Below, piece by piece: positions 1 through 64,000 of a DNA stretch of 64,000 nucleotides (position 1 is its first letter; each line of letters begins with the position of its first letter). Origin of the DNA: Singulisphaera sp. GP187 (GTDB lineage Bacteria > Planctomycetota > Planctomycetia > Gemmatales > Gemmataceae); NCBI GenBank assembly GCA_945905925.1, contig CAMDQN010000006.1, positions 1-64,000 on the forward strand, in the 5' to 3' direction. A program made the position numbers and the translations under genes. Below the pieces are notes generated by a model. The model did no database searches, had not been told where the DNA came from, and was given only the letters and a program-made list of their open reading frames with translations.

Positions 1-306
1 CTGGTTCTCAGTCTCGAGTCGGCCCAGAAACGGCTCGAACGTGTATTCCCAGTTCGCGTTCTGTGTGATTCCGCGGATACCTTGCCGAGCGAAGTCGGCG
101 ATTCGCTGGGCATCGGGAACGCGAACCCCGTTCCGTTTGAGCATCAAAACGATAGCCAGCCAGAACGACTGGGCTGCGTCGAGATCCCGGTGTTCGCCGC
201 GCCCAGGACTCTCCTCGACACCGGGCGGCAGGACACCCTGCTCGAGGACATACCGAACGTCCCGGTACGGCACCTGCAACCGTTCCACCAGTTCCCCGAC
301 ACGCAT
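1..306 (-). CDS. MerR-like helix-turn-helix protein, 3' end outside window
   Basis: Open for 102 codons from ATG at 306 to the window edge, so the C-terminus is missing. The N-terminus (MRVGELVERLQVPYRDVRYV) and the following VLEQGVLPPGVEESPGRGEHR have the shape of a MerR-type winged-helix DNA-binding domain (HTH, then a two-strand wing), followed by a helical stretch with DAAQSFWLAIVLMLKRNGV. A GGAGG-type ribosome site lies about 10 bases before the ATG. It follows a 73-codon gene on the same strand, separated by a perfect hairpin. Probably a transcription regulator or phage-type excisionase-like protein; its target is unknown. The DNA-binding call rests on pattern only. Confidence 0.6.
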   Translation of the reverse strand, partial: MRVGELVERLQVPYRDVRYVLEQGVLPPGVEESPGRGEHRDLDAAQSFWLAIVLMLKRNGVRVPDAQRIADFARQGIRGITQNANWEYTFEPFLGRLETENQ

Positions 307-331
307 CGTTGCTGCCCTCCATCTCGAACAT

Positions 332-369
332 AGCCGATTGTCGGCTCTACGGCAAGCCGACAATCGGCT
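332..369. repeat. perfect 15-bp inverted repeat (hairpin) between two small genes
   Basis: Arms 332-346 (AGCCGATTGTCGGCT) and 355-369 are exact reverse complements with an 8-base loop. The hairpin touches the stop codon of the 73-codon gene and lies just before the ribosome site of the MerR-like gene. No T-run follows on the minus strand, so it could be a weak terminator, an attenuator or an operator for the MerR-like protein. Confidence 0.6.
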
Positions 370-590
370 TAGTGGCCATCCGGTGGCTCTTCCTGGCCAG
401 ATCCCTCCTCTTGGTGAAGGGTTTGCCCAGAGAGCGATGTCACTCCTGTTGCGGCACGCTGCTGTTGCTCCCACTGCTCGGCCAGGATTCGGCCAAGTGT
501 AATCGCAAAGGCGTGTTGCTCTTTGGTGAGCAAATTGTCAGGAGCGTGTGGGCCGATCGGGCGAAGGTCACCGATCGGATACGAGTTCAT
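369..590 (-). CDS. small hypothetical protein (73 aa)
   Basis: 73 codons with a strong GGAGG ribosome site six bases before the ATG. The protein starts MNSYPIGDLRPIGPHAPDN and has one predicted helix (KEQHAFAITLGRILAEQWEQQQ) and a polar, Gln/Glu-rich tail. No signal peptide or known domain is recognised. It is the first gene of a probable two-gene unit with the MerR-like gene. The AT-rich repeated motif at 656-691 lies about 65 bases upstream and may hold its promoter. Function unknown. Confidence 0.6.
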   Translation of the reverse strand: MNSYPIGDLRPIGPHAPDNLLTKEQHAFAITLGRILAEQWEQQQRAATGVTSLSGQTLHQEEGSGQEEPPDGH

Positions 591-655
591 GCGATCCTCC
601 CATTGGATGAGGCGAAGCGGCCGACCTCGCGCGGAGTGGAATCGCTAATGCGCTT

Positions 656-691
656 CCTATGTATTATGACGCAAAAACAATCAATATTTAG
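656..691. repeat. AT-rich direct repeat, copy 1
   Basis: About 36 bases sharing CCTATGTATTATGACGCAAA-type sequence with the copy at 926-961; only a few positions differ. It is AT-rich in an otherwise GC-rich region. Read on the minus strand it ends in a TAATAC/TATACA-like hexamer upstream of the 73-codon gene, so promoter or regulator-binding function is plausible. Confidence 0.5.
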
Positions 692-715
692 TTTGATTGT
701 TCATATGGTTTTCGG

Positions 716-902
716 CTGTGCTCGGTCGTAGCGTTGTTCCACGACCGGAGGCGTTGTCCTTGGGCTCCCGAGTTGCTGCCGGCCAAGTGCCAGACGCCCA
801 TCTGAGAGAAGGGTGGCGATAGTTGTGGGCCACCCGCCGAGGCGCTCCCCTCAGTTTCGTGAGCTACGCCTCCTTTGTGAGTTGACGTCGTGCCCCCCAA
901 GG
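716..902. other. structured intergenic region, candidate non-coding RNA
   Basis: About 190 bases without a convincing gene, holding four successive self-complementary pairs: 723-729 with 741-747 (CGGTCGT/ACGACCG), 759-763 with 783-787, 811-817 with 829-835 (GGGTGGC/GCCACCC), and 839-844 with 867-872, the last enclosing an inner CTCA/TGAG stem. It lies exactly between the two AT-rich repeats. A TTG-start frame of 70 codons on the minus strand exists but has low-complexity composition. It does not match 6S, SRP, RNase P or tmRNA by eye. Strand and promoter are unknown. Confidence 0.35.
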
Positions 903-925
903 GTTCGCGATAGCTATTTGCTCGC

Positions 926-961
926 CCTATGTATAATGACGCAAAAACAAAAGATATTTAG
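926..961. repeat. AT-rich direct repeat, copy 2
   Basis: Second copy of the motif at 656-691, exactly 270 bases further on and in the same orientation. The core ATGACGCAAAAACAA is identical. It could hold a promoter for a minus-strand transcript covering the structured region 716-902. Confidence 0.5.
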
Positions 962-1023
962 ATTGTGTTTGCTATTAATTTCATTGTCGCGGTCTCATTG
1001 CGGGCTCTCGCCCGAGCATGCCT

Positions 1024-3789
1024 CTATCGCAAACGAACAGTATCATTCGCGACTGGGCTCGCGCCGATTATCGTTCGCAACCCGATCGTCGAGATCGTCG
1101 TCTCGGTGGGGTTATCCTCCGCGTCTCGGTCGGGGCCCACGCGGTCGCCCGTCTCGTCGAACGGGTCCGGGAACTGAGCGCGACGGTTGCCGTCGGGACC
1201 GCGCATCTCCTTCAAGAGCGGGGCCGTCTTCGGGTCGGCGGCCATCGAGTCGAACGTCGAGACGCTCGCGTGCCCCTGCATGTTCGACTGCCCGGCGAGG
1301 ATGAACACCTTGAGCGGTGCCTTCGCAGGGGCGGCCTTCGGCTCCTTCGCACCCGGCTCCTTGTCGAGGCGGATGAGGTCCGGCGTCTCGGTCGATGCCT
1401 CGATGGCGCGGATCGTGTCCCGGACGCACTTGGCCTTCTGCTTCATCAGTTCCTTGGGGAAGTTCGGCTCGTCCTTCTCGAAGTAGTTGGCGATCTTCGT
1501 CAGTTCCGGAATGACCGCCTTGGCGTGGGTGCCGTAGCTCAGCAGGATCTGCATCAGCTCCGGCGTCCGCAACTGGCTCTCCCACGGGTTCTGGTGACGA
1601 GTGTACTGGACGCACGCCGGGATCCCTTCCTCGATGCGGTGCTTGGCGAGGAGGCGAAGCCCCTCCACGCGAATCGAGTCGGCGAACATCTCCCCGCTCG
1701 GGGCCGGCTCGACGATGGCCCGGTGGATGGCGGGCAGAAGCGGCTTGATGTCTTGGGCGGGCAGGTTCCGGTAGACGGAACTGAGGCTGCTACGCGCTCG
1801 CCCGTCCTCGTTCTTCAGCCCGGCCCGCACGGCCTTGTACAGAGCGTCGCGATCGACGCCGTCGAGGGACCCGCGGAGCATTCCGCCACCGTCGAACAGG
1901 GCGAAGGTGAGGTACCGCTGTTGCATGCCGCGGGGGTCGTTGACCTTGTCCACCTCGGCCAGCAGTTCGAGCAGTTTCGGGACCGTGGGTTTGGCGGACG
2001 GCCCGATCTTCGCCAGGGCTTCGGCGGCCTTGACGCGGAGCCAGAGGTCTTTGTCGGTCAGGCATTTCCGCAACGGTTCCACCGCCGGTGCGGCCCGCTT
2101 GCCGAGAGCCCTCAACGCCTGACACGCACCGTAACGCGGTTCGAGGCCGGGGGCGTCGAGCAGCTTCAGCACCGCCGCGACCGGAGCCTCTTTCCGGCGG
2201 GCCAGCGCCATCGCGGCCCGCTCGCGGACGACCGGCGACCAACTGCCGAGGCGCCCGACGAGTTGATCGCCGCTGAGTTTGTCGTACGCGCTGTTGCGGT
2301 CTTTGTTATCCCACCCGCGGCCGTCGGCGATCAGTGAGTCCGCGGCCGCCGCGTCCAGGGTGGGGACGACGGCCTTTCCCGCGCCGGTCAACCGAATCTT
2401 CTTCAGCGGCGTCGCGTAGGCCAGCAGGTAGGTGCCCGTGCCGTCCCAGCCTTCGAAGCTGTCTGCCTCGTTTTCCGGAGGGCCTTGGTGCAGATAGCTA
2501 CCGTCCCACCGCCGCGCCAGGTCGAAGTACCAGGTGCCGAACTCCTTCATCCACGCCCCGGTGGCGTTCGGGCCGGACAGGGCGACGGCCGGCATGGCCC
2601 ACAGCATGTTGAAATAGTTGCCGCAGTGCCCGCAGTCGCGCTCCGACCCGTGCGCGGCGACACTCATCCGCGAGAAGAACTCGGCCCCCTTCGCCTCGCC
2701 GAGCGCGTTGAACAGAACCGCCGCCATGCCGCACTTGCCGTTGTCCTCATGCCCCTCGATCCACGGGTGGTGGTCGCCGTAGGGGATCGCCCCTTTGCCG
2801 GTGTAGAAGCGCAACAGCCTGGCACTCCGTTCGATGGCGACGGCCACCTCGGCGTCTTTCACACCCGCTTCTCGTGCCAGCACCAGCCCGGTCGTCAGCA
2901 CCAGTCCGGGCGAGTTCATCATCCCGTACCCACCCAGTCGCCCGTCCGGGATGGCGAACCCGTGTCCCCACGAGCCGACCGCACTTTGCCCCTTGGCGGC
3001 GGCCAGCGCGAGCCGCTTCACGCCCGGCATCACCGACTCGTCGCCGGTCGCCAGAACATACTCGGTGAGGAACAGCAGGCAGTACCCGCAGTACCACGTC
3101 CGGCAGTAGAAGGACGGTTGCAGGAGCTTCTTCGAGTACTCGGCCGTCCACTCCGCTTCCTTCTTGACGAGCGGCAGGTGGTCGGCGTTCCCGCTGGCCA
3201 GCAATGCGAGGGCGTTGAGCGACCGCGGGATGGCGTCCGTCTCGGCGTACCCCGGCTTCGACACCCGAGCGGCCAGCGCCTTGCACCCCTGTTCGAGCAG
3301 GAGTTTCGACTTGTCACAGGCGAAGGGGGCCGTCGCGCCGTAGCTGCCGAGTACCGGCAGTTTGAGCACGACCTCGTCCGACTTGCCCGCGCGCCAGCGG
3401 GTGAGCGCGAGTTTGCCCTCGCCCGCTTTCGACTCGACCGTTGTGACCGCCCTGCCCAGTTCCGTGCGCGGGTCGAAGGAGAACGGCTTGCCGCCGACAC
3501 CCAGGATCACATCGCCGACCTGGAACGCATCTGCGGCCGGCGAACCCTTCTCGACTTTCGTGACCAGAATCTGCCGGGCGTCGGTCATCACCAGTTGGTC
3601 GCAATAAATCCAGCCCCGCAAGCCCGTCGGGCCGAGGTTCCAATCGTGCTTCGCGTCCTTCGGGATTTTCGCGCCTTTGGTGAAGTCCGGGATGGTTTTC
3701 GGGTCTTTCGGAGCGGCGGTCGCCGGGTGAGCGAGTGTCGCGGCGATGATGAGGGTGCCGACTCGCAACGCCGGGGTGCTGATCGTCAT
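1024..3789 (-). CDS. secreted DUF6288/PDZ/HEAT protein with a broken SASA tail
   Basis: 921 codons from the ATG at 3789, chosen because it gives a clean signal peptide (MTISTPALRVGTLIIAATLA, cut near Ala26); an in-frame ATG further upstream adds an unlikely 28-residue leader. Order: PDZ-like module (about 60-130, QVGDVILGVGGKPF), DUF6288-type alpha-helical region (about 130-480), HEAT-like repeats (about 510-620), further helical domain, then the first 40 residues of a SASA esterase domain (KVFILAGQSNMQGHA, from about 825). After residue 863 the homology stops and a 58-residue unrelated tail runs to the stop. No complete esterase is present, so the tail is probably inactive. The DUF6288 role is unknown; scaffold or peptidoglycan/polysaccharide processing at the cell surface is possible. 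Confidence 0.7.
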   Translation of the reverse strand: MTISTPALRVGTLIIAATLAHPATAAPKDPKTIPDFTKGAKIPKDAKHDWNLGPTGLRGWIYCDQLVMTDARQILVTKVEKGSPAADAFQVGDVILGVGGKPFSFDPRTELGRAVTTVESKAGEGKLALTRWRAGKSDEVVLKLPVLGSYGATAPFACDKSKLLLEQGCKALAARVSKPGYAETDAIPRSLNALALLASGNADHLPLVKKEAEWTAEYSKKLLQPSFYCRTWYCGYCLLFLTEYVLATGDESVMPGVKRLALAAAKGQSAVGSWGHGFAIPDGRLGGYGMMNSPGLVLTTGLVLAREAGVKDAEVAVAIERSARLLRFYTGKGAIPYGDHHPWIEGHEDNGKCGMAAVLFNALGEAKGAEFFSRMSVAAHGSERDCGHCGNYFNMLWAMPAVALSGPNATGAWMKEFGTWYFDLARRWDGSYLHQGPPENEADSFEGWDGTGTYLLAYATPLKKIRLTGAGKAVVPTLDAAAADSLIADGRGWDNKDRNSAYDKLSGDQLVGRLGSWSPVVRERAAMALARRKEAPVAAVLKLLDAPGLEPRYGACQALRALGKRAAPAVEPLRKCLTDKDLWLRVKAAEALAKIGPSAKPTVPKLLELLAEVDKVNDPRGMQQRYLTFALFDGGGMLRGSLDGVDRDALYKAVRAGLKNEDGRARSSLSSVYRNLPAQDIKPLLPAIHRAIVEPAPSGEMFADSIRVEGLRLLAKHRIEEGIPACVQYTRHQNPWESQLRTPELMQILLSYGTHAKAVIPELTKIANYFEKDEPNFPKELMKQKAKCVRDTIRAIEASTETPDLIRLDKEPGAKEPKAAPAKAPLKVFILAGQSNMQGHASVSTFDSMAADPKTAPLLKEMRGPDGNRRAQFPDPFDETGDRVGPDRDAEDNPTETTISTIGLRTIIGASPVANDTVRLR

Positions 3790-3927
3790 CGGGTGATCCT
3801 GGGAGGCGGAGGAGGCTTCGTGATTGTGCCTGGGAACACCGCGTTCACCAGCGGCGGTCTTCTGCGACTTCAACGCCGGGAGAGACTTGCGCGGCCGCCG
3901 TCTGCTGCACCGGTCAGTTCGGTGCTG

Positions 3928-4437
3928 CTACTGGGCTTTCTGATTCCACCACCGATTCGGGTTGCTCTCGTCCCGGTCCGTGGTCCGGCTCCGCCACGCC
4001 TCGTGGACGTAGATGACCGGTTCCTCATAGGAGTGGACGCGGCGAATGGCGGCAAGTACCTTCGCGAGCGCCTCCGCGTCGCGCGGGATGGAGAACGAGA
4101 CCCGCGTCGTCGGGCTTCGACCCGCCTTGTCTTGCACACCACCCTTGGACCCCTCCCGGGGCCGGTACTGTTCCAACCCGGGGGCGTCGAGGAAGGCGAC
4201 CTGATCGTAGAAGCCGTAGTCCAGCGGCACAGCGGCCGTCACGGCCTCGAGCACCTTCTCAACCTCAGGGTTGGGGAGGTGGACCGTCACGACGTAGACC
4301 CGTTCGAGGCGGAACGAATCCGCTTTGAACTCGTCCGCAGGGGATGGCGGAATCCCGCGGAAGGCAAGCCACCCAATGCCAACCCCGGCCCCAATCAGGG
4401 CGCCCGCCAGTACAGTGAGCATGACAGTTCTCCGCAT
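3928..4437 (-). CDS. membrane-anchored NIF3/YqfO-like PII-fold domain protein
   Basis: 169 residues. Residues 4-27 form a membrane anchor or signal (VMLTVLAGALIGAGVGIGWL). The remainder matches the insert domain found in NIF3/YqfO proteins and related CutA-like folds: VYVVTVHLPNPEVEKVLEAV, then YGFYDQVAFLDAPGLEQYRP, then VSFSIPRDAEALAKVLAAIR followed by VHSYEEPVIYV, the typical closing H-x-YEEP segment. The NIF3 metal-binding domains are absent, so this is a free-standing, membrane-tethered version. Function unknown. It lies 138 bases upstream of the DUF6288 gene on the same strand and may be co-transcribed with it. Confidence 0.6.
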   Translation of the reverse strand: MRRTVMLTVLAGALIGAGVGIGWLAFRGIPPSPADEFKADSFRLERVYVVTVHLPNPEVEKVLEAVTAAVPLDYGFYDQVAFLDAPGLEQYRPREGSKGGVQDKAGRSPTTRVSFSIPRDAEALAKVLAAIRRVHSYEEPVIYVHEAWRSRTTDRDESNPNRWWNQKAQ

Positions 4438-5007
4438 GGGTCCTCCTCCGCGGCCTCACGAGGGGCCGAGCGCCGTGCGACCCGAGAACTGCCTGCTTCC
4501 CGGACCGAGCCCTTCGCGGCAGCGAACGTTTGACCGGACCAGGCGGGCGGAGCTACTGGTCACATTACCCGTGGCAAAGCTATCCCATTTTCGGGAACCG
4601 GTCGGCGGTCGTCCACGTCTCATTGTTGGCGTCGGGCGAACAGCCCGGACTGGTTCCGGTGCGTCGGGCGTTCCCCGGCCCGTTGGTTCGATCGGGCCGA
4701 GGGCGTTGCCGGCGCGGGCGACGGAGGTGTCCGTACAAGTTCGTCTGCTTCCTGTTCAACGAGGACCGCGGCCAGTATCTTCACCCTAACGTGTGGCTTG
4801 AGAGCGCGTTCACCGCCGGGTGTCAATCGACTTCGCCCGCGAGTTCCACTGCCTGTTGAAGGCACGCTTGACCGGCGACGCCTGACTCCTGTGGGGTCGG
4901 ACGACCCCGCAAGCGTAACTCACACGGCTTGCATCGCCACTTCCGGCCGGGCGTCTCCCGCCCGCCTGCCCCGATCGACTTCACAACCCCTGAAAAGAAG
5001 GACCGAC
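4438..5007. other. 570-base intergenic stretch
   Basis: Divergent promoter region between the minus-strand NIF3-like gene and the plus-strand SASA gene. No gene is recognised; the open frames have no signal, domain or ribosome site. A short tight palindrome (GGGGTCGGACGACCCC, 4893-4908) is the only structure noted. Confidence 0.5.
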
Positions 5008-6117
5008 ATGTCGAACCGCGCCACCCTCCTCACCACGCTGCTGGGGCTGTGCCTGTTGGCCGGCCTCCCCGACGGAATGTCGGCGGAGGACCCGAAGCCG
5101 AAAGCCAAAGGGGTGAACGACGCCCTGCCGCGGCCCGACGGCAAACCGGCCGACGTGTCCAAGCCCGTCAAGGTGTTCATCCTGATGGGCCAGTCGAACA
5201 TGCTGGAGATGGGCAACGTCGCGGGGGACAAGGACGGCACGTTGGAGTACGCGGTCAAGAAGGAAGGCCTGTACCCGTTCCTCGTCGACGGCGATGGGAA
5301 GTGGACGACGCGGCAGGACGTGCGGTTCGTGGCCGTGATGGGCAGCGGCGGGCCGGGGAAAACCCAGTTCCGCAAGAACGAATGGCTGACCGTGTCCGGC
5401 GGGAAGATCGGCGTGGAGCAGGGCATCGGCCACCACCTGGGCAACGCGCTGGAGGAGCCGGTGCTGATCCTCAAGTCGGCGATCGGCAACCGCAGCCTCG
5501 GCTGGGACCTGCTCCCGCCCGGCTCGCCGTCCTACGAATTCAAGGACCCCAAGGACGGCAAGACGTACGTCTACGCCGGGTACGGCCAGAGCCCCGACCG
5601 CTGGGAGAAGGGGACCGAGCCGAAGCCGATCGCGTGGAAGGCCGGCGTGCAGTACGACGGCGACGTCGCCCGTGCCAAGGAGGTGCTCGACAACCTCGAC
5701 AAGTACTACCCCGGCGCGAAGAAGTACGAGGTCGCCGGCTTCATCTGGTGGCAAGGCGACAAGGACCGGTACAACGCCGGGCACGCCGAGATGTACGAGC
5801 GCAACCTGGTGAACCTGGTCGCGTCGCTCCGCAAGGACTTCAACGCGCCGAACGCCAAGTTCGTCTGCGGCACCCTCGGCCAGACCGACAAGGAGAAACC
5901 AACGGGCACCGAGAAGTCGATCCTCGAAGGCAAGTTTGCGATCAGCGACCCGAAGAAGTACCCCAAGCTCGAAGGTTCGGTGGCCACCGTCTACACTCAC
6001 CCGCTCAGCATGGGGAGCAGCTCCAACGCCCACTACGGCAACAATGCCAAGACCTACATGAACGTCGGCCTGGGCCTGGGAGAAATGATGGTGAAGCTGC
6101 TCAAGCCTGGCAAGTAG
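5008..6117 (+). CDS. secreted SASA-domain carbohydrate esterase
   Basis: 369 residues from the ATG at 5008, which has AAGGA nine bases upstream and begins a signal peptide (MSNRATLLTTLLGLCLLAGL). The SASA (sialate O-acetylesterase-like, SGNH) domain starts near residue 55 with KVFILMGQSNMLEMG, the block I GQSNM motif carrying the nucleophile serine. EPVLILKSAIGNRSLGWDLL and FIWWQGDKD are the expected Gly/Asn blocks, and the C-terminal HYGNNAKTYMNVG holds the likely catalytic histidine. It would remove acyl groups from sugars outside the cytoplasm. Two related domains occur in the window (9505-10713 and the broken one at 1024-3789). Substrate unknown. Confidence 0.85.
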   Translation: MSNRATLLTTLLGLCLLAGLPDGMSAEDPKPKAKGVNDALPRPDGKPADVSKPVKVFILMGQSNMLEMGNVAGDKDGTLEYAVKKEGLYPFLVDGDGKWTTRQDVRFVAVMGSGGPGKTQFRKNEWLTVSGGKIGVEQGIGHHLGNALEEPVLILKSAIGNRSLGWDLLPPGSPSYEFKDPKDGKTYVYAGYGQSPDRWEKGTEPKPIAWKAGVQYDGDVARAKEVLDNLDKYYPGAKKYEVAGFIWWQGDKDRYNAGHAEMYERNLVNLVASLRKDFNAPNAKFVCGTLGQTDKEKPTGTEKSILEGKFAISDPKKYPKLEGSVATVYTHPLSMGSSSNAHYGNNAKTYMNVGLGLGEMMVKLLKPGK

Positions 6118-6310
6118 GCGGACACCGCACACACTGCGACCCACAGGCGGCCGCCGTCTCGCAGCGCGGAGGCGGTTCCGCCGGCCGCATGAGAAGGCGG
6201 GGGATGATTCGCTCGTCCTGACCGGCGAGCGCCGGTGCCCCGGCCCCTGTTAAGACGAGTGGTTCGGCGAACAGATCCGGATTTCCACCACTTTGGGGGT
6301 GACGACACAC

Positions 6311-8152
6311 ATGACTCGATTGATCGGCCTGGCTTCGGCAGTGCTGTTGTCTGTCGCACACCCGGTCCTGGCCGCTCCGGAGGCGGATGTGATCGTCTAC
6401 GGTGCGACGCCGGGGGGCGTTTGTGCCGCCATCGCGGCCGCCCGTGAAGGGGCCTCTGTCGTTCTCCTGGAGCCGACCGACCACGTGGGTGCCATGAGCA
6501 CCGGCGGGCTCAGCCATTGCGACTCCAACCAGATGGTGCGCAGCACCTTGATGGGTCTGTTCGACGAATGGCACACCCGCGTGGTGAAGGACTACACGGA
6601 CCGGGGGCTCAAGGCCCCCTACGACCCGACGGTGAAGGATCAGTCACGCTGGGTGTTCGAACCGCACGTGGCGATGCGGGTGACGAAGAAGATGCTCGAC
6701 GCGGCCGGGGTCAAGGTGCTCGTGAATGAACGCCTCAAGTCCGTCAAGATGGAAGGCCGCCGCATCGTCTCCCTGGTCACGAAGAACGGCACCTTCACCG
6801 CGAAGGTGTTCGTCGACGGCACCTACGAAGGGGACCTCATGGCGGAAGCCGGAGTCGACTGGACGATCGGGCGGGAAGGCCGGGCGGAGTACGACGAGCC
6901 GCTGGCGGGCAAGCGGTATCCGAAAAAGAAAATGGACGTCGACGGCTTCGATGACAAGGGGAAACTGCTGCCGCTGCTCACGACCGACGACGGGGGGAAA
7001 GATGAGGCCGGCGACAAGAACATCATGACGTGCAGCTTTCGACTGTGCCTGACGGCGAACCCCAAGAACCGCGTGCCGATGCCGAAGCCGGACAAGTACG
7101 ACCCGGCCCGCTTTGAGATCATTCGCCGCTACCTCAAGGCCGGTGGAGACGTGAAACAGGTCGGGTTCGACCTGTACCCGCTGCCGGGTGACAAGGTGGA
7201 CGGGAACAACTCCATCGGGCATCAGTTCTCAATCGGGCTGGTCGGCGGGGGGAACGACTGGCACAAGGCCGACGAGGCCGGGCGGAAAGCGATCTGTGAG
7301 GCCCACAAGCAATACACGCTGGAGTTTTACCAGTTCCTGACGACCGATCCCGCCGTTCCCAAGAACGTTCAGAACACTTACGCCCGGCTCGGCTTGTGCA
7401 AGGATGAGTTCGCGAGCTACGACCACTTCTCGCCGGCGCTGTACGTTCGCGAATCTCGTCGGATGAAGGGGCTCTACGTCATCAGCCAGAAAGACATCCT
7501 GACCAACCCGAAGAAGGACGACCCGATTGCCATCTCGTCATTCCCCATCGACTCGCACGATGTCCAGCGGATCGCACTCAAGGGCGGCGGGGTGATCAAC
7601 GAGGGCACGATCTTCCCGGTGCGGAAGACAGATCCCAAGCAGGGTTACGCCTACCACGTCCCCTACCGCTCGGTCCTCCCCAAGCCGGAGCAGTGTGTCA
7701 ACCTGCTCGTGCCCGTCGCGCTGTCCTGCACCCACGTCGGCATGTCGTCGCTACGAATCGAGGGCGCGTGGATGGTCATCGGCCAAGGGGCGGGAGTGGC
7801 GGCGGCGCTCGCGGCGAAAGAGAAGGTCACCGTACAAGAGGTGCCGTACGAGAAACTCCGCAAGCGGCTGCTGGCTCAGGGACAGGTCCTGGACTTGCCA
7901 GCTCAACCGAAGGCAGAGGGTCGCAAGATGTCCCTGAGTATCGAAAAGGACAAGTTCCACATCCACGGCCAGCCGACCTACAAGGGTCGCACCTGGAACG
8001 GCAAGCCGGTCGAGGGGCTACTGATGAACAGCCGGATGGTGCGAGCGACGTTCGACGACCGCAACCCGATCAAGCATTACGGCGACCTCGACCTCGAGAT
8101 GTCTCGCAAAAAGCTCGATCAGGTCGGGCCGATCAAGCAACTCATGGCGTGA
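6311..8152 (+). CDS. secreted FAD-dependent oxidoreductase with odd C-terminal extension
   Basis: 613 residues. Start chosen at the ATG of MTRLIGLASAVLLSVAHPVL, a signal peptide; a TTG six codons upstream is possible. Residues about 25-540 match the FAD_oxidored family (dinucleotide fold ADVIVYGATPGGVCAAIAAA, later HVGAMSTGGLSHCDSNQM and LRIEGAWMVIGQGAGVAAAL). From about residue 545 a different module begins: FHIHGQPTYKGRTWNGKPVE. It is nearly the same as a segment linking the sulfatase and glycosidase domains in the gene at 45794-48283. A short KHYGD...LDQVGPIK tail follows, shared with the small gene at 9242. Such oxidoreductases are common in planctomycete degradation loci; substrate unknown. 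The extension looks like a truncated domain acquired by rearrangement. Confidence 0.8.
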   Translation: MTRLIGLASAVLLSVAHPVLAAPEADVIVYGATPGGVCAAIAAAREGASVVLLEPTDHVGAMSTGGLSHCDSNQMVRSTLMGLFDEWHTRVVKDYTDRGLKAPYDPTVKDQSRWVFEPHVAMRVTKKMLDAAGVKVLVNERLKSVKMEGRRIVSLVTKNGTFTAKVFVDGTYEGDLMAEAGVDWTIGREGRAEYDEPLAGKRYPKKKMDVDGFDDKGKLLPLLTTDDGGKDEAGDKNIMTCSFRLCLTANPKNRVPMPKPDKYDPARFEIIRRYLKAGGDVKQVGFDLYPLPGDKVDGNNSIGHQFSIGLVGGGNDWHKADEAGRKAICEAHKQYTLEFYQFLTTDPAVPKNVQNTYARLGLCKDEFASYDHFSPALYVRESRRMKGLYVISQKDILTNPKKDDPIAISSFPIDSHDVQRIALKGGGVINEGTIFPVRKTDPKQGYAYHVPYRSVLPKPEQCVNLLVPVALSCTHVGMSSLRIEGAWMVIGQGAGVAAALAAKEKVTVQEVPYEKLRKRLLAQGQVLDLPAQPKAEGRKMSLSIEKDKFHIHGQPTYKGRTWNGKPVEGLLMNSRMVRATFDDRNPIKHYGDLDLEMSRKKLDQVGPIKQLMA

Positions 8153-8165
8153 GCGAAGCCTCTGC

Positions 8166-8879
8166 GTGACGCGATTCCCGCACCCGACCGAGAAGGGGCG
8201 GTTCGTCTTCGAGAAGGGGGCCGACGCGACCGTGCTGAAGATCGCGAAGGGGAAGGGGGGCGCCGGCGGGGCGTTCGAGGCGACCGACGTGGTGCCGAAG
8301 AACGGCTGGCTGTACTTCCCGGTGAAGGGCAACCTGGCGTACAAGACGGACGGCTGGTCCGGGTCCGTGTCGGTCTGGTGCAACACCGACCCGGACCGGC
8401 TCATCAAGTCGAAGTTTTGTGACCCGGTGCAGATCACCCAGAACGGCTACGACAACGGCGCGCGGTGGTTCGACTTCAACGACGCGAAGCCGCGGGCCCT
8501 CCGGTTCGGCGCGTTCACGGCCCGCCCCGCCGGGCAGAAGGCGGTCGCCGAGGCCGACCCGAAGGCGCCGCTGGTCCGAGTGCCGGGCGTGGGTTGGAGG
8601 GCGGGCGAGTGACACCACGCGGTGCTCACGTTCCAGAACCTCGACACGGGCAGGCCGGACGCCGTGACCGCGCTGTACATCGACGGCAAGCGGATCGGCG
8701 AGGTGAAGGACCAGACGATCGCGATGGGCTGGGACGTCGAGAAGGCCGGGGTGTACCTGTCCCTCGGGTACGTCGGCCTCCTGGACGAGTTCGCCCTCTT
8801 CGACCGGGCGCTGACGGCCGAGGACGTGGCGCTGCTGCACAAGAAGCCCGACCTGCTGGCCCCACTCAAGCAGAAATGA
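8166..8879 (+). pseudogene. LamG/concanavalin-like domain gene broken by a TGA
   Basis: Two in-frame open stretches, 8166-8612 and 8622-8879, are separated by a TGA at 8610-8612. Reading that codon as TGG restores GEWHHAVLTFQNLDTG, the typical LamG-fold strand; LYIDGKRIGEVKD and LGYVGLLDEFALFDRALTAE downstream are also typical of LamG-like jelly-roll domains. No signal peptide is found at the start, so the 5' end is probably lost too. It lies 13 bases after the FAD oxidoreductase. A carbohydrate-binding remnant; a translated product would be truncated. Confidence 0.6.
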
Positions 8880-8880
8880 C

Positions 8881-8901
8881 GGCCCGCTCACGGAGCGGGC
8901 C
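8881..8901 (+). terminator. perfect 9-bp stem hairpin
   Basis: GGCCCGCTC-ACG-GAGCGGGCC directly after the stop of the LamG frame. Strong GC stem with a 3-base loop, no T-run; probable transcription terminator for the 6311 unit. Confidence 0.55.
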
Positions 8902-8943
8902 GCGGACGTGGGCCCGGCGGTCGGCGGCGCGGGACCGCAGTCC

Positions 8944-9200
8944 GTGGACCACTACACCGACATCGTTCCGGGCGGGGCTCCGTCAGGCTGGTAACCGGGT
9001 GCGAGGGCCATGGGATCGCGATCCGGCTGAACGCCCACTCGTCCGCAACGCCCCTCGACGCGCACCGAGCGATCGGCACGGCCCGGGCCACCGCCAGGTG
9101 TGGGGGACGTCGACGCCACGAAGGTCGCGGAGGCGTTCCCGAAATCGTTGCCGTTTTTCCTGGAAGCACTAATCCGGGCCATCAAGATAGTACCTCCACC
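8944..9200 (+). pseudogene. frame-broken coding remnant, family unknown
   Basis: Protein-like stretches appear in three successive frames: VDHYTDIVPGGAP (ends at a TAA at 8992), then RLVTGCEGHGIAIRLNAHSS continuing to ATPLDAHRAIGTARATA, then VGDVDATKVAEAFPKSLPFF. The joins look like small deletions. No family is recognised. Interpreted as decayed coding sequence because each piece has coding-like composition and the pieces follow one another. Confidence 0.3.
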
Positions 9201-9241
9201 CCCGCGCCCGACTCGCGACTTCGGCCCACGGACCTCGCTCG

Positions 9242-9472
9242 ATGCGTACACCCTCCGACGGTTCGTTCCAGCGGTCACTCGCGCCGTCCATCTGGGTGGT
9301 GCTGGTACTTGCGACCGGTGCTGCGCCCGCACGCGCAGCCGCCGGGCCGGACACCACCCTGCTGAACGCGCACGGCAACCCGGTCAAACACTTCGGCGAC
9401 CCCGACCCCGACCCCGACCTGGCCCGGTTCGGCCTCGACCAGACCGGCGCGATCAAAAAGTTCCTCGGCTGA
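9242..9472 (+). CDS. small secreted protein with a KHFGD motif
   Basis: 76 codons from ATG. Residues about 16-33 form a signal-peptide-like segment (IWVVLVLATGAAPARAAA). The C-terminal 30 residues, NPVKHFGDPDPDPDLARFGL then DQTGAIKKFL, repeat the pattern at the end of the FAD oxidoreductase (NPIKHYGD...LDQVGPIKQLM). No clear ribosome site. It may be a real small gene or a remnant of a longer one; it lies 32 bases before the SASA gene. Confidence 0.4.
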   Translation: MRTPSDGSFQRSLAPSIWVVLVLATGAAPARAAAGPDTTLLNAHGNPVKHFGDPDPDPDLARFGLDQTGAIKKFLG

Positions 9473-9504
9473 ATCGGTACCACTGTCCATTTGCGGAGCC
9501 TCTC

Positions 9505-10713
9505 ATGCCTCTCCGAATTGCGGTAGCCATCGTTGCGGTTCTCTTGTTGGCGTGTCCCGCGCGTGCCGCCGACAAGCCGCTCAAGGTGTTCATCCTGGCC
9601 GGCCAGTCGAACATGCAGGGGCACGCCAACGTCGCCACCTTCGACAGCCTGGCCGACGACCCCAGGACCGCCCCGCTGCTGAAGGACATGCGGGACAAGG
9701 ACGGCAGACCGAAGGTCTGCGACAGGGTGTGGATCACCTCTGTCGGCTGCCAGGGCAACGCCTACGACGACCTGCGCGAGCAGGCGGGTAAACTCACCGT
9801 CGGCTTCGGCGCGTTTGGGAAGGAGGGCCAGCGGATCGGCCCGGAGTACCTGTTCGGGATCACGATGGAGAAGCGGCTGAACGAGCCGGTGCTGATCATC
9901 AAGACTTCGTGGGGCGGCCGCAGCCTGCACACCGACTTCCGACCGCCGAGCGGCGGGGCGTTCGAGTGGAGCGAGGTCGAGTTGGCCCAGCGGAAGAAGC
10001 GCGGCGACGACATCGAGAAGTTGAAGGTCGACAAGGTGAAGGCGACCGGCGTCTACTACCGCGAGATGATCGCCCATGTGAAGAAGGTACTCGGCGACAT
10101 CAAGCGGGTGGTGCCGGACTACGATCCGAAACAGGGGTACGAGCTGGCCGGATTCGTTTGGTTCCAGGGGTTCAACGACTACGTCGACGGCGGGGTCTAC
10201 CCGGACCGCATGAAGCCCGCCGGGTACGACCTGTACGCCGACCTGCTCGGCCACCTGATCCGCGACGTGCGGAAGGATTTGTCTGCACCGAAACTGCCGT
10301 TCGTCGTCGGGGTGATGGGCATCGACGGCCTGGAAAAGGGCAAGAAACCGCCGATGGCGCACTTCCGCGAGGCCCAGCGGAAGCCGGGCGCGCTCGCCGA
10401 GTTCAAGGGGAACGTGTTCACCGTCGAGACGGCCCCGTTCTGGGACGACGAGCTGGACGCCCTGAAAGAGCGGATGGACCGGCTGAACGGCAAGCTGGAC
10501 GCGGAGTTCAAGAAGGATCCGAAGTTGACCCGCGAGGCAAAGGAGGAAGCCCGGAAGAAGGCGGCCGCGGCGGAGTTCAAAGAGGAAGAGCTGAAGCGGC
10601 TGAGGGCGGGCGTGTCGAACGGCGGCTACCACTACCTCGGGGCGGCGAAGATTCTCGCCCCCATCGGCAAGGCGTTCGCCGAGGCGCTGCTGCCGGCCGA
10701 GCCGAAGCCTTGA
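9505..10713 (+). CDS. secreted SASA-domain carbohydrate esterase
   Basis: 402 residues; the ATG at 9505 has GGAG about ten bases upstream and begins a signal peptide (MPLRIAVAIVAVLLLACPAR). SASA domain: KVFILAGQSNMQGHANVATF (nucleophile Ser in GQSNM), EPVLIIKTSWGGRSLHTDF, GFVWFQGFND, and a final GGYHYLGAAKILAPIGKAFA with the catalytic-type histidine. An extra charged helical insert lies around 310-370 (many Lys/Glu/Ala), possibly a coiled coil. Its N-terminal 50 residues are nearly the same as the truncated SASA tail of the gene at 1024-3789. Expected to deacylate polysaccharide in the periplasm or outside. Confidence 0.85.
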   Translation: MPLRIAVAIVAVLLLACPARAADKPLKVFILAGQSNMQGHANVATFDSLADDPRTAPLLKDMRDKDGRPKVCDRVWITSVGCQGNAYDDLREQAGKLTVGFGAFGKEGQRIGPEYLFGITMEKRLNEPVLIIKTSWGGRSLHTDFRPPSGGAFEWSEVELAQRKKRGDDIEKLKVDKVKATGVYYREMIAHVKKVLGDIKRVVPDYDPKQGYELAGFVWFQGFNDYVDGGVYPDRMKPAGYDLYADLLGHLIRDVRKDLSAPKLPFVVGVMGIDGLEKGKKPPMAHFREAQRKPGALAEFKGNVFTVETAPFWDDELDALKERMDRLNGKLDAEFKKDPKLTREAKEEARKKAAAAEFKEEELKRLRAGVSNGGYHYLGAAKILAPIGKAFAEALLPAEPKP

Positions 10714-10918
10714 GCGTCCCGTTCGGCGAGCCGAAGGACGCCGACGACGTCGCGGAACTGGGCAAGGAACGGCTCGCCCAGGTGAAGCGGACCGAAGACC
10801 CGCGGTCGAAGGCGTTCGAGGCCGCGCCCAACTCAGAGCCGCGGTGCCACTGCCACCGCGTGCCTCGACGGGCGAACGTTCCGCGCGCCGCCCCTTTACC
10901 AAGACAGAGGAACCGATC

Positions 10919-13204
10919 ATGTCTGCCCGAATCCGACTCCGCCGCCACGCGGTCGCGGCTCTCATCGTGCTGCTCTCGGCCGCCACCGGCGGGAAGGCCG
11001 CAGACCGCAAGCCCAATTTCGTGTTCGTCTACTCCGACGACCACCGCTGGGATGCGATGGGCGTGGTGCAGAAAGAACACGACAAGGCGGCCCGGTTCCC
11101 GTGGTTCAAGTCCCCCAACCTGGACCGGCTGGCGACCGGGGGCGTGCGGTTCCGCAACGCCTTCGTCACCCTGTCGCTGTGCGCGCCGAGCCGGGCGGCG
11201 TTCCTGACCGGGCGGTACAACCACGCGAACGGCATCACGAACAACAGCAAGCCGTTCCCGGCGGACGCCGTCACCCACGCGACGCTGTTGCGCGAAGCCG
11301 GGTACAAGACCGCGTACGTCGGCAAGTGGCACATGGGCAACCAGAAGGGGCCGCGGCCGGGGTTCGACTACTCGGCCAGTTTCGTCGGCCAGGGCCAGTA
11401 CAACGACTGCCCGTTCGAGATCGACGGCAAGCCCACCCCGACCAAGGGTTGGGTCGATGCCGTGAGCACCGACTTCGCCGTCCGCTGGATGAAGGAGAAC
11501 CGCGACAAGCCGTTCTCGCTGGTCCTCGGGCTGAAGAGCCCGCACGGGCCCCGCGGCGGGAACGTCCTGCCGGAGCACCTGCGGAAACTGTATGCCAACG
11601 AAACCACCCGCCCGACCCCGAACTGCGCGGTGCCGGCCGTGTTCCACCAGAAGGATCCGAAGACCGACGCGTTCCCGCTCGGCCTCGCCGACAACGCCGT
11701 CCACCTCGACTACCTGCGGCACATCGCGGGCGTGGACGAGCAGGTCGGCCGGCTGCTCGACGCACTCGACGAGTTGAAGCTGGCCGACGACACGGTCGTC
11801 GTCTACGCGAGCGATAACGGCTACTTCCTCGGCGAGCACAACTCCGGGGACAAGCGGGCGCTGTACGACGAGTCCCTCCGCATCCCGTTCCTGGTCCGCT
11901 ACCCACGGGTGTTCGGCAAAGGGAAGACCGTGGACGAGATGGTGCTGAACATCGACCTTGCCCCGACCTTCCTCGACCTCGCCGGGGTGCAGATCCCGAA
12001 GGAGATGCAGGGCGCGAGCTGGAAGGATCTCGCCGCAGACCGCAAACCGGCGAACTGGCGCGGCTCGTTCTTCGCCGAGTACTACAAGGAACTCGGGAAC
12101 GTCCCCACCTGTTACGCCGTTCGCACCACCACCCACAAGCTCGTCAAGTACCCCGGCCGCCCGGAGTGGACGGAGGTGTTCGACCTCACCGCCGACCCCT
12201 ACGAGGTGAAGAACCTCGCCTCCGATGCGAAGCTGACCGCGAAGCTGGAAGGCGAGTTGGCCGCGCTCGTCAAGGGCGTGGGCTACACGGAACCGAAGCC
12301 CGCCGACCCGCCGAAGAAGCCTGCCGCAGCGCCCGCACTGCCGGTCGTGGACACCCACGTCCACCTGTGGGACATCGACCGGCGGGACGGCCTCGGGTGG
12401 ATCGCCGCCGACAACAAGGTGCTGAGCAGGTCGTTTCTGCCGAAGGACCACCGGCCGCTCGCCGCCGCGAACGGCGTGGGTGCGGTCGTCGTCGTGCAGG
12501 CCGGGCAGAGCCTCGCGGACAACCAGTGGAATCTGGACGTCACGGCCAAGGACAAGGACCTGTACCGCGGGGTCGTCGGCAACCTGTCCAGGGTGATCGG
12601 CACCGACGAGTTCGTCCCCCTGTTCGAGAAGTTGTGCAAGGACGAGCGGTACGTGGGCTACCGCCTCTCGGGGCGGTACCAGAAGACGCTCACCGACGAC
12701 TTCTTCCGCCACCTCGAACTGACGGCGAAGGCGGGCCGTAGCGTCGATCTGCTGCTGAGCGAGAAGGAGTACTCGCTCGCCGACGCGGAGGAGATCTGTC
12801 GCCGGGTGCCGAAACTGAAAGTCATCCTCGACCACTTCGGCAACGTCGAGTTGACCGACCGCCCGCTCGACCCCGAATGGGTGAAGAAGTTCAAGGCGGT
12901 GGCGAAGCACCCGAACGTGTACTGCAAAGTGTCCGCGCTGTACGGCCGGGTAAAGCAGCAGCCCGCGCCCAAATCGCTCGACTTCTACAAGCCGATTCTC
13001 GACCTGGCGGTCGAGGCCTTCGGCGAGGACCGCATCGTGTTCGGCAGCGACTGGCCGGTGTCCGAGGCGACCGCCGATTACGCGGCGGCGCTCGGCCTGG
13101 TGAAGGGGTACTTCGCCGACAAAGGGCAGACTGTGTCCAACAAGGTGTTCTGCCGGAACGCGGCGAAGTTCTACGGCGTTGCGGAGCCGAAAGGCAAAGA
13201 GTAG
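10919..13204 (+). CDS. sulfatase-amidohydrolase fusion protein
   Basis: 761 residues. Start at the ATG of MSARIRLRRHAVAALIVLLS (signal peptide). Residues 30-450 are a type I sulfatase: metal-binding Asp40-Asp41, formylglycine site Cys88 in CAPSR, GKWHMG, and SDNGYFLGEH. A Pro/Ala/Lys linker (about 455-470) leads to an amidohydrolase_2 domain similar to lactonases: VVDTHVHLWD (metal His, about 478-480), VILDHFGN and VFGSDWPVS (metal Asp, about 710). Joining desulfation and ring hydrolysis in one exported chain suggests consecutive steps on one substrate, which is inference. The 205 bases upstream contain a coding-like remnant without a start. Confidence 0.85.
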   Translation: MSARIRLRRHAVAALIVLLSAATGGKAADRKPNFVFVYSDDHRWDAMGVVQKEHDKAARFPWFKSPNLDRLATGGVRFRNAFVTLSLCAPSRAAFLTGRYNHANGITNNSKPFPADAVTHATLLREAGYKTAYVGKWHMGNQKGPRPGFDYSASFVGQGQYNDCPFEIDGKPTPTKGWVDAVSTDFAVRWMKENRDKPFSLVLGLKSPHGPRGGNVLPEHLRKLYANETTRPTPNCAVPAVFHQKDPKTDAFPLGLADNAVHLDYLRHIAGVDEQVGRLLDALDELKLADDTVVVYASDNGYFLGEHNSGDKRALYDESLRIPFLVRYPRVFGKGKTVDEMVLNIDLAPTFLDLAGVQIPKEMQGASWKDLAADRKPANWRGSFFAEYYKELGNVPTCYAVRTTTHKLVKYPGRPEWTEVFDLTADPYEVKNLASDAKLTAKLEGELAALVKGVGYTEPKPADPPKKPAAAPALPVVDTHVHLWDIDRRDGLGWIAADNKVLSRSFLPKDHRPLAAANGVGAVVVVQAGQSLADNQWNLDVTAKDKDLYRGVVGNLSRVIGTDEFVPLFEKLCKDERYVGYRLSGRYQKTLTDDFFRHLELTAKAGRSVDLLLSEKEYSLADAEEICRRVPKLKVILDHFGNVELTDRPLDPEWVKKFKAVAKHPNVYCKVSALYGRVKQQPAPKSLDFYKPILDLAVEAFGEDRIVFGSDWPVSEATADYAAALGLVKGYFADKGQTVSNKVFCRNAAKFYGVAEPKGKE

Positions 13205-13269
13205 CGCGGCCGATAGAACCGCGGTTCGCACCTTTCCCGACTCCGAACATCGACGCCGGGGCCGCTCTG

Positions 13270-13393
13270 GCGGAGAACTGCTCCCCCTGGTCGCGAAGAA
13301 TCCCGACGTTGTCGCGAAAGCCGTAAAACTGCTGGCACATGCGCGCGGACCACCCGGACTGGCCGCTCCGCGACGCCAAGAAGAAGAACTGAC
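13270..13393 (+). pseudogene. sulfatase C-terminal relic
   Basis: PLVAKNPDVVAKAVKLLAHA, then after a one-base frame change RADHPDWPLRDAKKKN and a stop. This is the usual last segment of a planctomycete sulfatase (NPDVV...HPDWPLRD). A TPNIDA-like piece just upstream suggests that an internal deletion removed the rest. No functional product is expected. Confidence 0.45.
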
Positions 13394-13413
13394 GCACCCC
13401 TCGGAGCCTCTCC

Positions 13414-16057
<2,644 letters not shown>

Positions 16058-16068
16058 TGTGAGCAAGC

Positions 16069-16106
16069 GGCCGGCCTCCCGAGCGCACCGGCTCGGGAGG
16101 CCGGCC
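16069..16106 (+). terminator. 15-bp perfect stem terminator after katG relic
   Basis: GGCCGGCCTCCCGAG (16069-16083) and its exact complement (16092-16106) with an 8-base loop, 11 bases after the katG stop. No T-run, but the stem is very strong. Confidence 0.7.
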
Positions 16107-16187
16107 CGACGCCTGCGGGGATCGCCCCGCCGGTTACGAACGGCGTCCGTTTGCGGTCCTTTGAGACAGCCCGTATTGGACCCGCTC

Positions 16188-17651
16188 ATGCGAACCGCCG
16201 CCCTCGTCTACCCCCACCAACTCTTCACGGACCACCCGGCGGTCGCCGGGGCCGACGCGGTCGTTCTCGTGGAGGACCCGCTGTTCTTCACGCAGTACCG
16301 CTTCCACCGGCAGAAACTGATCCTCCACCGGGCGAGCATGAAGCGGTACGCAGCGGGGTTGCTGACGGCCGGCACCTGTGTCCACTACATCGAGGCCGCT
16401 GAGTTGTCGGACTCCGGGGCCGTCGCAGCCCGCCTGGAGACGTGGAAGGTTGACGTGGCGCGAGTCGTGGACCCGTGCGACGACTGGCTGACGCGCCGGC
16501 TGACCGCGGGGCTTCAGGCCCGCGGCATCCACCTCGACCGCCTCGACGACCCCCACTTCCTCACGCCCATGAGCGAGATCGAACGGTTCACCGCCGGCAA
16601 GGAGAGCCTGCACTTCACCGACTTCTACATCGCCCAGCGGAAGCGCCTCGGCGTCCTGCTGGATCGCGGCAAGCCGGTCGGCGGGAAGTGGAGCTTCGAC
16701 GCCGAGAACCGCAAGAAGCTGCCGAAAGCCCTGGCCGTCCCGCCGGACCCGGCCGGGACCGAAGACGAGTTCGTCCGGGAGGCACGCGAGTACGTCCGCG
16801 CCCGGTTCCCGAATGCGCTCGGCTACGACGAGCCCTTCCGCTACCCGACCGACCACGCCGGCGCGGAGGCGCGGCTCGCCGAGTTCGTCGCCCAACGCTT
16901 GGACCGGTTCGGAGACTACGAGGACGCCATCAGCGCCGAACACGACGTCGTGTTCCACTCGGTGCTGACGCCGGTCCTGAACACCGGGCTGCTCTCGCCC
17001 CGGCAGGTGATCGACGCCGCCCTCGCCCGCGCCGACCGCGTCCCGCTGAACTCGCTCGAAGGGTTCGTCCGGCAGGTGATCGGCTGGCGCGAGTTCGTGC
17101 GACTGGTTTACCTCACCCGCGGGCGCGGCCAGCGGACCCGGAACTTCTGGGGGCTGACGCATGACATCCCGGCGGCGCTCTACGACGGCACCACCGGCAT
17201 CGACCCGTTCGATCACGTCGTCCGCCGGGTGCTCCGAACCGGGTACTGTCACCACATCGAGCGGCTGATGATCCTCGGTAACTTCTTGCTGCTGTGCGAC
17301 GTGCGACCGGACGCGGTGTACAGGTGGTTCATGGAACTGTTCGTGGACGCCTACGACTGGGTGATGGTGCCGAACGTCTACGGCATGAGCCAGCACGCCG
17401 ACGGCGGGCTGATGACGACCAAGCCGTACGTCAGCGGGTCGAGCTATGTGCTCAAGATGAGCGACTTCAAGAAGGGGGCGTGGTGCGGCGTCTGGGACGC
17501 CCTCTACTGGAGGTTCATCGACCGCAACACCGACTTCTTTGCGGCCAACCCGCGGACGGCGATGATCGCGAAGCTGAAGGACCGGCTCGGCTCGAAGATG
17601 ACGGAACACCACCGCGTAGCCGAAGCATTTTTGAACCGACTCCACGGGTGA
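16188..17651 (+). CDS. photolyase/cryptochrome-like protein (PhrB/DPRP group)
   Basis: 487 residues from ATG at 16188 ([20 protein letters not shown]). It matches the deoxyribodipyrimidine photolyase-related group: an N-terminal alpha/beta domain ending near 130, then the helical FAD domain with [20 protein letters not shown] and [20 protein letters not shown]. In the iron-sulfur PhrB proteins four cysteines hold a 4Fe-4S cluster. Here Cys354 (GYCHHIE) and one Cys at 433 ([15 protein letters not shown]) remain, while the usual cluster-binding Cys stretch before LYW is shortened, so the cluster is probably absent. Likely a light-dependent DNA repair enzyme or blue-light receptor. It heads a stress-type gene group on the IS66-bounded segment. 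Confidence 0.8.
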
Positions 17652-17655
17652 GGCG

Positions 17656-17835
17656 ATGCCGCGAACCAAGACGAAATCCGACTTGCCGACGAAGGTCTGC
17701 GCGATTTGCGGCAAGCCCTTCACCTGGCGGAAGAAGTGGGCCCGCGACTGGGACCGCGTCCGGTTCTGCTCGGAGCGGTGCCGCCGGGCGCGAACCGGGC
17801 CGGCCGGTTCGTCAGCGTCCGGGGGCGGCTCGTGA
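17656..17835 (+). CDS. DUF2256 zinc-ribbon protein (59 aa)
   Basis: Starts four bases after the photolyase-like stop. The core [20 protein letters not shown] followed by [14 protein letters not shown] is the DUF2256 signature, with CxxC and CxxxC pairs that would bind one zinc. DUF2256 genes are commonly next to photolyase/cryptochrome genes, which supports both calls. Function unknown. Its last 24 bases overlap the end of the convergent deaminase gene. Confidence 0.85.
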
Positions 17836-18279
17836 GGCGTTGAGGAACAACTCGTTGCACTCCGATTCCAGCACGCCGGCGACGACCTGACACGTCCACC
17901 CCGGGGCGCGTCGGGCGACCTCGTCGGCCGGGATGTCGATCTGCCGCCAGCCGATGTCCAGCAGGAACCGGATCGACGTGCCGAAGACGACCGCCCCGAT
18001 CCCGCTCCACAGGATCGCCCCCTGGCACATCGGGCACGGCTCGGCCGTCGTGTAGAGGACCAGTTCGGATCGGTCGAGGGCGGGCGCGGCCGCGATCATG
18101 TTGTTGATGGCGTCGATCTCGCCGTGCAGGAGCGGGTTGTTGGCCGTTTTGTTCCACCCCTCGGCCACCACTCCGCCCGTGCCGCGGTGGACGATAGCCG
18201 CCGCGAACGGCAATTCCGGCGCGTTCGCCGCCAGTTCAATCGCCCGGCGCATGTACCGTTCGTGATCGGGTCCGCTCAT
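17812..18279 (-). CDS. CMP/dCMP-type nucleoside deaminase
   Basis: 155 residues, a typical length for the cytidine/guanine deaminase fold. The zinc site is complete: His52-x-Glu54 ([11 protein letters not shown]) and Cys82/Cys85 ([11 protein letters not shown]). It is closest in pattern to guanine deaminase or tRNA-adenosine-deaminase-like small proteins; the substrate cannot be fixed from sequence. Its ATG overlaps the stop of the upstream membrane-protein gene by four bases, indicating translational coupling. The 3' ends of this gene and DUF2256 overlap. Confidence 0.8.
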
Positions 18280-18734
18280 CGGTGCGCCTCAAGTGAGTTG
18301 AATGCCATCCCCAGCACCAGCAGCCCGCGAACGCTCCAGACCGCGGTGCGGAGCCAGTTGGTCGCCACGAGTCGGCGGTGGAAGGCCGGGTCGAACCCGC
18401 GCGCCAGTCGGTCGTGACACGGGATCTGGACCGCCCAGGTCGAGACCCAGTTGACGGCCACAAGGGCCAGCCCCGCGCCGGCGGTCCACAGCGGCACGTC
18501 CGCGGGTCGGACCCACAAGAGAAGGACCGCGGTGACCAGTTCCGCGAGCATCGGCGGCGCCACGACCCACCCGGTCCGCCGGGCGTGCGCCTGCTCGTAC
18601 GCCGCGGACTCCGTCCGCCCGACGTGAGCCATGAGCGGGTAGTGAACAACCTGCACGAACCAGATCACCCCGACCATGAACAGGGTGGCCGCGAGGTGGA
18701 GGAGCAACACTCCATGGGCTATCTGGTCATGCAT
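18276..18734 (-). CDS. four-helix integral membrane protein
   Basis: 152 residues with about four hydrophobic segments: HGVLLLHLAATLFMVGVIWF, PPMLAELVTAVLLLWV, GAGLALVAVNWVSTWAVQI and VWSVRGLLVLGMAF. Charged and His residues (HYPLM, CHDRLARG) lie between helices 2 and 4. The family name is not recognised; it resembles small uncharacterised planctomycete/proteobacterial membrane proteins encoded near photolyase genes. It overlaps both neighbours by 4-8 bases, so it belongs to one operon. Confidence 0.7.
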   Translation of the reverse strand: MHDQIAHGVLLLHLAATLFMVGVIWFVQVVHYPLMAHVGRTESAAYEQAHARRTGWVVAPPMLAELVTAVLLLWVRPADVPLWTAGAGLALVAVNWVSTWAVQIPCHDRLARGFDPAFHRRLVATNWLRTAVWSVRGLLVLGMAFNSLEAHR

Positions 18735-19650
18735 CGGTCGTGGCCTCGGTCCGCTCGATGTCAGCCGCGGGGTGGATCGCCTCCAGCAACCGGCGGGTGG
18801 TGTCGTGCCGGTAGTCGAACATACGCGTCAGCTTCCGCCGGATCATCCTGTCGAGCAGCCACCGCCCGAGCCGGCCGAACGGGGGTAGGTATTCCACCTC
18901 GTCTCGGAGGAGAGTGCCGCCCACCCCGTCTTCCCGGAATTCGTGCCGGTGATACCAGTAGTCGAACGGGCCGGCCTCCTGCCGGTCGGCGAACCGGCGG
19001 GGCGGGTCGTACTCGGTGTGAACAGCCACCCACCACAGCGGCAGCCCGAACACCCGGCCGACGAGAATCACGCGGGTGCCCGGCTGCAGCCCGCCGGGCG
19101 CTTCGGCCACGCGCATCGGCTCCCACGGCGGGATGAGTTGTCGCAGGGCGTCCGGCGTCTCGTGGAACCGAAACACCTCTACCGGCGACACCGCCAGGCG
19201 GCTCTCTTTGACGAAACGCCGGACGGCCGCCGGGTCGGGCGTGCCGAGTTGGCGGTTCAGGAATGCCCCCCACAGGATGAGTGCGAACGGTATCCACCAG
19301 AGCAGGTCGTTGGTCAGAATCGTCAGGCCGAACACCGGCGGGAAGGTGCCCTTCGCCAGCGCTACGGCGAAGCCGATCGGGCCGAAAACCTTCCCCAGAA
19401 GGCCAACAAGCACGATCGGCCAGTGGCGGTAGGGGTCGCCCGCGGCGATGAGGTAGCCCACCCCGTACACCCCGACGATCATCCCGACACACTGCCAGAT
19501 CTCGGGGTAATTCAGGCGGGCGATGCCGCACAGGTCAAACAACAGGTGGGGGAACGCGATCACGGTCGCGCCCCACGCGAGGTTGTACACCCCAGCGGCC
19601 CGGAGACACCATCGGGCCCACCCGGGCGGTTCGGTGCGGTTCGCGGTCAT
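18727..19650 (-). CDS. membrane protein fused to SRPBCC/polyketide-cyclase-like domain
   Basis: 307 residues. The N-terminal 140 hold four transmembrane helices (for example VYNLAWGATVIAFPHLLF, VGMIVGVYGVGYLIAAGD, NDLLWWIPFALILWGAFL). From about 145 the chain becomes soluble and fits an SRPBCC ligand-binding fold: SRLAVSPVEVFRFHETPDAL at the start, then a beta-rich region with WWVAVHTEYDPPRRFADRQE, FDYWYHRHEFREDGVGGTLL, and a final long helix rich in Arg. SRPBCC domains bind hydrophobic ligands; the ligand here is unknown. Middle gene of the minus-strand operon 18279-23594. Confidence 0.65.
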   Translation of the reverse strand: MTANRTEPPGWARWCLRAAGVYNLAWGATVIAFPHLLFDLCGIARLNYPEIWQCVGMIVGVYGVGYLIAAGDPYRHWPIVLVGLLGKVFGPIGFAVALAKGTFPPVFGLTILTNDLLWWIPFALILWGAFLNRQLGTPDPAAVRRFVKESRLAVSPVEVFRFHETPDALRQLIPPWEPMRVAEAPGGLQPGTRVILVGRVFGLPLWWVAVHTEYDPPRRFADRQEAGPFDYWYHRHEFREDGVGGTLLRDEVEYLPPFGRLGRWLLDRMIRRKLTRMFDYRHDTTRRLLEAIHPAADIERTEATTDA

Positions 19651-19665
19651 CTGCCCTCCCGTCGG

Positions 19666-20418
19666 TCAGCGGGGCCGAACGCTGGCGAGCCCGCCGTCGA
19701 TCCCCAGAACCTGACCCGTGACCCAGCCCGACTCTGGGCCGAGCAGCCACTCGATCGCCCCGGCCACGTCCGCCGGATCGCCGACCCGCCCGAGGGCGTG
19801 CATGGCCGTGGACGCCTTGAGCGAGGCCTCGTTCGCCGTCAGGCGGGCGGTCATCGGCGTACGCACCAGGCCGGGGGCCACGCAGTTGACGCGGATGCCG
19901 CGGGGCGCATACGTGGCGGCGGCCGACAGCGTCAGGCCGATCACCCCGGCCTTGGCGGCGGCGATTGCTTCGTGGTTGACGAGGCCCACGCGCGCCGCGG
20001 CCGACGACACGAGCGCGATCGAGCCGCCCGTCGCGGTCATGGCCTTCGCGGCGGCCCGCAAAACGGCGAATGCACTGGTCAGGTTCGTGGCGACCGTCGC
20101 CATCCACTCCGCCTCGGTCGTACTGTGGGCCGGCTTGAGTAGCAGCGACCCGACGCAATTGGCGACCCCGTCGAGGCGACCGAACCGCACAACGGTCGCT
20201 TCCGCGCAGGCATTCGCGTCGTCGAACCGGGTGGCATCGACCGGGTACGGTTCCGCCCCGAGTTCGTCGGCGAGGGCCCGGAGCCGGTCGGCGTCGCGGG
20301 CGGCCACGACCAGTCGTGCGCCCCGCGCGGCGAGCCGCCGGGACAGGCACGATCCGATCCCCCCGGTCGCCCCGAACACCAGGTACACCGGGGTAGCCTC
20401 TGAAGCAGGTGAACTCAC
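19666..20418 (-). CDS. SDR-family protein lacking the catalytic tyrosine
   Basis: 250 residues, full short-chain dehydrogenase/reductase length. Rossmann motif VYLVFGATGGIGSCLSRRLA, NVG-like ANCVG, Ser138-Ser139 (ALVSSAAARVG) and the PG motif (RVNCVAPGLVRTPM) are present. At the Y-x-x-x-K position the sequence is Ile152-A-A-A-Lys156, so the proton-donating Tyr is missing. It may bind NAD(P) without ordinary dehydrogenase activity or use another residue. GGAGG precedes the ATG. It ends 15 bases before the start of the membrane-SRPBCC gene and follows the large epimerase fusion by 52 bases. Confidence 0.8.
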   Translation of the reverse strand: MSSPASEATPVYLVFGATGGIGSCLSRRLAARGARLVVAARDADRLRALADELGAEPYPVDATRFDDANACAEATVVRFGRLDGVANCVGSLLLKPAHSTTEAEWMATVATNLTSAFAVLRAAAKAMTATGGSIALVSSAAARVGLVNHEAIAAAKAGVIGLTLSAAATYAPRGIRVNCVAPGLVRTPMTARLTANEASLKASTAMHALGRVGDPADVAGAIEWLLGPESGWVTGQVLGIDGGLASVRPR

Positions 20419-20470
20419 GGCTGACCTCCTTATCCTCTGAATTCATACACTCGCCGGCAGTGGTGCCGAT

Positions 20471-23110
20471 TCAGTCGGCGGGTAGGAACACCCACAAGGC
20501 CGGCCGGCCGCAGTTGCAATGGACCGCACGCCCGAGCAGACCCAGACCGGCGAGGCTCAGGTACACCGACGTGCGGGCCGCGTCCCAGTAGCCGCGTCGC
20601 CCGTGGGCGTGCGGCCCCCGGAGCCGGTGTTCCAGGCTGGGGATCGGGTGGAAAATGGTTTCGACGACCGCGGGGCGGTCGCGCTCGCCGTCCTGCAGGT
20701 CGTCGAGCCGACGGGCCGTGGTCTCGACCGCCTCGCGGGGGAAGCCCTCCGCCAGCAGTCGTTCGTCCACCTCGGCCACCCCGCGGCGGCTCAGGGTCGG
20801 AAGTGTCAGCAGTCCCACGAAGGACCAGAGGGTGAACCACAGACTGAGTTCGATGGTCCCGGCCGCCGTCCCGAGCCGGGTCGGGCCGACGAGCAGGGCC
20901 GCGGTCGTGAGGCCGGCGAGCGTGAACAGCAGTGCGAGCAGCCTGCCCCGACGCCAACTGCCCGTCAGGACCGCCAGAGACCGCCGCCTCAGCGCGACCC
21001 GCAGTCCCTCGGCCCCCAGCACCTGTGCCCACTTCATCGGCAGCAGGTGGAGCCGCGGGCGGAGCACGCCGACGACCGCGCCGGTGAACCCTTCGTCTGC
21101 GCTTTCAGCCATCCCGACCGAGACGTGGTCGGACGACGTGGTCCCCTCCGGCGCGCTCGGGGTCAGTTCGAGGGGGGCTACCGCGGACGCGATCAGCACC
21201 CGGCCGCGGAGCAGAGCCAGCGTGAGGGCCGCCCCGGCCGCAGCGGTCCCGCCGACGCCCCCGTACTTCCCCGCGAACGTCAGGGCAGTGGCCGACAAGA
21301 GCACCACCGCAGTGTGCGCGGTGACCCCACGGGCGAGGCCGGCCGGGTAGCGCCCCGGCGGCGGGTGGGAGCGGCCGTAGCGACGGGGCAGCACGAAACC
21401 GCCGAGCACGTCGAACGGCAGTTGCACGAGGGCGTAGATCAGGGCGAAGCCGGCCAGCCCCAGGAGCTGTTCCGGTGCGGGCGCGTCGGTGCTCGGGGCG
21501 AGTGCGGTCGGCAGCCCCAAGGCCAGTGCGAGTACCGCCAGGACGACGAGCGTTCCCACCGCGGACATCCCGAGCCACAGCCGGGCGCGGCCGTAGCCGG
21601 GTGTGGCGTGAGGGGCGGGCGGCCCGGCGACCGGCGGCGAGTTCGCCGCCCGGTGCATCGCCTCGGCCGTCTTGCGGATGCCGCGCAACATGCCACCGAA
21701 GACGATCCCGTGCAGCGGCACCACGGCGTACCAGTACAGGAGGCCGAACAGCCCCCGCGGGCGGAACAGGGCCGTCATCGTGAGCCGGGTTCCGGTCCCG
21801 CCCTCGCTCGGTTCGATCTCGAAGTTCAACTTCGCCTCGCCCGGGAGTTTCATCTCCGCCCGCAGCGACAGCGAACGGTCCCGCTCGACGCCGACGACGC
21901 GCCAAAAGTCCAGCGCTTCGCCGAATTCGACCCGCTCGGAGTTCCGCCGGCCCCGCCGCAACCCCGGCCCGCCGACCAGCGTGTCCATCCACCCGCGGAT
22001 CCGCCACAGGACGTCGCCGAAGTACCAGCCGTTCCCCCCGCCGATCCGGCAGACGGCCGCGAACACCTGTCGCGGGTCGGCCTGAACTTCCACCGACCGC
22101 CGGTCCGTGAGCACGGTGCCGCCGGCCCACTCGGGGTCGCCCGGCACGGTCCCGGCCGCCGACCACCGCGTCTCGACGTCGTTCGCCTCGACGCTCCGGA
22201 TCGCCTGCCGGATCGCGTCCCGGACGCCCGCCGCCGCGTGCGGCATCAGCCGCTGGGTCTCGCCGTTCGTCACGACCACGCGGTTCCGGAGCCCCTCGGC
22301 GAGCGGCCGGGCGATGCGGTACGAGACCGGGGTGACCAGCCCGATCCACAGCGAACTCAGCCGCGGCGTGAGGATGGGAATCGGCATCACGAGCCGCCGG
22401 GGCAGGTGCAGCTCCTCGGCCATGATCCGCATCAGGTCGCGGTACGGGACCGCGTCCGGGCCCCCGATTTCGAGCGTCTTGCCCGCCGTCTCCGGCACCC
22501 CGAGGCAGCGGACGAGCCAGTGCAGCACGTCGTCGACGGCGACCGGCTGGGACTCGGTCTTCACCCACGATGGGGTGACCATGACCGGCAGCCGCTCGAC
22601 GAGGTAGCGGAGGATCTCGAAGGACGCCGAGCCGGCCCCGATGATCATGGCGGCGCGGAACGTGGTGACCGGGATACCGGTCGAGGCCAGCCCGGTCTCG
22701 ACGTCGCGGCGCGACTGGAGGTGCTCGCTCAGGCCGGCCCCCATCTCGCCGAGGCCGCCGAGGTAGATGATGCGTTGCACGCCCGCGCGGGCCGCGGCGC
22801 GGGCGAAGTTGGACGCCAGCAGCCGATCCTGTGCGGCGTACTCCCCGCCCTTCGACTCCATGGAGTGAACGAGGTAGTAGGCCGCGGGGCAGTTCTCCAG
22901 TTGACCGGCGAGCTGTTCCACGTCGGACATGTCGCCGGCCACGACCCGGACGTTCGGGTTCGACCGCCACGGCCGCTCGTCGAGCTTGCGCGGCTCCCGC
23001 GCCAGGCACCGCACGGGATGGCCCGCCGCGAGAAGCGCGGGGACGAGGCGGCCGCCGACGTACCCGGTCGCGCCGGTGACGAAGATCGGCGCTCGGTCCG
23101 GTTCCGGCAT
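20471..23110 (-). CDS. NAD(P)-binding SDR/DUF2867 protein fused to a membrane domain
   Basis: 879 residues from the ATG of MPEPDRAPIFVTGATGYVGG, which has GGAGG 12 bases upstream. Residues 1-320 are an atypical SDR (NmrA/epimerase-like; GATGYVGGRL, YYLVHSM, FRAAMIIGAGSASFEILRYL). Residues about 325-490 match DUF2867, an SRPBCC-like lid (EVQADPRQVFAAVCRIGGGN, GWYFGDVLWRIRGWMD). This pairing is a known family of about 480-500 residues. The extra 380 residues hold six or more transmembrane helices (WLGMSAVGTLVVLAVLALAL, FALIYALVQLPFDVLGGFVL, FTLWSFVGLLTLPTL and others). Probably a membrane-attached oxidoreductase of the photolyase-linked group; substrate unknown. Confidence 0.75.
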   Translation of the reverse strand: MPEPDRAPIFVTGATGYVGGRLVPALLAAGHPVRCLAREPRKLDERPWRSNPNVRVVAGDMSDVEQLAGQLENCPAAYYLVHSMESKGGEYAAQDRLLASNFARAAARAGVQRIIYLGGLGEMGAGLSEHLQSRRDVETGLASTGIPVTTFRAAMIIGAGSASFEILRYLVERLPVMVTPSWVKTESQPVAVDDVLHWLVRCLGVPETAGKTLEIGGPDAVPYRDLMRIMAEELHLPRRLVMPIPILTPRLSSLWIGLVTPVSYRIARPLAEGLRNRVVVTNGETQRLMPHAAAGVRDAIRQAIRSVEANDVETRWSAAGTVPGDPEWAGGTVLTDRRSVEVQADPRQVFAAVCRIGGGNGWYFGDVLWRIRGWMDTLVGGPGLRRGRRNSERVEFGEALDFWRVVGVERDRSLSLRAEMKLPGEAKLNFEIEPSEGGTGTRLTMTALFRPRGLFGLLYWYAVVPLHGIVFGGMLRGIRKTAEAMHRAANSPPVAGPPAPHATPGYGRARLWLGMSAVGTLVVLAVLALALGLPTALAPSTDAPAPEQLLGLAGFALIYALVQLPFDVLGGFVLPRRYGRSHPPPGRYPAGLARGVTAHTAVVLLSATALTFAGKYGGVGGTAAAGAALTLALLRGRVLIASAVAPLELTPSAPEGTTSSDHVSVGMAESADEGFTGAVVGVLRPRLHLLPMKWAQVLGAEGLRVALRRRSLAVLTGSWRRGRLLALLFTLAGLTTAALLVGPTRLGTAAGTIELSLWFTLWSFVGLLTLPTLSRRGVAEVDERLLAEGFPREAVETTARRLDDLQDGERDRPAVVETIFHPIPSLEHRLRGPHAHGRRGYWDAARTSVYLSLAGLGLLGRAVHCNCGRPALWVFLPAD

Positions 23111-23124
23111 TGTGAGGGCCTCCG

Positions 23125-23445
23125 TCACCCGGTACGAGGAAGGGCGAGCCGGGCCAGGAGCGGCGGGTCGGGGAGCAATTCCACTGTAACGAACCACCCG
23201 ACCCGAACCAGGAGTCGAAGATTCGGCACGGCAAGGGCCGTTCGAAGCGGGGCCACGGTCGAACGCCAGAGCCGCCGGAGGGCAAACAGCGTCCTGACGC
23301 CTGTCACGAGCGTGATGTTGCGGCCTTCCGCGAGCATAGTCACCGGCCGGCCGTTCACGAACCCGTCGAGACGGCCGGCCAGTGTCAGTTTGGGGTTGGG
23401 CCCAGGTCGCGGGTGCGGATCTTCACCGTGCCGCTGAGCACCCAC
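23125..23445 (-). CDS. small hypothetical protein
   Basis: The frame overlaps the end of the preceding gene, so the true start is unclear; a GTG at 23358 or a site near 23385 is likelier than 23445. The plausible protein reads TLAGRLDGFVNGRPVTMLAE, then an Arg/Leu-rich helical part (RTLFALRRLWRSTVAPLRTA) and ends LPDPPLLARLALPRTG. No family is recognised. It ends 14 bases before the large SDR/DUF2867 start, in operon-like order. Confidence 0.45.
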   Translation of the reverse strand: MGAQRHGEDPHPRPGPNPKLTLAGRLDGFVNGRPVTMLAEGRNITLVTGVRTLFALRRLWRSTVAPLRTALAVPNLRLLVRVGWFVTVELLPDPPLLARLALPRTG

Positions 23446-23594
23446 TCGGCGTGCTCCGCCTGCGGCCCGGTCCCGCTCGGGATCTTGACGTGCATGTCAA
23501 CGAACTCGTAGGCGATCTCCGCGTTCCGGCCGGTCAGACGCTCGTAGAGGGCGATCGCCAAATCGGGCCAGGTGTTCGTGTGCTGGGGGTTCAT
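23385..23594 (-). CDS. small hypothetical protein (69 aa)
   Basis: ATG at 23594 with GGAAAG nine bases upstream. The protein WPDLAIALYERLTGRNAEIA continues YEFVDMHVKIPSGTGPQAEH and ends in WVLSGTVKIRTRDLG, a helix followed by a small beta meander. No signal or known domain. It is the first gene of the minus-strand run that leads into the SDR/DUF2867 gene. Confidence 0.6.
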   Translation of the reverse strand: MNPQHTNTWPDLAIALYERLTGRNAEIAYEFVDMHVKIPSGTGPQAEHAEWVLSGTVKIRTRDLGPTPN

Positions 23595-23680
23595 CGGAGT
23601 CTTTCCAGTCGCGGTTTGGTCGAAGAGGTAGGAATGGTCTGGGCTGCCAACTGCCAGGGGCATCTACGGTTCGTAACAGC

Positions 23681-23827
23681 TCACAGATCCGGCGGCTTGA
23701 TCTGCGACTGGGGTCCGAATGCATCCGGGTTGGATCGTCGCACTTCATAGATCGTGAACGTGACGAAGAGCGCAACGAGCGCCGTTACAAACAGACCGGA
23801 AAAGAAGATGATCACTTCGAATCCCAT
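23681..23827 (-). CDS. tiny single-pass membrane protein (48 aa)
   Basis: MGFEVIIFFSGLFVTALVAL then FVTFTIYEVRRSNPDAFGPQ and a short Pro-rich end. Residues 5-26 form one membrane helix; the positively charged side suggests a cytoplasmic C-terminus. Its ATG follows the stop of the upstream 57-codon gene by one base, and GAGGAT in that gene provides the ribosome site. Function unknown; it resembles small accessory subunits but no family is assigned. Confidence 0.65.
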   Translation of the reverse strand: MGFEVIIFFSGLFVTALVALFVTFTIYEVRRSNPDAFGPQSQIKPPDL

Positions 23828-23828
23828 A

Positions 23829-24002
23829 CTAGTTTATCCTCTTCAGGGACTTCACATAGCCGCCGAACGTCAGGATGGACGGAACCCACAGGCCCACGAA
23901 GATCCCTGCATCATGATGGACCAGAAACCAGAGGCTCACCGAGAGTAGGAACGAAAGGAAGGCTGCGGTAAGCAAAAAGTAATCGCTTGGCTTCATACCC
24001 AT
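23829..24002 (-). CDS. tiny two-helix membrane protein (57 aa)
   Basis: MGMKPSDYFLLTAAFLSFLL, SVSLWFLVHHDAGIFVGLWV, PSILTFGGYVKSLKRIN. Two hydrophobic segments (about 8-28 and 33-48) around an HHD turn. The start at 24002 fits the AGGA site eight bases upstream better than the inner ATG. It forms a tight pair with the 48-codon gene. Function unknown. Confidence 0.65.
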   Translation of the reverse strand: MGMKPSDYFLLTAAFLSFLLSVSLWFLVHHDAGIFVGLWVPSILTFGGYVKSLKRIN

Positions 24003-24096
24003 TGAAGAGTCCTGTTTGGGGATAAAGGTTGCTGTCGTGTTCGCAGCGAAAGCCCGCGGGCGCGGTTTCGGTCCCGGCGCCCGTGGGGTGCTGGAA

Positions 24097-24585
24097 TTAC
24101 TTCGCGGGCATCAGCACGGTGTCGATGACGTGGACGACACCGTTGCTGGCCTTCAGATCGACCGCGGTCACCTTCGCGTCGCCGAACATCACGGTCTTGC
24201 CCTTGACCTCGACCTTGAACTTGGTCCCCTGGAGGGTTTCGACCTCCTTGCCGTCGAGTTTCACGACATCGCCGGACAGCACAGTGCCCTTGACCGCGTG
24301 TGCCAGCAGGATCTTCTTGAGCAGTTCCTTGTCGCCTTGGACCTTCTTGAGGGTCTCCGCGTCGATCTTCTTGAACGCGGCATCGGTCGGGGCGAACACG
24401 GTAAACTCGCCCTTCCCGGCGAGGGTCTCGGCCAGGCCGGCTTCCTTGACCAGCGCGAGCAGGATGGTGTGGTCCTTCGACCCGGCGACTATGCCTGCGA
24501 TCGTCTTCGGCTCTTCGGCGCGAGCCGGAGCCGTCACCAGCATCAGGGTGGCGAACGAGAACGAGGCAATCAGCTTCGACTTCAT
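24097..24585 (-). CDS. secreted fasciclin (FAS1) domain protein
   Basis: 162 residues with a signal peptide (KSKLIASFSFATLMLVTAPA) and one complete FAS1 domain: GEFTVFAPTDAAFKKI (the conserved TVFAPTD box), LLAHAVKGTVLSGDVVKLDG and the closing NGVVHVIDTVLMP. The length is normal for bacterial single-domain fasciclins, which act in adhesion or surface association. AGGAG precedes the ATG. A second FAS1 gene lies divergently at 25130. Confidence 0.9.
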   Translation of the reverse strand: MKSKLIASFSFATLMLVTAPARAEEPKTIAGIVAGSKDHTILLALVKEAGLAETLAGKGEFTVFAPTDAAFKKIDAETLKKVQGDKELLKKILLAHAVKGTVLSGDVVKLDGKEVETLQGTKFKVEVKGKTVMFGDAKVTAVDLKASNGVVHVIDTVLMPAK

Positions 24586-24742
24586 CACGGGAACTCCTTG
24601 AATGGGATGGGACCGCCATGACGGCACCCGCCGCCAAACGAAACCTGGGAGACGACGAGCGGCCCGGTTGGCAGGCACACTCTTAAGTGCCTCACGTTTC
24701 ATTTACCAAGAAACCGCAGTCCTGACTCCCAATTAACAGCAA

Positions 24743-24980
24743 TAGGAGTTACGCAGTTGGTTGTTTGTAGCCCTCGGAGAGGGCGGCAGATGTTAGCCCG
24801 GGGTGCGGCGAGTCTTCGAGCCAACCCCGGGCGCGCAAGGCGGGGTGCGCAAGGTGAATCGGTTGTCCGCGTCGCCCACCCGGGGTTTGCGACCTGCGGT
24901 CGCCGCACCCCGGGCTAACATCTGCCGCCCTCTCCGAGGGCTGAAAACCAAGCGGGCCACAACCAACTGCGTAACTCCTA
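24743..24980. repeat. 238-bp long inverted-repeat element
   Basis: Ends TAGGAGTTACGCAGTTGGTT and its complement at 24980; the arms continue imperfectly for about 75 bases and both contain the block CCCTCGGAGAGGGCGGCAGA followed by TGTTAGCCCGGGGTGCGGCG. The centre carries a second pair of CCCGGG-type palindromes. It could fold into one long hairpin. It has the look of a MITE or REP-type repeat; no coding potential. Confidence 0.75.
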
Positions 24981-25129
24981 AGCAAAATAAATAACGTGAA
25001 ATTTTAGTCATGGTCAACAGGCGCTGTCTACTATTGGTTCGGCAACAACGGATCGAATCACGTGCCGGTGGGAGTGGTTCCCACAGGAACTGGCTTTCGA
25101 TAGTCGCCATCCTATCCGAGGTATTTCGC

Positions 25130-25537
25130 GTGACAGACATCGTAGACACCGCGATCGCGGCCGGCTCATTCTCGACCCTGGTAACGGCTGTGAAGGCGGC
25201 CGGGCTGGTGGACACCCTGAAAGGGTCGGGGCCGTACACCGTGTTCGCCCCGACCGACGACGCGTTTAAGAAGTTGCCCGCCGGCACCCTGGAGGCCGTG
25301 CTCGCCGACAAGGCCAAGCTGACCGCCATCCTGACCTACCACGTCGTCGCCGGGAAGGTGATGGCGGCGGATGTCGTCGGGCTAAACGGGAAGACTGCCA
25401 CGACGGTCCAGGGCGGCGGGTTGGCGATCAACACGGCGAACGGTGTGAAGGTCGGCGCGGCCACGGTCACCAAGGCCGATATCGCCTGTAGCAACGGCGT
25501 GATCCACGTCATCGACACCGTGCTCATCCCGGCCTGA
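25130..25537 (+). CDS. fasciclin (FAS1) domain protein without signal peptide
   Basis: 135 residues from a GTG at 25130 ([20 protein letters not shown]); a longer frame from 25010 exists but its first 40 residues are not FAS1-like. One FAS1 domain: [54 protein letters not shown]. No signal peptide is visible, so the location is uncertain. The start context GAGG is about ten bases upstream. Divergent partner of the FAS1 gene at 24097, with the long inverted repeat between them. Confidence 0.85.
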
Positions 25538-25557
25538 CCTCTACGACACTTTGCCAC

Positions 25558-25582
25558 GGCCGCCTCAAACTGCGAGGCGGCC
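25558..25582 (+). terminator. 9-bp perfect stem terminator
   Basis: GGCCGCCTC-AAACTGC-GAGGCGGCC, 20 bases after the fasciclin stop. GC-rich stem, 7-base loop, no T-run. Confidence 0.65.
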
Positions 25583-25726
25583 CGGCGTGCCGCCGCAACA
25601 CAACCGTACTTCACCTACCCGCCGAATCACGTTGTCGAAAATGTGTGGAATAGCCCTTGTGGAAACGGTTTTAGCCTGCTGATCGGGTTGGATCAGCAGG
25701 CGTGAAGCGTGTTGCTTGGTGCGGGT

Positions 25727-27304
25727 TTACCCGGCCGTCGTGGGTGCGATTGACGTGCTTCGCGTTCGATTCAAGAGCCAGCGGTCCGGGAGCCAATCCA
25801 ACAACTGCTCCGTCGTCGGCTTCTCGCCCAACGCGAACAGCCCCGGCAACGCCTCACGCAGGTACGCGAACGGGTCGATCCCCAGATGCTTGCACGTCCC
25901 GACGACGGAATACAGCACCGCTGCCGTCTGCCCGCCCGCTTCGCTCCCAATGACGCCCCAGTTGTTTCTTCCAAGTGCGATCACACGAATCGTTCGCTCG
26001 CTCAAGTTATTGTTGATCGCCAGGAAGCCCGCTTCCAGGTAACGCTTCAATGCCGCCCAGTTGTTCGTCGCGTACCCGATGGCGGTCCCCAACGGCGACT
26101 TCGGTAACGCACCCGACTTCTGCTCGGTCAGCCACTTCTCCAACTCATCCCACACCGGACCCGCGTCACGCTGTCGCATCACACGACGTTGCTCCTCACG
26201 CAACCGACGCTGTTCCCGCATCACCGGATCGTCCGAAGGAGCCAGCAACGGCGGCAACGTCCGCTCGATCGCGTACAGTTTGCCGAACATCTCCAACGCC
26301 GCTGTCGCACGCGCGTCGTGGGCTTCGCTGGCGGGCACGAACTTGCGACGCGCGTGAGCCGAACAGCACACGTGCTTCACCGCATCCTCGTCGTAAAGAC
26401 TCTCGTACTGGGCCAACGCATCCGCTTGGAAGTAACCCTTGTAATCCTTGAGGAATCGGGTCGGTCCTTCCGCCGTGTGATCGACGGTGAAATCGAACAG
26501 CACGTACGGATAGTCGGCGTCACCGATGCACACCCACAGGTGCGCCTTCTTCGTGCGATTGCAGCCCGGCACCCGCAACTTCACCCCCGTGTCGTCACCG
26601 TGAATCACACGCGACAGCAATAACCGCTTGTGCATCGCGTCGTACAGCGGACGCGGCAACTCCGACGCGCCTGACAGCCAGTCCCCCAGCGTCGAATCGG
26701 CGATCGTCACACCGGAGCGAGCCAGTTGTCCGGCGAGTCGATGCACGGGCACGTGATCGGCGAACTTCGCGGTGACGACGTGGGCCAACAGCCCCGGACC
26801 ACACAAGCCCCTGGGAATCGGGCCGACGTTTAGCGGTCCGGCGGTTCGTAGGCGTTGCTCCACGGGCACGATCGCGGGATCGCAGTGCCGGCAGGCGTAG
26901 CTCTTCTTGATGGTGCGGGTCACGAAGAAGGTGACGGGTTCCAGATCGAGTTGTTCGGCGGTCTGCTCGCCAATGCACGCGCGGGGTTGACCGCAGCACG
27001 GGCACAACTTCTCCGCATCGCTGAGGTCGTGAATCACTTCACGCCGTTCGAGGTGTTCGGGCAACGGCGAGCGACCGTGTGGATCGCGTTTTGGTGGTGG
27101 CTTCTGGGCGGGCGTTGGCGGTGGTGTGCGGCGTTCGCTGCGACGGCCGAACCGATGCTTCAGTGCGGCGTCGAGTTTGGCTTTGAGTTCAGCGTTCTGG
27201 GCTTCGAGTTGTTGGACTCGGGCCAGTAGCTCTCGCACCATCGCCTGGAGCGTGGCGACATCGGTCGGCAGCGGTGCATCGGGGGAGAGCGTGGTGGCGT
27301 CCAT
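25727..27304 (-). CDS. tnpC: IS66 transposase TnpC
   Basis: 525 residues, normal length. N-terminal coiled coil (about 20-50), zinc finger with CPCCGQP and YACRHCDP (about 100-140), then the DDE domain: first Asp in VIHGDDTGVKL, second in YFQADALAQYESLY, Glu in NNNLSERTIRVIALGRNNWG. The C-terminal IS66 domain is HLGIDPFAYLREALPGL. All key residues are present, so the protein is probably active and may mobilise the whole bounded segment. Confidence 0.92.
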   Translation of the reverse strand: MDATTLSPDAPLPTDVATLQAMVRELLARVQQLEAQNAELKAKLDAALKHRFGRRSERRTPPPTPAQKPPPKRDPHGRSPLPEHLERREVIHDLSDAEKLCPCCGQPRACIGEQTAEQLDLEPVTFFVTRTIKKSYACRHCDPAIVPVEQRLRTAGPLNVGPIPRGLCGPGLLAHVVTAKFADHVPVHRLAGQLARSGVTIADSTLGDWLSGASELPRPLYDAMHKRLLLSRVIHGDDTGVKLRVPGCNRTKKAHLWVCIGDADYPYVLFDFTVDHTAEGPTRFLKDYKGYFQADALAQYESLYDEDAVKHVCCSAHARRKFVPASEAHDARATAALEMFGKLYAIERTLPPLLAPSDDPVMREQRRLREEQRRVMRQRDAGPVWDELEKWLTEQKSGALPKSPLGTAIGYATNNWAALKRYLEAGFLAINNNLSERTIRVIALGRNNWGVIGSEAGGQTAAVLYSVVGTCKHLGIDPFAYLREALPGLFALGEKPTTEQLLDWLPDRWLLNRTRSTSIAPTTAG

Positions 27305-27320
27305 GCCCTTTGAACACCGG

Positions 27321-27692
27321 TCACGCCGACGGGTAGCGCGACGTTGTCGGAGCGGGAGGAGAATAGCGCTTGAACCGGCGGACGCGTGACACGTCGATGC
27401 CGTCGAGGATCATGGCGAACTGGGCGGCCGACAGTTCGATGCCGGCGGCGGTGGCTTCGGGAAAGTGGTACCTTCCCCCTTCCAGTCGCTGGCACCACAG
27501 ACACAAACCGTGGCCGCCCCAGTACAGCACCTTGACCCGGTCGGCCGAGCGGTTGGTGAACACGAACAGGTGGCCCGAAAGCGGGTCGGCGGACAACTGG
27601 GTGCGGACCAGGTTCGCGAGGCCGTCGAATCCCAGTCGCAGATCGACGGCGGACGCGAACCAGAGTTTGGTGGTGAGCGGGACGGTCAGCAC
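27321..27692 (-). CDS. tnpB: IS66 accessory protein TnpB
   Basis: 123 residues from a GTG that overlaps the stop of tnpA. Typical TnpB sequence: VDLRLGFDGLANLVRTQLSA, DPLSGHLFVFTNRSADRVKV, LYWGGHGLCLWCQRLEGGRY. TnpB is needed for IS66 transposition by an unknown mechanism. It ends 16 bases before the tnpC start. Confidence 0.9.
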   Translation of the reverse strand: MLTVPLTTKLWFASAVDLRLGFDGLANLVRTQLSADPLSGHLFVFTNRSADRVKVLYWGGHGLCLWCQRLEGGRYHFPEATAAGIELSAAQFAMILDGIDVSRVRRFKRYSPPAPTTSRYPSA

Positions 27693-28030
27693 GGGCGTTC
27701 CTCCAACCCACGCAGGATCGCGACGATGAACTCCGGGCGGGCGTCGCCGGGGAGCCGCAGGATGGTGCCGGACGGGAGCGCCAGTTCGATGGGCGTCGCG
27801 GCGGCGGGAGGCGGTGTGACGCGGATGGGCACCACCTTCGGTTGGTTCGAGGCGGGCGTTGGCGGTTGAGCGAGGCGTCGCCGCCACAGGTAAAAGTTGG
27901 ACTCGGACACGCCTTCGGCGGCGCAGAACGCGACCACGGTGTGCGGGCCGGCCGAAAAGCGATCGAGGCGCTCGACCCACCGCTGGGTGGCGGCCGCGTC
28001 GGGACGGGAATGGGCGGACGAGTCGGACAT
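27686..28030 (-). CDS. tnpA: IS66 helix-turn-helix protein TnpA
   Basis: About 114 residues from the ATG at 28030, preceded by GGAGG. The HTH reads TVVAFCAAEGVSESNFYLWR with the family-typical FYLWRRRLA end; the C-terminal half is a small beta domain (IELALPSGTILRLPGDARPE). Overlaps tnpB, consistent with coupled translation. Confidence 0.88.
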   Translation of the reverse strand: MSDSSAHSRPDAAATQRWVERLDRFSAGPHTVVAFCAAEGVSESNFYLWRRRLAQPPTPASNQPKVVPIRVTPPPAAATPIELALPSGTILRLPGDARPEFIVAILRGLEERPC

Positions 28031-28118
28031 GGGGGCATCCTCCGAGGAAGGGAACGGATGCCATCCACCATAAATCACACGTCAATCACGTGATCCGCCG
28101 GCCAGGTACCGTGCTGGG

Positions 28119-28863
28119 GGCGCTCAAGGCGGCGGGCGTCGAGGACAACACGCTCGTCGTCTTCACCAGCGACAACGGCTGTGCCCCGTACATCGGCGCG
28201 AAGGAACTGGAGTCGCGCGGGCACTTCCCGAGCGGGCCGCTGCGGGGGTACAAGGCCGACGCCTGGGAGGGCGGGCACCGCGTCCCGTTCATCGTGCGAT
28301 GGCCCGGCACCGTGAAGCCTGGTTCGACGTGCTCGCAAACGGTCTGCTCGGTGGACATCCTGGCGACCCTGGCCGACCTGCTGGGCGCGAAACTCCCGGC
28401 GTCCGCGGCCGAGGACAGCGTCAGCCTCATGCCGCTCCTCCGTGGCGAAGACGGGCCGATCCACGAGGCGGTGGCTCATCACTCCTCGACGGGCGTTTTC
28501 GCGGTCCGCTCCGGCAAGTGGAAGTTGATCCTCGGCCCCGGCAGCGGCGCGACCGACGGCACGAAGCCGCACCTCTACGACCTGGTCGCCGACATCGGTG
28601 AGAAAACCGACCTCGCCGCACGGCACCCCGAGGAGGTGAAGCGCCTCACGGAACTGATGGAGAAGTTCGTCGCGGACGGGCGGAGCACCCCCGGCGAGAA
28701 GCAGAAGAACGACGTGACAATTCAGATTCTCAAGAAGGCGAAGGCCGATCCCGCCCCGAAGAAGGACGCGCCGCCCGCCCCGAAGAAGGACGCGCCCGCG
28801 GCGCCGAAGGACGTCGTCTACAAGGAGGCGTCGGGCGACAAGCTGCAACTCCACATCTACACC
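28119..28863 (+). pseudogene. sulfatase-esterase fusion gene, middle piece
   Basis: Continues the sulfatase broken at 15817: GALKAAGVEDNTLVVFTSDN, WEGGHRVPFIVRWPGTVKPG, and the C-terminal domain LYDLVADIGEKTDLAARHPE. A low-complexity linker (PAPKKDAPPAPKKDAPAAPK) follows, then VVYKEASGDKLQLHIYT, the first strand of an alpha/beta hydrolase. It is cut at 28863 by an IS4-type element. The frame matches that of the 5' piece when the 15818-28118 DNA is removed. It has no start of its own. Confidence 0.85.
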
Positions 28864-30323
28864 CAATACCGTTCAACTCGCGCAGCTAAAATCGGGGTCT
28901 TCAGCCAGGATGGAATTGTCGCAAGTTCTTTGCGGGCGAGGAGATTCCGATGACTTCGTTCTTCACAGATGCTCACGCTTTGGAGCAGTGGCCCACAGCC
29001 GAGCGGGTGCGGGCCCTGAAACGCATCCTTCCCCACGCCAAAGTCCAAGCCGTCCTCCGACGCACCGGACACGCCTCACGACGCTACTTGCGGCTGCCGG
29101 CTTGGTTCATGGTTTGGTTCGTGATCGCTCTGGGTCTGTTCTGCCGCGATTGCTATCGCCAGGTCTTCAAGTGGTTGCAACCCTTTCATCGCAAGGGCAC
29201 ACCCGGGCGTTCCACGTTCTGTGAAGCACGCCAACGGCTCGGCGTGGCACCGTTGCACCTGTTGGCTCGGGAGGTCATCGAACTCCAAGCCACTCCCGAT
29301 ACACCGGACGCCTTTTATCACGGCATGCGACTGATGGCTCTGGATAGCTTCGTGCTCGACGTGGCCGATAGCCCAACCAACGCCCGGGTCTTCGGACGGC
29401 CCGGCAGTGGTCGCAGCCCGGCCGCCTTTCCCCAGGTCCGGGTCTTGGCTTTGTGCGAGGTGGGCACGCATGTGCTGTGGCGGACGTTAACCAAACCCGG
29501 TCGCCGCAGCGAAGTGGTGATGGCCGCGTATCTGCTCCGCTTCCTCCGGGACGACATGCTCCTGCTGTGGGATCGCGGATTCCTGAGTTGCGACCTGGTG
29601 CAGCAGGTCCACACGCGCCACGCCCACCTGCTGGCCCGGATCAAGAGCAACCTGGTATTTCGGCCGTTGCGTCGACTCTGCGACGGTTCGTACCTGGCCA
29701 AGCTGTATCCCTCGCCCCGGCACCGTGACCGCGACCAAGGTGGCGTGGTGGTGCGGATCATCGAGTACACCCTGAACGATCCGGGCCGAGCGGGATCGGG
29801 CCCGAAGCATCGGCTGCTGACCACGCTGTTGGATGCCGGTCGGCATCCGGCGAAGCAACTGATCATGCAGTACCACGAGCGCTGGGAAGAAGAACTCGCC
29901 ATTGATGAGTTGAAGACGCACCAGCGGGAACGTCCGGTGTTACGGAGCGAAACGCCGGGCGGCGTCGTTCAGGAAATCGCGGGGTTGGTGCTGGCCCATT
30001 ACGTGGTGCGGGTGTTGATGAGCGAGGCCGCTCGGACGAATGGGTTGTCGCCTCGGCGGCTGTCGTTCACGGGAACGCTGAAGATCCTGCGTTGCCGGTT
30101 GCCGGAATGCCCCAAGAGTCGGAAGGGGCTGAAGCATTGGTATGAGGACTTGCTGGTGGAAATCGCCGAGGAGGTACTGCCGCTGCGTCGTAACCGGATC
30201 AACCCCCGGGTGATCAAACGGAAGATGAGCAACTGGCCAAAGAAGAGACCGCAACATCGTCGCTACCCGCAGCCAACAAAGAAGTTCCGGCAATCCATTG
30301 TCATGCTGAGTTGAACGGTATTG
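28864..30323 (+). mobile_element. IS4-family element, 1460 bp, with perfect ends
   Basis: Terminal inverted repeats CAATACCGTTCAACTC (28864-28879 and 30308-30323) are exact for 16 bases. The flanking 10-bp target duplication CATCTACACC stands at 28854-28863 and 30324-30333. One intact transposase gene. The perfect ends, duplication and open gene suggest a recent insertion. Confidence 0.95.
28950..30314 (+). CDS. IS4-family transposase
   Basis: 454 residues. DDE catalytic pattern: Asp in MALDSFVLDVADSPTNARVF, Asp in LLLWDRGFLSCDL, and the IS4 signature Y-x2-R-x3-E-x6-K in YHERWEEELAIDELK. The N-terminal DNA-binding half includes RVRALKRILPHAKVQAVLRR. The stop codon lies inside the right inverted repeat. 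Uninterrupted, so probably active. Confidence 0.92.
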   Translation: MTSFFTDAHALEQWPTAERVRALKRILPHAKVQAVLRRTGHASRRYLRLPAWFMVWFVIALGLFCRDCYRQVFKWLQPFHRKGTPGRSTFCEARQRLGVAPLHLLAREVIELQATPDTPDAFYHGMRLMALDSFVLDVADSPTNARVFGRPGSGRSPAAFPQVRVLALCEVGTHVLWRTLTKPGRRSEVVMAAYLLRFLRDDMLLLWDRGFLSCDLVQQVHTRHAHLLARIKSNLVFRPLRRLCDGSYLAKLYPSPRHRDRDQGGVVVRIIEYTLNDPGRAGSGPKHRLLTTLLDAGRHPAKQLIMQYHERWEEELAIDELKTHQRERPVLRSETPGGVVQEIAGLVLAHYVVRVLMSEAARTNGLSPRRLSFTGTLKILRCRLPECPKSRKGLKHWYEDLLVEIAEEVLPLRRNRINPRVIKRKMSNWPKKRPQHRRYPQPTKKFRQSIVMLS

Positions 30324-30333
30324 CATCTACACC

Positions 30334-31065
30334 CCGGCCGACGCGAAACCCGGCGACAACCGCACGGCGATCGTGTTCTTCTTCTTCGGCGGCTGGTCGG
30401 TTTGGAACCCGGCGCAGTTCGAGCCGTTCGCCCGGCACTTCGCGGGCCTCGGGTGCGTCGCGATCTGCGCCGACTACCGCGTGTCGTCCCGGCACAAGAC
30501 CGCGCCAGCCGACGCGGTGCGAGACGCGAAGTCGGCCGTCCGCTACGTCCGGGAGCACGCGAAGGAGTGGGGCGCGGACCCGAACCGGATCGTGGCTGCG
30601 GGCGGGTCCGCGGGCGGGCACCTCGCCGCGTGCACCGCTCTCGTGCCCGGCTTGCTCGACGAGAAGGGCACGAAGGACGCCGACGCCGCGCCGAACGCGC
30701 TGGTGCTGTTCAACCCCGTGCTCGACACCTCGGCGGCGGGCTTCGGCGGGGCGAAGCGGGGCGACGAGCTCAAGCCGATCTCGCCGCAACATCACGTCCG
30801 CGAGAAGCTGCCGCCCGTGCTGGTGCTCCACGGCACCGCCGACGCGACGGTCCCGTTCAAGCAGGTGGAGACGTTCGCGAAGGCGATGAAGGACGCGGGG
30901 AACGTCTGCGAGGTCGAGGCGTTCGAGGGCCGCGGGCACGGCTTCTTCAACCACCCGGACTTCCGCAAGGGCGCGAAGCCCGACGATTACGAGGCGTGTG
31001 TGAAGCGCGCGACGAAATTCCTTGAGGAGCAGAAACTCCTCCCGGCACGGCCACCGCAGAAGTGA
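30334..31065 (+). pseudogene. sulfatase-esterase fusion gene, 3' piece (alpha/beta hydrolase)
   Basis: Resumes in frame after one TSD copy: PADAKPGDNRTAIVFFFFGG, then the esterase core with nucleophile GGSAGGHLAAC, acid HGTADATVPFKQ and histidine GRGHGFFNHP. This is an acetyl-esterase-like domain (alpha/beta hydrolase_3) and is itself complete from the oxyanion strand onward. A product starting at the ATG 30373 would lack the first strand and any signal peptide. Joined with the other two pieces it gives an 804-residue sulfatase-esterase. Confidence 0.8.
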
Positions 31066-31106
31066 CTGCCCACACCCACACGCGCCGCCCACACGGCGGA
31101 GCGGCT

Positions 31107-31134
31107 GCACGGGTCGCAGTTGCGCGACCCGTGC
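31107..31134. terminator. bidirectional terminator hairpin
   Basis: GCACGGGTCGC and GCGACCCGTGC, exact 11-bp stem with a 6-base loop, between the convergent esterase piece and the sulfatase at 31156. It could serve both strands. Confidence 0.65.
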
Positions 31135-31155
31135 CCGAGTCTGTGGATGCAGGGT

Positions 31156-32514
31156 TCACTTCTTCTTGACCGGGCCGCCGCCGTTGGGGCTGAGCCGCTT
31201 CCACCAGTCCGGCCCCTCCTTCTCGACCTCTGCGTTCAACTCCTTCAGGCGCTTCGTCATCGCAGCGAGACGCTCCGGCTCCTTCGCGCTCAGTTCCGTC
31301 GCCTCCTTCGGGTCGGCTTTCAGGTTGTACAACTCGACCTTGCTGAAGTCCTGAGCCGAGAGGATCTTCCAGTCGCCGTCGCGGAGCGCCAGGTGGAGGT
31401 TGTTCGGGGCCATGTTCAGCCGCCAGTAGAGCGGCACCTTGCGATCCGCGGTCGCGACCTTGCCGGTCAGCAGCGGGAGCACGTCGGTGCCGTCGATCAC
31501 CCGGTCCGCGGGCGGCTTCACCCCACAGATGCGGAGAACCGTCGGGAACAAATCGGTGCCGATCACCGGTCCGTCGGCGGTGGTGTTCGGCTTGATCTGC
31601 CCCGGCCACCGGGCCATACCGGGTACGCGGATGCCGCCCTCGTACATCGCCCGCTTCCGCCCGCGCAGCCCGCGGGTGCGGTTCTTCAGCCCGTCACCCT
31701 CTGGGCCGTTGTCGGAGGTGAAGAACACGAACGTCGTGTCGGTCAGCTTCTGGTCGTCGAGCGCCTTCATGAGCTTGCCGAAGGCGTGGTCGAGTTGCGA
31801 CACGTTGCCGTGGTGCTGGCGGAGGTCCTCGTCGAGGTCGGCGTAGGGTTTCTGGAACACCGGGTCCGTCTCGATCGGCAGGTGCGGTTCGTGCGCCCAC
31901 ACGGCGAGGAAGAACGGCTTCGACTTGTCGCGCCCGGTCTTCAGCCAGTCGATCGCCTCGTCGGCCACGAGCGGGGCGGAGAACCCGTCCAGCTTTCCGA
32001 CCGGCTTACCGTTGCGGACGAAGTTGGTCGGGTTCTTGTGGCTCGGCCCGGCGTTGTTCTGGGTGGCCATCCAGTGGTCGTACCCGTGGTCGCCGGGTTG
32101 CGGCTGGGCCGGGTCGTTGAACTTGCCGTTGAGGTGCCACTTCCCGACGTGGCAGGTGGCGTAGCCGGCCTCCTTCAGCAGCTTGGGGAGCGTGACTTCG
32201 CTGGCGCGCAGGTGAACCTCGCTCCCCTCAGCGATCCAGGTGTAGACGCCGTTGCGGTGCGGGGTGCGGCCGGTGAGAATTGCCGACCGCGACGGCGAGC
32301 ACACGGCGCCGGCCGAATAGCACTGCGTGAGCCGGACGCCCTCTTTGGCGAAGGCGTCGAGGTTCGGGGTCTTGATCCGCGGGTGCCCGTAGCAGCCGAG
32401 GTCGCCGTACCCGAGGTCGTCGGCCAGGAAGATGACGACGTTGGGCTTGTCCGCGGCGGTCGCGGGGAGCGCGAATCCGAACACCAGCGCGAGCACAGCG
32501 AAACAGCGATTCAT
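31156..32514 (-). CDS. secreted type I sulfatase
   Basis: 452 residues from MNRCFAVLALVFGFALPATA (signal peptide); a longer in-frame start adds an unlikely leader. [10 protein letters not shown] metal site, Cys72 in CSPSR, HVGKWHLNG, VWAHEPHLPIETDP and FTSDNGPEGDG are intact; the C-terminus ends in a Lys run. Similar in layout to N-acetylgalactosamine-6-sulfatase or arylsulfatase A groups, but the substrate cannot be set. It is the last gene of the minus-strand run. Confidence 0.9.
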   Translation of the reverse strand: MNRCFAVLALVFGFALPATAADKPNVVIFLADDLGYGDLGCYGHPRIKTPNLDAFAKEGVRLTQCYSAGAVCSPSRSAILTGRTPHRNGVYTWIAEGSEVHLRASEVTLPKLLKEAGYATCHVGKWHLNGKFNDPAQPQPGDHGYDHWMATQNNAGPSHKNPTNFVRNGKPVGKLDGFSAPLVADEAIDWLKTGRDKSKPFFLAVWAHEPHLPIETDPVFQKPYADLDEDLRQHHGNVSQLDHAFGKLMKALDDQKLTDTTFVFFTSDNGPEGDGLKNRTRGLRGRKRAMYEGGIRVPGMARWPGQIKPNTTADGPVIGTDLFPTVLRICGVKPPADRVIDGTDVLPLLTGKVATADRKVPLYWRLNMAPNNLHLALRDGDWKILSAQDFSKVELYNLKADPKEATELSAKEPERLAAMTKRLKELNAEVEKEGPDWWKRLSPNGGGPVKKK

Positions 32515-32573
32515 GTGGCGACTCCGGGGGAAAGGTGTCTTTTCTTGGTGAAAACGGCGGCACCGGCACTCCG

Positions 32574-34787
32574 TCACCGCGGACCGGGGGGAAGGTGCTC
32601 GATCAAGTATCGCGTCATCAGCATCCGCAGGTGGACCGCGGTGCCCTTGCCCTCGCGCAAGCCGTGGTCGCGGTTGGGGTAGGCCATGTAGTCGAATCGC
32701 TTGCCCAACTCAATCAGCCGGTCCACGAGGCTTTCCGTGATTTGAAGATGGGTGTTGGTTTCGCCGGTGCCGTGGACGATCAGGAGGTCCCCCTTTAGAC
32801 CTTCGGCGAAGTTGATGGCCGCGGCCTTTTTGTAGCCTTCCGGGTTCACGTCGGGAGTCCGCATGAAGATCTCCTGAAACCAGGCGTTGTACAATTCCGG
32901 GCGCGGCTTGGGCGCCACCGCGATGCCGACGTGATACACATCCGGCTTGCGGAACATCGCGTTCAAGGTGTTCGAGCCGCCGCCGCTCCAACCCCAGATG
33001 CCCACGCGCGACAGGTCGACATACGGTCGCGTGCGGCCCAACTCCTTCACCCCCGCGGCTTGCTCCTCGGTCGACAGCGGGCCGAGGCTCCCGTACACGG
33101 CCCGGCGCCAGGCGGCCCCCTTCGGCGCCGGCGTGCCGCGTCCGTCCATTGACACGACGAGGTAGCCGAGGTCCGCGATCATGCGGTGGAACATCGTGTG
33201 ATTCTGGCCGCCGGCCCAGTCGTCGAGGACCGTCTGGCCGTGCGGCTCGCCGTAAACGAAGACGAAGAGCGGGTACTTATTCTTCTCGTCGAAGTCCTGC
33301 GGTTTGATCATCCACGCGTCCATCACCACGCCGTTCCCGATGTCGAGTTTCAAGAACTCGGTCGGCCGCGTGATCAGCGGGGTCGCCCGTCTTCGAACCT
33401 CTTCGTTCGCCTCCAGGATCCGTTCCGAGTGATGGTCGGAGAGCCGCACCAAGTCGACGACCGGTGGCTTGTCGAACGTGGAATAGGTGTGGAACGCCCA
33501 CTTCCGATCCGGCGAGAATTCGTAGCTGTGAGTCCCTGGCTGGTCCGCCGGTGTCACACGCTCGGGTTCGCCCTTCCCGTCGAGCCGGATGCGGTACAGG
33601 TAGCGCTGGGTCGCGTTCTTCGGCGAGGCGAGGTAGTAGAACCAGCCGCCCGCTTCATCGACCGGGCCGCGGGCGATGACGTCCGACTTGTCTTTCGTGA
33701 GTAGCGCCCGCTGCTTGCCGTCGCGCGAAATCACGTGCGCCTGCCGCCAGCCGTCGCGCTCGCTGAGCAGGACGAACTCCTTGCCGCCACGAACCCACTC
33801 CAACCCCGCGTTGGCGGAATAGCTCGCGTCTACCCACGCGGGGTCCGTTTCCTCGTAGGCGGTGGCGACCTCTCCGGTCCCGACGTCGGCGAGCAGGAAC
33901 TTGCGACTGTCGCGAGAGCGGCTCATCAGTTCGATGAGCAGTTCGTTCGAGTTCCCCGCCCAACTGACGTCGTTGATGTAACACGTGCCCGGCTCGGCAG
34001 GAAGTTTCACCCACCGCGTGGCCCCGCCCTCGCGCGCGACGACACCCACGCGAAGCGTCGGAATGGGCGTGCCGACGCGGGCGAACGGGACGTTCGCCAC
34101 CTCGGGGTACGTCGGGTCCGTCGGCCGGAGAACCGGTCGGGTGCGAACCTTCGTGGAGTCCGACTGGACGTACGCAATCCGGCGGCCGTCGGGGCTCCAA
34201 CTCGGGGCGTAATTGTCCAGTTGGCCCCGGTCGTCATCAGCGGTCAGCGGCGTGACGCGCCCCGTCGCGACATCGACCACGGCGAGATTCCGGCCCCGCC
34301 GGACGACGACGCGATCGACGCGAGGAGAAAACGAGCCCGCGGACAGGCCGGGGGGCACCTCGGCGGGCAGCTTCTGGAGTTCGCCCGATTTCGAGTCGAA
34401 CAGCCAGTTGCCGGTTCGTGTTTCCAGGCAGAACTTGTGTTCGACGGGCGTCAGAAAGCACCGCTGAACGAACAGTCTCTGCTTCGAGCCGGGCGCGACC
34501 GGTTGATCCGCGCCGACGAGTACGGATCGCTTCCCGTTCTTCGCGTCGTACTTGACGACTTCAGGTTCGGCACCCGGTTTGGAGGGCTCCAGCATCAGGT
34601 AGCCGGAACTGTCCGCGAGCCATTTGCCCGGAAAGGCGGCCGGGGCGAAGTCCCGCTTCTCGTAGATCGATTTCAGCCGCGGCTCGGCAGCGGCGAGGGC
34701 GCTGGCCCGTCCTTTGGCGTCCTCGGCGCTGACCTGTTGACAACTGATGGCCAGCGTCAAAGCGATGAACGTCCAGAACCGTACCAT
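32574..34787 (-). CDS. secreted S9 (DPP IV-type) peptidase
   Basis: 737 residues. Start at MVRFWTFIALTLAISCQQVS, a signal peptide with a possible lipobox (LAISC). The N-terminal beta-propeller (about 60-470) contains the usual WSPDGRRIAYV and FSPDRKWAFHTYS repeats. The catalytic domain has YPLFVFVYGEP and nucleophile Ser near 600 in GIWGWSGGGSNTLNAMF. The acid position, normally GTADDNVH, reads GTGETNTH (Glu instead of Asp), and the His is in NRDHGL. It may process peptides at the cell surface; activity with the Glu change is uncertain. The 134 bases upstream contain no gene. Confidence 0.85.
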   Translation of the reverse strand: MVRFWTFIALTLAISCQQVSAEDAKGRASALAAAEPRLKSIYEKRDFAPAAFPGKWLADSSGYLMLEPSKPGAEPEVVKYDAKNGKRSVLVGADQPVAPGSKQRLFVQRCFLTPVEHKFCLETRTGNWLFDSKSGELQKLPAEVPPGLSAGSFSPRVDRVVVRRGRNLAVVDVATGRVTPLTADDDRGQLDNYAPSWSPDGRRIAYVQSDSTKVRTRPVLRPTDPTYPEVANVPFARVGTPIPTLRVGVVAREGGATRWVKLPAEPGTCYINDVSWAGNSNELLIELMSRSRDSRKFLLADVGTGEVATAYEETDPAWVDASYSANAGLEWVRGGKEFVLLSERDGWRQAHVISRDGKQRALLTKDKSDVIARGPVDEAGGWFYYLASPKNATQRYLYRIRLDGKGEPERVTPADQPGTHSYEFSPDRKWAFHTYSTFDKPPVVDLVRLSDHHSERILEANEEVRRRATPLITRPTEFLKLDIGNGVVMDAWMIKPQDFDEKNKYPLFVFVYGEPHGQTVLDDWAGGQNHTMFHRMIADLGYLVVSMDGRGTPAPKGAAWRRAVYGSLGPLSTEEQAAGVKELGRTRPYVDLSRVGIWGWSGGGSNTLNAMFRKPDVYHVGIAVAPKPRPELYNAWFQEIFMRTPDVNPEGYKKAAAINFAEGLKGDLLIVHGTGETNTHLQITESLVDRLIELGKRFDYMAYPNRDHGLREGKGTAVHLRMLMTRYLIEHLPPGPR

Positions 34788-34921
34788 TGCTGTTCCTCGG
34801 GGTGCGGGCGTATCCATCTCCAGAATCCCAATGCCGTCCGTGTCGGCGGCCCGGACGAGGGCGAGCGGCTCGGTCTCGTCTGGACTATCCGGCGCTTCAC
34901 CGATCCATCACTTCGCATCGA

Positions 34922-36307
34922 TCACTTTGATCCTGCCGCCGATGTCGCCAGCTCGGACAGCTTCTTCCGCACCTCGGCGAACTTCGGGTCGTCGGCCAGG
35001 TTCTTCCGTTCCATCGGGTCGGCTGCCGCGTCGAACAGCATCGCCCCGTTCTTGCCGTCGCCCCACTCGGCGTAGCGGTACTTGTCCGTCCGCACGGCCA
35101 CGCCCATGTTCTCGGCGGTCTGCCCAGCAATGGTGAATGCCGGGTGCGCCCATTTCGCCTTCGTGTCGTCGAGCAGCGGCTTCAGGCTGTGCCCTTGCAG
35201 GCCCGCCGGCAACTTCAACCCGCAAAGCTCGCACAGGGTCGGGTAGATGTCCATCGACTGCACCGGCGGCAGGGCGGTCTGCCCGTTCGCCATCGCCCCC
35301 GGCGCCACGACGATCAGCGGCACGCGGGTGCCGACCTCGAACAGCGAGCCGTGCTTGGCCCACTTGCCCATCTCGCCGAGGTGGTAGCCGTGGTCGCCCC
35401 AGAACACGATGACCGTGTTGTCGCGGAGTCCGAGTTTGTCCAACTCGGCGACCACCCGGCCGACGTTCCAGTCGGTCCAGGAGATGCTCGCCCAGTACGC
35501 CCGGATCATCTCGCGCGCCTCGTCTTCGGTGGCGTCGCGTTTGACGAACAGATCGGCGTTCGGCGCGAGGCACAGTTTGGGGAAGCCGTCGGGCACGGTC
35601 GGCTTGGCGGCGAAGTTCGCCGGCAACTTCACCTTCTTCACGTCGTAAAGGTCGAAGTACTTCTCGGGGGTGGTGGGCGGGCTGTGCGGCTTCAGGAACC
35701 CGCACCCCAGGAAGAACGGCTTGTCCTTGTTCTGTTGCAGAAACTTGATCGCGAGGTCGGCGGTCTTGAAGTCGATGTGCGTTTCGCCGTCGCCCTTCAG
35801 CTTGATGATCCGGTCGGCCGGGTTCGCCAGACCGGGCGGCGGGGGCGGCTCGGCGGGCTTCTTCGCCGGGTCGGCCTTGCCCGACTTCTCCGATCCTTCG
35901 GTCCACGACTGCGCGTCGTCGATGCCGCCGTGGAAGATCTTGCCGGCCCGCAGGGTGGCGTACCCGTTCGCCTTGAAGTGCTCGGGCAGTGTCACCAGTT
36001 CCGGTTGCAGCTTGCGGAAGTCTTGCGTGTTTCGCAGGACGCCGGTGGTGGTGGGCAGGCGGCCGGTGAGCATGGACGTGCGACTGGGGCAGCACAGCGG
36101 GTACTGGCAGTACGCCCGGTCGAACCGCACTCCGGCCTTCGCCAGCGCGTCGATGTTCGGCGACTTCACCAGCGGGTGACCGTAGCAGCCGAGGTCGGGC
36201 CGCATGTCGTCCGCGATGATGAACAGAACGTTCATCTTCCTCGGCGGGTAGGCGGCGGTGGCCGCTCCGACGAATGCCAACAGGCCGAGTGCGATCAGTT
36301 GACGCAT
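34922..36307 (-). CDS. iduronate-2-sulfatase-like secreted sulfatase
   Basis: 461 residues from MRQLIALGLLAFVGAATAAY. IDS-type features: ADDMRPDLGCYGHPLVKSPN, Cys72 in LCCPSRTSMLTGR, LRAGKIFHGG instead of the usual GKWH, FFLGCGFLKPHSPPTTPEKY, and WGDHGYHLGEMGKWAKHG. A Pro-rich insert (KKPAEPPPPPGL) lies near residue 130. All metal and catalytic residues are visible. The IDS group usually acts on 2-O-sulfated uronates, so it fits a sulfated-polysaccharide locus. It lies 69 bases downstream of the Gfo/Idh gene. Confidence 0.88.
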   Translation of the reverse strand: MRQLIALGLLAFVGAATAAYPPRKMNVLFIIADDMRPDLGCYGHPLVKSPNIDALAKAGVRFDRAYCQYPLCCPSRTSMLTGRLPTTTGVLRNTQDFRKLQPELVTLPEHFKANGYATLRAGKIFHGGIDDAQSWTEGSEKSGKADPAKKPAEPPPPPGLANPADRIIKLKGDGETHIDFKTADLAIKFLQQNKDKPFFLGCGFLKPHSPPTTPEKYFDLYDVKKVKLPANFAAKPTVPDGFPKLCLAPNADLFVKRDATEDEAREMIRAYWASISWTDWNVGRVVAELDKLGLRDNTVIVFWGDHGYHLGEMGKWAKHGSLFEVGTRVPLIVVAPGAMANGQTALPPVQSMDIYPTLCELCGLKLPAGLQGHSLKPLLDDTKAKWAHPAFTIAGQTAENMGVAVRTDKYRYAEWGDGKNGAMLFDAAADPMERKNLADDPKFAEVRKKLSELATSAAGSK

Positions 36308-36375
36308 CGATTTCACTCCGGCGAGGGTTATTTCTTGGGCGGGGCGTCGAGCGCGGCCGTCCGGGTTCACGAGAC

Positions 36376-37734
36376 TCAGGCCCAGCAGTTGCGCTCCGGC
36401 CGGGAGCGGAGCGAGTTCGCCTCCGCGTCGCCGACGAACTCGTTCTTTGCGGGGTCGAAGGTGAGCTTGCGGCCGAGAATCCACGAGAACGACGCCGCGA
36501 AGTTCGTGAGGTGGGAGTGCAGCATCACGTCCGGGTTGGTGATGGTGGCCTTCCGCGAGCGGACGCAGTCGAAGAAGTTGCGGGCGTGAACCGTCGCATC
36601 GTAGAACCGCTCGCGCTTCGTCTGCTCGAACCGCGCCGCGGCCCCGCCGAGTTTCACCTCGATCCCTTCGTCGCCGACTTCCACCGAGCCTTCGCTGCCG
36701 ACGAACCGCACCGGGCAGACGCCGACCTTCGAGTTGAACGTCGGGCCGCGGTCGCCAAAGGGGGTCTTGAGGAACTCGAGAACCAGTTTCACGCCGTTCG
36801 CGTAGCGGCAGGTGATGTTGGTCTTCCCCGACACGAATTCGACCGGCGTGGTCTTGTCCGCGTCGTTCGCCCACTGGCACAGATCGACCGTGTGCGCCCC
36901 CCAATCGATCAGCCGGGCCCCCGATTCAAAATCGAACTGGTTCCGCCACCGTCCGGCGACGTAAGCCGGGTTGTAGGGCCGCCACGGCGCCGGCCCGAGC
37001 CAGAGGTTCCAGTCGCAGGCGTCGGGCTCGGGCGTCGGTTCGCCGGGGAGCCAGTTGTTGCCGAGTTCCGGCGCGTAGACGGAGGCGTAGAGCGTGTCGA
37101 GTTTCCCGAGCTTGCCGCCGCGGGCCAGTTCGACCGCGGTTTGAAACTGCGGCACGCTCCGCCGCTGGGTGCCCGCTTGAAAGATGCGGCCGGTTTTCTT
37201 CATGACCGCCGCCAGGTCCCGGACGTTCTTGATCGTCAGGCCGCAGGGCTTTTCGCAGTAGACATCCTTTCCGGCCTCGGCCGCGAGGATCGAAGCCGGG
37301 GTGTGCCAGCGGTCGCCGGTTGCCACCACGACCGCGTCGATGTCCTTGCGCTTTAACAGATCCCGCATGTCCCGGTAGGTGACGCAATCCGTATTTCCTG
37401 AGAGCTTATCGACCAGCGCCTTTCCCGACTCGCGACGGCTCTTCTGAACGTCCGCGACGGCGACGCAGCGTACGTCGGGGAGGCCGAGCATGGCGTTCAT
37501 GACATAGGTGCAACGCGGTCCGAAGCCGATCACCCCGATGGCGATCTTTTCGCGGGGCGCGGGGACCGGTTCGCGGCCGAGACCGGGTGCGGGAACCAGC
37601 CCCGGTATACCCGCCGCGGCCCCGAGCGCCAGGCCCGAAAGAACCTGCCGTCTCGTGGCGCGTTCCGGTCCCGGTTCGGGAGTGGCAGCGTGATCGTGGC
37701 CGTCGTCGGGGGCCTTCGCGTGGTCGATCTTCAT
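36376..37734 (-). CDS. Gfo/Idh/MocA oxidoreductase with Tat signal
   Basis: 452 residues. TRRQVLSGLALGAAAGIPGL near residue 30 is a twin-arginine signal. Rossmann motif IAIGVIGFGPRCTYVMNAML, then CEKPCGLTIKNVRDLAAVMK (the EKP signature) and the C-terminal domain with LIDWGAHTVDLCQWANDADK (conserved D-x-x-x-H). It oxidises or reduces sugars with NAD(P); Tat export with bound cofactor is common in planctomycetes. It probably processes a released sugar. The ATG at 37734 was chosen to keep the Tat leader short. Confidence 0.88.
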   Translation of the reverse strand: MKIDHAKAPDDGHDHAATPEPGPERATRRQVLSGLALGAAAGIPGLVPAPGLGREPVPAPREKIAIGVIGFGPRCTYVMNAMLGLPDVRCVAVADVQKSRRESGKALVDKLSGNTDCVTYRDMRDLLKRKDIDAVVVATGDRWHTPASILAAEAGKDVYCEKPCGLTIKNVRDLAAVMKKTGRIFQAGTQRRSVPQFQTAVELARGGKLGKLDTLYASVYAPELGNNWLPGEPTPEPDACDWNLWLGPAPWRPYNPAYVAGRWRNQFDFESGARLIDWGAHTVDLCQWANDADKTTPVEFVSGKTNITCRYANGVKLVLEFLKTPFGDRGPTFNSKVGVCPVRFVGSEGSVEVGDEGIEVKLGGAAARFEQTKRERFYDATVHARNFFDCVRSRKATITNPDVMLHSHLTNFAASFSWILGRKLTFDPAKNEFVGDAEANSLRSRPERNCWA

Positions 37735-37787
37735 CGGTTGGTTCCGGTCTCTTGGTGCCAGATGGTGTCGTCGTCCGCCGGGGCGGG

Positions 37788-39143
37788 TCATTTCTTGGGC
37801 GGGGCGTTGAGCGGTGCCCACTTCGGGTTCACGAGGGTCGCGTTCCAGGCGTCGAGTTCTTTTTGTAGCGCCGCGGCGATGTCCGCCTTCGTGCCGGCCA
37901 GATCGGTCTTCTCACTCCCGTCCGCCGACAGATCATACAACTCGGCTGGCTTCTTTCCCATTCGTACCAGCTTGTACGAGCCCTTACGAACGGAGATGTT
38001 GGTGCCGCCGCCCGTCCGCCAGAAGAGCGCGCGGTCGGCGAGCGAGGTCTTCGCCTCCCCCTTCAGGTGCGGCACCAGGTTCACGCCGTCGAGTGTCACA
38101 CCCTTCGGGGCTTCGCCGCCGGCCGCGGCGACCGCCGTCGGGAACACATCGAGCGAGCTGACCGCGTCGGCGAACTGGCCTGGCTTCAGCACCGCCGGCC
38201 ACGACACCACGAACGGCACCCGCACGCCCCCTTCGTAGAGCTGCCCTTTCTCGCCGCGCAGCGGCGTGTTGCGGCTGTTCGTGACGCTCGCCGGGCCGCC
38301 GTTATCGCTGAAGAAGAACACCAGCGTGTTCTCGGTCAGTTGGTGTTCCTTGAGCGTTGCCAGCAGCTTGCCGACGGCGTCGTCCAGACCGCACACCATC
38401 GCCGCGTACTTCCGGCGCTTCTCGTCGTCGATGGCCTTCGCACGGTCCAGGTACTTGTCCGGGGCTTGCAGCGGCGTGTGCGGGGCGTTGAACGCCAGGT
38501 ACAGGAAGAATGGCTCCTTCTTGTGGGCCGTCACGAACGCCGCGGCCTCGCGGCCGAGGGCGTCGGTCAGGTACTCCTTCTCCTCCACCGGCTTGTCGTT
38601 CCGCAGCAGCGGGATGAAGTACTCCTGCTTGGCTTTCGCCGGGTCGGTCTTGAACTGGTTGTGGTCGAAGTACTGGTGTCCGCCGCCGAGCAGCCCGAAG
38701 TACTCGTCGAACCCGCGACGGTTCGGGTGGAACGACGGGTGCGCGCCGAGGTGCCACTTCCCGACGGCACCGGTGAGGTAACCGACCTTCTTCAGCGCGT
38801 CGGCGATGGTCACCTGGTCGAGCGGCAGGCCGACTTCTTTGTCATCCGGGAGAAATCGCGGGTTGTTCTCGTGGCCGAACCGCTGCTGGTAGCGACCGGT
38901 GAGCAGGCCGGCGCGGGTGGGCGAACAGACGGGGCACGAGACGTAGCCGCTGGTGCAAACGACCCCGGACTTCGCCAGCGCGTCGAGGTGCGGGGTGGGG
39001 ATGTCCTTGCACCCCTGGAAGCCCACGTCGGCGGACCCGAGGTCGTCCGCCACGATGACGACGACGTTCGGCGTCTTCGCCGGCTCGGCGGCGGTGGCGA
39101 CCGAACACGCCAGCACCGCGAGCGTAACCAAAGTGGTTCGCAT
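37788..39143 (-). CDS. secreted type I sulfatase
   Basis: 451 residues (MRTTLVTLAVLACSVATAAE signal). VADDLGSADVG, Cys73 in CSPTR (Thr in place of the commoner Ser), AVGKWHLGAHPSFHPNRRGF, YLAFNAPHTPLQAP and FFSDNGGPASVTNSRNTPLR are present. The pattern resembles N-acetylgalactosamine-type sulfatases with an FDEYFG segment. Ends with KWAPLNAPPKK. Starts 14 bases after the upstream sulfatase, same operon. Confidence 0.9.
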   Translation of the reverse strand: MRTTLVTLAVLACSVATAAEPAKTPNVVVIVADDLGSADVGFQGCKDIPTPHLDALAKSGVVCTSGYVSCPVCSPTRAGLLTGRYQQRFGHENNPRFLPDDKEVGLPLDQVTIADALKKVGYLTGAVGKWHLGAHPSFHPNRRGFDEYFGLLGGGHQYFDHNQFKTDPAKAKQEYFIPLLRNDKPVEEKEYLTDALGREAAAFVTAHKKEPFFLYLAFNAPHTPLQAPDKYLDRAKAIDDEKRRKYAAMVCGLDDAVGKLLATLKEHQLTENTLVFFFSDNGGPASVTNSRNTPLRGEKGQLYEGGVRVPFVVSWPAVLKPGQFADAVSSLDVFPTAVAAAGGEAPKGVTLDGVNLVPHLKGEAKTSLADRALFWRTGGGTNISVRKGSYKLVRMGKKPAELYDLSADGSEKTDLAGTKADIAAALQKELDAWNATLVNPKWAPLNAPPKK

Positions 39144-39156
39144 CACTCGCCCTCCT

Positions 39157-40656
39157 TCACTTGGGTTGAGGCTCGTCGCGGCCGACCGGCCGCAACCCCG
39201 TTCCGGTCGTTTTGGTCAGCGAATCGCCGAGGTCTTTCCGGACGCTCTCGGCGAACGCCGTGAGTCGCTTTACCACATCCGGGTGGGCCGCCGACACGTC
39301 CTTCGCTTCGCCGGGGTCGGCGGACAGGTCGAACAGGCTCAGGCCGATCTTCTCCACCTTGTATCCGTGGCGACTGGCGATGCCGCGGACCCCCGATTCT
39401 TCGATCGCGTTCGGTTTGATGTTGGCGTGGTTGGCGGGTTTGCCGTCTTTGCCCGGTGGGCCGTCCACGGTGAGGTAGTCGTGGGGGAAGTGCAGCTTCC
39501 ACTGGCCCATCCGGACCGCGCGTAACTCGCTCCCGGAGAAGTACACGAACGATTCGCGGCCCTTCGCCCCCTTCTCGCCGAGAAGCAGCGCGGATTGATC
39601 GACGCCGTCGATCGCCGCTTTCGGCGCTGCGGCACCGGCCAACTTCGCCAGTGTCGGCAGCAGGTCCAAACCGGTGACGAGTTCGTCGCTGACCCGTCCG
39701 GCGGGCACTTTGCCCGGCCACCGCACGAGAAGCGGGACCCGAACGCCGCCCTCGAAGGCGGTCAGTTTCCCCTCACGGAACGGGGCGGCACGGCCGGCGT
39801 GCGTGCCGTAGCTCAGGAACGGCCCGTTATCGGACAGGAACACCACCAGCGTGTCGTTCTCCACCCCGCACGTTTTGAGTTCCTTCAACACCTCCCCGAC
39901 CGACCAGTCGAGTTCCTCCACCACGTCGCCGTACAGTCCGCGGGCCGACTTCCCCTTGAACCTCTCGGAAGCGAAGATCGGCACGTGCGGCAGGTAGAGG
40001 AAGAACGGCTTCGACTTGTTGGCCCGGATGAAGGCGGTCGCCTTCTCGGTGAACCGCCGGGTGAACCCGCTCTGGTCGGGATCGGCCTCGACGCGCTTGT
40101 CGTTCTCGAAGAAGGGCAGCGGCGGGATGTCGCGGACGGTCGGGTGGAGCGGGCCGTTGTCGTTCGAGTAGGGCAACCCGGCCCACTCGTCGAACCCGTT
40201 GTTCGTCGGGAAGAACTTGGGCCGGGTGCCGAGGTGCCACTTCCCGAAACACGCGGTGGCGTAGCCCTTGGGTTTCAGCACCTCGGGGAGGAGCGTTTCG
40301 TCCGGGTGGATGCCGGTGGTGCTGGTGTGGTTGAGCGCGCCCGCCATGCCCAAACGGTTCGGGTAGCACCCGGACATCAGCGCCGCCCGCGACGCCGTAC
40401 ACACCGGCTGGGCGACCTGGGCGACGCAGAAGCTGGTGAACCGGGTGCCGTCCTTCGCGAGCGAATCGAGGTGCGGGGTGCGGAGGTCTTTGGCCCCGTA
40501 GCAGCCCGCGTCGGCGTAGCCCATGTCGTCCGCGACGATGAGCACGATGTTCGGCTTCTTCGCCGGCTCGGCAGCCGGGGACGCCGGGAGGAAAGAGAGC
40601 CAGAGGGCGAGAACAGCCGCTCCGGTTCCGAGCGTGGGTCGTCGGGTCGCCATCAT
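39157..40656 (-). CDS. secreted sulfatase with CTASR maturation motif
   Basis: 499 residues; the first ATG at 40656 overlaps the stop of the upstream DUF4832 gene (ATGATGG), so translation is coupled. Signal peptide about 1-29. VADDMGYADAGCYG, Cys86 in CTASR (C-x-A-x-R, the variant recognised by anaerobic-type maturases as well), CFGKWHLGTRPKFF, FLYLPHVPIFA and LSDNGPFLSYGTH. The C-terminal part has a GPPGKDGKP insert typical of larger planctomycete sulfatases. Substrate unknown. Confidence 0.9.
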   Translation of the reverse strand: MMATRRPTLGTGAAVLALWLSFLPASPAAEPAKKPNIVLIVADDMGYADAGCYGAKDLRTPHLDSLAKDGTRFTSFCVAQVAQPVCTASRAALMSGCYPNRLGMAGALNHTSTTGIHPDETLLPEVLKPKGYATACFGKWHLGTRPKFFPTNNGFDEWAGLPYSNDNGPLHPTVRDIPPLPFFENDKRVEADPDQSGFTRRFTEKATAFIRANKSKPFFLYLPHVPIFASERFKGKSARGLYGDVVEELDWSVGEVLKELKTCGVENDTLVVFLSDNGPFLSYGTHAGRAAPFREGKLTAFEGGVRVPLLVRWPGKVPAGRVSDELVTGLDLLPTLAKLAGAAAPKAAIDGVDQSALLLGEKGAKGRESFVYFSGSELRAVRMGQWKLHFPHDYLTVDGPPGKDGKPANHANIKPNAIEESGVRGIASRHGYKVEKIGLSLFDLSADPGEAKDVSAAHPDVVKRLTAFAESVRKDLGDSLTKTTGTGLRPVGRDEPQPK

Positions 40657-42665
40657 TCCACCATTTTGAGTCGTGTATCGGTGAGATCGAAGGTTCCCCG
40701 GCCGTCGCGGGGCAGGCTGAAGCGGAGGGTGGTCTCCTCCTTGAACTTGGCTTTGATTTCAAACTCGATGACGTGTTCCTTCCAATCCTTGGTGAGCGGG
40801 AGTTGAGCTTCCCGGGACACCTTGCGCCAACCGTCGGTCAGTTCAAAGTCCACGGTTCGATCCGGCGTGCCGCGCACGCGAACGGCGAAGCGGTAGCGGC
40901 CGGCGTCGAGTTTCGCTCCGTTGCCGAGGGTGTAGTTCAGGCTGGCACCCGGGCCGAAGTCTCCGGTGGCTCGAATAACGCGGTCGCTTTTCGGGCCGTC
41001 GGCGAGGATCTGTTTCTCCAACCGCTCGTTCGGACCGTCGAGTGCCCAGTAGCGCGACGGGTTGATCAGTTCCCGTTTGGGGTCGGGGGTCCACGGCGTC
41101 ACGGCTTCCACCCGCGGCACCGGCGGCGCCTTCATCGCCCGGAGCTTGTCCGGCACGGTGTAATGAAGGCTGTCGTCGAAGGCGGGGCTGTCGAACGTGA
41201 CGTTCTTCAATGCGGCTTCGGCCGGCGGCTTGCCGACGCCGACGAAGCCCAGCGGGTGCCAGCCGCCGCGGAAGTAGTTCTCGATCGCGAACCGGGCGCT
41301 CGGCGACAGACCGCCCTGACGATCGAGGATGGCGAGGGCGAAGACGTACTGCCCCGGTTTGATGTCTTTCGGCAGCGTGGCGTGGCCTTCGTTGCGGTGC
41401 GCCACGGCCGGGCGGCGGTAGGCGAAGGTCGGACTGTCCCAGTCCTCGCCCGGCAGCCACTTGCGGACGTCGATGCCGTCCAGCGGCGCGGACCAGACGG
41501 GCTTTTTCGTCGCGGGATCGAGGAGCGCGACGCCCACGGGCCAGTCGAGGTAAAAGGGGGCGCTGCCGGTGTTGCGCACAGTGAGCTTCACCGTCAGTTT
41601 CTTGCCCGGCTCCGGGGTGAGCGGGTAGCCGACGGAATCGATGACGAACCGGTAGCCGAAGGCCTTTTGAACCTCTGCCGTTCCCGCCAGCACGTCGCGG
41701 TCGGTCGGGTCGTAGTTGTCGATCCAGCCGAGATAGCTCGCGTGATAGAGGCGAATCTTGTCGACCATGTAGCGCCGGTACTCCGGCACCTTCATGGTCT
41801 CGTCGGGCGTGAGTCCGAACGTCTCCTTCGGCTTCGCGTCCGGGCGCTGCTTCTGCCAGTTGTATTCCACTTCGCCCTCGATCGGCGCGCGCTTCCAGAT
41901 GTCCTTGTGGACGTTGAGGGCCTGCCAGGGGAACTGGCTCTTCGGGCCGTCGGGCGGTTCGCGGGTGATGTTGGCGAAGGTGTCGTAGTAAACGCCGAAC
42001 CCGGCCGCCATGAACTCGGCGTCCGTGTGCCGGACGAGTACGGGCTTGTTCTTGAACGCCTTCTGAAACGCCTCCGCGAGCGAGCGGCGCTGGTCGGCCG
42101 TCGGCGCGGGGTTGTGGTGCTCGCCGAAGCGACCGATGAGGCCCATTTGCACCGCGAAGATGCGGGGGTCGTCGTCCCACGCCTTACCCAATTTGGCGAC
42201 GAGCGCTTTGAGCCGCTCCTGAAACGCGGGGCTGTCGTAGTCGAAGGCGTGCAGGTCGGCGGGCCAGTGCTGCTCCGGCTTCTGCGGCGTTCCCGCGACC
42301 CCGTTCCAGTCGAGGTACACGCGGGGCACGAGCTTGACGTTCAGTTCCTCGAAGCGCTTGCCCTTGTGCATGGTGATTTTGTTCGTGTGGGCGACGATGC
42401 GATCGACAGAATCACCCGCGCCGACCTCGATGTCGCTCCACCGGATGTACGCGCGCTTCACCAGCCCGTAGCCGTCCGGCTTGTAGTCGCGGAAGCCTTT
42501 CAGCGGGTTGTTGATCGCGTCCGGGAACTCGCCCGGCACCACCGTGACCCAACCGTCCTGAACGGAGGTTCCGGCGGTCCTCAGAGGCGGCGGGTCGGCG
42601 GCAGCGCCGCGCCCCACAGTCGGGAGCGCGGCGACCACGACAGCGACGAGAAAACGGTGGTTCAT
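40653..42665 (-). CDS. secreted DUF4832 glycosidase-like protein with C-terminal carbohydrate-binding-like domain
   Basis: 670 residues from MNHRFLVAVVVAALPTVGRG (signal). Residues 35-330 form a TIM-barrel-like part (NPLKGFRDYKPDGYGLVKRA, LVPRVYLDWNG, IFAVQMGLIGRFGEHHN). About 345-480 is the DUF4832 beta-sandwich (LTVRNTGSAPFYLDWPVGVA). The last 140 residues (ATGDFGPGASLNYTLGNGAK to FSLPRDGRGTFDLTDTRL) resemble a carbohydrate-binding beta-sandwich. The barrel suggests glycoside hydrolysis; the catalytic acids were not assigned. First in a coupled pair with the sulfatase at 39157. Confidence 0.7.
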   Translation of the reverse strand: MNHRFLVAVVVAALPTVGRGAAADPPPLRTAGTSVQDGWVTVVPGEFPDAINNPLKGFRDYKPDGYGLVKRAYIRWSDIEVGAGDSVDRIVAHTNKITMHKGKRFEELNVKLVPRVYLDWNGVAGTPQKPEQHWPADLHAFDYDSPAFQERLKALVAKLGKAWDDDPRIFAVQMGLIGRFGEHHNPAPTADQRRSLAEAFQKAFKNKPVLVRHTDAEFMAAGFGVYYDTFANITREPPDGPKSQFPWQALNVHKDIWKRAPIEGEVEYNWQKQRPDAKPKETFGLTPDETMKVPEYRRYMVDKIRLYHASYLGWIDNYDPTDRDVLAGTAEVQKAFGYRFVIDSVGYPLTPEPGKKLTVKLTVRNTGSAPFYLDWPVGVALLDPATKKPVWSAPLDGIDVRKWLPGEDWDSPTFAYRRPAVAHRNEGHATLPKDIKPGQYVFALAILDRQGGLSPSARFAIENYFRGGWHPLGFVGVGKPPAEAALKNVTFDSPAFDDSLHYTVPDKLRAMKAPPVPRVEAVTPWTPDPKRELINPSRYWALDGPNERLEKQILADGPKSDRVIRATGDFGPGASLNYTLGNGAKLDAGRYRFAVRVRGTPDRTVDFELTDGWRKVSREAQLPLTKDWKEHVIEFEIKAKFKEETTLRFSLPRDGRGTFDLTDTRLKMVE

Positions 42666-42769
42666 GGGTGCCGAGGGTGAAGCGTTTCTCGGGCCCGCGG
42701 GCGCGAGAAGGGGTTGTACGAGCGAGTGCCCGTGCGGACGGCGGTTCTCTCCGACACACCGGAAGCGTG

Positions 42770-45028
42770 CTACTTGCGGAACCCCGATTCGGTCCCGGGT
42801 CGTTTGATGGCCGCTTCGTTGATCGTGTCCTTCTTCCAGTCGCGTGCCATCTGCACGTCCGCAGCGACGCTCTCGGTTTGCTTGGGGATGTCCACCACCC
42901 CGGCGCGGTTGTAGAGCACGGGCTGAACGTACTGGCCGGTGTACGCGGCGGAGTAGTTCTTCCAATGGGTCAACGCGGTTTCCAGGTGCTTCACCGCGGC
43001 CGTCTTGTGCTTCTCGTCCCCGGTCTTGTCGAAGAGTGCGAGGTCGCAGGCGCCGCGAATCTTCTCCGCGTAGTAGAGTCCGAGGTGCGACATCGCTTCG
43101 ATGTCGTCGAGTGTGGCCGCGTATTCTTTGGCATCAGCCGCCGGGGTGACCCCGGCCCGGCGCAGTTCGGGCAACGCCTTCAGCGCGTTCGTCGCGTTGG
43201 CGTGCAGGGTGTCGGCGATCTCCAGAGGGGTGACACCGTCCGCCTTTTTCTGCGCGAGAACCGCGGTTCGCCACTCGATGACGTTCTGCACCTTGGCACC
43301 CGGCATCGTACCGCCTTCGATGAAGTCGCGCACGGTGTAGAAGCCCGATTTTCGGCGGCACGCCTCGGGGAACCATTTCAGGTCGATGTCGCCCCAGAAG
43401 AACCGCGTGATGTACGGAAACGTCTTCGACGCATCGGCCCAGGCGGCGGTGAGTTTCGCCGCATCGGCGCCAGGAAATCGTGCGGCGACCAGCCTCTCGA
43501 AGGTGCCCGCCGGCAGTTCGGGGTCGTACGCCAGCCGGCCCCACAGCGCGAACGAGAGCCACTGCTTTTGCATCACCGTCTGGCGCTTCGGGCCGGCGTC
43601 CTTGGTGAGAAAGTCGCGCCCCCAGACGTAGCCGTCCGGCCCCATGTAGAAGCCCGCGATCTTGTCCTTGCCGGGTATCCCCTTGATGTAAGCGCGGGCG
43701 TAACCCACGTCGGCCCAGCGGAAGCTGTAGATGTCGTCGTTGCGCACGGTGAGCCAGGTGCGCAACTTGGGGCCGAGCAGCGGCAGCAGCGGCTTGATGG
43801 TGATCGGTTCGGGGATCGAGTACATGTGCGCGACGGAGTACTTGAAGCTCAGATCGAGCGGGCACGGAAGGTCGGCGAACTCCTTCTTGATCTCTTCCAG
43901 TCCCGTCATGTGGAACCGGTGGATGAGGCGGAACTTCCGCTCGGGGGTGTCCTTCAGACCGTCCCGGATGCCTTCACCGTAGGTCTTCCAGAGCCACTGC
44001 TCCTTGGTCACGTCCTTGAACTCGTTGGGCTTCATGTTTTCGCCGGCGGTGATTCCGAAGCCGGCCAGCAGCGGGTACGTCTTGATCGTTTCACGAACGG
44101 CGGCGCGGAAGTACTCGATCGTCCGCGGCGCCGTCTTGTCTCCGGTAATGCGATCCTTACCTTCGGCCCCGAACAAGAACGTGTTCCAGGTGAACCAGTA
44201 CACCTCGATGCCGCGGTCCTTCGCTAATCGCATGACCTCACGCCAGAACTTGATCTTGTCGTCGATGGTCAGCTTCTTCAGCACCTCGCGGTTGGCGAGC
44301 ATTTTGGGGCGGACGAAGTCGTCCCCGTTCGGTCCGAAGCTGGCGTCGAGTTTCTCCTTGGTCCGCCACACGTCGTCCAGCGCGACGTTCGGGAACTCGG
44401 GCACTTTCACGATGCTGGGGAACGGGTTGAGCGACCAAAGCGAGATCAGGTTGTACCGGTGCCGGGCCATGTCGTCGAACAGCTCCCGCCAGAAGTCCGT
44501 GCTCCACATTTCCGGGATGTTGGCCTGGGCCGCGTCGCAGGGGTCGGTGTAACTCGGCGTCCGCAGGTCGAGCGGGATGTTGAACTTGATGCCGCGCTGC
44601 TCGATGTGCGGCTTGTGGTCGGAGTCCTTGAGTTTGTCCAACCGGCCGGTGCGAATCGCCTCGGCGACGTCCAACCCGCCGTACATCGCGCCGACTTCCG
44701 TGCCCCCGGTGACCGTAACGTTCCGCTGCTTGTCCCCGTACCCCACGCGAATGCTGCAGGTCTGCTCGACACCCGCACCGTCCTTGAGGACGAGGAGCGT
44801 CACGCGGGTCTTGAATTCGTCTTTGCCGAGGGCTGCGGCTTGTGCCTTCGCCTCGCGCAGAATCTCCGCCGCGGCGAATTGGCCGGGCGCACCGGTCGCG
44901 GAAGTGGCCGCCACTTCGACGTCAGCCGCCGCCGCAGGGGCCGCGAAAACGAAGCTCAGGGCGGCCATTCCCGCGACGACAGGGGCCAGGAACGGCCGCC
45001 GCAGAAACCGGGAGCGTGCGCGTCGCAT
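42770..45028 (-). CDS. alpha-glucuronidase-like (GH67/GH20-type) secreted protein
   Basis: 752 residues with a signal peptide (FLAPVVAGMAALSFVFAAPA). After a small N-terminal domain, residues about 140-480 form a barrel with IEQRGIKFNIPLDLRTPSYT (the typical entry strand of GH67/GH20-like enzymes), DDMARHRYNLISLWSLNPFP, GIEVYWFTWNTFLFGAEGKD and LAGFGITAGENMK (a possible catalytic Glu). A helical C-terminal domain follows (AMSHLGLYYAEKIRGACDLA). The pattern fits the group often annotated as carbohydrate-binding family 6 proteins. Probably removes uronic acid or other end sugars; not certain. It starts five bases after the epimerase stop. Confidence 0.65.
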   Translation of the reverse strand: MRRARSRFLRRPFLAPVVAGMAALSFVFAAPAAAADVEVAATSATGAPGQFAAAEILREAKAQAAALGKDEFKTRVTLLVLKDGAGVEQTCSIRVGYGDKQRNVTVTGGTEVGAMYGGLDVAEAIRTGRLDKLKDSDHKPHIEQRGIKFNIPLDLRTPSYTDPCDAAQANIPEMWSTDFWRELFDDMARHRYNLISLWSLNPFPSIVKVPEFPNVALDDVWRTKEKLDASFGPNGDDFVRPKMLANREVLKKLTIDDKIKFWREVMRLAKDRGIEVYWFTWNTFLFGAEGKDRITGDKTAPRTIEYFRAAVRETIKTYPLLAGFGITAGENMKPNEFKDVTKEQWLWKTYGEGIRDGLKDTPERKFRLIHRFHMTGLEEIKKEFADLPCPLDLSFKYSVAHMYSIPEPITIKPLLPLLGPKLRTWLTVRNDDIYSFRWADVGYARAYIKGIPGKDKIAGFYMGPDGYVWGRDFLTKDAGPKRQTVMQKQWLSFALWGRLAYDPELPAGTFERLVAARFPGADAAKLTAAWADASKTFPYITRFFWGDIDLKWFPEACRRKSGFYTVRDFIEGGTMPGAKVQNVIEWRTAVLAQKKADGVTPLEIADTLHANATNALKALPELRRAGVTPAADAKEYAATLDDIEAMSHLGLYYAEKIRGACDLALFDKTGDEKHKTAAVKHLETALTHWKNYSAAYTGQYVQPVLYNRAGVVDIPKQTESVAADVQMARDWKKDTINEAAIKRPGTESGFRK

Positions 45029-45032
45029 GAAA

Positions 45033-45797
45033 TCACCTCGGGGCGTTAACGTCGTCCTGTGGAGAGTAACCGAGAACGGTGCGGGCGACGGTCAGATCCC
45101 ACCGCGTGCCGGAGTTGGCCGACATGCCGTTCACGATCCGGAACGGCTCGGGCAACGGGGCACACAGGCAGCAGTCCATCAGGTGCAGGAAGTCGCGGTC
45201 GGACAGCCACATCTGGCGGAACCACTCCCCTCGCTCGGCGGGCAGTTCGCCCGGCACGTTCGCCCCGCGCCACACCCACCCGATGCGAACCGCGATCACT
45301 TCCAACCCGCGAACCGCCGCGAACTGCCGACCGACCCGCTCGCCGAGCAACTTGGTGGCCGCATACGCCCCGCTGAACCGGTCCGCGCCGTCGGCGGTGT
45401 ATTTCAAACCCGGCTTGGGCGGCAGGGTCTCGCTGATCGGCACCGGCGGGCCGTCCTGGTAGCCGCCCATCACATGGTTCGAGCTGGCGAACACCACCCG
45501 CCGCACGCCCTGAACTGCCGCGGCTTCGTACACGTTCAACATGCCGTCCACGTTCGGCCCCACCAGGTCCGGCCAGTCGTGGTAGGCCACCGGGTTGCCC
45601 GCCAGGTGAACGACCGCTGCCACCCCGTCAAAATGACGCGTCCAGGCGCCCCACGAACTGAGGTCGGTCGCGTGAACACCGTCGCCGCCGGAGCGGTCGA
45701 GCAGCACCAACCGGGTGCGGTTGCGCAGGTGGGCCGCGAGTTTCGCCCCGAGGTTGCCGCTCGCGCCGGTGATCAGCACCGATTCGGGCAGCGTCAC
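45033..45797 (-). CDS. NAD-dependent epimerase/dehydratase (extended SDR)
   Basis: 254 residues from a GTG that overlaps the preceding stop (GTGA), so it is coupled to the sulfatase-glycosidase gene. SVLITGASGNLGAKLAAHLR is the NAD-binding loop, HLAGNPVAYHDWPDLVGPNV and VVFASSNHVMGG are typical of uronate dehydrogenase-like SDRs, and YAATKLLGE provides the Y-x-x-x-K pair. It is similar in length and motifs to uronate dehydrogenases or hexose epimerases that act on D-galacturonate or D-glucuronate. Cytoplasmic. It fits catabolism of released uronic acids. Confidence 0.8.
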   Translation of the reverse strand: MTLPESVLITGASGNLGAKLAAHLRNRTRLVLLDRSGGDGVHATDLSSWGAWTRHFDGVAAVVHLAGNPVAYHDWPDLVGPNVDGMLNVYEAAAVQGVRRVVFASSNHVMGGYQDGPPVPISETLPPKPGLKYTADGADRFSGAYAATKLLGERVGRQFAAVRGLEVIAVRIGWVWRGANVPGELPAERGEWFRQMWLSDRDFLHLMDCCLCAPLPEPFRIVNGMSANSGTRWDLTVARTVLGYSPQDDVNAPR

Positions 45798-48283
45798 GGC
45801 TTCTCCCCGGTGATCTCGCTGAGCAGTTTGAAGAACCCCTTCTTCCGCCCGCTGCTCGTCTTCCAGTTCACCGGCACGCTCTGGAAGCCCTCGTCGAACC
45901 CCTCGCCCTTCATGCGGAAGTCGAAGTACCCCCACGAGGCATACTCGGTCACCGCCGCGACGAAGTTGTTCTCGGGCTTGTCGAAGTTGAAGTGGTCGTC
46001 CTCGTTGAACAGGATCGGCATCGGGCGGTAACCGTCCACCTTGCGGGTCTGCTGCACCATCTCGGTGATCCGCTTCGGCTCCTTCACGCCGTTGCCGTGC
46101 AGCAGCAGGAAGTCGGACGCCTTCACCACGTTCGGCTTGGGGATCGCCCCGCCCCCGTAACTCGTGCCCGCGAGCAGCGGGTGCTTCTTCTCCGCGCTCC
46201 GCTTCTTCACCCGCTCGATCAGCTCGTGGACGCGCTCCGGCTTCAGGATGTCGTGGTCGTAGGCTTTCACGTTGCACTCGTTGTTCACCTCGACCAGAAC
46301 GTTCGTGTACTTCCTGGCGACGAGCCAGTCGACGGCTGCATCAACGCCCGCGATAACGGCCTTCTCGTCCTTCACCCGCTCGTCCTGGCCGAAGTAGTAC
46401 AAGCCGAGGACGACCACCATGCCCAGCTCGTCGGCCTTATCGATCACCTTCGCCAGTCGGCGCATGTATTTCTCGTCGAGCGTGCCGTCGGCGTTGACGG
46501 CCGAGTTGTGCCACGGCTGCGCCTTCGAGTACCCCTCCGGGCTGCCCCCCTGCAGGTTCAGCGTGACGGCCAGCAGTCCGTGCTTCCGCCAGGTCGGCAT
46601 CATCTCGATGAACTCGGCCGTGTTGCGGTCGGCGTCCCACTTCTTGGTGTCCGGGTACGCCCACCGCGCCGCCGTCTCCGGGTTGCGGTCGTCGAACGTC
46701 GCCTGCACCATCCGGCTGTTCATCAACAGCCCTTCGACCGGCCTGTCGTTCCAGTTGCGGCCCTTGTACGTCGGCTGGCCGTTGATGTAGAACCGGTCCT
46801 TTTCGATGCCGACGGCGGTCTTGCGCTTCGGGGCCGCATCTGGGAGCAGCGCGGGCTGCGCGCGAGTCCTCTTCAACTCGGCCGACAACACCTCCCGCAT
46901 CGCCTCCAGCTTGGCGGCGTGCTTGGCGTCCGCGGCGCGGTTCTTCATCTCGTCCGGGTCGGTGGCGAGGTCGTACAGCTCCTCCGGCACGCGGGGTTGA
47001 AGGTAGCGGATGTACTTCCAGCCGTCCTGGATCACCGCCGTGTACCACGGCACCTTCTGGTAGATCGCTTGGTTCGGATCGGCGCTGATCTGCTCGGCGA
47101 CCGCGTCGCCGTAGTTGTCGCCGGTGTGCTCGTACAGGCACGGGTGGCCCCACCCGGCGGCGGGGTTCTTCAGGAGCGGGGTGAGGTCGCGACCGTGGAG
47201 TGCGTGTTCGCCTTTGGGCGGGGCGACGCCCGCGGCGGCGAAGAAGGTGGCGACGAGGTCCGGGGCCGTAGCCCGTTCCTTGCACACCTTGCCCGCCGGG
47301 GTGACGCCCGGCCACGACACGATCAGCGGGGACCGGAAGTTCGGCTCGTAGGGCGCGATTTTCATCCGCATCCCGTGTTCGCCCATCGCGAACCCCTGAT
47401 CCGCCGTGTAGACGACGAGGGTGTTCTCCAACTGCCCGCTCTTCTTCAGCGCCTGCACGAGTTCGCCGACGCCCTCGTCGATGGCCGGGACGCACTCGTT
47501 CATCTGCCGGACCCAGGCGGCGTACTCGATCCCTTTCTTATCCTGACCGACGTCGCCGAACTTTTCCCCACTCGGCCCGGCGTGGATGGCCCCGTCCGGC
47601 TCCTTCCGCCAGGCGAGCGTGTCCTTCAGGTAGTCCGGCTTACCCGGCCACGGGCCGAGGACGTCGGCCGGCGGGGTGACTTTGCCGTCCTTATACATCC
47701 CTTTGTGCCGGGCGGCCGGGATCGACGGCCCATGGATGCTGCCGTGGCACAGCCACAGGAACCACGGCTTGTCCTTGTCGCGCCCGGCGCCCGTGATGTA
47801 GTCCACCGCCCACTTCGTGTAGTTGTCCGCCGGGTAGCCGTCGTGCCACTCCTCCTTGCCGTTCACCTGCAGGAGTTGCTTCGTGTAGTACGCCCCGGCG
47901 TTCTCCGGGTACTGCGGGCGGTTCCAGACGATCTGGTGGTCCCAGTCGCGGCCGAAGCCGGCGTCGGTGCCGGTGTGCCACTTGCCGATGTGGGCGGTGT
48001 GGTACCCGCTGGCCCGGAAGGCGGCCGGCCAGAACGGGCACCGCTTCGGGTCGTAGGTGCTGGCCGGGTACTTGCCCTCCATCCGCATCGACTGGATGCC
48101 GTGCGGGAACCGGCCGGTGAGCAGCGACGCCCGCGACGGCATGCACCACGCCCCGAGGTACGCCCCGGTGAACCGCACCCCGGACTTCGCCAGCGCGTCG
48201 ATGTGCGGCGTCTTCACCCACCCCCAGGACTCCGGGTAGCAGCCGACCGTTCGCGTCGACTGGTCGTCGGCGTAGATGACCGG
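45794..48283 (-). pseudogene. sulfatase-glycoside hydrolase fusion, 5' end lost
   Basis: The open frame (842 codons to a GTG at 48322) lacks a signal peptide and the usual first strand: it begins abruptly at VIYADDQSTRTVGCYPESWG. The first about 13 residues are acyltransferase DNA read in another frame. Sulfatase part (to about 500): Cys60 in CMPSR, HIGKWHTGTDAGFGRDWDHQ, WLCHGSIHGPSIP and YTADQGFAMGEHG. From about 530: IEKDRFYINGQPTYKGRNWN, then a GH5-like barrel with VLVEVNNECN (acid/base) and PILFNEDDHFNFD (nucleophile). The catalytic residues are present but export is lost, so the gene is probably non-functional. Confidence 0.8.
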
Positions 48284-48998
48284 TCTTCCCCGCGAGCAAT
48301 TCCGTGAACGCGCCTGGGTCACGCTTCATCGCCTCCGCGTTCAGCGCATCGAGGTTTCGCGTGAGCGCGGCTTCAATCAGCGAGGTCCACTGCCGGCCGT
48401 TCAAGCCGGGGTGCTCATCGATTCGCAACGGTTTGCCGATGCGAACGAGTGATTCCGGCGTGCGCTCGGTCCAGAACGTGTATTCGAGCGCGACCGGCAA
48501 CACAGTGCCCGCGCTCAATCGCGCTGCGAGGTGGCCCACCCCGGAGAGCAGCGCGAGCGGGCGCTCGCGCACGTCGGTGAACCGCCCTTGCGCGGTCACC
48601 CAGAACACGCGCCGCGGGTGCGAGAGGATCGCGGTTCCGGTGCGGAGGAAGTCGGCCGCGCCGCGGAACGATTTCGTATCGACGCCGACGAACCCGAGGC
48701 GCTTGAAGAACGCGTACCGCTCGGCCGCGACCGCGTCGATGGCGGCGAACTGATCGCGCTCCGCGATCGCGCGGCTCAACACGATCCCGATCAGCGGGTC
48801 CCACCACGACGGATGATTCAGCACGACGAGCAGCGGCTCGTCGCTCGCCGGGAACGCGCCGCCGGACTTCGACAGCCGCACCGCGTGAAAGTGCTTGCGA
48901 ACGTAGCGGCACGCGTACTTGCGGAACCCGCGGATCAGCCACGGCCAGCGTTTGGACAACATGCTCCCATCCGGGTCGCGGCTCCGCATGGCGCTCAT
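48278..48998 (-). pseudogene. lysophospholipid/glycerol acyltransferase-like gene, 3' end lost
   Basis: About 239 codons from the ATG that overlaps the stop of the CrtI-like gene (ATGA). PlsC-type motif NHPSWWDPLIGIVLSRAIAE (H-x4-D), then FVGVDTKSFRGAADFLRTGT, VFWVTAQGRFTDVRERPLAL and LPVALEYTFWTERTPESLVR. After AGKTG at about 48281 the sequence becomes that of the sulfatase gene in the wrong frame, so the C-terminus is lost and a nonsense tail of nearly 200 residues would be added. Acyltransferases of this kind sit in planctomycete carotenoid clusters and may esterify carotenoid acids or glycosides. The catalytic core is present, so some activity cannot be excluded. Confidence 0.75.
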
Positions 48999-50551
48999 AC
49001 CAGTGCCGGTTTCAGCTTCGGCGCGACGGCGTCCTGATCGAGCGCGTCGGCCGCGATCCACCCGGACATCAGCACCATCGGCATTCCGGGTCCGGGGTGC
49101 GCCGCGCCGCCGGCGAGGTAAAGTCCTTTCACGTCGGGCGAGCGGTTCGCGGGCTTGAACGCGCCGTTCCATTTCCCGTGACTCGCCAGCCCGTAAATCG
49201 CGCCGTTCAGCACGCGGTAACGGTCGTGGATGTCCTGCGGCGTGAGCGCGGATTCGTAGATGATGCGGTCTTCGATGTCCGGCATCTGACCGGTCGTCTT
49301 CAGCTTGTTGAGGATGACGTTGCGGTACTCCGGCAGCAACCTCTTCCAGTCGTGATGCGGGCGCAGGTACGGCGTGTGAACCAGGACGTACAACGCATCG
49401 CCACCGGGGGGCGCGGTTTCGGGTTCGGTGCGCGCCGTGCTTGCGACGTAGCACGTCGGGTCCGGGGCCGGTTCGCCCTTCTTGTAGATGGAATCGAACT
49501 CCGCGTGCGGGTCGGCCGAGAACACGAAGTCGTGATGCAACAGGTGGTCGTAAGCCTTGTTCAGCCCGAGGTAGAGCACGACGCCGGAACAGGCCGGCTC
49601 GTACCCGCGGCGCTTCTCGAACCGCTTCGCGGCCCGCGGCGCGTTCTCGTGAAGCAGTTCGCGGTGGGTGCGGGCGCTGTCCGCGTTCGACACGACCGCC
49701 GCGAGGTCGATCACCTCGCCGCTCTCGGTTTCGACGCCGCGCACGCGCGTGCCGTTGTCGTCGGTCAGGACGCGCTTGATCCCGGTGTTCGTGCGGAACT
49801 CCACGCCGAGTTCCTCACCGAGTTCGGTCAGCGCTTCGGGCACCGCGCGCGTGCCGCCCTTCGGATACCAGATGCCCTCGGTGGTCTGCATGTGGGCGAT
49901 GCCGCACAGCACCGCGGGCGACGACTCCGGGCACGACCCGACGTACTGCGTGAAGTGGTCGAGCATCTGCGCGACGCGCGCGTCCGGCACGAACTTTCGC
50001 ACGGTGCCCGCGACCGACCGGCCCATCCGCATCGCGAGTACGTCACCCAGGAGTTGCGCGGAGAACCCGGCGCGCCAGTCCATCATGTCGCGCACGCCGC
50101 CGATGGACTTCCAGAAGTAGTGGCGGTCGGAGATCTGGTGCAACCGGTCGGAGAGCGCGTGAAAGCGCCGGTAGCCGTCCGCGGACCCGGGCGCGTAGGC
50201 ATCCAGCTTCGCGGCCATCGCGGTCACGTCTTCGATCAGGTCGAGCGACGTGCCGTCGCTGAAGAAGCACCGCCACTGCGGGTCGAGCCGGACGAGGTCG
50301 AGGTAGTCTTCTATCCGCCGGTCGGCTTCGCTGAACACGCGCCGCAGAACGGACGGCATGGTGAGGATCGTCGGCCCCATGTCGAACCGGAACCCGGCTT
50401 CGTTCAGCACGGCCGCCTTGCCGCCGAGCCACGCGCTCTTCTCGAACAGCGTCACCGCGTACCCGCGCGCGGCCAGCACGCACGCCGCGGCCAGCCCGCC
50501 GAGGCCGCCGCCGATCACGCCGACGCGATTCCGTTCCGCCGTGTTGCTCAC
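48995..50551 (-). CDS. CrtI/CrtN-like carotenoid desaturase
   Basis: 518 residues from a GTG at 50551 (GGAGA about 13 bases upstream). N-terminal FAD motif RVGVIGGGLGGLAAACVLAA followed by GYAVTLFEKSAWLGGKA; RFDMGPTILTMPSVL is typical of phytoene desaturase-type enzymes. The C-terminal motif reads VKGLYLAGGAAHPGPGMPMV, the carotenoid dehydrogenase signature. Together with the second oxidase and the acyltransferase it suggests a short C30- or C40-carotenoid route; phytoene or squalene synthases are not in the window. The ATG of the next gene overlaps its stop. Confidence 0.88.
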   Translation of the reverse strand: MSNTAERNRVGVIGGGLGGLAAACVLAARGYAVTLFEKSAWLGGKAAVLNEAGFRFDMGPTILTMPSVLRRVFSEADRRIEDYLDLVRLDPQWRCFFSDGTSLDLIEDVTAMAAKLDAYAPGSADGYRRFHALSDRLHQISDRHYFWKSIGGVRDMMDWRAGFSAQLLGDVLAMRMGRSVAGTVRKFVPDARVAQMLDHFTQYVGSCPESSPAVLCGIAHMQTTEGIWYPKGGTRAVPEALTELGEELGVEFRTNTGIKRVLTDDNGTRVRGVETESGEVIDLAAVVSNADSARTHRELLHENAPRAAKRFEKRRGYEPACSGVVLYLGLNKAYDHLLHHDFVFSADPHAEFDSIYKKGEPAPDPTCYVASTARTEPETAPPGGDALYVLVHTPYLRPHHDWKRLLPEYRNVILNKLKTTGQMPDIEDRIIYESALTPQDIHDRYRVLNGAIYGLASHGKWNGAFKPANRSPDVKGLYLAGGAAHPGPGMPMVLMSGWIAADALDQDAVAPKLKPALV

Positions 50552-50578
50552 TGAGGTCGTCTCCGTTCGCTTGCTCTC

Positions 50579-50696
50579 GTAGGGTGGGACAAGGCTTTGC
50601 GCCGTCCCACGGTTCACGCTGCCGACCGCGAACAACATCACCGCTTGAGCGCCGCGCCGAAAATGTGGGACGGCGCAAAGCCTTGTCCCACCCTAC
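50579..50696. repeat. perfect 32-bp inverted repeat element between carotenoid genes
   Basis: Arms 50579-50610 and 50665-50696 are exact complements (beginning GTAGGGTGGGACAAGGCTTT) around 54 bases of spacer. The right arm contains the stop codon of the upstream oxidase gene. It resembles a REP/MITE-type dispersed repeat and could terminate or process the transcript. Confidence 0.8.
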
Positions 50697-52279
50697 ACTG
50701 CGGCCGGCACCGCCGCGCCCGGTGTGCCGAGCCATTCGGCGTCGCGGCCGAAGTCGTCGAGCAACAAGCGGCTCGTGATGCGCGCGGATTCGTAGATCAC
50801 CGGGAGGCCGCTGCCGGGGTGTGTGCCGCCGCCGACCAGGTACACACTCTCCAATTCGTTGAACCGGTTCCGCGGACGCAGGTGGAGCATCTGCCCCCAG
50901 GTGTGCGCGAGGCTGAACGTCGCGCCGCGGTAGACGTTGTACGCGCCTTCCCAGTCGGCCGGCGTGACGATCTTCTCGAAGCGGATGCGCTTCTCGACAC
51001 CGGGCAACCCGACCTTCTCCAACTGCGTCAGCAACTTCGCGCGGAACGCGGGCGCTTCCTTCGACCAATCGACGTTGGCGTGCTGGTGCGTGACCGGGGC
51101 GAGGACGTACAGCGTGCTCATGCCCGGTGGTGCGAGCGTCCGGTCGGTGGGCGTCGCGTTCTGCACGTAGAACGACGGGTCTTCCGAAAGGACGTGGCGC
51201 TGTTCGATGTCCGCGAGGTTCTTCACATAGTCGGCGGCCGTGTGAATAGTGTGGTGCGGCACGTCGTCGTAACGGCCCTCGATGCCGAGGTACATCATGA
51301 ACGTCGAACACGAGAACTTCTTTTTCTCGATCTTCGCATCGGTCCACTTCCGGCGCAAGTGATTGGGGACGAGTTTCGTCATCGCGTGGGCGAAGTCCGC
51401 GTTGATGACGAGCGCGTCGGCCCGGTGTTCGCCGCTCTGCGTTCGCACGCCAACGGCCTTGCGCCCGTCGAAGAGAACCTCCTTTACGTCTTCGCCGAGC
51501 GTGATGCGCACGCCGCTTTCGCGCGCGACGCGGGCCATGCCATCGGACACCGCGGAACACCCGCCGATCGGGTGCCACACGCCGTACTCGTATTCGAGGA
51601 ACGACAGGATCGAGAACAGGCTCGGGCAGTTGAACGGCGACATCCCGAGGTACTTCGACTGGAACGAGAACGCGAGCCGGATGCGCTCGTCGCTGAAGTA
51701 CCGCCCCAACTCCGTGTCGAGCGACGACCACGGCCGGAGCGTCGGGAACAGCTTCACCAACTGCCACCGGATCAAGTCGCGCCAGCCGGAGAACGGGCGC
51801 TCCAGACACGGCCGAAACTTCTCCAACTTGACGCGGTTCTCGGCGAGGAACCGGGCAACGTTCTTCGCGTCGTGCGGGCTGATCTTCGCGACTTCCGCTT
51901 CGAGTTTCGCGACGTTCGGCGTGCAGTTGAGTTCGCCGCCGCTGCCGAACGCGATACGGTACTGCGGGTCGAGCCGGACCATCGGGATTTCGGCACGCAG
52001 GTCGCGCCCGATCAACTTGAAGATGCGTTCGAGAACGAGCGGGTACAGGAAGAACGTCGGGCCGAGATCGAAGCGGAAGCCTTGCTCCTGGATCGCGGAG
52101 CAGCGCCCGCCGACGTGCGGCAGGCGCTCGACGACGTGAACGTCGAGGCCCGCTTTCGCGAGCAGCAGCGACGCGGCCAACCCGCCCGGCCCCGCGCCGA
52201 CGATCAGCACGGAGTTCGGGCGGCGTGATTTGGCGTGCGCGTGCGTGGGGGGCGTCGCGGTTGCGGCCGGCGAAGTCAT
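50693..52279 (-). CDS. CrtI/CrtP-like carotenoid oxidase
   Basis: 528 residues. FAD motif SVLIVGAGPGGLAASLLLAK, then GLDVHVVERLPHVGGRCSAI and FDLGPTFFLYPLVLE; the C-terminal signature is SVYLVGGGTHPGSGLPVIYE. It belongs to the phytoene desaturase superfamily but is distinct from the neighbour; such pairs perform desaturation and terminal oxidation. The start is uncertain: ATG at 52279 or 52291, neither with a clear ribosome site. The end of the IS5 element is only a few bases upstream, so the original promoter is probably displaced. Confidence 0.85.
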   Translation of the reverse strand: MTSPAATATPPTHAHAKSRRPNSVLIVGAGPGGLAASLLLAKAGLDVHVVERLPHVGGRCSAIQEQGFRFDLGPTFFLYPLVLERIFKLIGRDLRAEIPMVRLDPQYRIAFGSGGELNCTPNVAKLEAEVAKISPHDAKNVARFLAENRVKLEKFRPCLERPFSGWRDLIRWQLVKLFPTLRPWSSLDTELGRYFSDERIRLAFSFQSKYLGMSPFNCPSLFSILSFLEYEYGVWHPIGGCSAVSDGMARVARESGVRITLGEDVKEVLFDGRKAVGVRTQSGEHRADALVINADFAHAMTKLVPNHLRRKWTDAKIEKKKFSCSTFMMYLGIEGRYDDVPHHTIHTAADYVKNLADIEQRHVLSEDPSFYVQNATPTDRTLAPPGMSTLYVLAPVTHQHANVDWSKEAPAFRAKLLTQLEKVGLPGVEKRIRFEKIVTPADWEGAYNVYRGATFSLAHTWGQMLHLRPRNRFNELESVYLVGGGTHPGSGLPVIYESARITSRLLLDDFGRDAEWLGTPGAAVPAAV

Positions 52280-52293
52280 GCACGAGTCCATTA

Positions 52294-53261
52294 GAGTCGC
52301 TGCGTAATAGTTGTTGGTCGGTGCGAGGCTGTTCGCGGCCTTCGTTCGTCCGCCTCATGCGTACATGCGGTTGTGGAGTCCGGCGACGTTCTTGATGATG
52401 AGGGTGTGCCGGCGGCGCGGGTTCCGATACCGCTCGGCGGCGATGCGCCACACCTTCATCTTCCCGATCCCGTGCTCCACCACGATCCGGCGACGCGACA
52501 CGCGCCGGTTCCCCGCCTTCTGTCGGGCCGTCAACGTGCCCTTCGGCGGTCGGCGCTTCGGGGTACACAGCCCGGTCCCGACGTAGGCCGTGTCCCCGGT
52601 CCTCGGCACCCCGCGCGGGCACACCACGCGGGTCCGGTCGTACACCTTCTTGTCATGCGTCGTGCCGGGGAACGCGCGGGACACGGCGGCGATCCGCACC
52701 CGACGCTTCTGGCCCGCGCGACCGGGCTGCTTGCGCTTGCGCACGACCACGATCTGGTGCTTGAGCGTGTGGCGCTTCTTCTTCCCCGAGTAGAACCGCT
52801 TCTGCCGCCGGGAGGGCCGGGGAATGGCCCGCTCGGTGGCGTCGAAGAAAAGCTCGCGGATCTCGTCGGGCTCCAGTTCCACCCGCCGCTCGGGGATCCG
52901 GAAGATGCCCGCCAGCAGGGGTTGGAGCGGGTTGATGTTGCGGCACACGGAGCTCTGGTCGATGCCGAACAGGAACCCGAGAAAGGCGTGGGTGGTGTAC
53001 GTCCGATAGTACATCAGGAGCATCAGCAGGCGGTCGGCCAAGGGGAGCGTGAACGTGCGCCCCGCTTGCGCTGGCGCGGTCGCCGGGTCTTCCGCTTGAC
53101 GTCGGCTTGCTGGTACCGGGGTTCGAGTTCGGCCAACAGTTGATCGAACGCCGCGGGTGTGATCCCGGTCAGTTGCCGGAACGTGTCCGGCATCCGCTTC
53201 AAACGGCTCGTGTGGCTCATACACACAACCTATGCCTACCGGCCCTATTGTGCAGCGACTC
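52294..53261 (-). mobile_element. IS5-family (IS427-like) element, 968 bp
   Basis: Ends GAGTCGCTGC at 52294 and its exact complement GCAGCGACTC at 53252-53261, each flanked by TA, as expected for a 2-bp target duplication. Contains one transposase in two frames. Inserted directly upstream of the carotenoid oxidase start. Confidence 0.8.
52355..53220 (-). CDS. IS5-family DDE transposase in two frames
   Basis: The N-terminal part starts at the ATG at 53220 (MSHTSRLKRMPDTFRQLTGI) and stays open to 53023; the rest (LPLADRLLMLLMYYRTYTTH onward) is in another frame to 52355. The switch must fall near 53040-53060, at a GCGCAAGCGGGGCGCA-like stretch. HTH_Tnp_4 and DDE_Tnp_4 features: LFGIDQSSVCRNI, FFDATERAIPRPSRRQ, RTGDTAYVG, VVEHGIGKMKVWRI. 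Many IS427-type elements make the transposase by programmed frameshifting, so it may be functional; a disabling indel is equally possible. Confidence 0.75.
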
Positions 53262-53347
53262 TATTAATCGGGATCGGTCGTCGTGAACACCAACAGCACC
53301 ATAATAACCGCGCCCGACCGGCACACAAGGGATGTGCAACGACAATC

Positions 53348-53378
53348 GCGCCGGCCCCTCTTGATGAGCAACCGGCGC
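53348..53378 (-). terminator. hairpin after lipoprotein gene
   Basis: GCGCCGG (53348-53354) pairs with CCGGCGC (53372-53378). It lies 25 bases downstream of the stop of the minus-strand lipoprotein gene. Moderate stem. Confidence 0.45.
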
Positions 53379-53402
53379 GAGGTGCGAGGGGTGAGGTTCG
53401 TG

Positions 53403-53846
53403 CTACTTGGCAACGATGTCGAAGTTCGCTTGGTCCGTTCCGGTCTTGGGCACGTCGAACTCGACCTTACTGTTCGCATTCCATTCGGCCGGGATCGGGT
53501 CCACCCGCCCGGCCGGCGCGTCGTCGGGCGAGCTGCCGTCCGGTAACCGGCCGACCACGTCGTTTCCGCGGGTCATGATGCGGACCACGTGCTTGCCGAC
53601 GAGCGCGCCGTCCTTGTCGTCGCACTTGAGCACGAACCGGCCGTTCTCGTCGGTGTACGCGCTGGACCCACGCCCGGGGTTAGGGTTGTCCGCGGTGCCC
53701 ACCGGCTGGAAGCTGACCACGCCCTTGGCGTAAGGCTTCCCGTCCACGGTGACGACGCCGGACACCGGCACGAACTGCGGCCCGCCGGAGCAACCGACGG
53801 CGACCGCGAGCAGCGCGCCCGCGGCCAGGAATCTCAATCGGAACAT
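53403..53846 (-). CDS. small lipoprotein with carboxypeptidase-regulatory-like fold
   Basis: 147 residues. Lipoprotein signal MFRLRFLAAGALLAVAVGCS with Cys19 in the lipobox. The mature part, VPVSGVVTVDGKPYAKGVVS then ENGRFVLKCDDKDGALVGKH, is the beta-sandwich commonly encoded next to DUF1559 genes in planctomycetes. Probably an outer-membrane-attached protein of unknown role. It follows the DUF1559 gene by 21 bases in one operon. Confidence 0.85.
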   Translation of the reverse strand: MFRLRFLAAGALLAVAVGCSGGPQFVPVSGVVTVDGKPYAKGVVSFQPVGTADNPNPGRGSSAYTDENGRFVLKCDDKDGALVGKHVVRIMTRGNDVVGRLPDGSSPDDAPAGRVDPIPAEWNANSKVEFDVPKTGTDQANFDIVAK

Positions 53847-53867
53847 GGCGAATCTCCGGGAGCGGGG

Positions 53868-54848
<981 letters not shown>

Positions 54849-54872
54849 CCCGCGCCGCGCGCGAACACCGAT

Positions 54873-55197
54873 GCCGGGGAGGAGCCTCTGAACCCTCTGC
54901 GAATGATGTGAAAACGGATAACTGGTGACCCGCGTCCGAACGGAACACAGTCACCGCGGGCGATCTGGGTTGAGCGAATAGGCGTCAGTAAACTCAGCAA
55001 ACTGACGTGAGCGAGTCGATGTTGGGGTGTGCGAATACACCCCCTCTTCACCTATTACTCACAAATATCCACGGGCACCATTGGGTGCTACACCAAATGC
55101 GCGATTTTAATGACTCGCGCCAGGAGAAAACACTTTGACCGCACCGACCGTCACGCTCTCGCTGCCCGCTGGCGGGCACCTCGCCGGAACCTACCAA
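54873..55197. other. intergenic stretch between DUF1559 gene and IS1380
   Basis: About 325 bases without a gene. No continuation of the sulfatase broken at 56896 is found here, so the IS1380 left flank is unrelated to its right flank. It presumably holds the DUF1559 promoter; no clear -35/-10 pair was identified. Confidence 0.4.
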
Positions 55198-56895
55198 CCG
55201 ATCTTTCCCAGATGAACGCCTCTGGGCCAACAAATCGGCTGTGCGGTCACAAAGTACCCCCGCGAAGGGTGGTCTGCAACGATTTTCGCACCCGGAAGAG
55301 GTCTCGACCACGGTCGAAGGGTCCCCCAATCACCGCCCCGAGCATTTTTCGGCCCCGGATACGTCGAAAACGGCCCGCGAGGCGCACCGCGGCCCCTTGG
55401 CGACGTTGGTCAGCCACGATGGACGGATCGATTTCGCAACCGCGACCACTCTCACCCCGTGTCGCACGCCAGGCGCAACCGCCCGATGCGGGTCAGGATC
55501 ACCGCGAACAACGTCCGCGGCACCGTCACTTCCGCCAACTGGAAGATCACGTACTTCGAGTGCGACACGACCTTGGCCCCGATCTTGACGAGTTTCTCAC
55601 GCAGCGTTGTCAGGCTCCAGTGCCGAATCGGCTTCGGCAGCGCCAACTGCCGCACGAAGTTGGCCAGGTTGTAGGCCAGGGCGAACAACTGCAACCGGGC
55701 CGCGTTGTTCCGGAACCGGCGGCACGACAACTTCGTCCAGTTCACCGCGTTCTTGCCTTCCTTGATCCACTGCTCCGCCGTGCCACGCTTGTTGTAAAAG
55801 CGGACCACGCGCCGCGAGCGCCAGTTCAGGTTGGTGACGACGAACCCGATCCGTGGGAACAACTCGCCGGCGTGCCACGCGATCTGCACCACCACCCGGC
55901 GGTCACGGTCCCACGACCCGGCCCGGTACCGGAAACTGTGGTAGACGCACTTCGGCTTCCCCGACGGCCGGCCCACGGGACGTGTCAACCAGGGTACGAT
56001 CTTCCGGTCCAGAACGGGGTTGGACTTGAGCCGGATGGCGTACCGGAACCCGTTCCCCTCCAGCACCGCGAACAACTTGGGGAAGGCGAACGCCGAGTCC
56101 CCGCGGAAGAACTTGGGGATGTCCTGGTCCCGGTACCGTTCGATTACCGGCACCAGCACCCGGCGCCAGTGCTTGGCGCTGGCGTGGTTCCCGCGGCGGA
56201 GCATCGCACGCTCCAGGTCGCCGAACTGGTTGAACAGGAACAACGGGTGGTAACAGGCGCACTCGAAGTAGCCGTTGTACGCCGACCCCTGCTGCCGCCC
56301 GTAGGTCGGGCTCACCGAACTGTCCATGTCCAGAATGAGTTTCGTGAGTTTGCGATGTCGGTGGGCACGGTCGATCCACGCGCCGGGAAGATCGATCAGG
56401 TGCTTCAGGTTCTCCTTGGTGCTGAGGGTCTGGGTCTCGAAGCGTGCCATCTCGCTGGTGGACGCCGCGGTGGCATCCTTGGCCCGACCGCCGACCACGG
56501 CCCGCATGGCCGGATCGACGCACAGACGCTCGGCGTCGTTCACGTCCTCGTACCCGGCGAGTCGGCTGTAGATGGACTGACGGAGGAGGGCTTGCAGGTC
56601 GTGTTGCGTGTTCTGTCCCGTGCGAGAATCGAGCAAGCCGGTCGCGGCGGTGGCGGTCAATCCGAGGGCGTCGTCGAGTTCGCGGTAGGCGAGCAGTCCG
56701 GCGTCGCTGGTCACCGTCGAACCGTGGAACTCCAGCTTGATTTCGCGGTCGAAATCCACGCGGAGTGAGTCATTTCGGCGGTCACCCATTGGGTCCCTCG
56801 GTCATTTCGGCAGGAATGAGGCAGAATCGCTGGGAATCCCAGGGTTCCGGCGCACATGCCGTGCCGAAAGTCGAAGGTCATCTGGGAAATAGGGG
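55198..56895 (-). mobile_element. IS1380-family element, about 1.7 kb
   Basis: Transposase gene 55452-56789. Matching end sequence TTTCCCAGATGA occurs at about 55204 on the plus strand and, on the minus strand, at about 56889 (CCCCCTATTTCCCAGATGAC). The exact ends and target duplication could not be fixed. The right end abuts codon 31 of a sulfatase gene; the left flank is not sulfatase DNA. Confidence 0.75.
55452..56789 (-). CDS. IS1380-family transposase
   Basis: 445 residues, uninterrupted. N-terminal GLLAYRELDDALGLTATAAT, then the DDE sites: LILDMDSSVSPTYGRQQGSA, PKFFRGDSAFAFPKLFAVLE and YNKRGTAEQWIKEGKNAVNW. The C-terminal region LAYNLANFVRQLALPKPIRH is typical of the family. Likely active. 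Confidence 0.9.
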   Translation of the reverse strand: MGDRRNDSLRVDFDREIKLEFHGSTVTSDAGLLAYRELDDALGLTATAATGLLDSRTGQNTQHDLQALLRQSIYSRLAGYEDVNDAERLCVDPAMRAVVGGRAKDATAASTSEMARFETQTLSTKENLKHLIDLPGAWIDRAHRHRKLTKLILDMDSSVSPTYGRQQGSAYNGYFECACYHPLFLFNQFGDLERAMLRRGNHASAKHWRRVLVPVIERYRDQDIPKFFRGDSAFAFPKLFAVLEGNGFRYAIRLKSNPVLDRKIVPWLTRPVGRPSGKPKCVYHSFRYRAGSWDRDRRVVVQIAWHAGELFPRIGFVVTNLNWRSRRVVRFYNKRGTAEQWIKEGKNAVNWTKLSCRRFRNNAARLQLFALAYNLANFVRQLALPKPIRHWSLTTLREKLVKIGAKVVSHSKYVIFQLAEVTVPRTLFAVILTRIGRLRLACDTG

Positions 56896-56988
56896 GATGA
56901 GCAGGATGTTCGGTGGCTTGGCGGTTGCGGGGCCGACGACCGTCGCACACAGCACAGAGGCAGCGAGAAGCGCAGACCGGTATCGCAT
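56896..56988 (-). pseudogene. sulfatase N-terminal fragment cut by IS1380
   Basis: GGAG, then ATG at 56988 and 31 codons: MRYRSALLAASVLCATVVGP, ATAKPPNILLI. This is a sulfatase signal peptide plus the first strand (normally followed by xADD). The next base is the IS1380 end. The remaining 400-odd codons are not in the window. It lies 68 bases downstream of the sulfatase pseudogene at 57056 and in the same direction. Confidence 0.75.
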
Positions 56989-57298
56989 CGTTGGCTCCTG
57001 CGAGAGGGACTTGACGGCCTCACCGGTTCGCGGGTGGCACGTCCGGCGGGAACTGTTAGTGCAGAGCTTCCCGGGCGGACTTCCGGGCGCCGGCCGCGTC
57101 GGGCGACCCGGCCAGGTTGGTCAACTCCGCCGGGTCGGTGTCGTGGGCGTACAATTCCGCGCCGAGTAACTTGCCGTCCTTCCAGGCGCGCCACCCGGTG
57201 AAGCGGTGGGTCGCGGTGCGGACGCTGTAGCCCATCGCGTCGGGCCGCTTCGACTCGGTGCGATCAAAGTACGCCGGCCGCGGGTGCTGGGTGAAGGC

Positions 57299-57406
57299 GG
57301 CTTTGCTACGAATTAGGCGCGGGAACCCCAGGAACAAGGACTTACGGCGATTCTGGCTCCAGGAACAAGGACTTATGGCGAAACACACCTAATTCGTAGC
57401 AAAGCC
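57299..57406. mobile_element. 108-bp inverted-repeat element (MITE-like)
   Basis: Perfect 19-bp ends, GGCTTTGCTACGAATTAGG and its complement, flanked by a 10-bp direct repeat GGGTGAAGGC (57289-57298 and 57407-57416). Inside are two near-identical tandem copies beginning CCAGGAACAAGGACTTA. No coding capacity. Inserted in the sulfatase pseudogene. The 10-bp duplication points to an IS4-like transposase acting in trans. Confidence 0.85.
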
Positions 57407-57511
57407 GGGTGAAGGCCGCGGTTTTCACCGCCTTCGATTGGTCCTTGAGGACCGGAACCAGGCTGACGCCGTCGAGCGTGTCCGGCGTCTTCAGCCCGCA
57501 CAGGTCCGTTA

Positions 57512-58682
57512 TTCTCGGCGTCCTCTGGTGTGCCACAAGTCTTCCTTGAGGAATAGTGCCCACCGGAGGAGAATGAGGGCATCACCGCTCGTCATTCGGG
57601 AGAGCAACGATGCGTCCCACATATTCGTTCCCTGCGGCTGTCGTCGAAGCGATCGCGGGTGATCGGTACGAGCACCCGGACCCGCGTGTTCAGCAGCGTA
57701 TGGAGATCCTCTGGCTCAAGAGCAAGAACGAGCCGCACGGGCGCATCGCCGAACTCGCCAACGTGTCGCGAGCCACGGTCCAGCGAACCCTGCGGATTTA
57801 TGCGACGAAGGGTCTCGACGGGATTCGGTCGTTCGGTTGGAAGGGCCAACCCAGTGCCCTGACCCCGCACGCGGCGACAATCGAAGAGGAGTTCCGCAAG
57901 CACCCGCCACACACGGCTCACGAGGCGGCGCGGCGGATCGAGGAACTGACGGGCGTCCGACGGAAGGAGTCGCGGGTGCGCAAGTTCCTGAAGGACGACC
58001 TGGGGATGAAGTGCTTGAAGGTGGCACCCATTCCAGTGCCGCCCAAGAAGACGGTCGAAGAACACGCCCGAACGCAGGCGGACTTTTTAAAAGGCGGACC
58101 TGGAACCGAAGTTGGCGGAGGCGCGGGGCGGTAAACGGACGGTGTACTTCGTGGACGCCGCGCACTTCGTGCTGGCGTCGTTTTTGGGCTGGGTGTGGTG
58201 CTTCGTCCGGTTGCACGTGCGCGCGGCAGCGGGCCGGCAGCGGTACAACGTGCTGGGGGCGATCAACGCGGTCACGCACGCGTTGGTGACGGAGATCAAC
58301 ACCACATACATCACCGCCACCTCGGTGTGCGCGTTGCTCCACAAGATCGTGGCTCTCCGAGGTTCGGTGCCGGTCACGTTGGTGCTGGACAACGCCCGGT
58401 ACCAGCGGTGTGCGCTGGTGCAGGACACCGCCAAGCAGTTGGGGATCGAGTTGTTGTTCTTGCCGTCGTACTCGCCGAACCTGAACCTGATCGAGCGTCT
58501 GTGGAAGTTCGTGAAGAAGGAAGTGTTGAACAGTCGTCACCATCAAGACTTCAAGAAGTTCCAGGGTGCCATCGACGGTTGCTTGGCCGAACTACCGACC
58601 AAGCACCGAGAGAAGCTGGCGACCCTCATGACACACAACTTCCAGACCTGGGACAATGTGTCAATCCTGAACGCGTAAAGCA
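57512..58682 (+). mobile_element. IS630-family element, 1171 bp
   Basis: Bounded by TA at 57510-57511 and 58683-58684, the standard IS630 TA duplication. The sulfatase reading (PTL then TDLC) rejoins when the element and one TA are removed. The terminal repeats are weak by eye. Transposase in two overlapping frames. Confidence 0.8.
57610..58678 (+). CDS. IS630-family transposase in two frames
   Basis: The first frame (57610-58134) holds the HTH domain: ELANVSRATVQRTLRIYATK and the winged helix with HPPHTAHEAARRIEELTGVR. The second frame (open to 58678) holds the DDE domain: VYFVDAAHFVLASFLGWVWC, VTLVLDNARYQRC, FLPSYSPNLNLIERLWKFVK. Skipping one base at GACTTTTTAAAAGGCGG (58081-58097) joins them as DFL-KADLEPKLAEARGGK. 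A T/A-rich slippery run is typical of programmed frameshifting in this family, so function is plausible. Confidence 0.8.
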
Positions 58683-59772
58683 TAGCGTCGGGAACAGGTC
58701 GATCAACTCGGCGAGCGACTTCATCGCGCCCGGCCTGCCGTCCGGGGTGGCGAAAATCATCGGCACGCGGGCGTCGTACTCGAAGCACGCCGTCTTCCCC
58801 CACAGGGCGTGCTCGCCGACGTGGTAGCCGTGATCGCTGATGAACACCACCACCGTGTTCTTGTCCAGGCCGGTCTCGCTCAGTGCAGCCAGCACCTTGC
58901 CCACCTGGGCGTCCATAAAGCTGACGTTGGCGAAGCACCCGTGCCGCATCTCGGCCGCCTGCTCCGGCGTGGGCGTGCGGCTCTTCGGCGGGATCAGCAG
59001 CACCTCGCGGCTGTCGTGGAAGGCGATGTCCACCGCGTTCTTCGGCCGCGCGGGGTCGAGCTTCGGCAGCTTGCCCCGATCGTAGAGATCCCAGTACTTC
59101 TTCGGGGCGTTGAACGGGGCGTGCGGCTTCCAGAACCCGACCGCCAGGAAGAACGGTTTGTCCTTCACCTCCTTCAGCACCTTCACCGCCTCGACCGCGA
59201 CCCGCCCGTCGTAGTACGCCTCGTCCGGCACGTCGCGGCACTCGGTGACCGTCGTCGCCCCGTAGTTCCAGTCGGCCAGCTTCGCCAGGTTCTCCGGTAG
59301 CACGCCCTTCACCTGCGGCTTGTCGTCGCCGTGGTTGGCGTAGTGCAGGAACTCGTCGGCGCTCCACGACTGCCGGTCGCCCTTCTCCCGGGTGTGCCAG
59401 TTGTGGAAGATCTTGCCCACGCAGCGGGTGGTGTAGCCGTTCGCCTTGAAGTGCTCGGGCAGGGTGACGACGTCCGGGTTCTTCTCGCGGAAGTGGGTGC
59501 CGTTGTTCCACAGGTGCAGGGTGTCCGGTCGCTGGCCGCTCAGGAACGACGACCGCGACGGGTTGCACACCGCCTGCTGGCAGTACGCCCGCTCGAACCG
59601 CACGCCCCGCTTCGCCAGGGCGCGAGGTGCGGGGTGCTCGCCGCCGACCCGTAGCAGCCGAGTTCGGCCCGCAGGTCGTCGGCGAGGATGAGCAACACGT
59701 TCGGCTTCTTCGCATCGGCCGCGCGCGCGTTCGCCGCCGCGAACAACCCGGCGAGAAGAATCAGGATCGCCC

Positions 59773-61176
59773 TCATTGTTTGGCTCCCGATTCGGTGGCC
59801 TTGATCAGAGCCGACAGTTCGCCGCGCGTCTTCGCCATCTCCGGACTGTCCGCGAGGTTGACCCACTCGCCGGGATCGGCCGTGTGGTCGTACAACTCCG
59901 CGCCCTTCTTGCCCTCGTCCCACTCGGTGTAGCGGTACTTCTCGGTGCGGACCGACCGCCCCATCACCGGTCCGCGCTTCACGACCGTCAGCGCCGCGCC
60001 CTTGTGCTTCGCGGTCGGGTCATCGAGGAGCTTGCGGAAGCTCGCGCCTTGGAGTTGCTTCGGCACGTCCTTGAGGGAGCACAGGTCGGCCAGCGTGGGA
60101 TAGATGTCGATGAACTCCGCGAGCGCGGCGGTCGCCTTGCCGTTGCCCTTCGCGCTCGGCACGCGGACGATCAGAGGCGTGCGGCAGCTCCGCTCGAACA
60201 GCGTGTTCTTGTTCCACCAGCTCCGGACCCCGAGTTCGTACCCGTGGTCGCCGAGGAACACCACGATCGTGTTCTCCGCGAGCTTGTTCCTGTCGAGGGC
60301 GTCGAGCAACCGGCCCACCTGGGCGTCCATGAAACTGACGCCCGCGTAGTACGCGTGCAGGAACTCGCGCCGCTCCTTGTCCGTGAACTTCGCGAACGCG
60401 TCGTTGAAGGCGCCCCCGCCGAGCGAGAGCGGGTACGGCGGCTTGTAGCCGTCGGGCGATTTTGGGAGGTCGAATTTGCTGTTGTCGTAAAGATCAAAAT
60501 ACTTCTTCGGCGACTGGAACGGGTCGTGCGGGCGGTAGAACCCGACCGCGAGGAACAGCGGCTTCTCGCGCTTCTCGCCGAGCAGTTTCACCGCTTCGTC
60601 CGCGAGCTGCCCGTCGGCCTGTTCGGAGTCGGCGCCTTCGGCCGCGAGCCAGCGGCACCACGCGAGCGCCCCGCCGGTCAGGTTGCGGCCCTCGCCCTTG
60701 TTCCCCGCGGCGGTGGTCTTGCCGTAGAACACGCGGTCGAACGACTTCGGGTCGTCCATCTCCTTCTTCGCGTCGTCCGGCGAGAGGCCGCGGTGGAACA
60801 CCTTGCCCAGTCCGATCGCCTCGTAGCCGTTTTTGCGGAACAGTTCGGGCAGCGTGACCGCGTCCGGGAGGGTCTTGCGGAAGTGCGTCGCGTTGTCCAT
60901 CACCTTCGTCGTGGTCGGCCGGAGGCCCGTGAGGAACGAGGTGCGACTCGGGTTGCACACGGTGTACTGCACGTACGCGCGGTCCAAGCGCACGCCGCTC
61001 GCGGCGAGGCGATCGATGTTCGGCGACTTCACGACCGCGTGGCCGTAGCACCCGAGGTCGCAGTTCAGATCGTCGGAGACGATGAACAGGACGTTCGGCG
61101 CCTTCGCGGGTTCGGCGGCGCGCGCGGGGGACAGGCAAGCCGCGAGCGCGGCGAGGGAGAGGAGGAAACGCATCAT
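59773..61176 (-). CDS. iduronate-2-sulfatase-like secreted sulfatase
   Basis: 467 residues (signal MMRFLLSLAALAACLSPARA). IDS-type pattern: VSDDLNCDLGCYGHAVVKSP, Cys74 in CNPSR, GLGKVFHRGLSPDDAKKEMD, VGFYRPHDPFQSPKKYFDLY and FLGDHGYELGVRSWWNKNTL. Complete. Its stop overlaps the start of the pseudogene 57056-59776 (ATGA), so the two were a coupled pair of related enzymes. Confidence 0.9.
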   Translation of the reverse strand: MMRFLLSLAALAACLSPARAAEPAKAPNVLFIVSDDLNCDLGCYGHAVVKSPNIDRLAASGVRLDRAYVQYTVCNPSRTSFLTGLRPTTTKVMDNATHFRKTLPDAVTLPELFRKNGYEAIGLGKVFHRGLSPDDAKKEMDDPKSFDRVFYGKTTAAGNKGEGRNLTGGALAWCRWLAAEGADSEQADGQLADEAVKLLGEKREKPLFLAVGFYRPHDPFQSPKKYFDLYDNSKFDLPKSPDGYKPPYPLSLGGGAFNDAFAKFTDKERREFLHAYYAGVSFMDAQVGRLLDALDRNKLAENTIVVFLGDHGYELGVRSWWNKNTLFERSCRTPLIVRVPSAKGNGKATAALAEFIDIYPTLADLCSLKDVPKQLQGASFRKLLDDPTAKHKGAALTVVKRGPVMGRSVRTEKYRYTEWDEGKKGAELYDHTADPGEWVNLADSPEMAKTRGELSALIKATESGAKQ

Positions 61177-61219
61177 TCTTCTCCGGTGCGGGAACGGTCC
61201 GGGTCTTGAGCGCCTGCGG

Positions 61220-61560
61220 TCACTTGTAATAGCTGGGCTTGCGCGGCACGACCTTGAGCTTCGCGTAGTTGAACCCGCTGCCCGGCGGGTCGTACTCGCC
61301 GCCGATGTCCACCTTCGACCGCGGGTCGATCTTCTCCTCCAGCCCCACGCACCAGTACGCGGCGTTCACGGTCAGCCGGCGCAAGCCCGCGTTCTGGTAG
61401 TCCTCGGCGCTGCCCATCGTGGTGTTGAACACCCGCGCGATTTTGCCGGTGTTGCTCGTCCACGTCTTGACCCACGCAACCGGGAGCGCGATCAACTCGG
61501 GATTGGGCGCGTTGTCGGGCTTGCGGCCCTTGAGCGGTTGTCCGTCCACGAGCGCGGTGC
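61220..61560 (-). pseudogene. ThuA-domain gene, 3' remnant
   Basis: Readable part: PNPELIALPVAWVKTWTSNT, GKIARVFNTTMGSAEDYQNA, GLRRLTVNAAYWCVGLEEKI, DIGGEYDPPGSGF, the C-terminal half of planctomycete ThuA-like (trehalose-utilisation, glutamine-amidotransferase fold) proteins. The frame upstream of about 61560 is unrelated, so the N-terminal half is lost. It lies 43 bases upstream of the sulfatase at 59773. Confidence 0.65.
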
Positions 61561-61688
61561 AACCCACGGGCAGGCTGCCGAAAAGCACTCGCACACAACG
61601 ATGTACGCTTTCCGCGCCGCGAGCGCCCGGCGCGCTTCGTGTAATCACCAGAAAGTGACACCAGACGGTTGGTAGTGGTTACCCCGTC

Positions 61689-61767
61689 ACTGGTTGCGGC
61701 ACTTCGCTCAGTTGATGGTGGTCGGCGTGGTTGTGTCCGCGACCACGCCGACCACCATCAAACCAGT
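61689..61767. repeat. nested inverted repeat with perfect 20-bp stem
   Basis: Inner arms 61712-61731 (TTGATGGTGGTCGGCGTGGT) and 61742-61761, exact, loop 10. An outer pair ACTGGTT/AACCAGT (61689-61695, 61761-61767) extends the symmetry. It sits between the 3' relic of a ThuA gene and the 5' relic of a GDSL-type gene. Possibly the footprint of a mobile element or a recombination site. Confidence 0.7.
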
Positions 61768-61822
61768 GAAGTCGGTGAAAGCGATTGGATACGCGAACAG
61801 GTCGGGGACGGGCTGCGACTTG

Positions 61823-62263
61823 TCACCAATGCTGAACGGGCGTCCGTTCGGTGCCGTGATCGTCCGCCTTTTCGTGGGTCAGGTGCTGCTCGGTGTCGGC
61901 GTAGTTCGCGGGCCGGGGCTGGAGGTCGATCTCGTCCGCCGACCACGCCAGCGTCCGCACCGTGATGCCAAGAGCCGGGTACGTCTTCTGGACCATCGCC
62001 TCGAAGTGGCCGTGCTCCTGCGCCCGCTCGAACAGCGTGTTCCCAACGAGCGCGATGCGGGCGCCCGGTTCCAGCTTCGGCGGCAGCGCGGTGTTGACCG
62101 GCGAGGTGGACTTCGGCCGCGGGGCGGTCTGCTCGTAGATGCCGAACTTCGAGAACTCGCCGTCCGGCGGCGCGGAGTTCGCCGGGGTCTTTTCCCCTTG
62201 GTGGACTTGTCCTGGCCGAGTACCGTTTCGAGCGGACGCAGCGACGACGGCGACGAACGACAC
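61823..62263 (-). pseudogene. PVC-type GDSL/heme-domain protein, 5' remnant
   Basis: The hydrophobic leader SLLLAVALAGVSFVAVVAAS begins upstream of the GTG at 62263; the homologous part is LEPGARIALVGNTLFERAQE, HGHFEAMVQKTYPALGITVR, LAWSADEIDLQPRPANYADT and HLTHEKAD. This is the start of the GDSL-like domain in the large planctomycete proteins that also carry a membrane-bound dehydrogenase and cytochrome c domain. Homology stops at about 61855, giving a premature end. Non-functional. Confidence 0.65.
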
Positions 62264-62350
62264 GCCCGCGAGTGCGACCGCGAGCAGGAGAGAGGGAGAA
62301 ACGGGCAGGACGGTCCCGGTTCGTGGGTAGGGAGAGTTCGGGGGCTAAGG

Positions 62351-63739
62351 TCATTTCTTCTTCGGCGCGGGCTTGTCCTTCTCCGGGTTGTGATCCGGGT
62401 TCGGCGTGGGCAGTTGGGCGCCGACGGATTCCCGCCACGCCTTCAGTCTGGCGTGCAACTTGGCCGTCCGTTCCGCCTCCTTAGCGGAAAGGTCCGTCTT
62501 CTCTCCGATGTCGTCCTTCAGGTTGTACAGTTCGATCTTGCCCGTCTCGAAGAACTCGACAATCCGCCAGTCGCCGAACCGGGCCGCGGAGTACGGCGTC
62601 GCCCCGCCCGGGTGGTAGTGCGGGTAGTGCCAGTACAGCGCGTCGCGTTCCGGTGCCGCGCCGCCCTTCAGCACCGACACCACGCTGACCCCGTCCACTG
62701 TGTGCGTCGCCGGAACCTTCAGCCCGCACGCCTCGAGCAGCGTCGGGTACAGGTCGCAGGTGATGATCGGCGCATCGGACGTGCTCCCCGGCTTCGTGAC
62801 CCCCGGCCAGTGAACGATCCACGGGACGCGCACGCCGCCCTCGTAGGCCGACCCCTTACCGGCCCGGTACGGCGGGTTCGTGGTGATCGGGAGAAGGCCG
62901 CCGTTGTCGGAGGTGAAGACCACGATGGTGTTCTGGTCCAGTTTGAGGTCGGCGAGCGCCTTCCGCACCGCCCCGACGCTGTCGTCCACGCCCTCGAACA
63001 GCGCGGCGTAGGTGGCGTTCTTCTTCACCCCCAGCGCCTCGGCCTTCTTCGTGTACTTCGCGATCACCTCGGGCTTCCCGCCGAGCGGGGTGTGGACCGC
63101 GTAGTGCGGGAAGTACAGTAAGAACGGCTTCTCCTTGTTCGCGGTGATGAACTTGATCGCCTCGGCGGTCAGCCGGTCGGGGAGGAACTCGCCGGCCTTT
63201 CCGGCCGGGAGCGTCGGGATCTTCTCAGTGGAAAAGTACCCCGGCGGGCTGCCCAGGTTGGTGCCGCCGACGTTGAGGTCGAAACCGTGCTTCTCCGGGT
63301 AATAGTCCGGCCCGCCGAGGTGCCACTTCCCGACGCTCGCGGTGGTGTACCCGGCGGCCTTGAACGCCTCCGCCAGAGAGTGCGTTTCGAGCGGCAAGTG
63401 CATCGTCCAGTCGGGGACCTTGAGTTTGGCGAACGGCCGCTTGTGGCCCGCGATCCAGTCGGTGACGCGGAGCCGGGCCGGGTACTGGCCGGTGAGGAGT
63501 GCGGCCCGGGTCGGCGAGCAGACGGTGCACGCGGAATACCCGTTGGTGAACCGCACGCCGTCCTTCGCCAGCCGGTCGATGTGCGGGGTCTCGTGGAACG
63601 TGTTCCCGTAGCACCCGGGGTCGGTCCACCCGAGGTCGTCGATCAGGAACACCACCACATTGGGCCGGTCGGCCGCGGTGGCCGGAGCGGCAAGCGCCAA
63701 GGCGGCCGCGAGGCCGAGAACCGAGCGAAGAGAGATCAT
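62351..63739 (-). CDS. secreted type I sulfatase
   Basis: 462 residues from MISLRSVLGLAAALALAAPA (GGAG upstream). LIDDLGWTDPGCYGNTFHET, Cys74 in CSPTR, SVGKWHLGGPDYYPEKHGFD, YFPHYAVHTPLGG and FTSDNGGLLPITTNPPYRAG. The pattern is that of the N-acetylglucosamine-6-sulfatase/arylsulfatase A groups widespread in planctomycetes. The C-terminus is Lys/Pro rich. Probably co-transcribed with the upstream sulfatase (63759). Confidence 0.9.
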   Translation of the reverse strand: MISLRSVLGLAAALALAAPATAADRPNVVVFLIDDLGWTDPGCYGNTFHETPHIDRLAKDGVRFTNGYSACTVCSPTRAALLTGQYPARLRVTDWIAGHKRPFAKLKVPDWTMHLPLETHSLAEAFKAAGYTTASVGKWHLGGPDYYPEKHGFDLNVGGTNLGSPPGYFSTEKIPTLPAGKAGEFLPDRLTAEAIKFITANKEKPFLLYFPHYAVHTPLGGKPEVIAKYTKKAEALGVKKNATYAALFEGVDDSVGAVRKALADLKLDQNTIVVFTSDNGGLLPITTNPPYRAGKGSAYEGGVRVPWIVHWPGVTKPGSTSDAPIITCDLYPTLLEACGLKVPATHTVDGVSVVSVLKGGAAPERDALYWHYPHYHPGGATPYSAARFGDWRIVEFFETGKIELYNLKDDIGEKTDLSAKEAERTAKLHARLKAWRESVGAQLPTPNPDHNPEKDKPAPKKK

Positions 63740-63758
63740 GGCATTCTCCGGGGCGGTA

Positions 63759-64000
63759 TCAGTCCTTTTTGGGCTTACCGAACTGCTTCCAGTAAAGTTC
63801 CTTGAACGGGTTCTCCTTCGGCCCGATGGCGTCCTCATTCACAAGGAACGGCGGCAGCGACGCCCACCCGGCGTCGAGATTCTTCACCACGTCCGGGTGC
63901 TTCTCCGCGACATCGGTCTTCTCGCCGGGGTCGGCCGTCAGGTCGAAGAGTTCCCACTTCCCCTTCGCCTTGCCGACCGAGTCCAGGTGAGGAACGGCTG
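63759..64000 (-). CDS. sulfatase C-terminus, continues beyond the window
   Basis: The open frame from the window edge ends at a TGA at 63759. Residues: VGKAKGKWELFDLTADPGEK, TDVAEKHPDVVKNLDAGWAS, ending KELYWKQFGKPKKD. The ELFDLTADPGEKTDVAEKHPD segment is the usual sulfatase C-terminal signature. The catalytic part lies outside the window. It ends 20 bases before the start of the next sulfatase. Confidence 0.8.
   Translation of the reverse strand, partial: AVPHLDSVGKAKGKWELFDLTADPGEKTDVAEKHPDVVKNLDAGWASLPPFLVNEDAIGPKENPFKELYWKQFGKPKKD

Follow-up and report, generated by a model that had tools for sequence, protein, structure and literature searches.

Large serine integrase attachment (att) sites have a short common core. 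A second point of comparison is offered by integrons, whose attC sites receive group IIC-attC introns at one fixed position; truncated introns of this kind have been reported, as has a IIB/CL1 intron within an integron array, and group IIC-attC introns are suggested as helpers in making integron gene cassettes (PMC7923331). Among titles and abstracts, we found no report that deals with group II introns of Gemmataceae or with such introns at the attachment sites of serine recombinases.

The DNA considered here, “the window,” is a stretch of 64,000 nucleotides from Singulisphaera sp. GP187 (Gemmataceae; contig CAMDQN010000006.1, positions 1 to 64,000 of the forward strand). The explanation that we favor for a 270-bp unit near its start, and hold to be likely, is a directional site of ~48 bp, of the recombination type, joined to the opening ~220 nt of a group II intron, which would have inserted on the minus strand.

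The repeat pair is the natural starting point. Its copies (649–695 and 919–965) are 47 nt long, 83% identical, and spaced exactly 270 bp apart, which bears out the observation in an earlier note, made from the letters alone, of two 36-base copies at that spacing; by eye, those 36-mers (656–691 and 926–961) differ at 4 of 36 positions. The 24-nt core CTATGTATWATGACGCAAAAACAA has two exact matches in the window, against none expected from 100 shuffles. SITE1 (644–691, plus strand) is a complete copy, GCTAAT...CTATGTATTATGACGC-N13-ATTTAG, that ends a MerR/recombinase element, and SITE2 (927–961, plus strand) is a second copy of the same site, which on the minus strand reads as the 5′ exon of the intron fragment.

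The consensus of the site, GNTAAG..CCCTCA-N7-TGACRC-N13-WTTTAG, is directional and about 48 bp long; both it and the position weight matrix (PWM) come from 37 chosen sites in 27 sources picked by eye. Family loci without the extended consensus were left out of the PWM, among them L150 (which later scored 18.2) and L161 (which later gave no score). On 163,605 control bases, nothing reached at least 10 bits except the window's own two sites. The shorter pattern RTGACRC-N13-HTTTAG has six matches in the 6.47-Mb genome of the organism, against none in a reversed control, and 36 in 19 genomes of the genus, against 7 in the control. Five of these 36 (in G007, G016, G002, G003:C83, and G003:C216) look like chance, lack the extended consensus, and were dropped, leaving 31 matches in 8 of the 19 genomes. 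With W in place of H, the pattern has matches in 29 of 95 family genomes; the recount gave 33 against 3 in the control inside the genus, and 33 against 52 in the reversed control in the rest of the family. As the bare pattern is not enriched in the rest of the family, matches there were counted only if they showed the extended consensus (L148, L151–L153, L160, L163, L165, and L166).

Contigs in the genus that carry two sites (within about 7 kb) have them in direct orientation in 12 of 12 pairs, some of which are orthologous, and at unlike spacings that run from 115 bp to 7.1 kb. The one inverted pair belongs to a family genome (G078, contig C50, locus L152), where identical site 26-mers at 113 and 4304 lie 4.2 kb apart, with a distant tyrosine-recombinase match by the first. 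A long array of sites was considered and rejected, since no locus had more than two sites that the PWM made convincing; L050 has a third match, with a score of 15.9.

Between the two copies, the earlier note saw stems and no convincing gene. Structure and the lack of a conserved frame both stand, but the RNA belongs on the minus strand. The plus strand of 696–926 folds no better than its shuffles (z 0.28), whereas the minus strand is more stable than its own (z −2.71). Nine homologous 5′ regions, aligned as far as about window position 705, give a minus-strand consensus of 55 pairs with 93.5% of cells paired. Double changes fall in 25 of these 55 pairs, as many as in 0 of 500 shuffles (1–7 in slid versions), on a structure predicted from the same alignment that was used for the covariation test; for “further pair types,” one of five covariation measures, 29 of 500 shuffles did as well. 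The nine homologues support a structure on the minus strand. A plus-strand RNA was rejected: besides its z value, the opposite-strand alignment has 44 pairs, 19 of them with double changes, and is weaker than the minus-strand one. A conserved protein frame, named in advance as a sign against an RNA, was not seen between the repeats, where the frames listed are short and the gaps in the nine-homologue alignment are not multiples of three.

It is the company that the homologues keep which identifies the stretch. In G015, the homologue lies on the opposite strand, ahead of a group II maturase (RVT_1, RVT_N, GIIM, and HNH), and a BLAST match to this intron covers window positions 752–928. A scan of genome contigs with the G015 maturase kept 79 loci, three of them planctomycete: L060, which is contig G015:C269 itself and of the same genus as the window, L061, and L062. 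In all three, the homologue starts at GTGCGACC and forms the 5′ end of an intron, with the maturase gene behind it; L061 and L062 also have domain V/VI (RF00029) after the maturase. The intron maturase scores 295.1 bits against TIGR04416, where the cut-off is 300.

Judged by this homology, the structured stretch is a piece of a group II intron on the minus strand, namely its opening ~220 nt (domain I). The fragment, the start of domain I truncated at its 3′ side, runs from 709 to 926 on the minus strand, with its 5′ end at 926. That end reads GGCGAGC, a degenerate form of the consensus GTGCGACC in relatives, and over the aligned ~220 nt the fragment qualifies as a group II 5′ end (GTGYG plus domain I sequence). 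The likeness to group II introns lies in the GTGCG 5′ end, the domain I sequence, and the full relatives in L061 and L062 with their maturase and domain V/VI; the difference is that the window copy retains only those first ~220 nt. Since neither a maturase nor domain V/VI is present at the window locus (with no Rfam match in the window), we speak of a fragment and not of an intron. The organism's own genome holds no close copy of the maturase either, the best match being 47% over residues 91–279.

Such pieces are common. When the G015 intron was run by BLAST against 24 sources, 5′ pieces 72–95% identical were found in the window, L029 (two), L031, L032, L034, L035, L036, L045, L049, and L050. 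They end at different intron points in different loci, and in L032 a piece of the 3′ part follows the 5′ piece after an internal deletion. Among the 19 genus genomes, the 3′ part is found only in G015 and G012, with otherwise matches of 35–41 nt in G000, G010, and G014. Homologues of the structured part occur in 6 of 59 genomes, all of one genus and the organism's own included; the latter carries one at C207 (76%, plus a second partial one), and its paralogue C200 has the motif and lacks the structured part.

These findings also bear on whether the stretch might be a functional noncoding RNA (a riboswitch, small RNA, or guide RNA) kept in Gemmataceae. The covariation across nine homologues would suit such an RNA, as would the abundance of 5′ pieces beside the scarcity of the 3′ part. 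Nevertheless, those homologues that carry a maturase belong to group II introns, the remaining pieces stop at different points, there is no Rfam match, and broken pairs are more numerous in the window copy than in any other of the nine, so that we regard this reading as very improbable. Membership of an Rfam family was ruled out: nothing in the window reached a gathering score, the best match at a loose threshold was 15.6 bits against a cut-off of 48, and a scan of L034 gave only a tRNA. A guide RNA for a nuclease was likewise considered as a reading and rejected.

Within the site, the position of the intron is fixed. Its 5′ end falls at the same point and in the same orientation at 13 sites (the window, L029, L031, L032, L033, L034, L035, L036, L045, L049, L050, L061, and L148), several of which are common by descent, so that these are not 13 independent events. 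The exon/intron junction at SITE2 is the junction found in L060 and L061. In L061, exons are present on both sides of the intron and, joined, read by eye as a site; in L062, this intron lies elsewhere, away from a site of this kind.

The resemblance to IIC-attC introns is one of arrangement: an intron at a fixed point, and in a fixed orientation, of a recombination site in a cassette-like system, with truncated copies. The site and the recombinases differ from those of integrons, and an integron integrase was not recognized in two tyrosine recombinases beside the site (that of L034 scores 47.3 bits against TIGR02249, with a cut-off of 265; that of L043 was not listed). The intron may differ as well. 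Its maturase relatives are cyanobacterial and domain V in three of the four relatives scanned fits a plastid-type family, for which reason the class is probably IIB/chloroplast-like.

The window copy has not aged well. The earlier note's “structured RNA” holds by descent, as domain I of a group II intron on the minus strand, but what is left in the window is a truncated relic. Broken stems, which that note had listed as a sign against its candidate, are present here (9 of the 55 pairs are broken, and gaps affect 2 more). The nine homologues keep 54 (C207 and G012), 53 (G015, L061, and G067), 50 (L062), 49 (G004a and G004b), and 44 (window, the fewest) of the 55 pairs; the introns with a maturase thus stand at 53, 53, and 50 against 44. 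The window and G004a fragments, which are 80% identical, have their truncation point in common. Between the MerR-like gene and SITE1 lies a 73-aa reading frame (369–590, minus strand), doubtful as a gene, as its codon positions are about equally conserved between window and G004a (81% for positions 1–2 and 79% for position 3), at much the same level as the fragment; the 75-nt leader is 89% identical in the same comparison. Because this frame is itself doubtful, that the fragment decays “neutrally” is something we infer. By its sequence, the fragment is a decaying relic, or “fossil,” of an intron, and it is probably without present function.

Where homology between elements stops is informative about the site. 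We made 16 pairwise comparisons, counting the first base of CTAAAT as position 1. In four of the tyrosine type, the edges fall at −4 (window/C200), −1 (C200/G004a), −6 (C200/G004b), and −2 (G004a/G004b), which is 2–7 bases outside the site; for the window, element homology with C200 ends 5 bp outside SITE1. Window and G004a are homologous through the shared intron piece to −251/−255, inside SITE2, and window and G004b have no homology block at SITE1. Among the serine-type elements, L035 and L036 share 1.2 kb that ends at −298/−299, 3 bases beyond SITE2, past which one has a SWIM gene and the other a different gene, which we take to be csb2 of a type I-G CRISPR operon. L035/L052 and L036/L052, in contrast, are 86–89% identical over ~700 bp ending at 184–196, inside the site and at the MerR start. 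The other seven serine-type comparisons are too diverged near the site to place an edge. The picture is mixed: element boundary and site coincide in the four comparisons of the tyrosine type and, for L035/L036, at SITE2, but not in the two with L052.

On the far side, the flank beyond SITE2 (1012–1070) matches the flank past the single site of paralogue C200 (769–827) at 78% over 59 bp (E 6.7e-5), with a local score of 54 against a maximum of 27 in 500 shuffles; the 50–72 bp between site and matched flank are not clearly alignable. C200, the one paralogue in which a single (“empty”) site stands at the matching flank, has one site and no intron piece, and the window locus therefore reads like C200 with one unit of site and intron piece added. 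The closest relatives that the 19 genus genomes offer for the 920-aa frame adjoining SITE2 are only 42–43% identical, too distant for a syntenic empty site to be read.

Could the two copies have come from a plain tandem duplication, or from homologous recombination between elements, with nothing site-specific about it? The identity of the copies would agree with this, any repeated sequence can recombine, and the comparison of empty with occupied locus is that of one paralogue pair. On the other hand, the 12 direct pairs in the genus share an orientation and yet have unlike spacings, and several homology edges coincide with the site; we judge such an origin unlikely.

Turning to the genes, the sites mostly adjoin MerR or recombinase genes, and to their right there is often the 3′ end of a gene. 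In the window, the N-terminal part of a MerR-like helix-turn-helix protein (1–306, minus strand) is cut by the contig start; it is 76% identical over 124 aa by tblastn to its relative in L034, and the relatives in L034 and L031 match Pfam MerR_1, with genes for an HTH_17 protein and a tyrosine recombinase coming next. Contigs C6 (the window) and C200 (L030) start with identical bases within the MerR gene. The assembly probably broke there, in a recombinase element present more than once, and the recombinase itself would lie beyond the window edge. Just upstream of the MerR-like start, a perfect 15-nt inverted repeat with an 8-nt spacer (332–369), the same in C200, is a possible MerR operator or terminator. 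Elsewhere, a leftward MerR-like gene, a 164-aa protein, and a large serine recombinase stand left of the left-hand site (L035, L036, L045, L049, L051, and L052); L050 has the latter two without MerR, and sigma-like or recombinase genes take this place in L044, L047, and L048. The recombinases beside the site are tyrosine (L031 and L034), large serine (L035, L036, L045, and L049–L052), or of both kinds (L043), so that the neighborhood ties no single recombinase to the site. The tyrosine integrase of L034 sits directly next to a tRNA gene, which may serve as the att site of that integrase; the tRNA was rejected as target of the site itself, since it sits at the other end of the element.

This gene order is what makes a promoter or operator worth weighing. 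The motif, read on the minus strand as CTAAAT-N17-CAYWAT upstream of MerR/recombinase operons, might be bound by the MerR-like protein or used by a sigma-like factor, and two copies would be two promoters. Of 18 loci (the window, L029–L031, L033–L036, and L043–L052), 14 have a leftward gene start, once only as a remnant, some 75–290 bp away from the left-hand site, and the 17-bp spacing is suggestive. Sigma-like genes adjoin the site in L047 and L048 and lie further off in L044 and L163; the one tested gave a weak sigma70-ECF match (E 0.00078), under the cut-off. L035/L052 homology also ends at the gene and not at the site. However, the genes on either side converge on the site in L043 (site 15871) and L163, L043 site 8762 overlaps the end of an exonuclease gene, CTAAAT agrees with TTGACA at only 2 of 6 positions, the homology of four element pairs ends at the outer edge of the site, and the introns begin at about the would-be transcription start, which would leave them no 5′ exon for splicing. 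The leftward gene starts would suit the earlier note's promoter or MerR regulator site, but the edges at the site, the direct pairs around a 7.1-kb recombinase block, and the convergent genes fit a recombination site better, and we consider a promoter rather unlikely.

Under the recombination-site reading that we prefer, a group II intron in minus-strand orientation would have inserted into a copy of the site, and the site may be the crossover (att-like) site of a recombinase carried by these elements. By analogy, the intron would home into it as IIC-attC introns do into attC. The 270-bp unit would consist of one ~48-bp site copy and the first ~220 nt of the intron, added between element and flank through recombination at the site or by site duplication. 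As with the att sites of large serine integrases, this is a directional site of ~48 bp that marks element edges and often has genes for Resolvase- and Recombinase-domain proteins as neighbors; it differs from them in that the direct repeats are full length, tyrosine recombinases adjoin it too, and the crossover is putative.

Several neighborhoods deserve mention in their own right. The block at L043 8762–15896 (7.1 kb) is bounded by two direct sites and carries an exonuclease, GP88, a large serine recombinase, a 453-aa protein, and a tyrosine recombinase. The SWIM gene is outside the site pair in L035 (8133–9032) and inside it, with an AAA gene, in L045 (6742–8451), a placement that might resemble that of an exchangeable cassette. 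In L036, a candidate CRISPR operon (1–7417), presumably of type I-G by its look (cas3, csx17, csb1, and csb2), ends beside a site pair with a MerR/serine recombinase element.

As an RNA, then, the stretch looks ordinary, and it is the site and the preference of the intron for it that look new. A wider proposal, possible but doubtful, is that Gemmataceae harbor an undescribed cassette-exchange system built on this site, with MerR-plus-recombinase elements to serve it, units of 115 bp to 7.1 kb between direct copies of the site, and a dedicated group II intron lineage that homes into the site and whose 5′ fragments travel with the cassettes. What the analysis does provide is the removal of a false regulatory-RNA candidate and, in its place, a testable 48-bp signature at the edges of planctomycete mobile elements. 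A second, unrelated pairing of intron and site would, in addition, offer an independent test of the role of introns in making integron cassettes.
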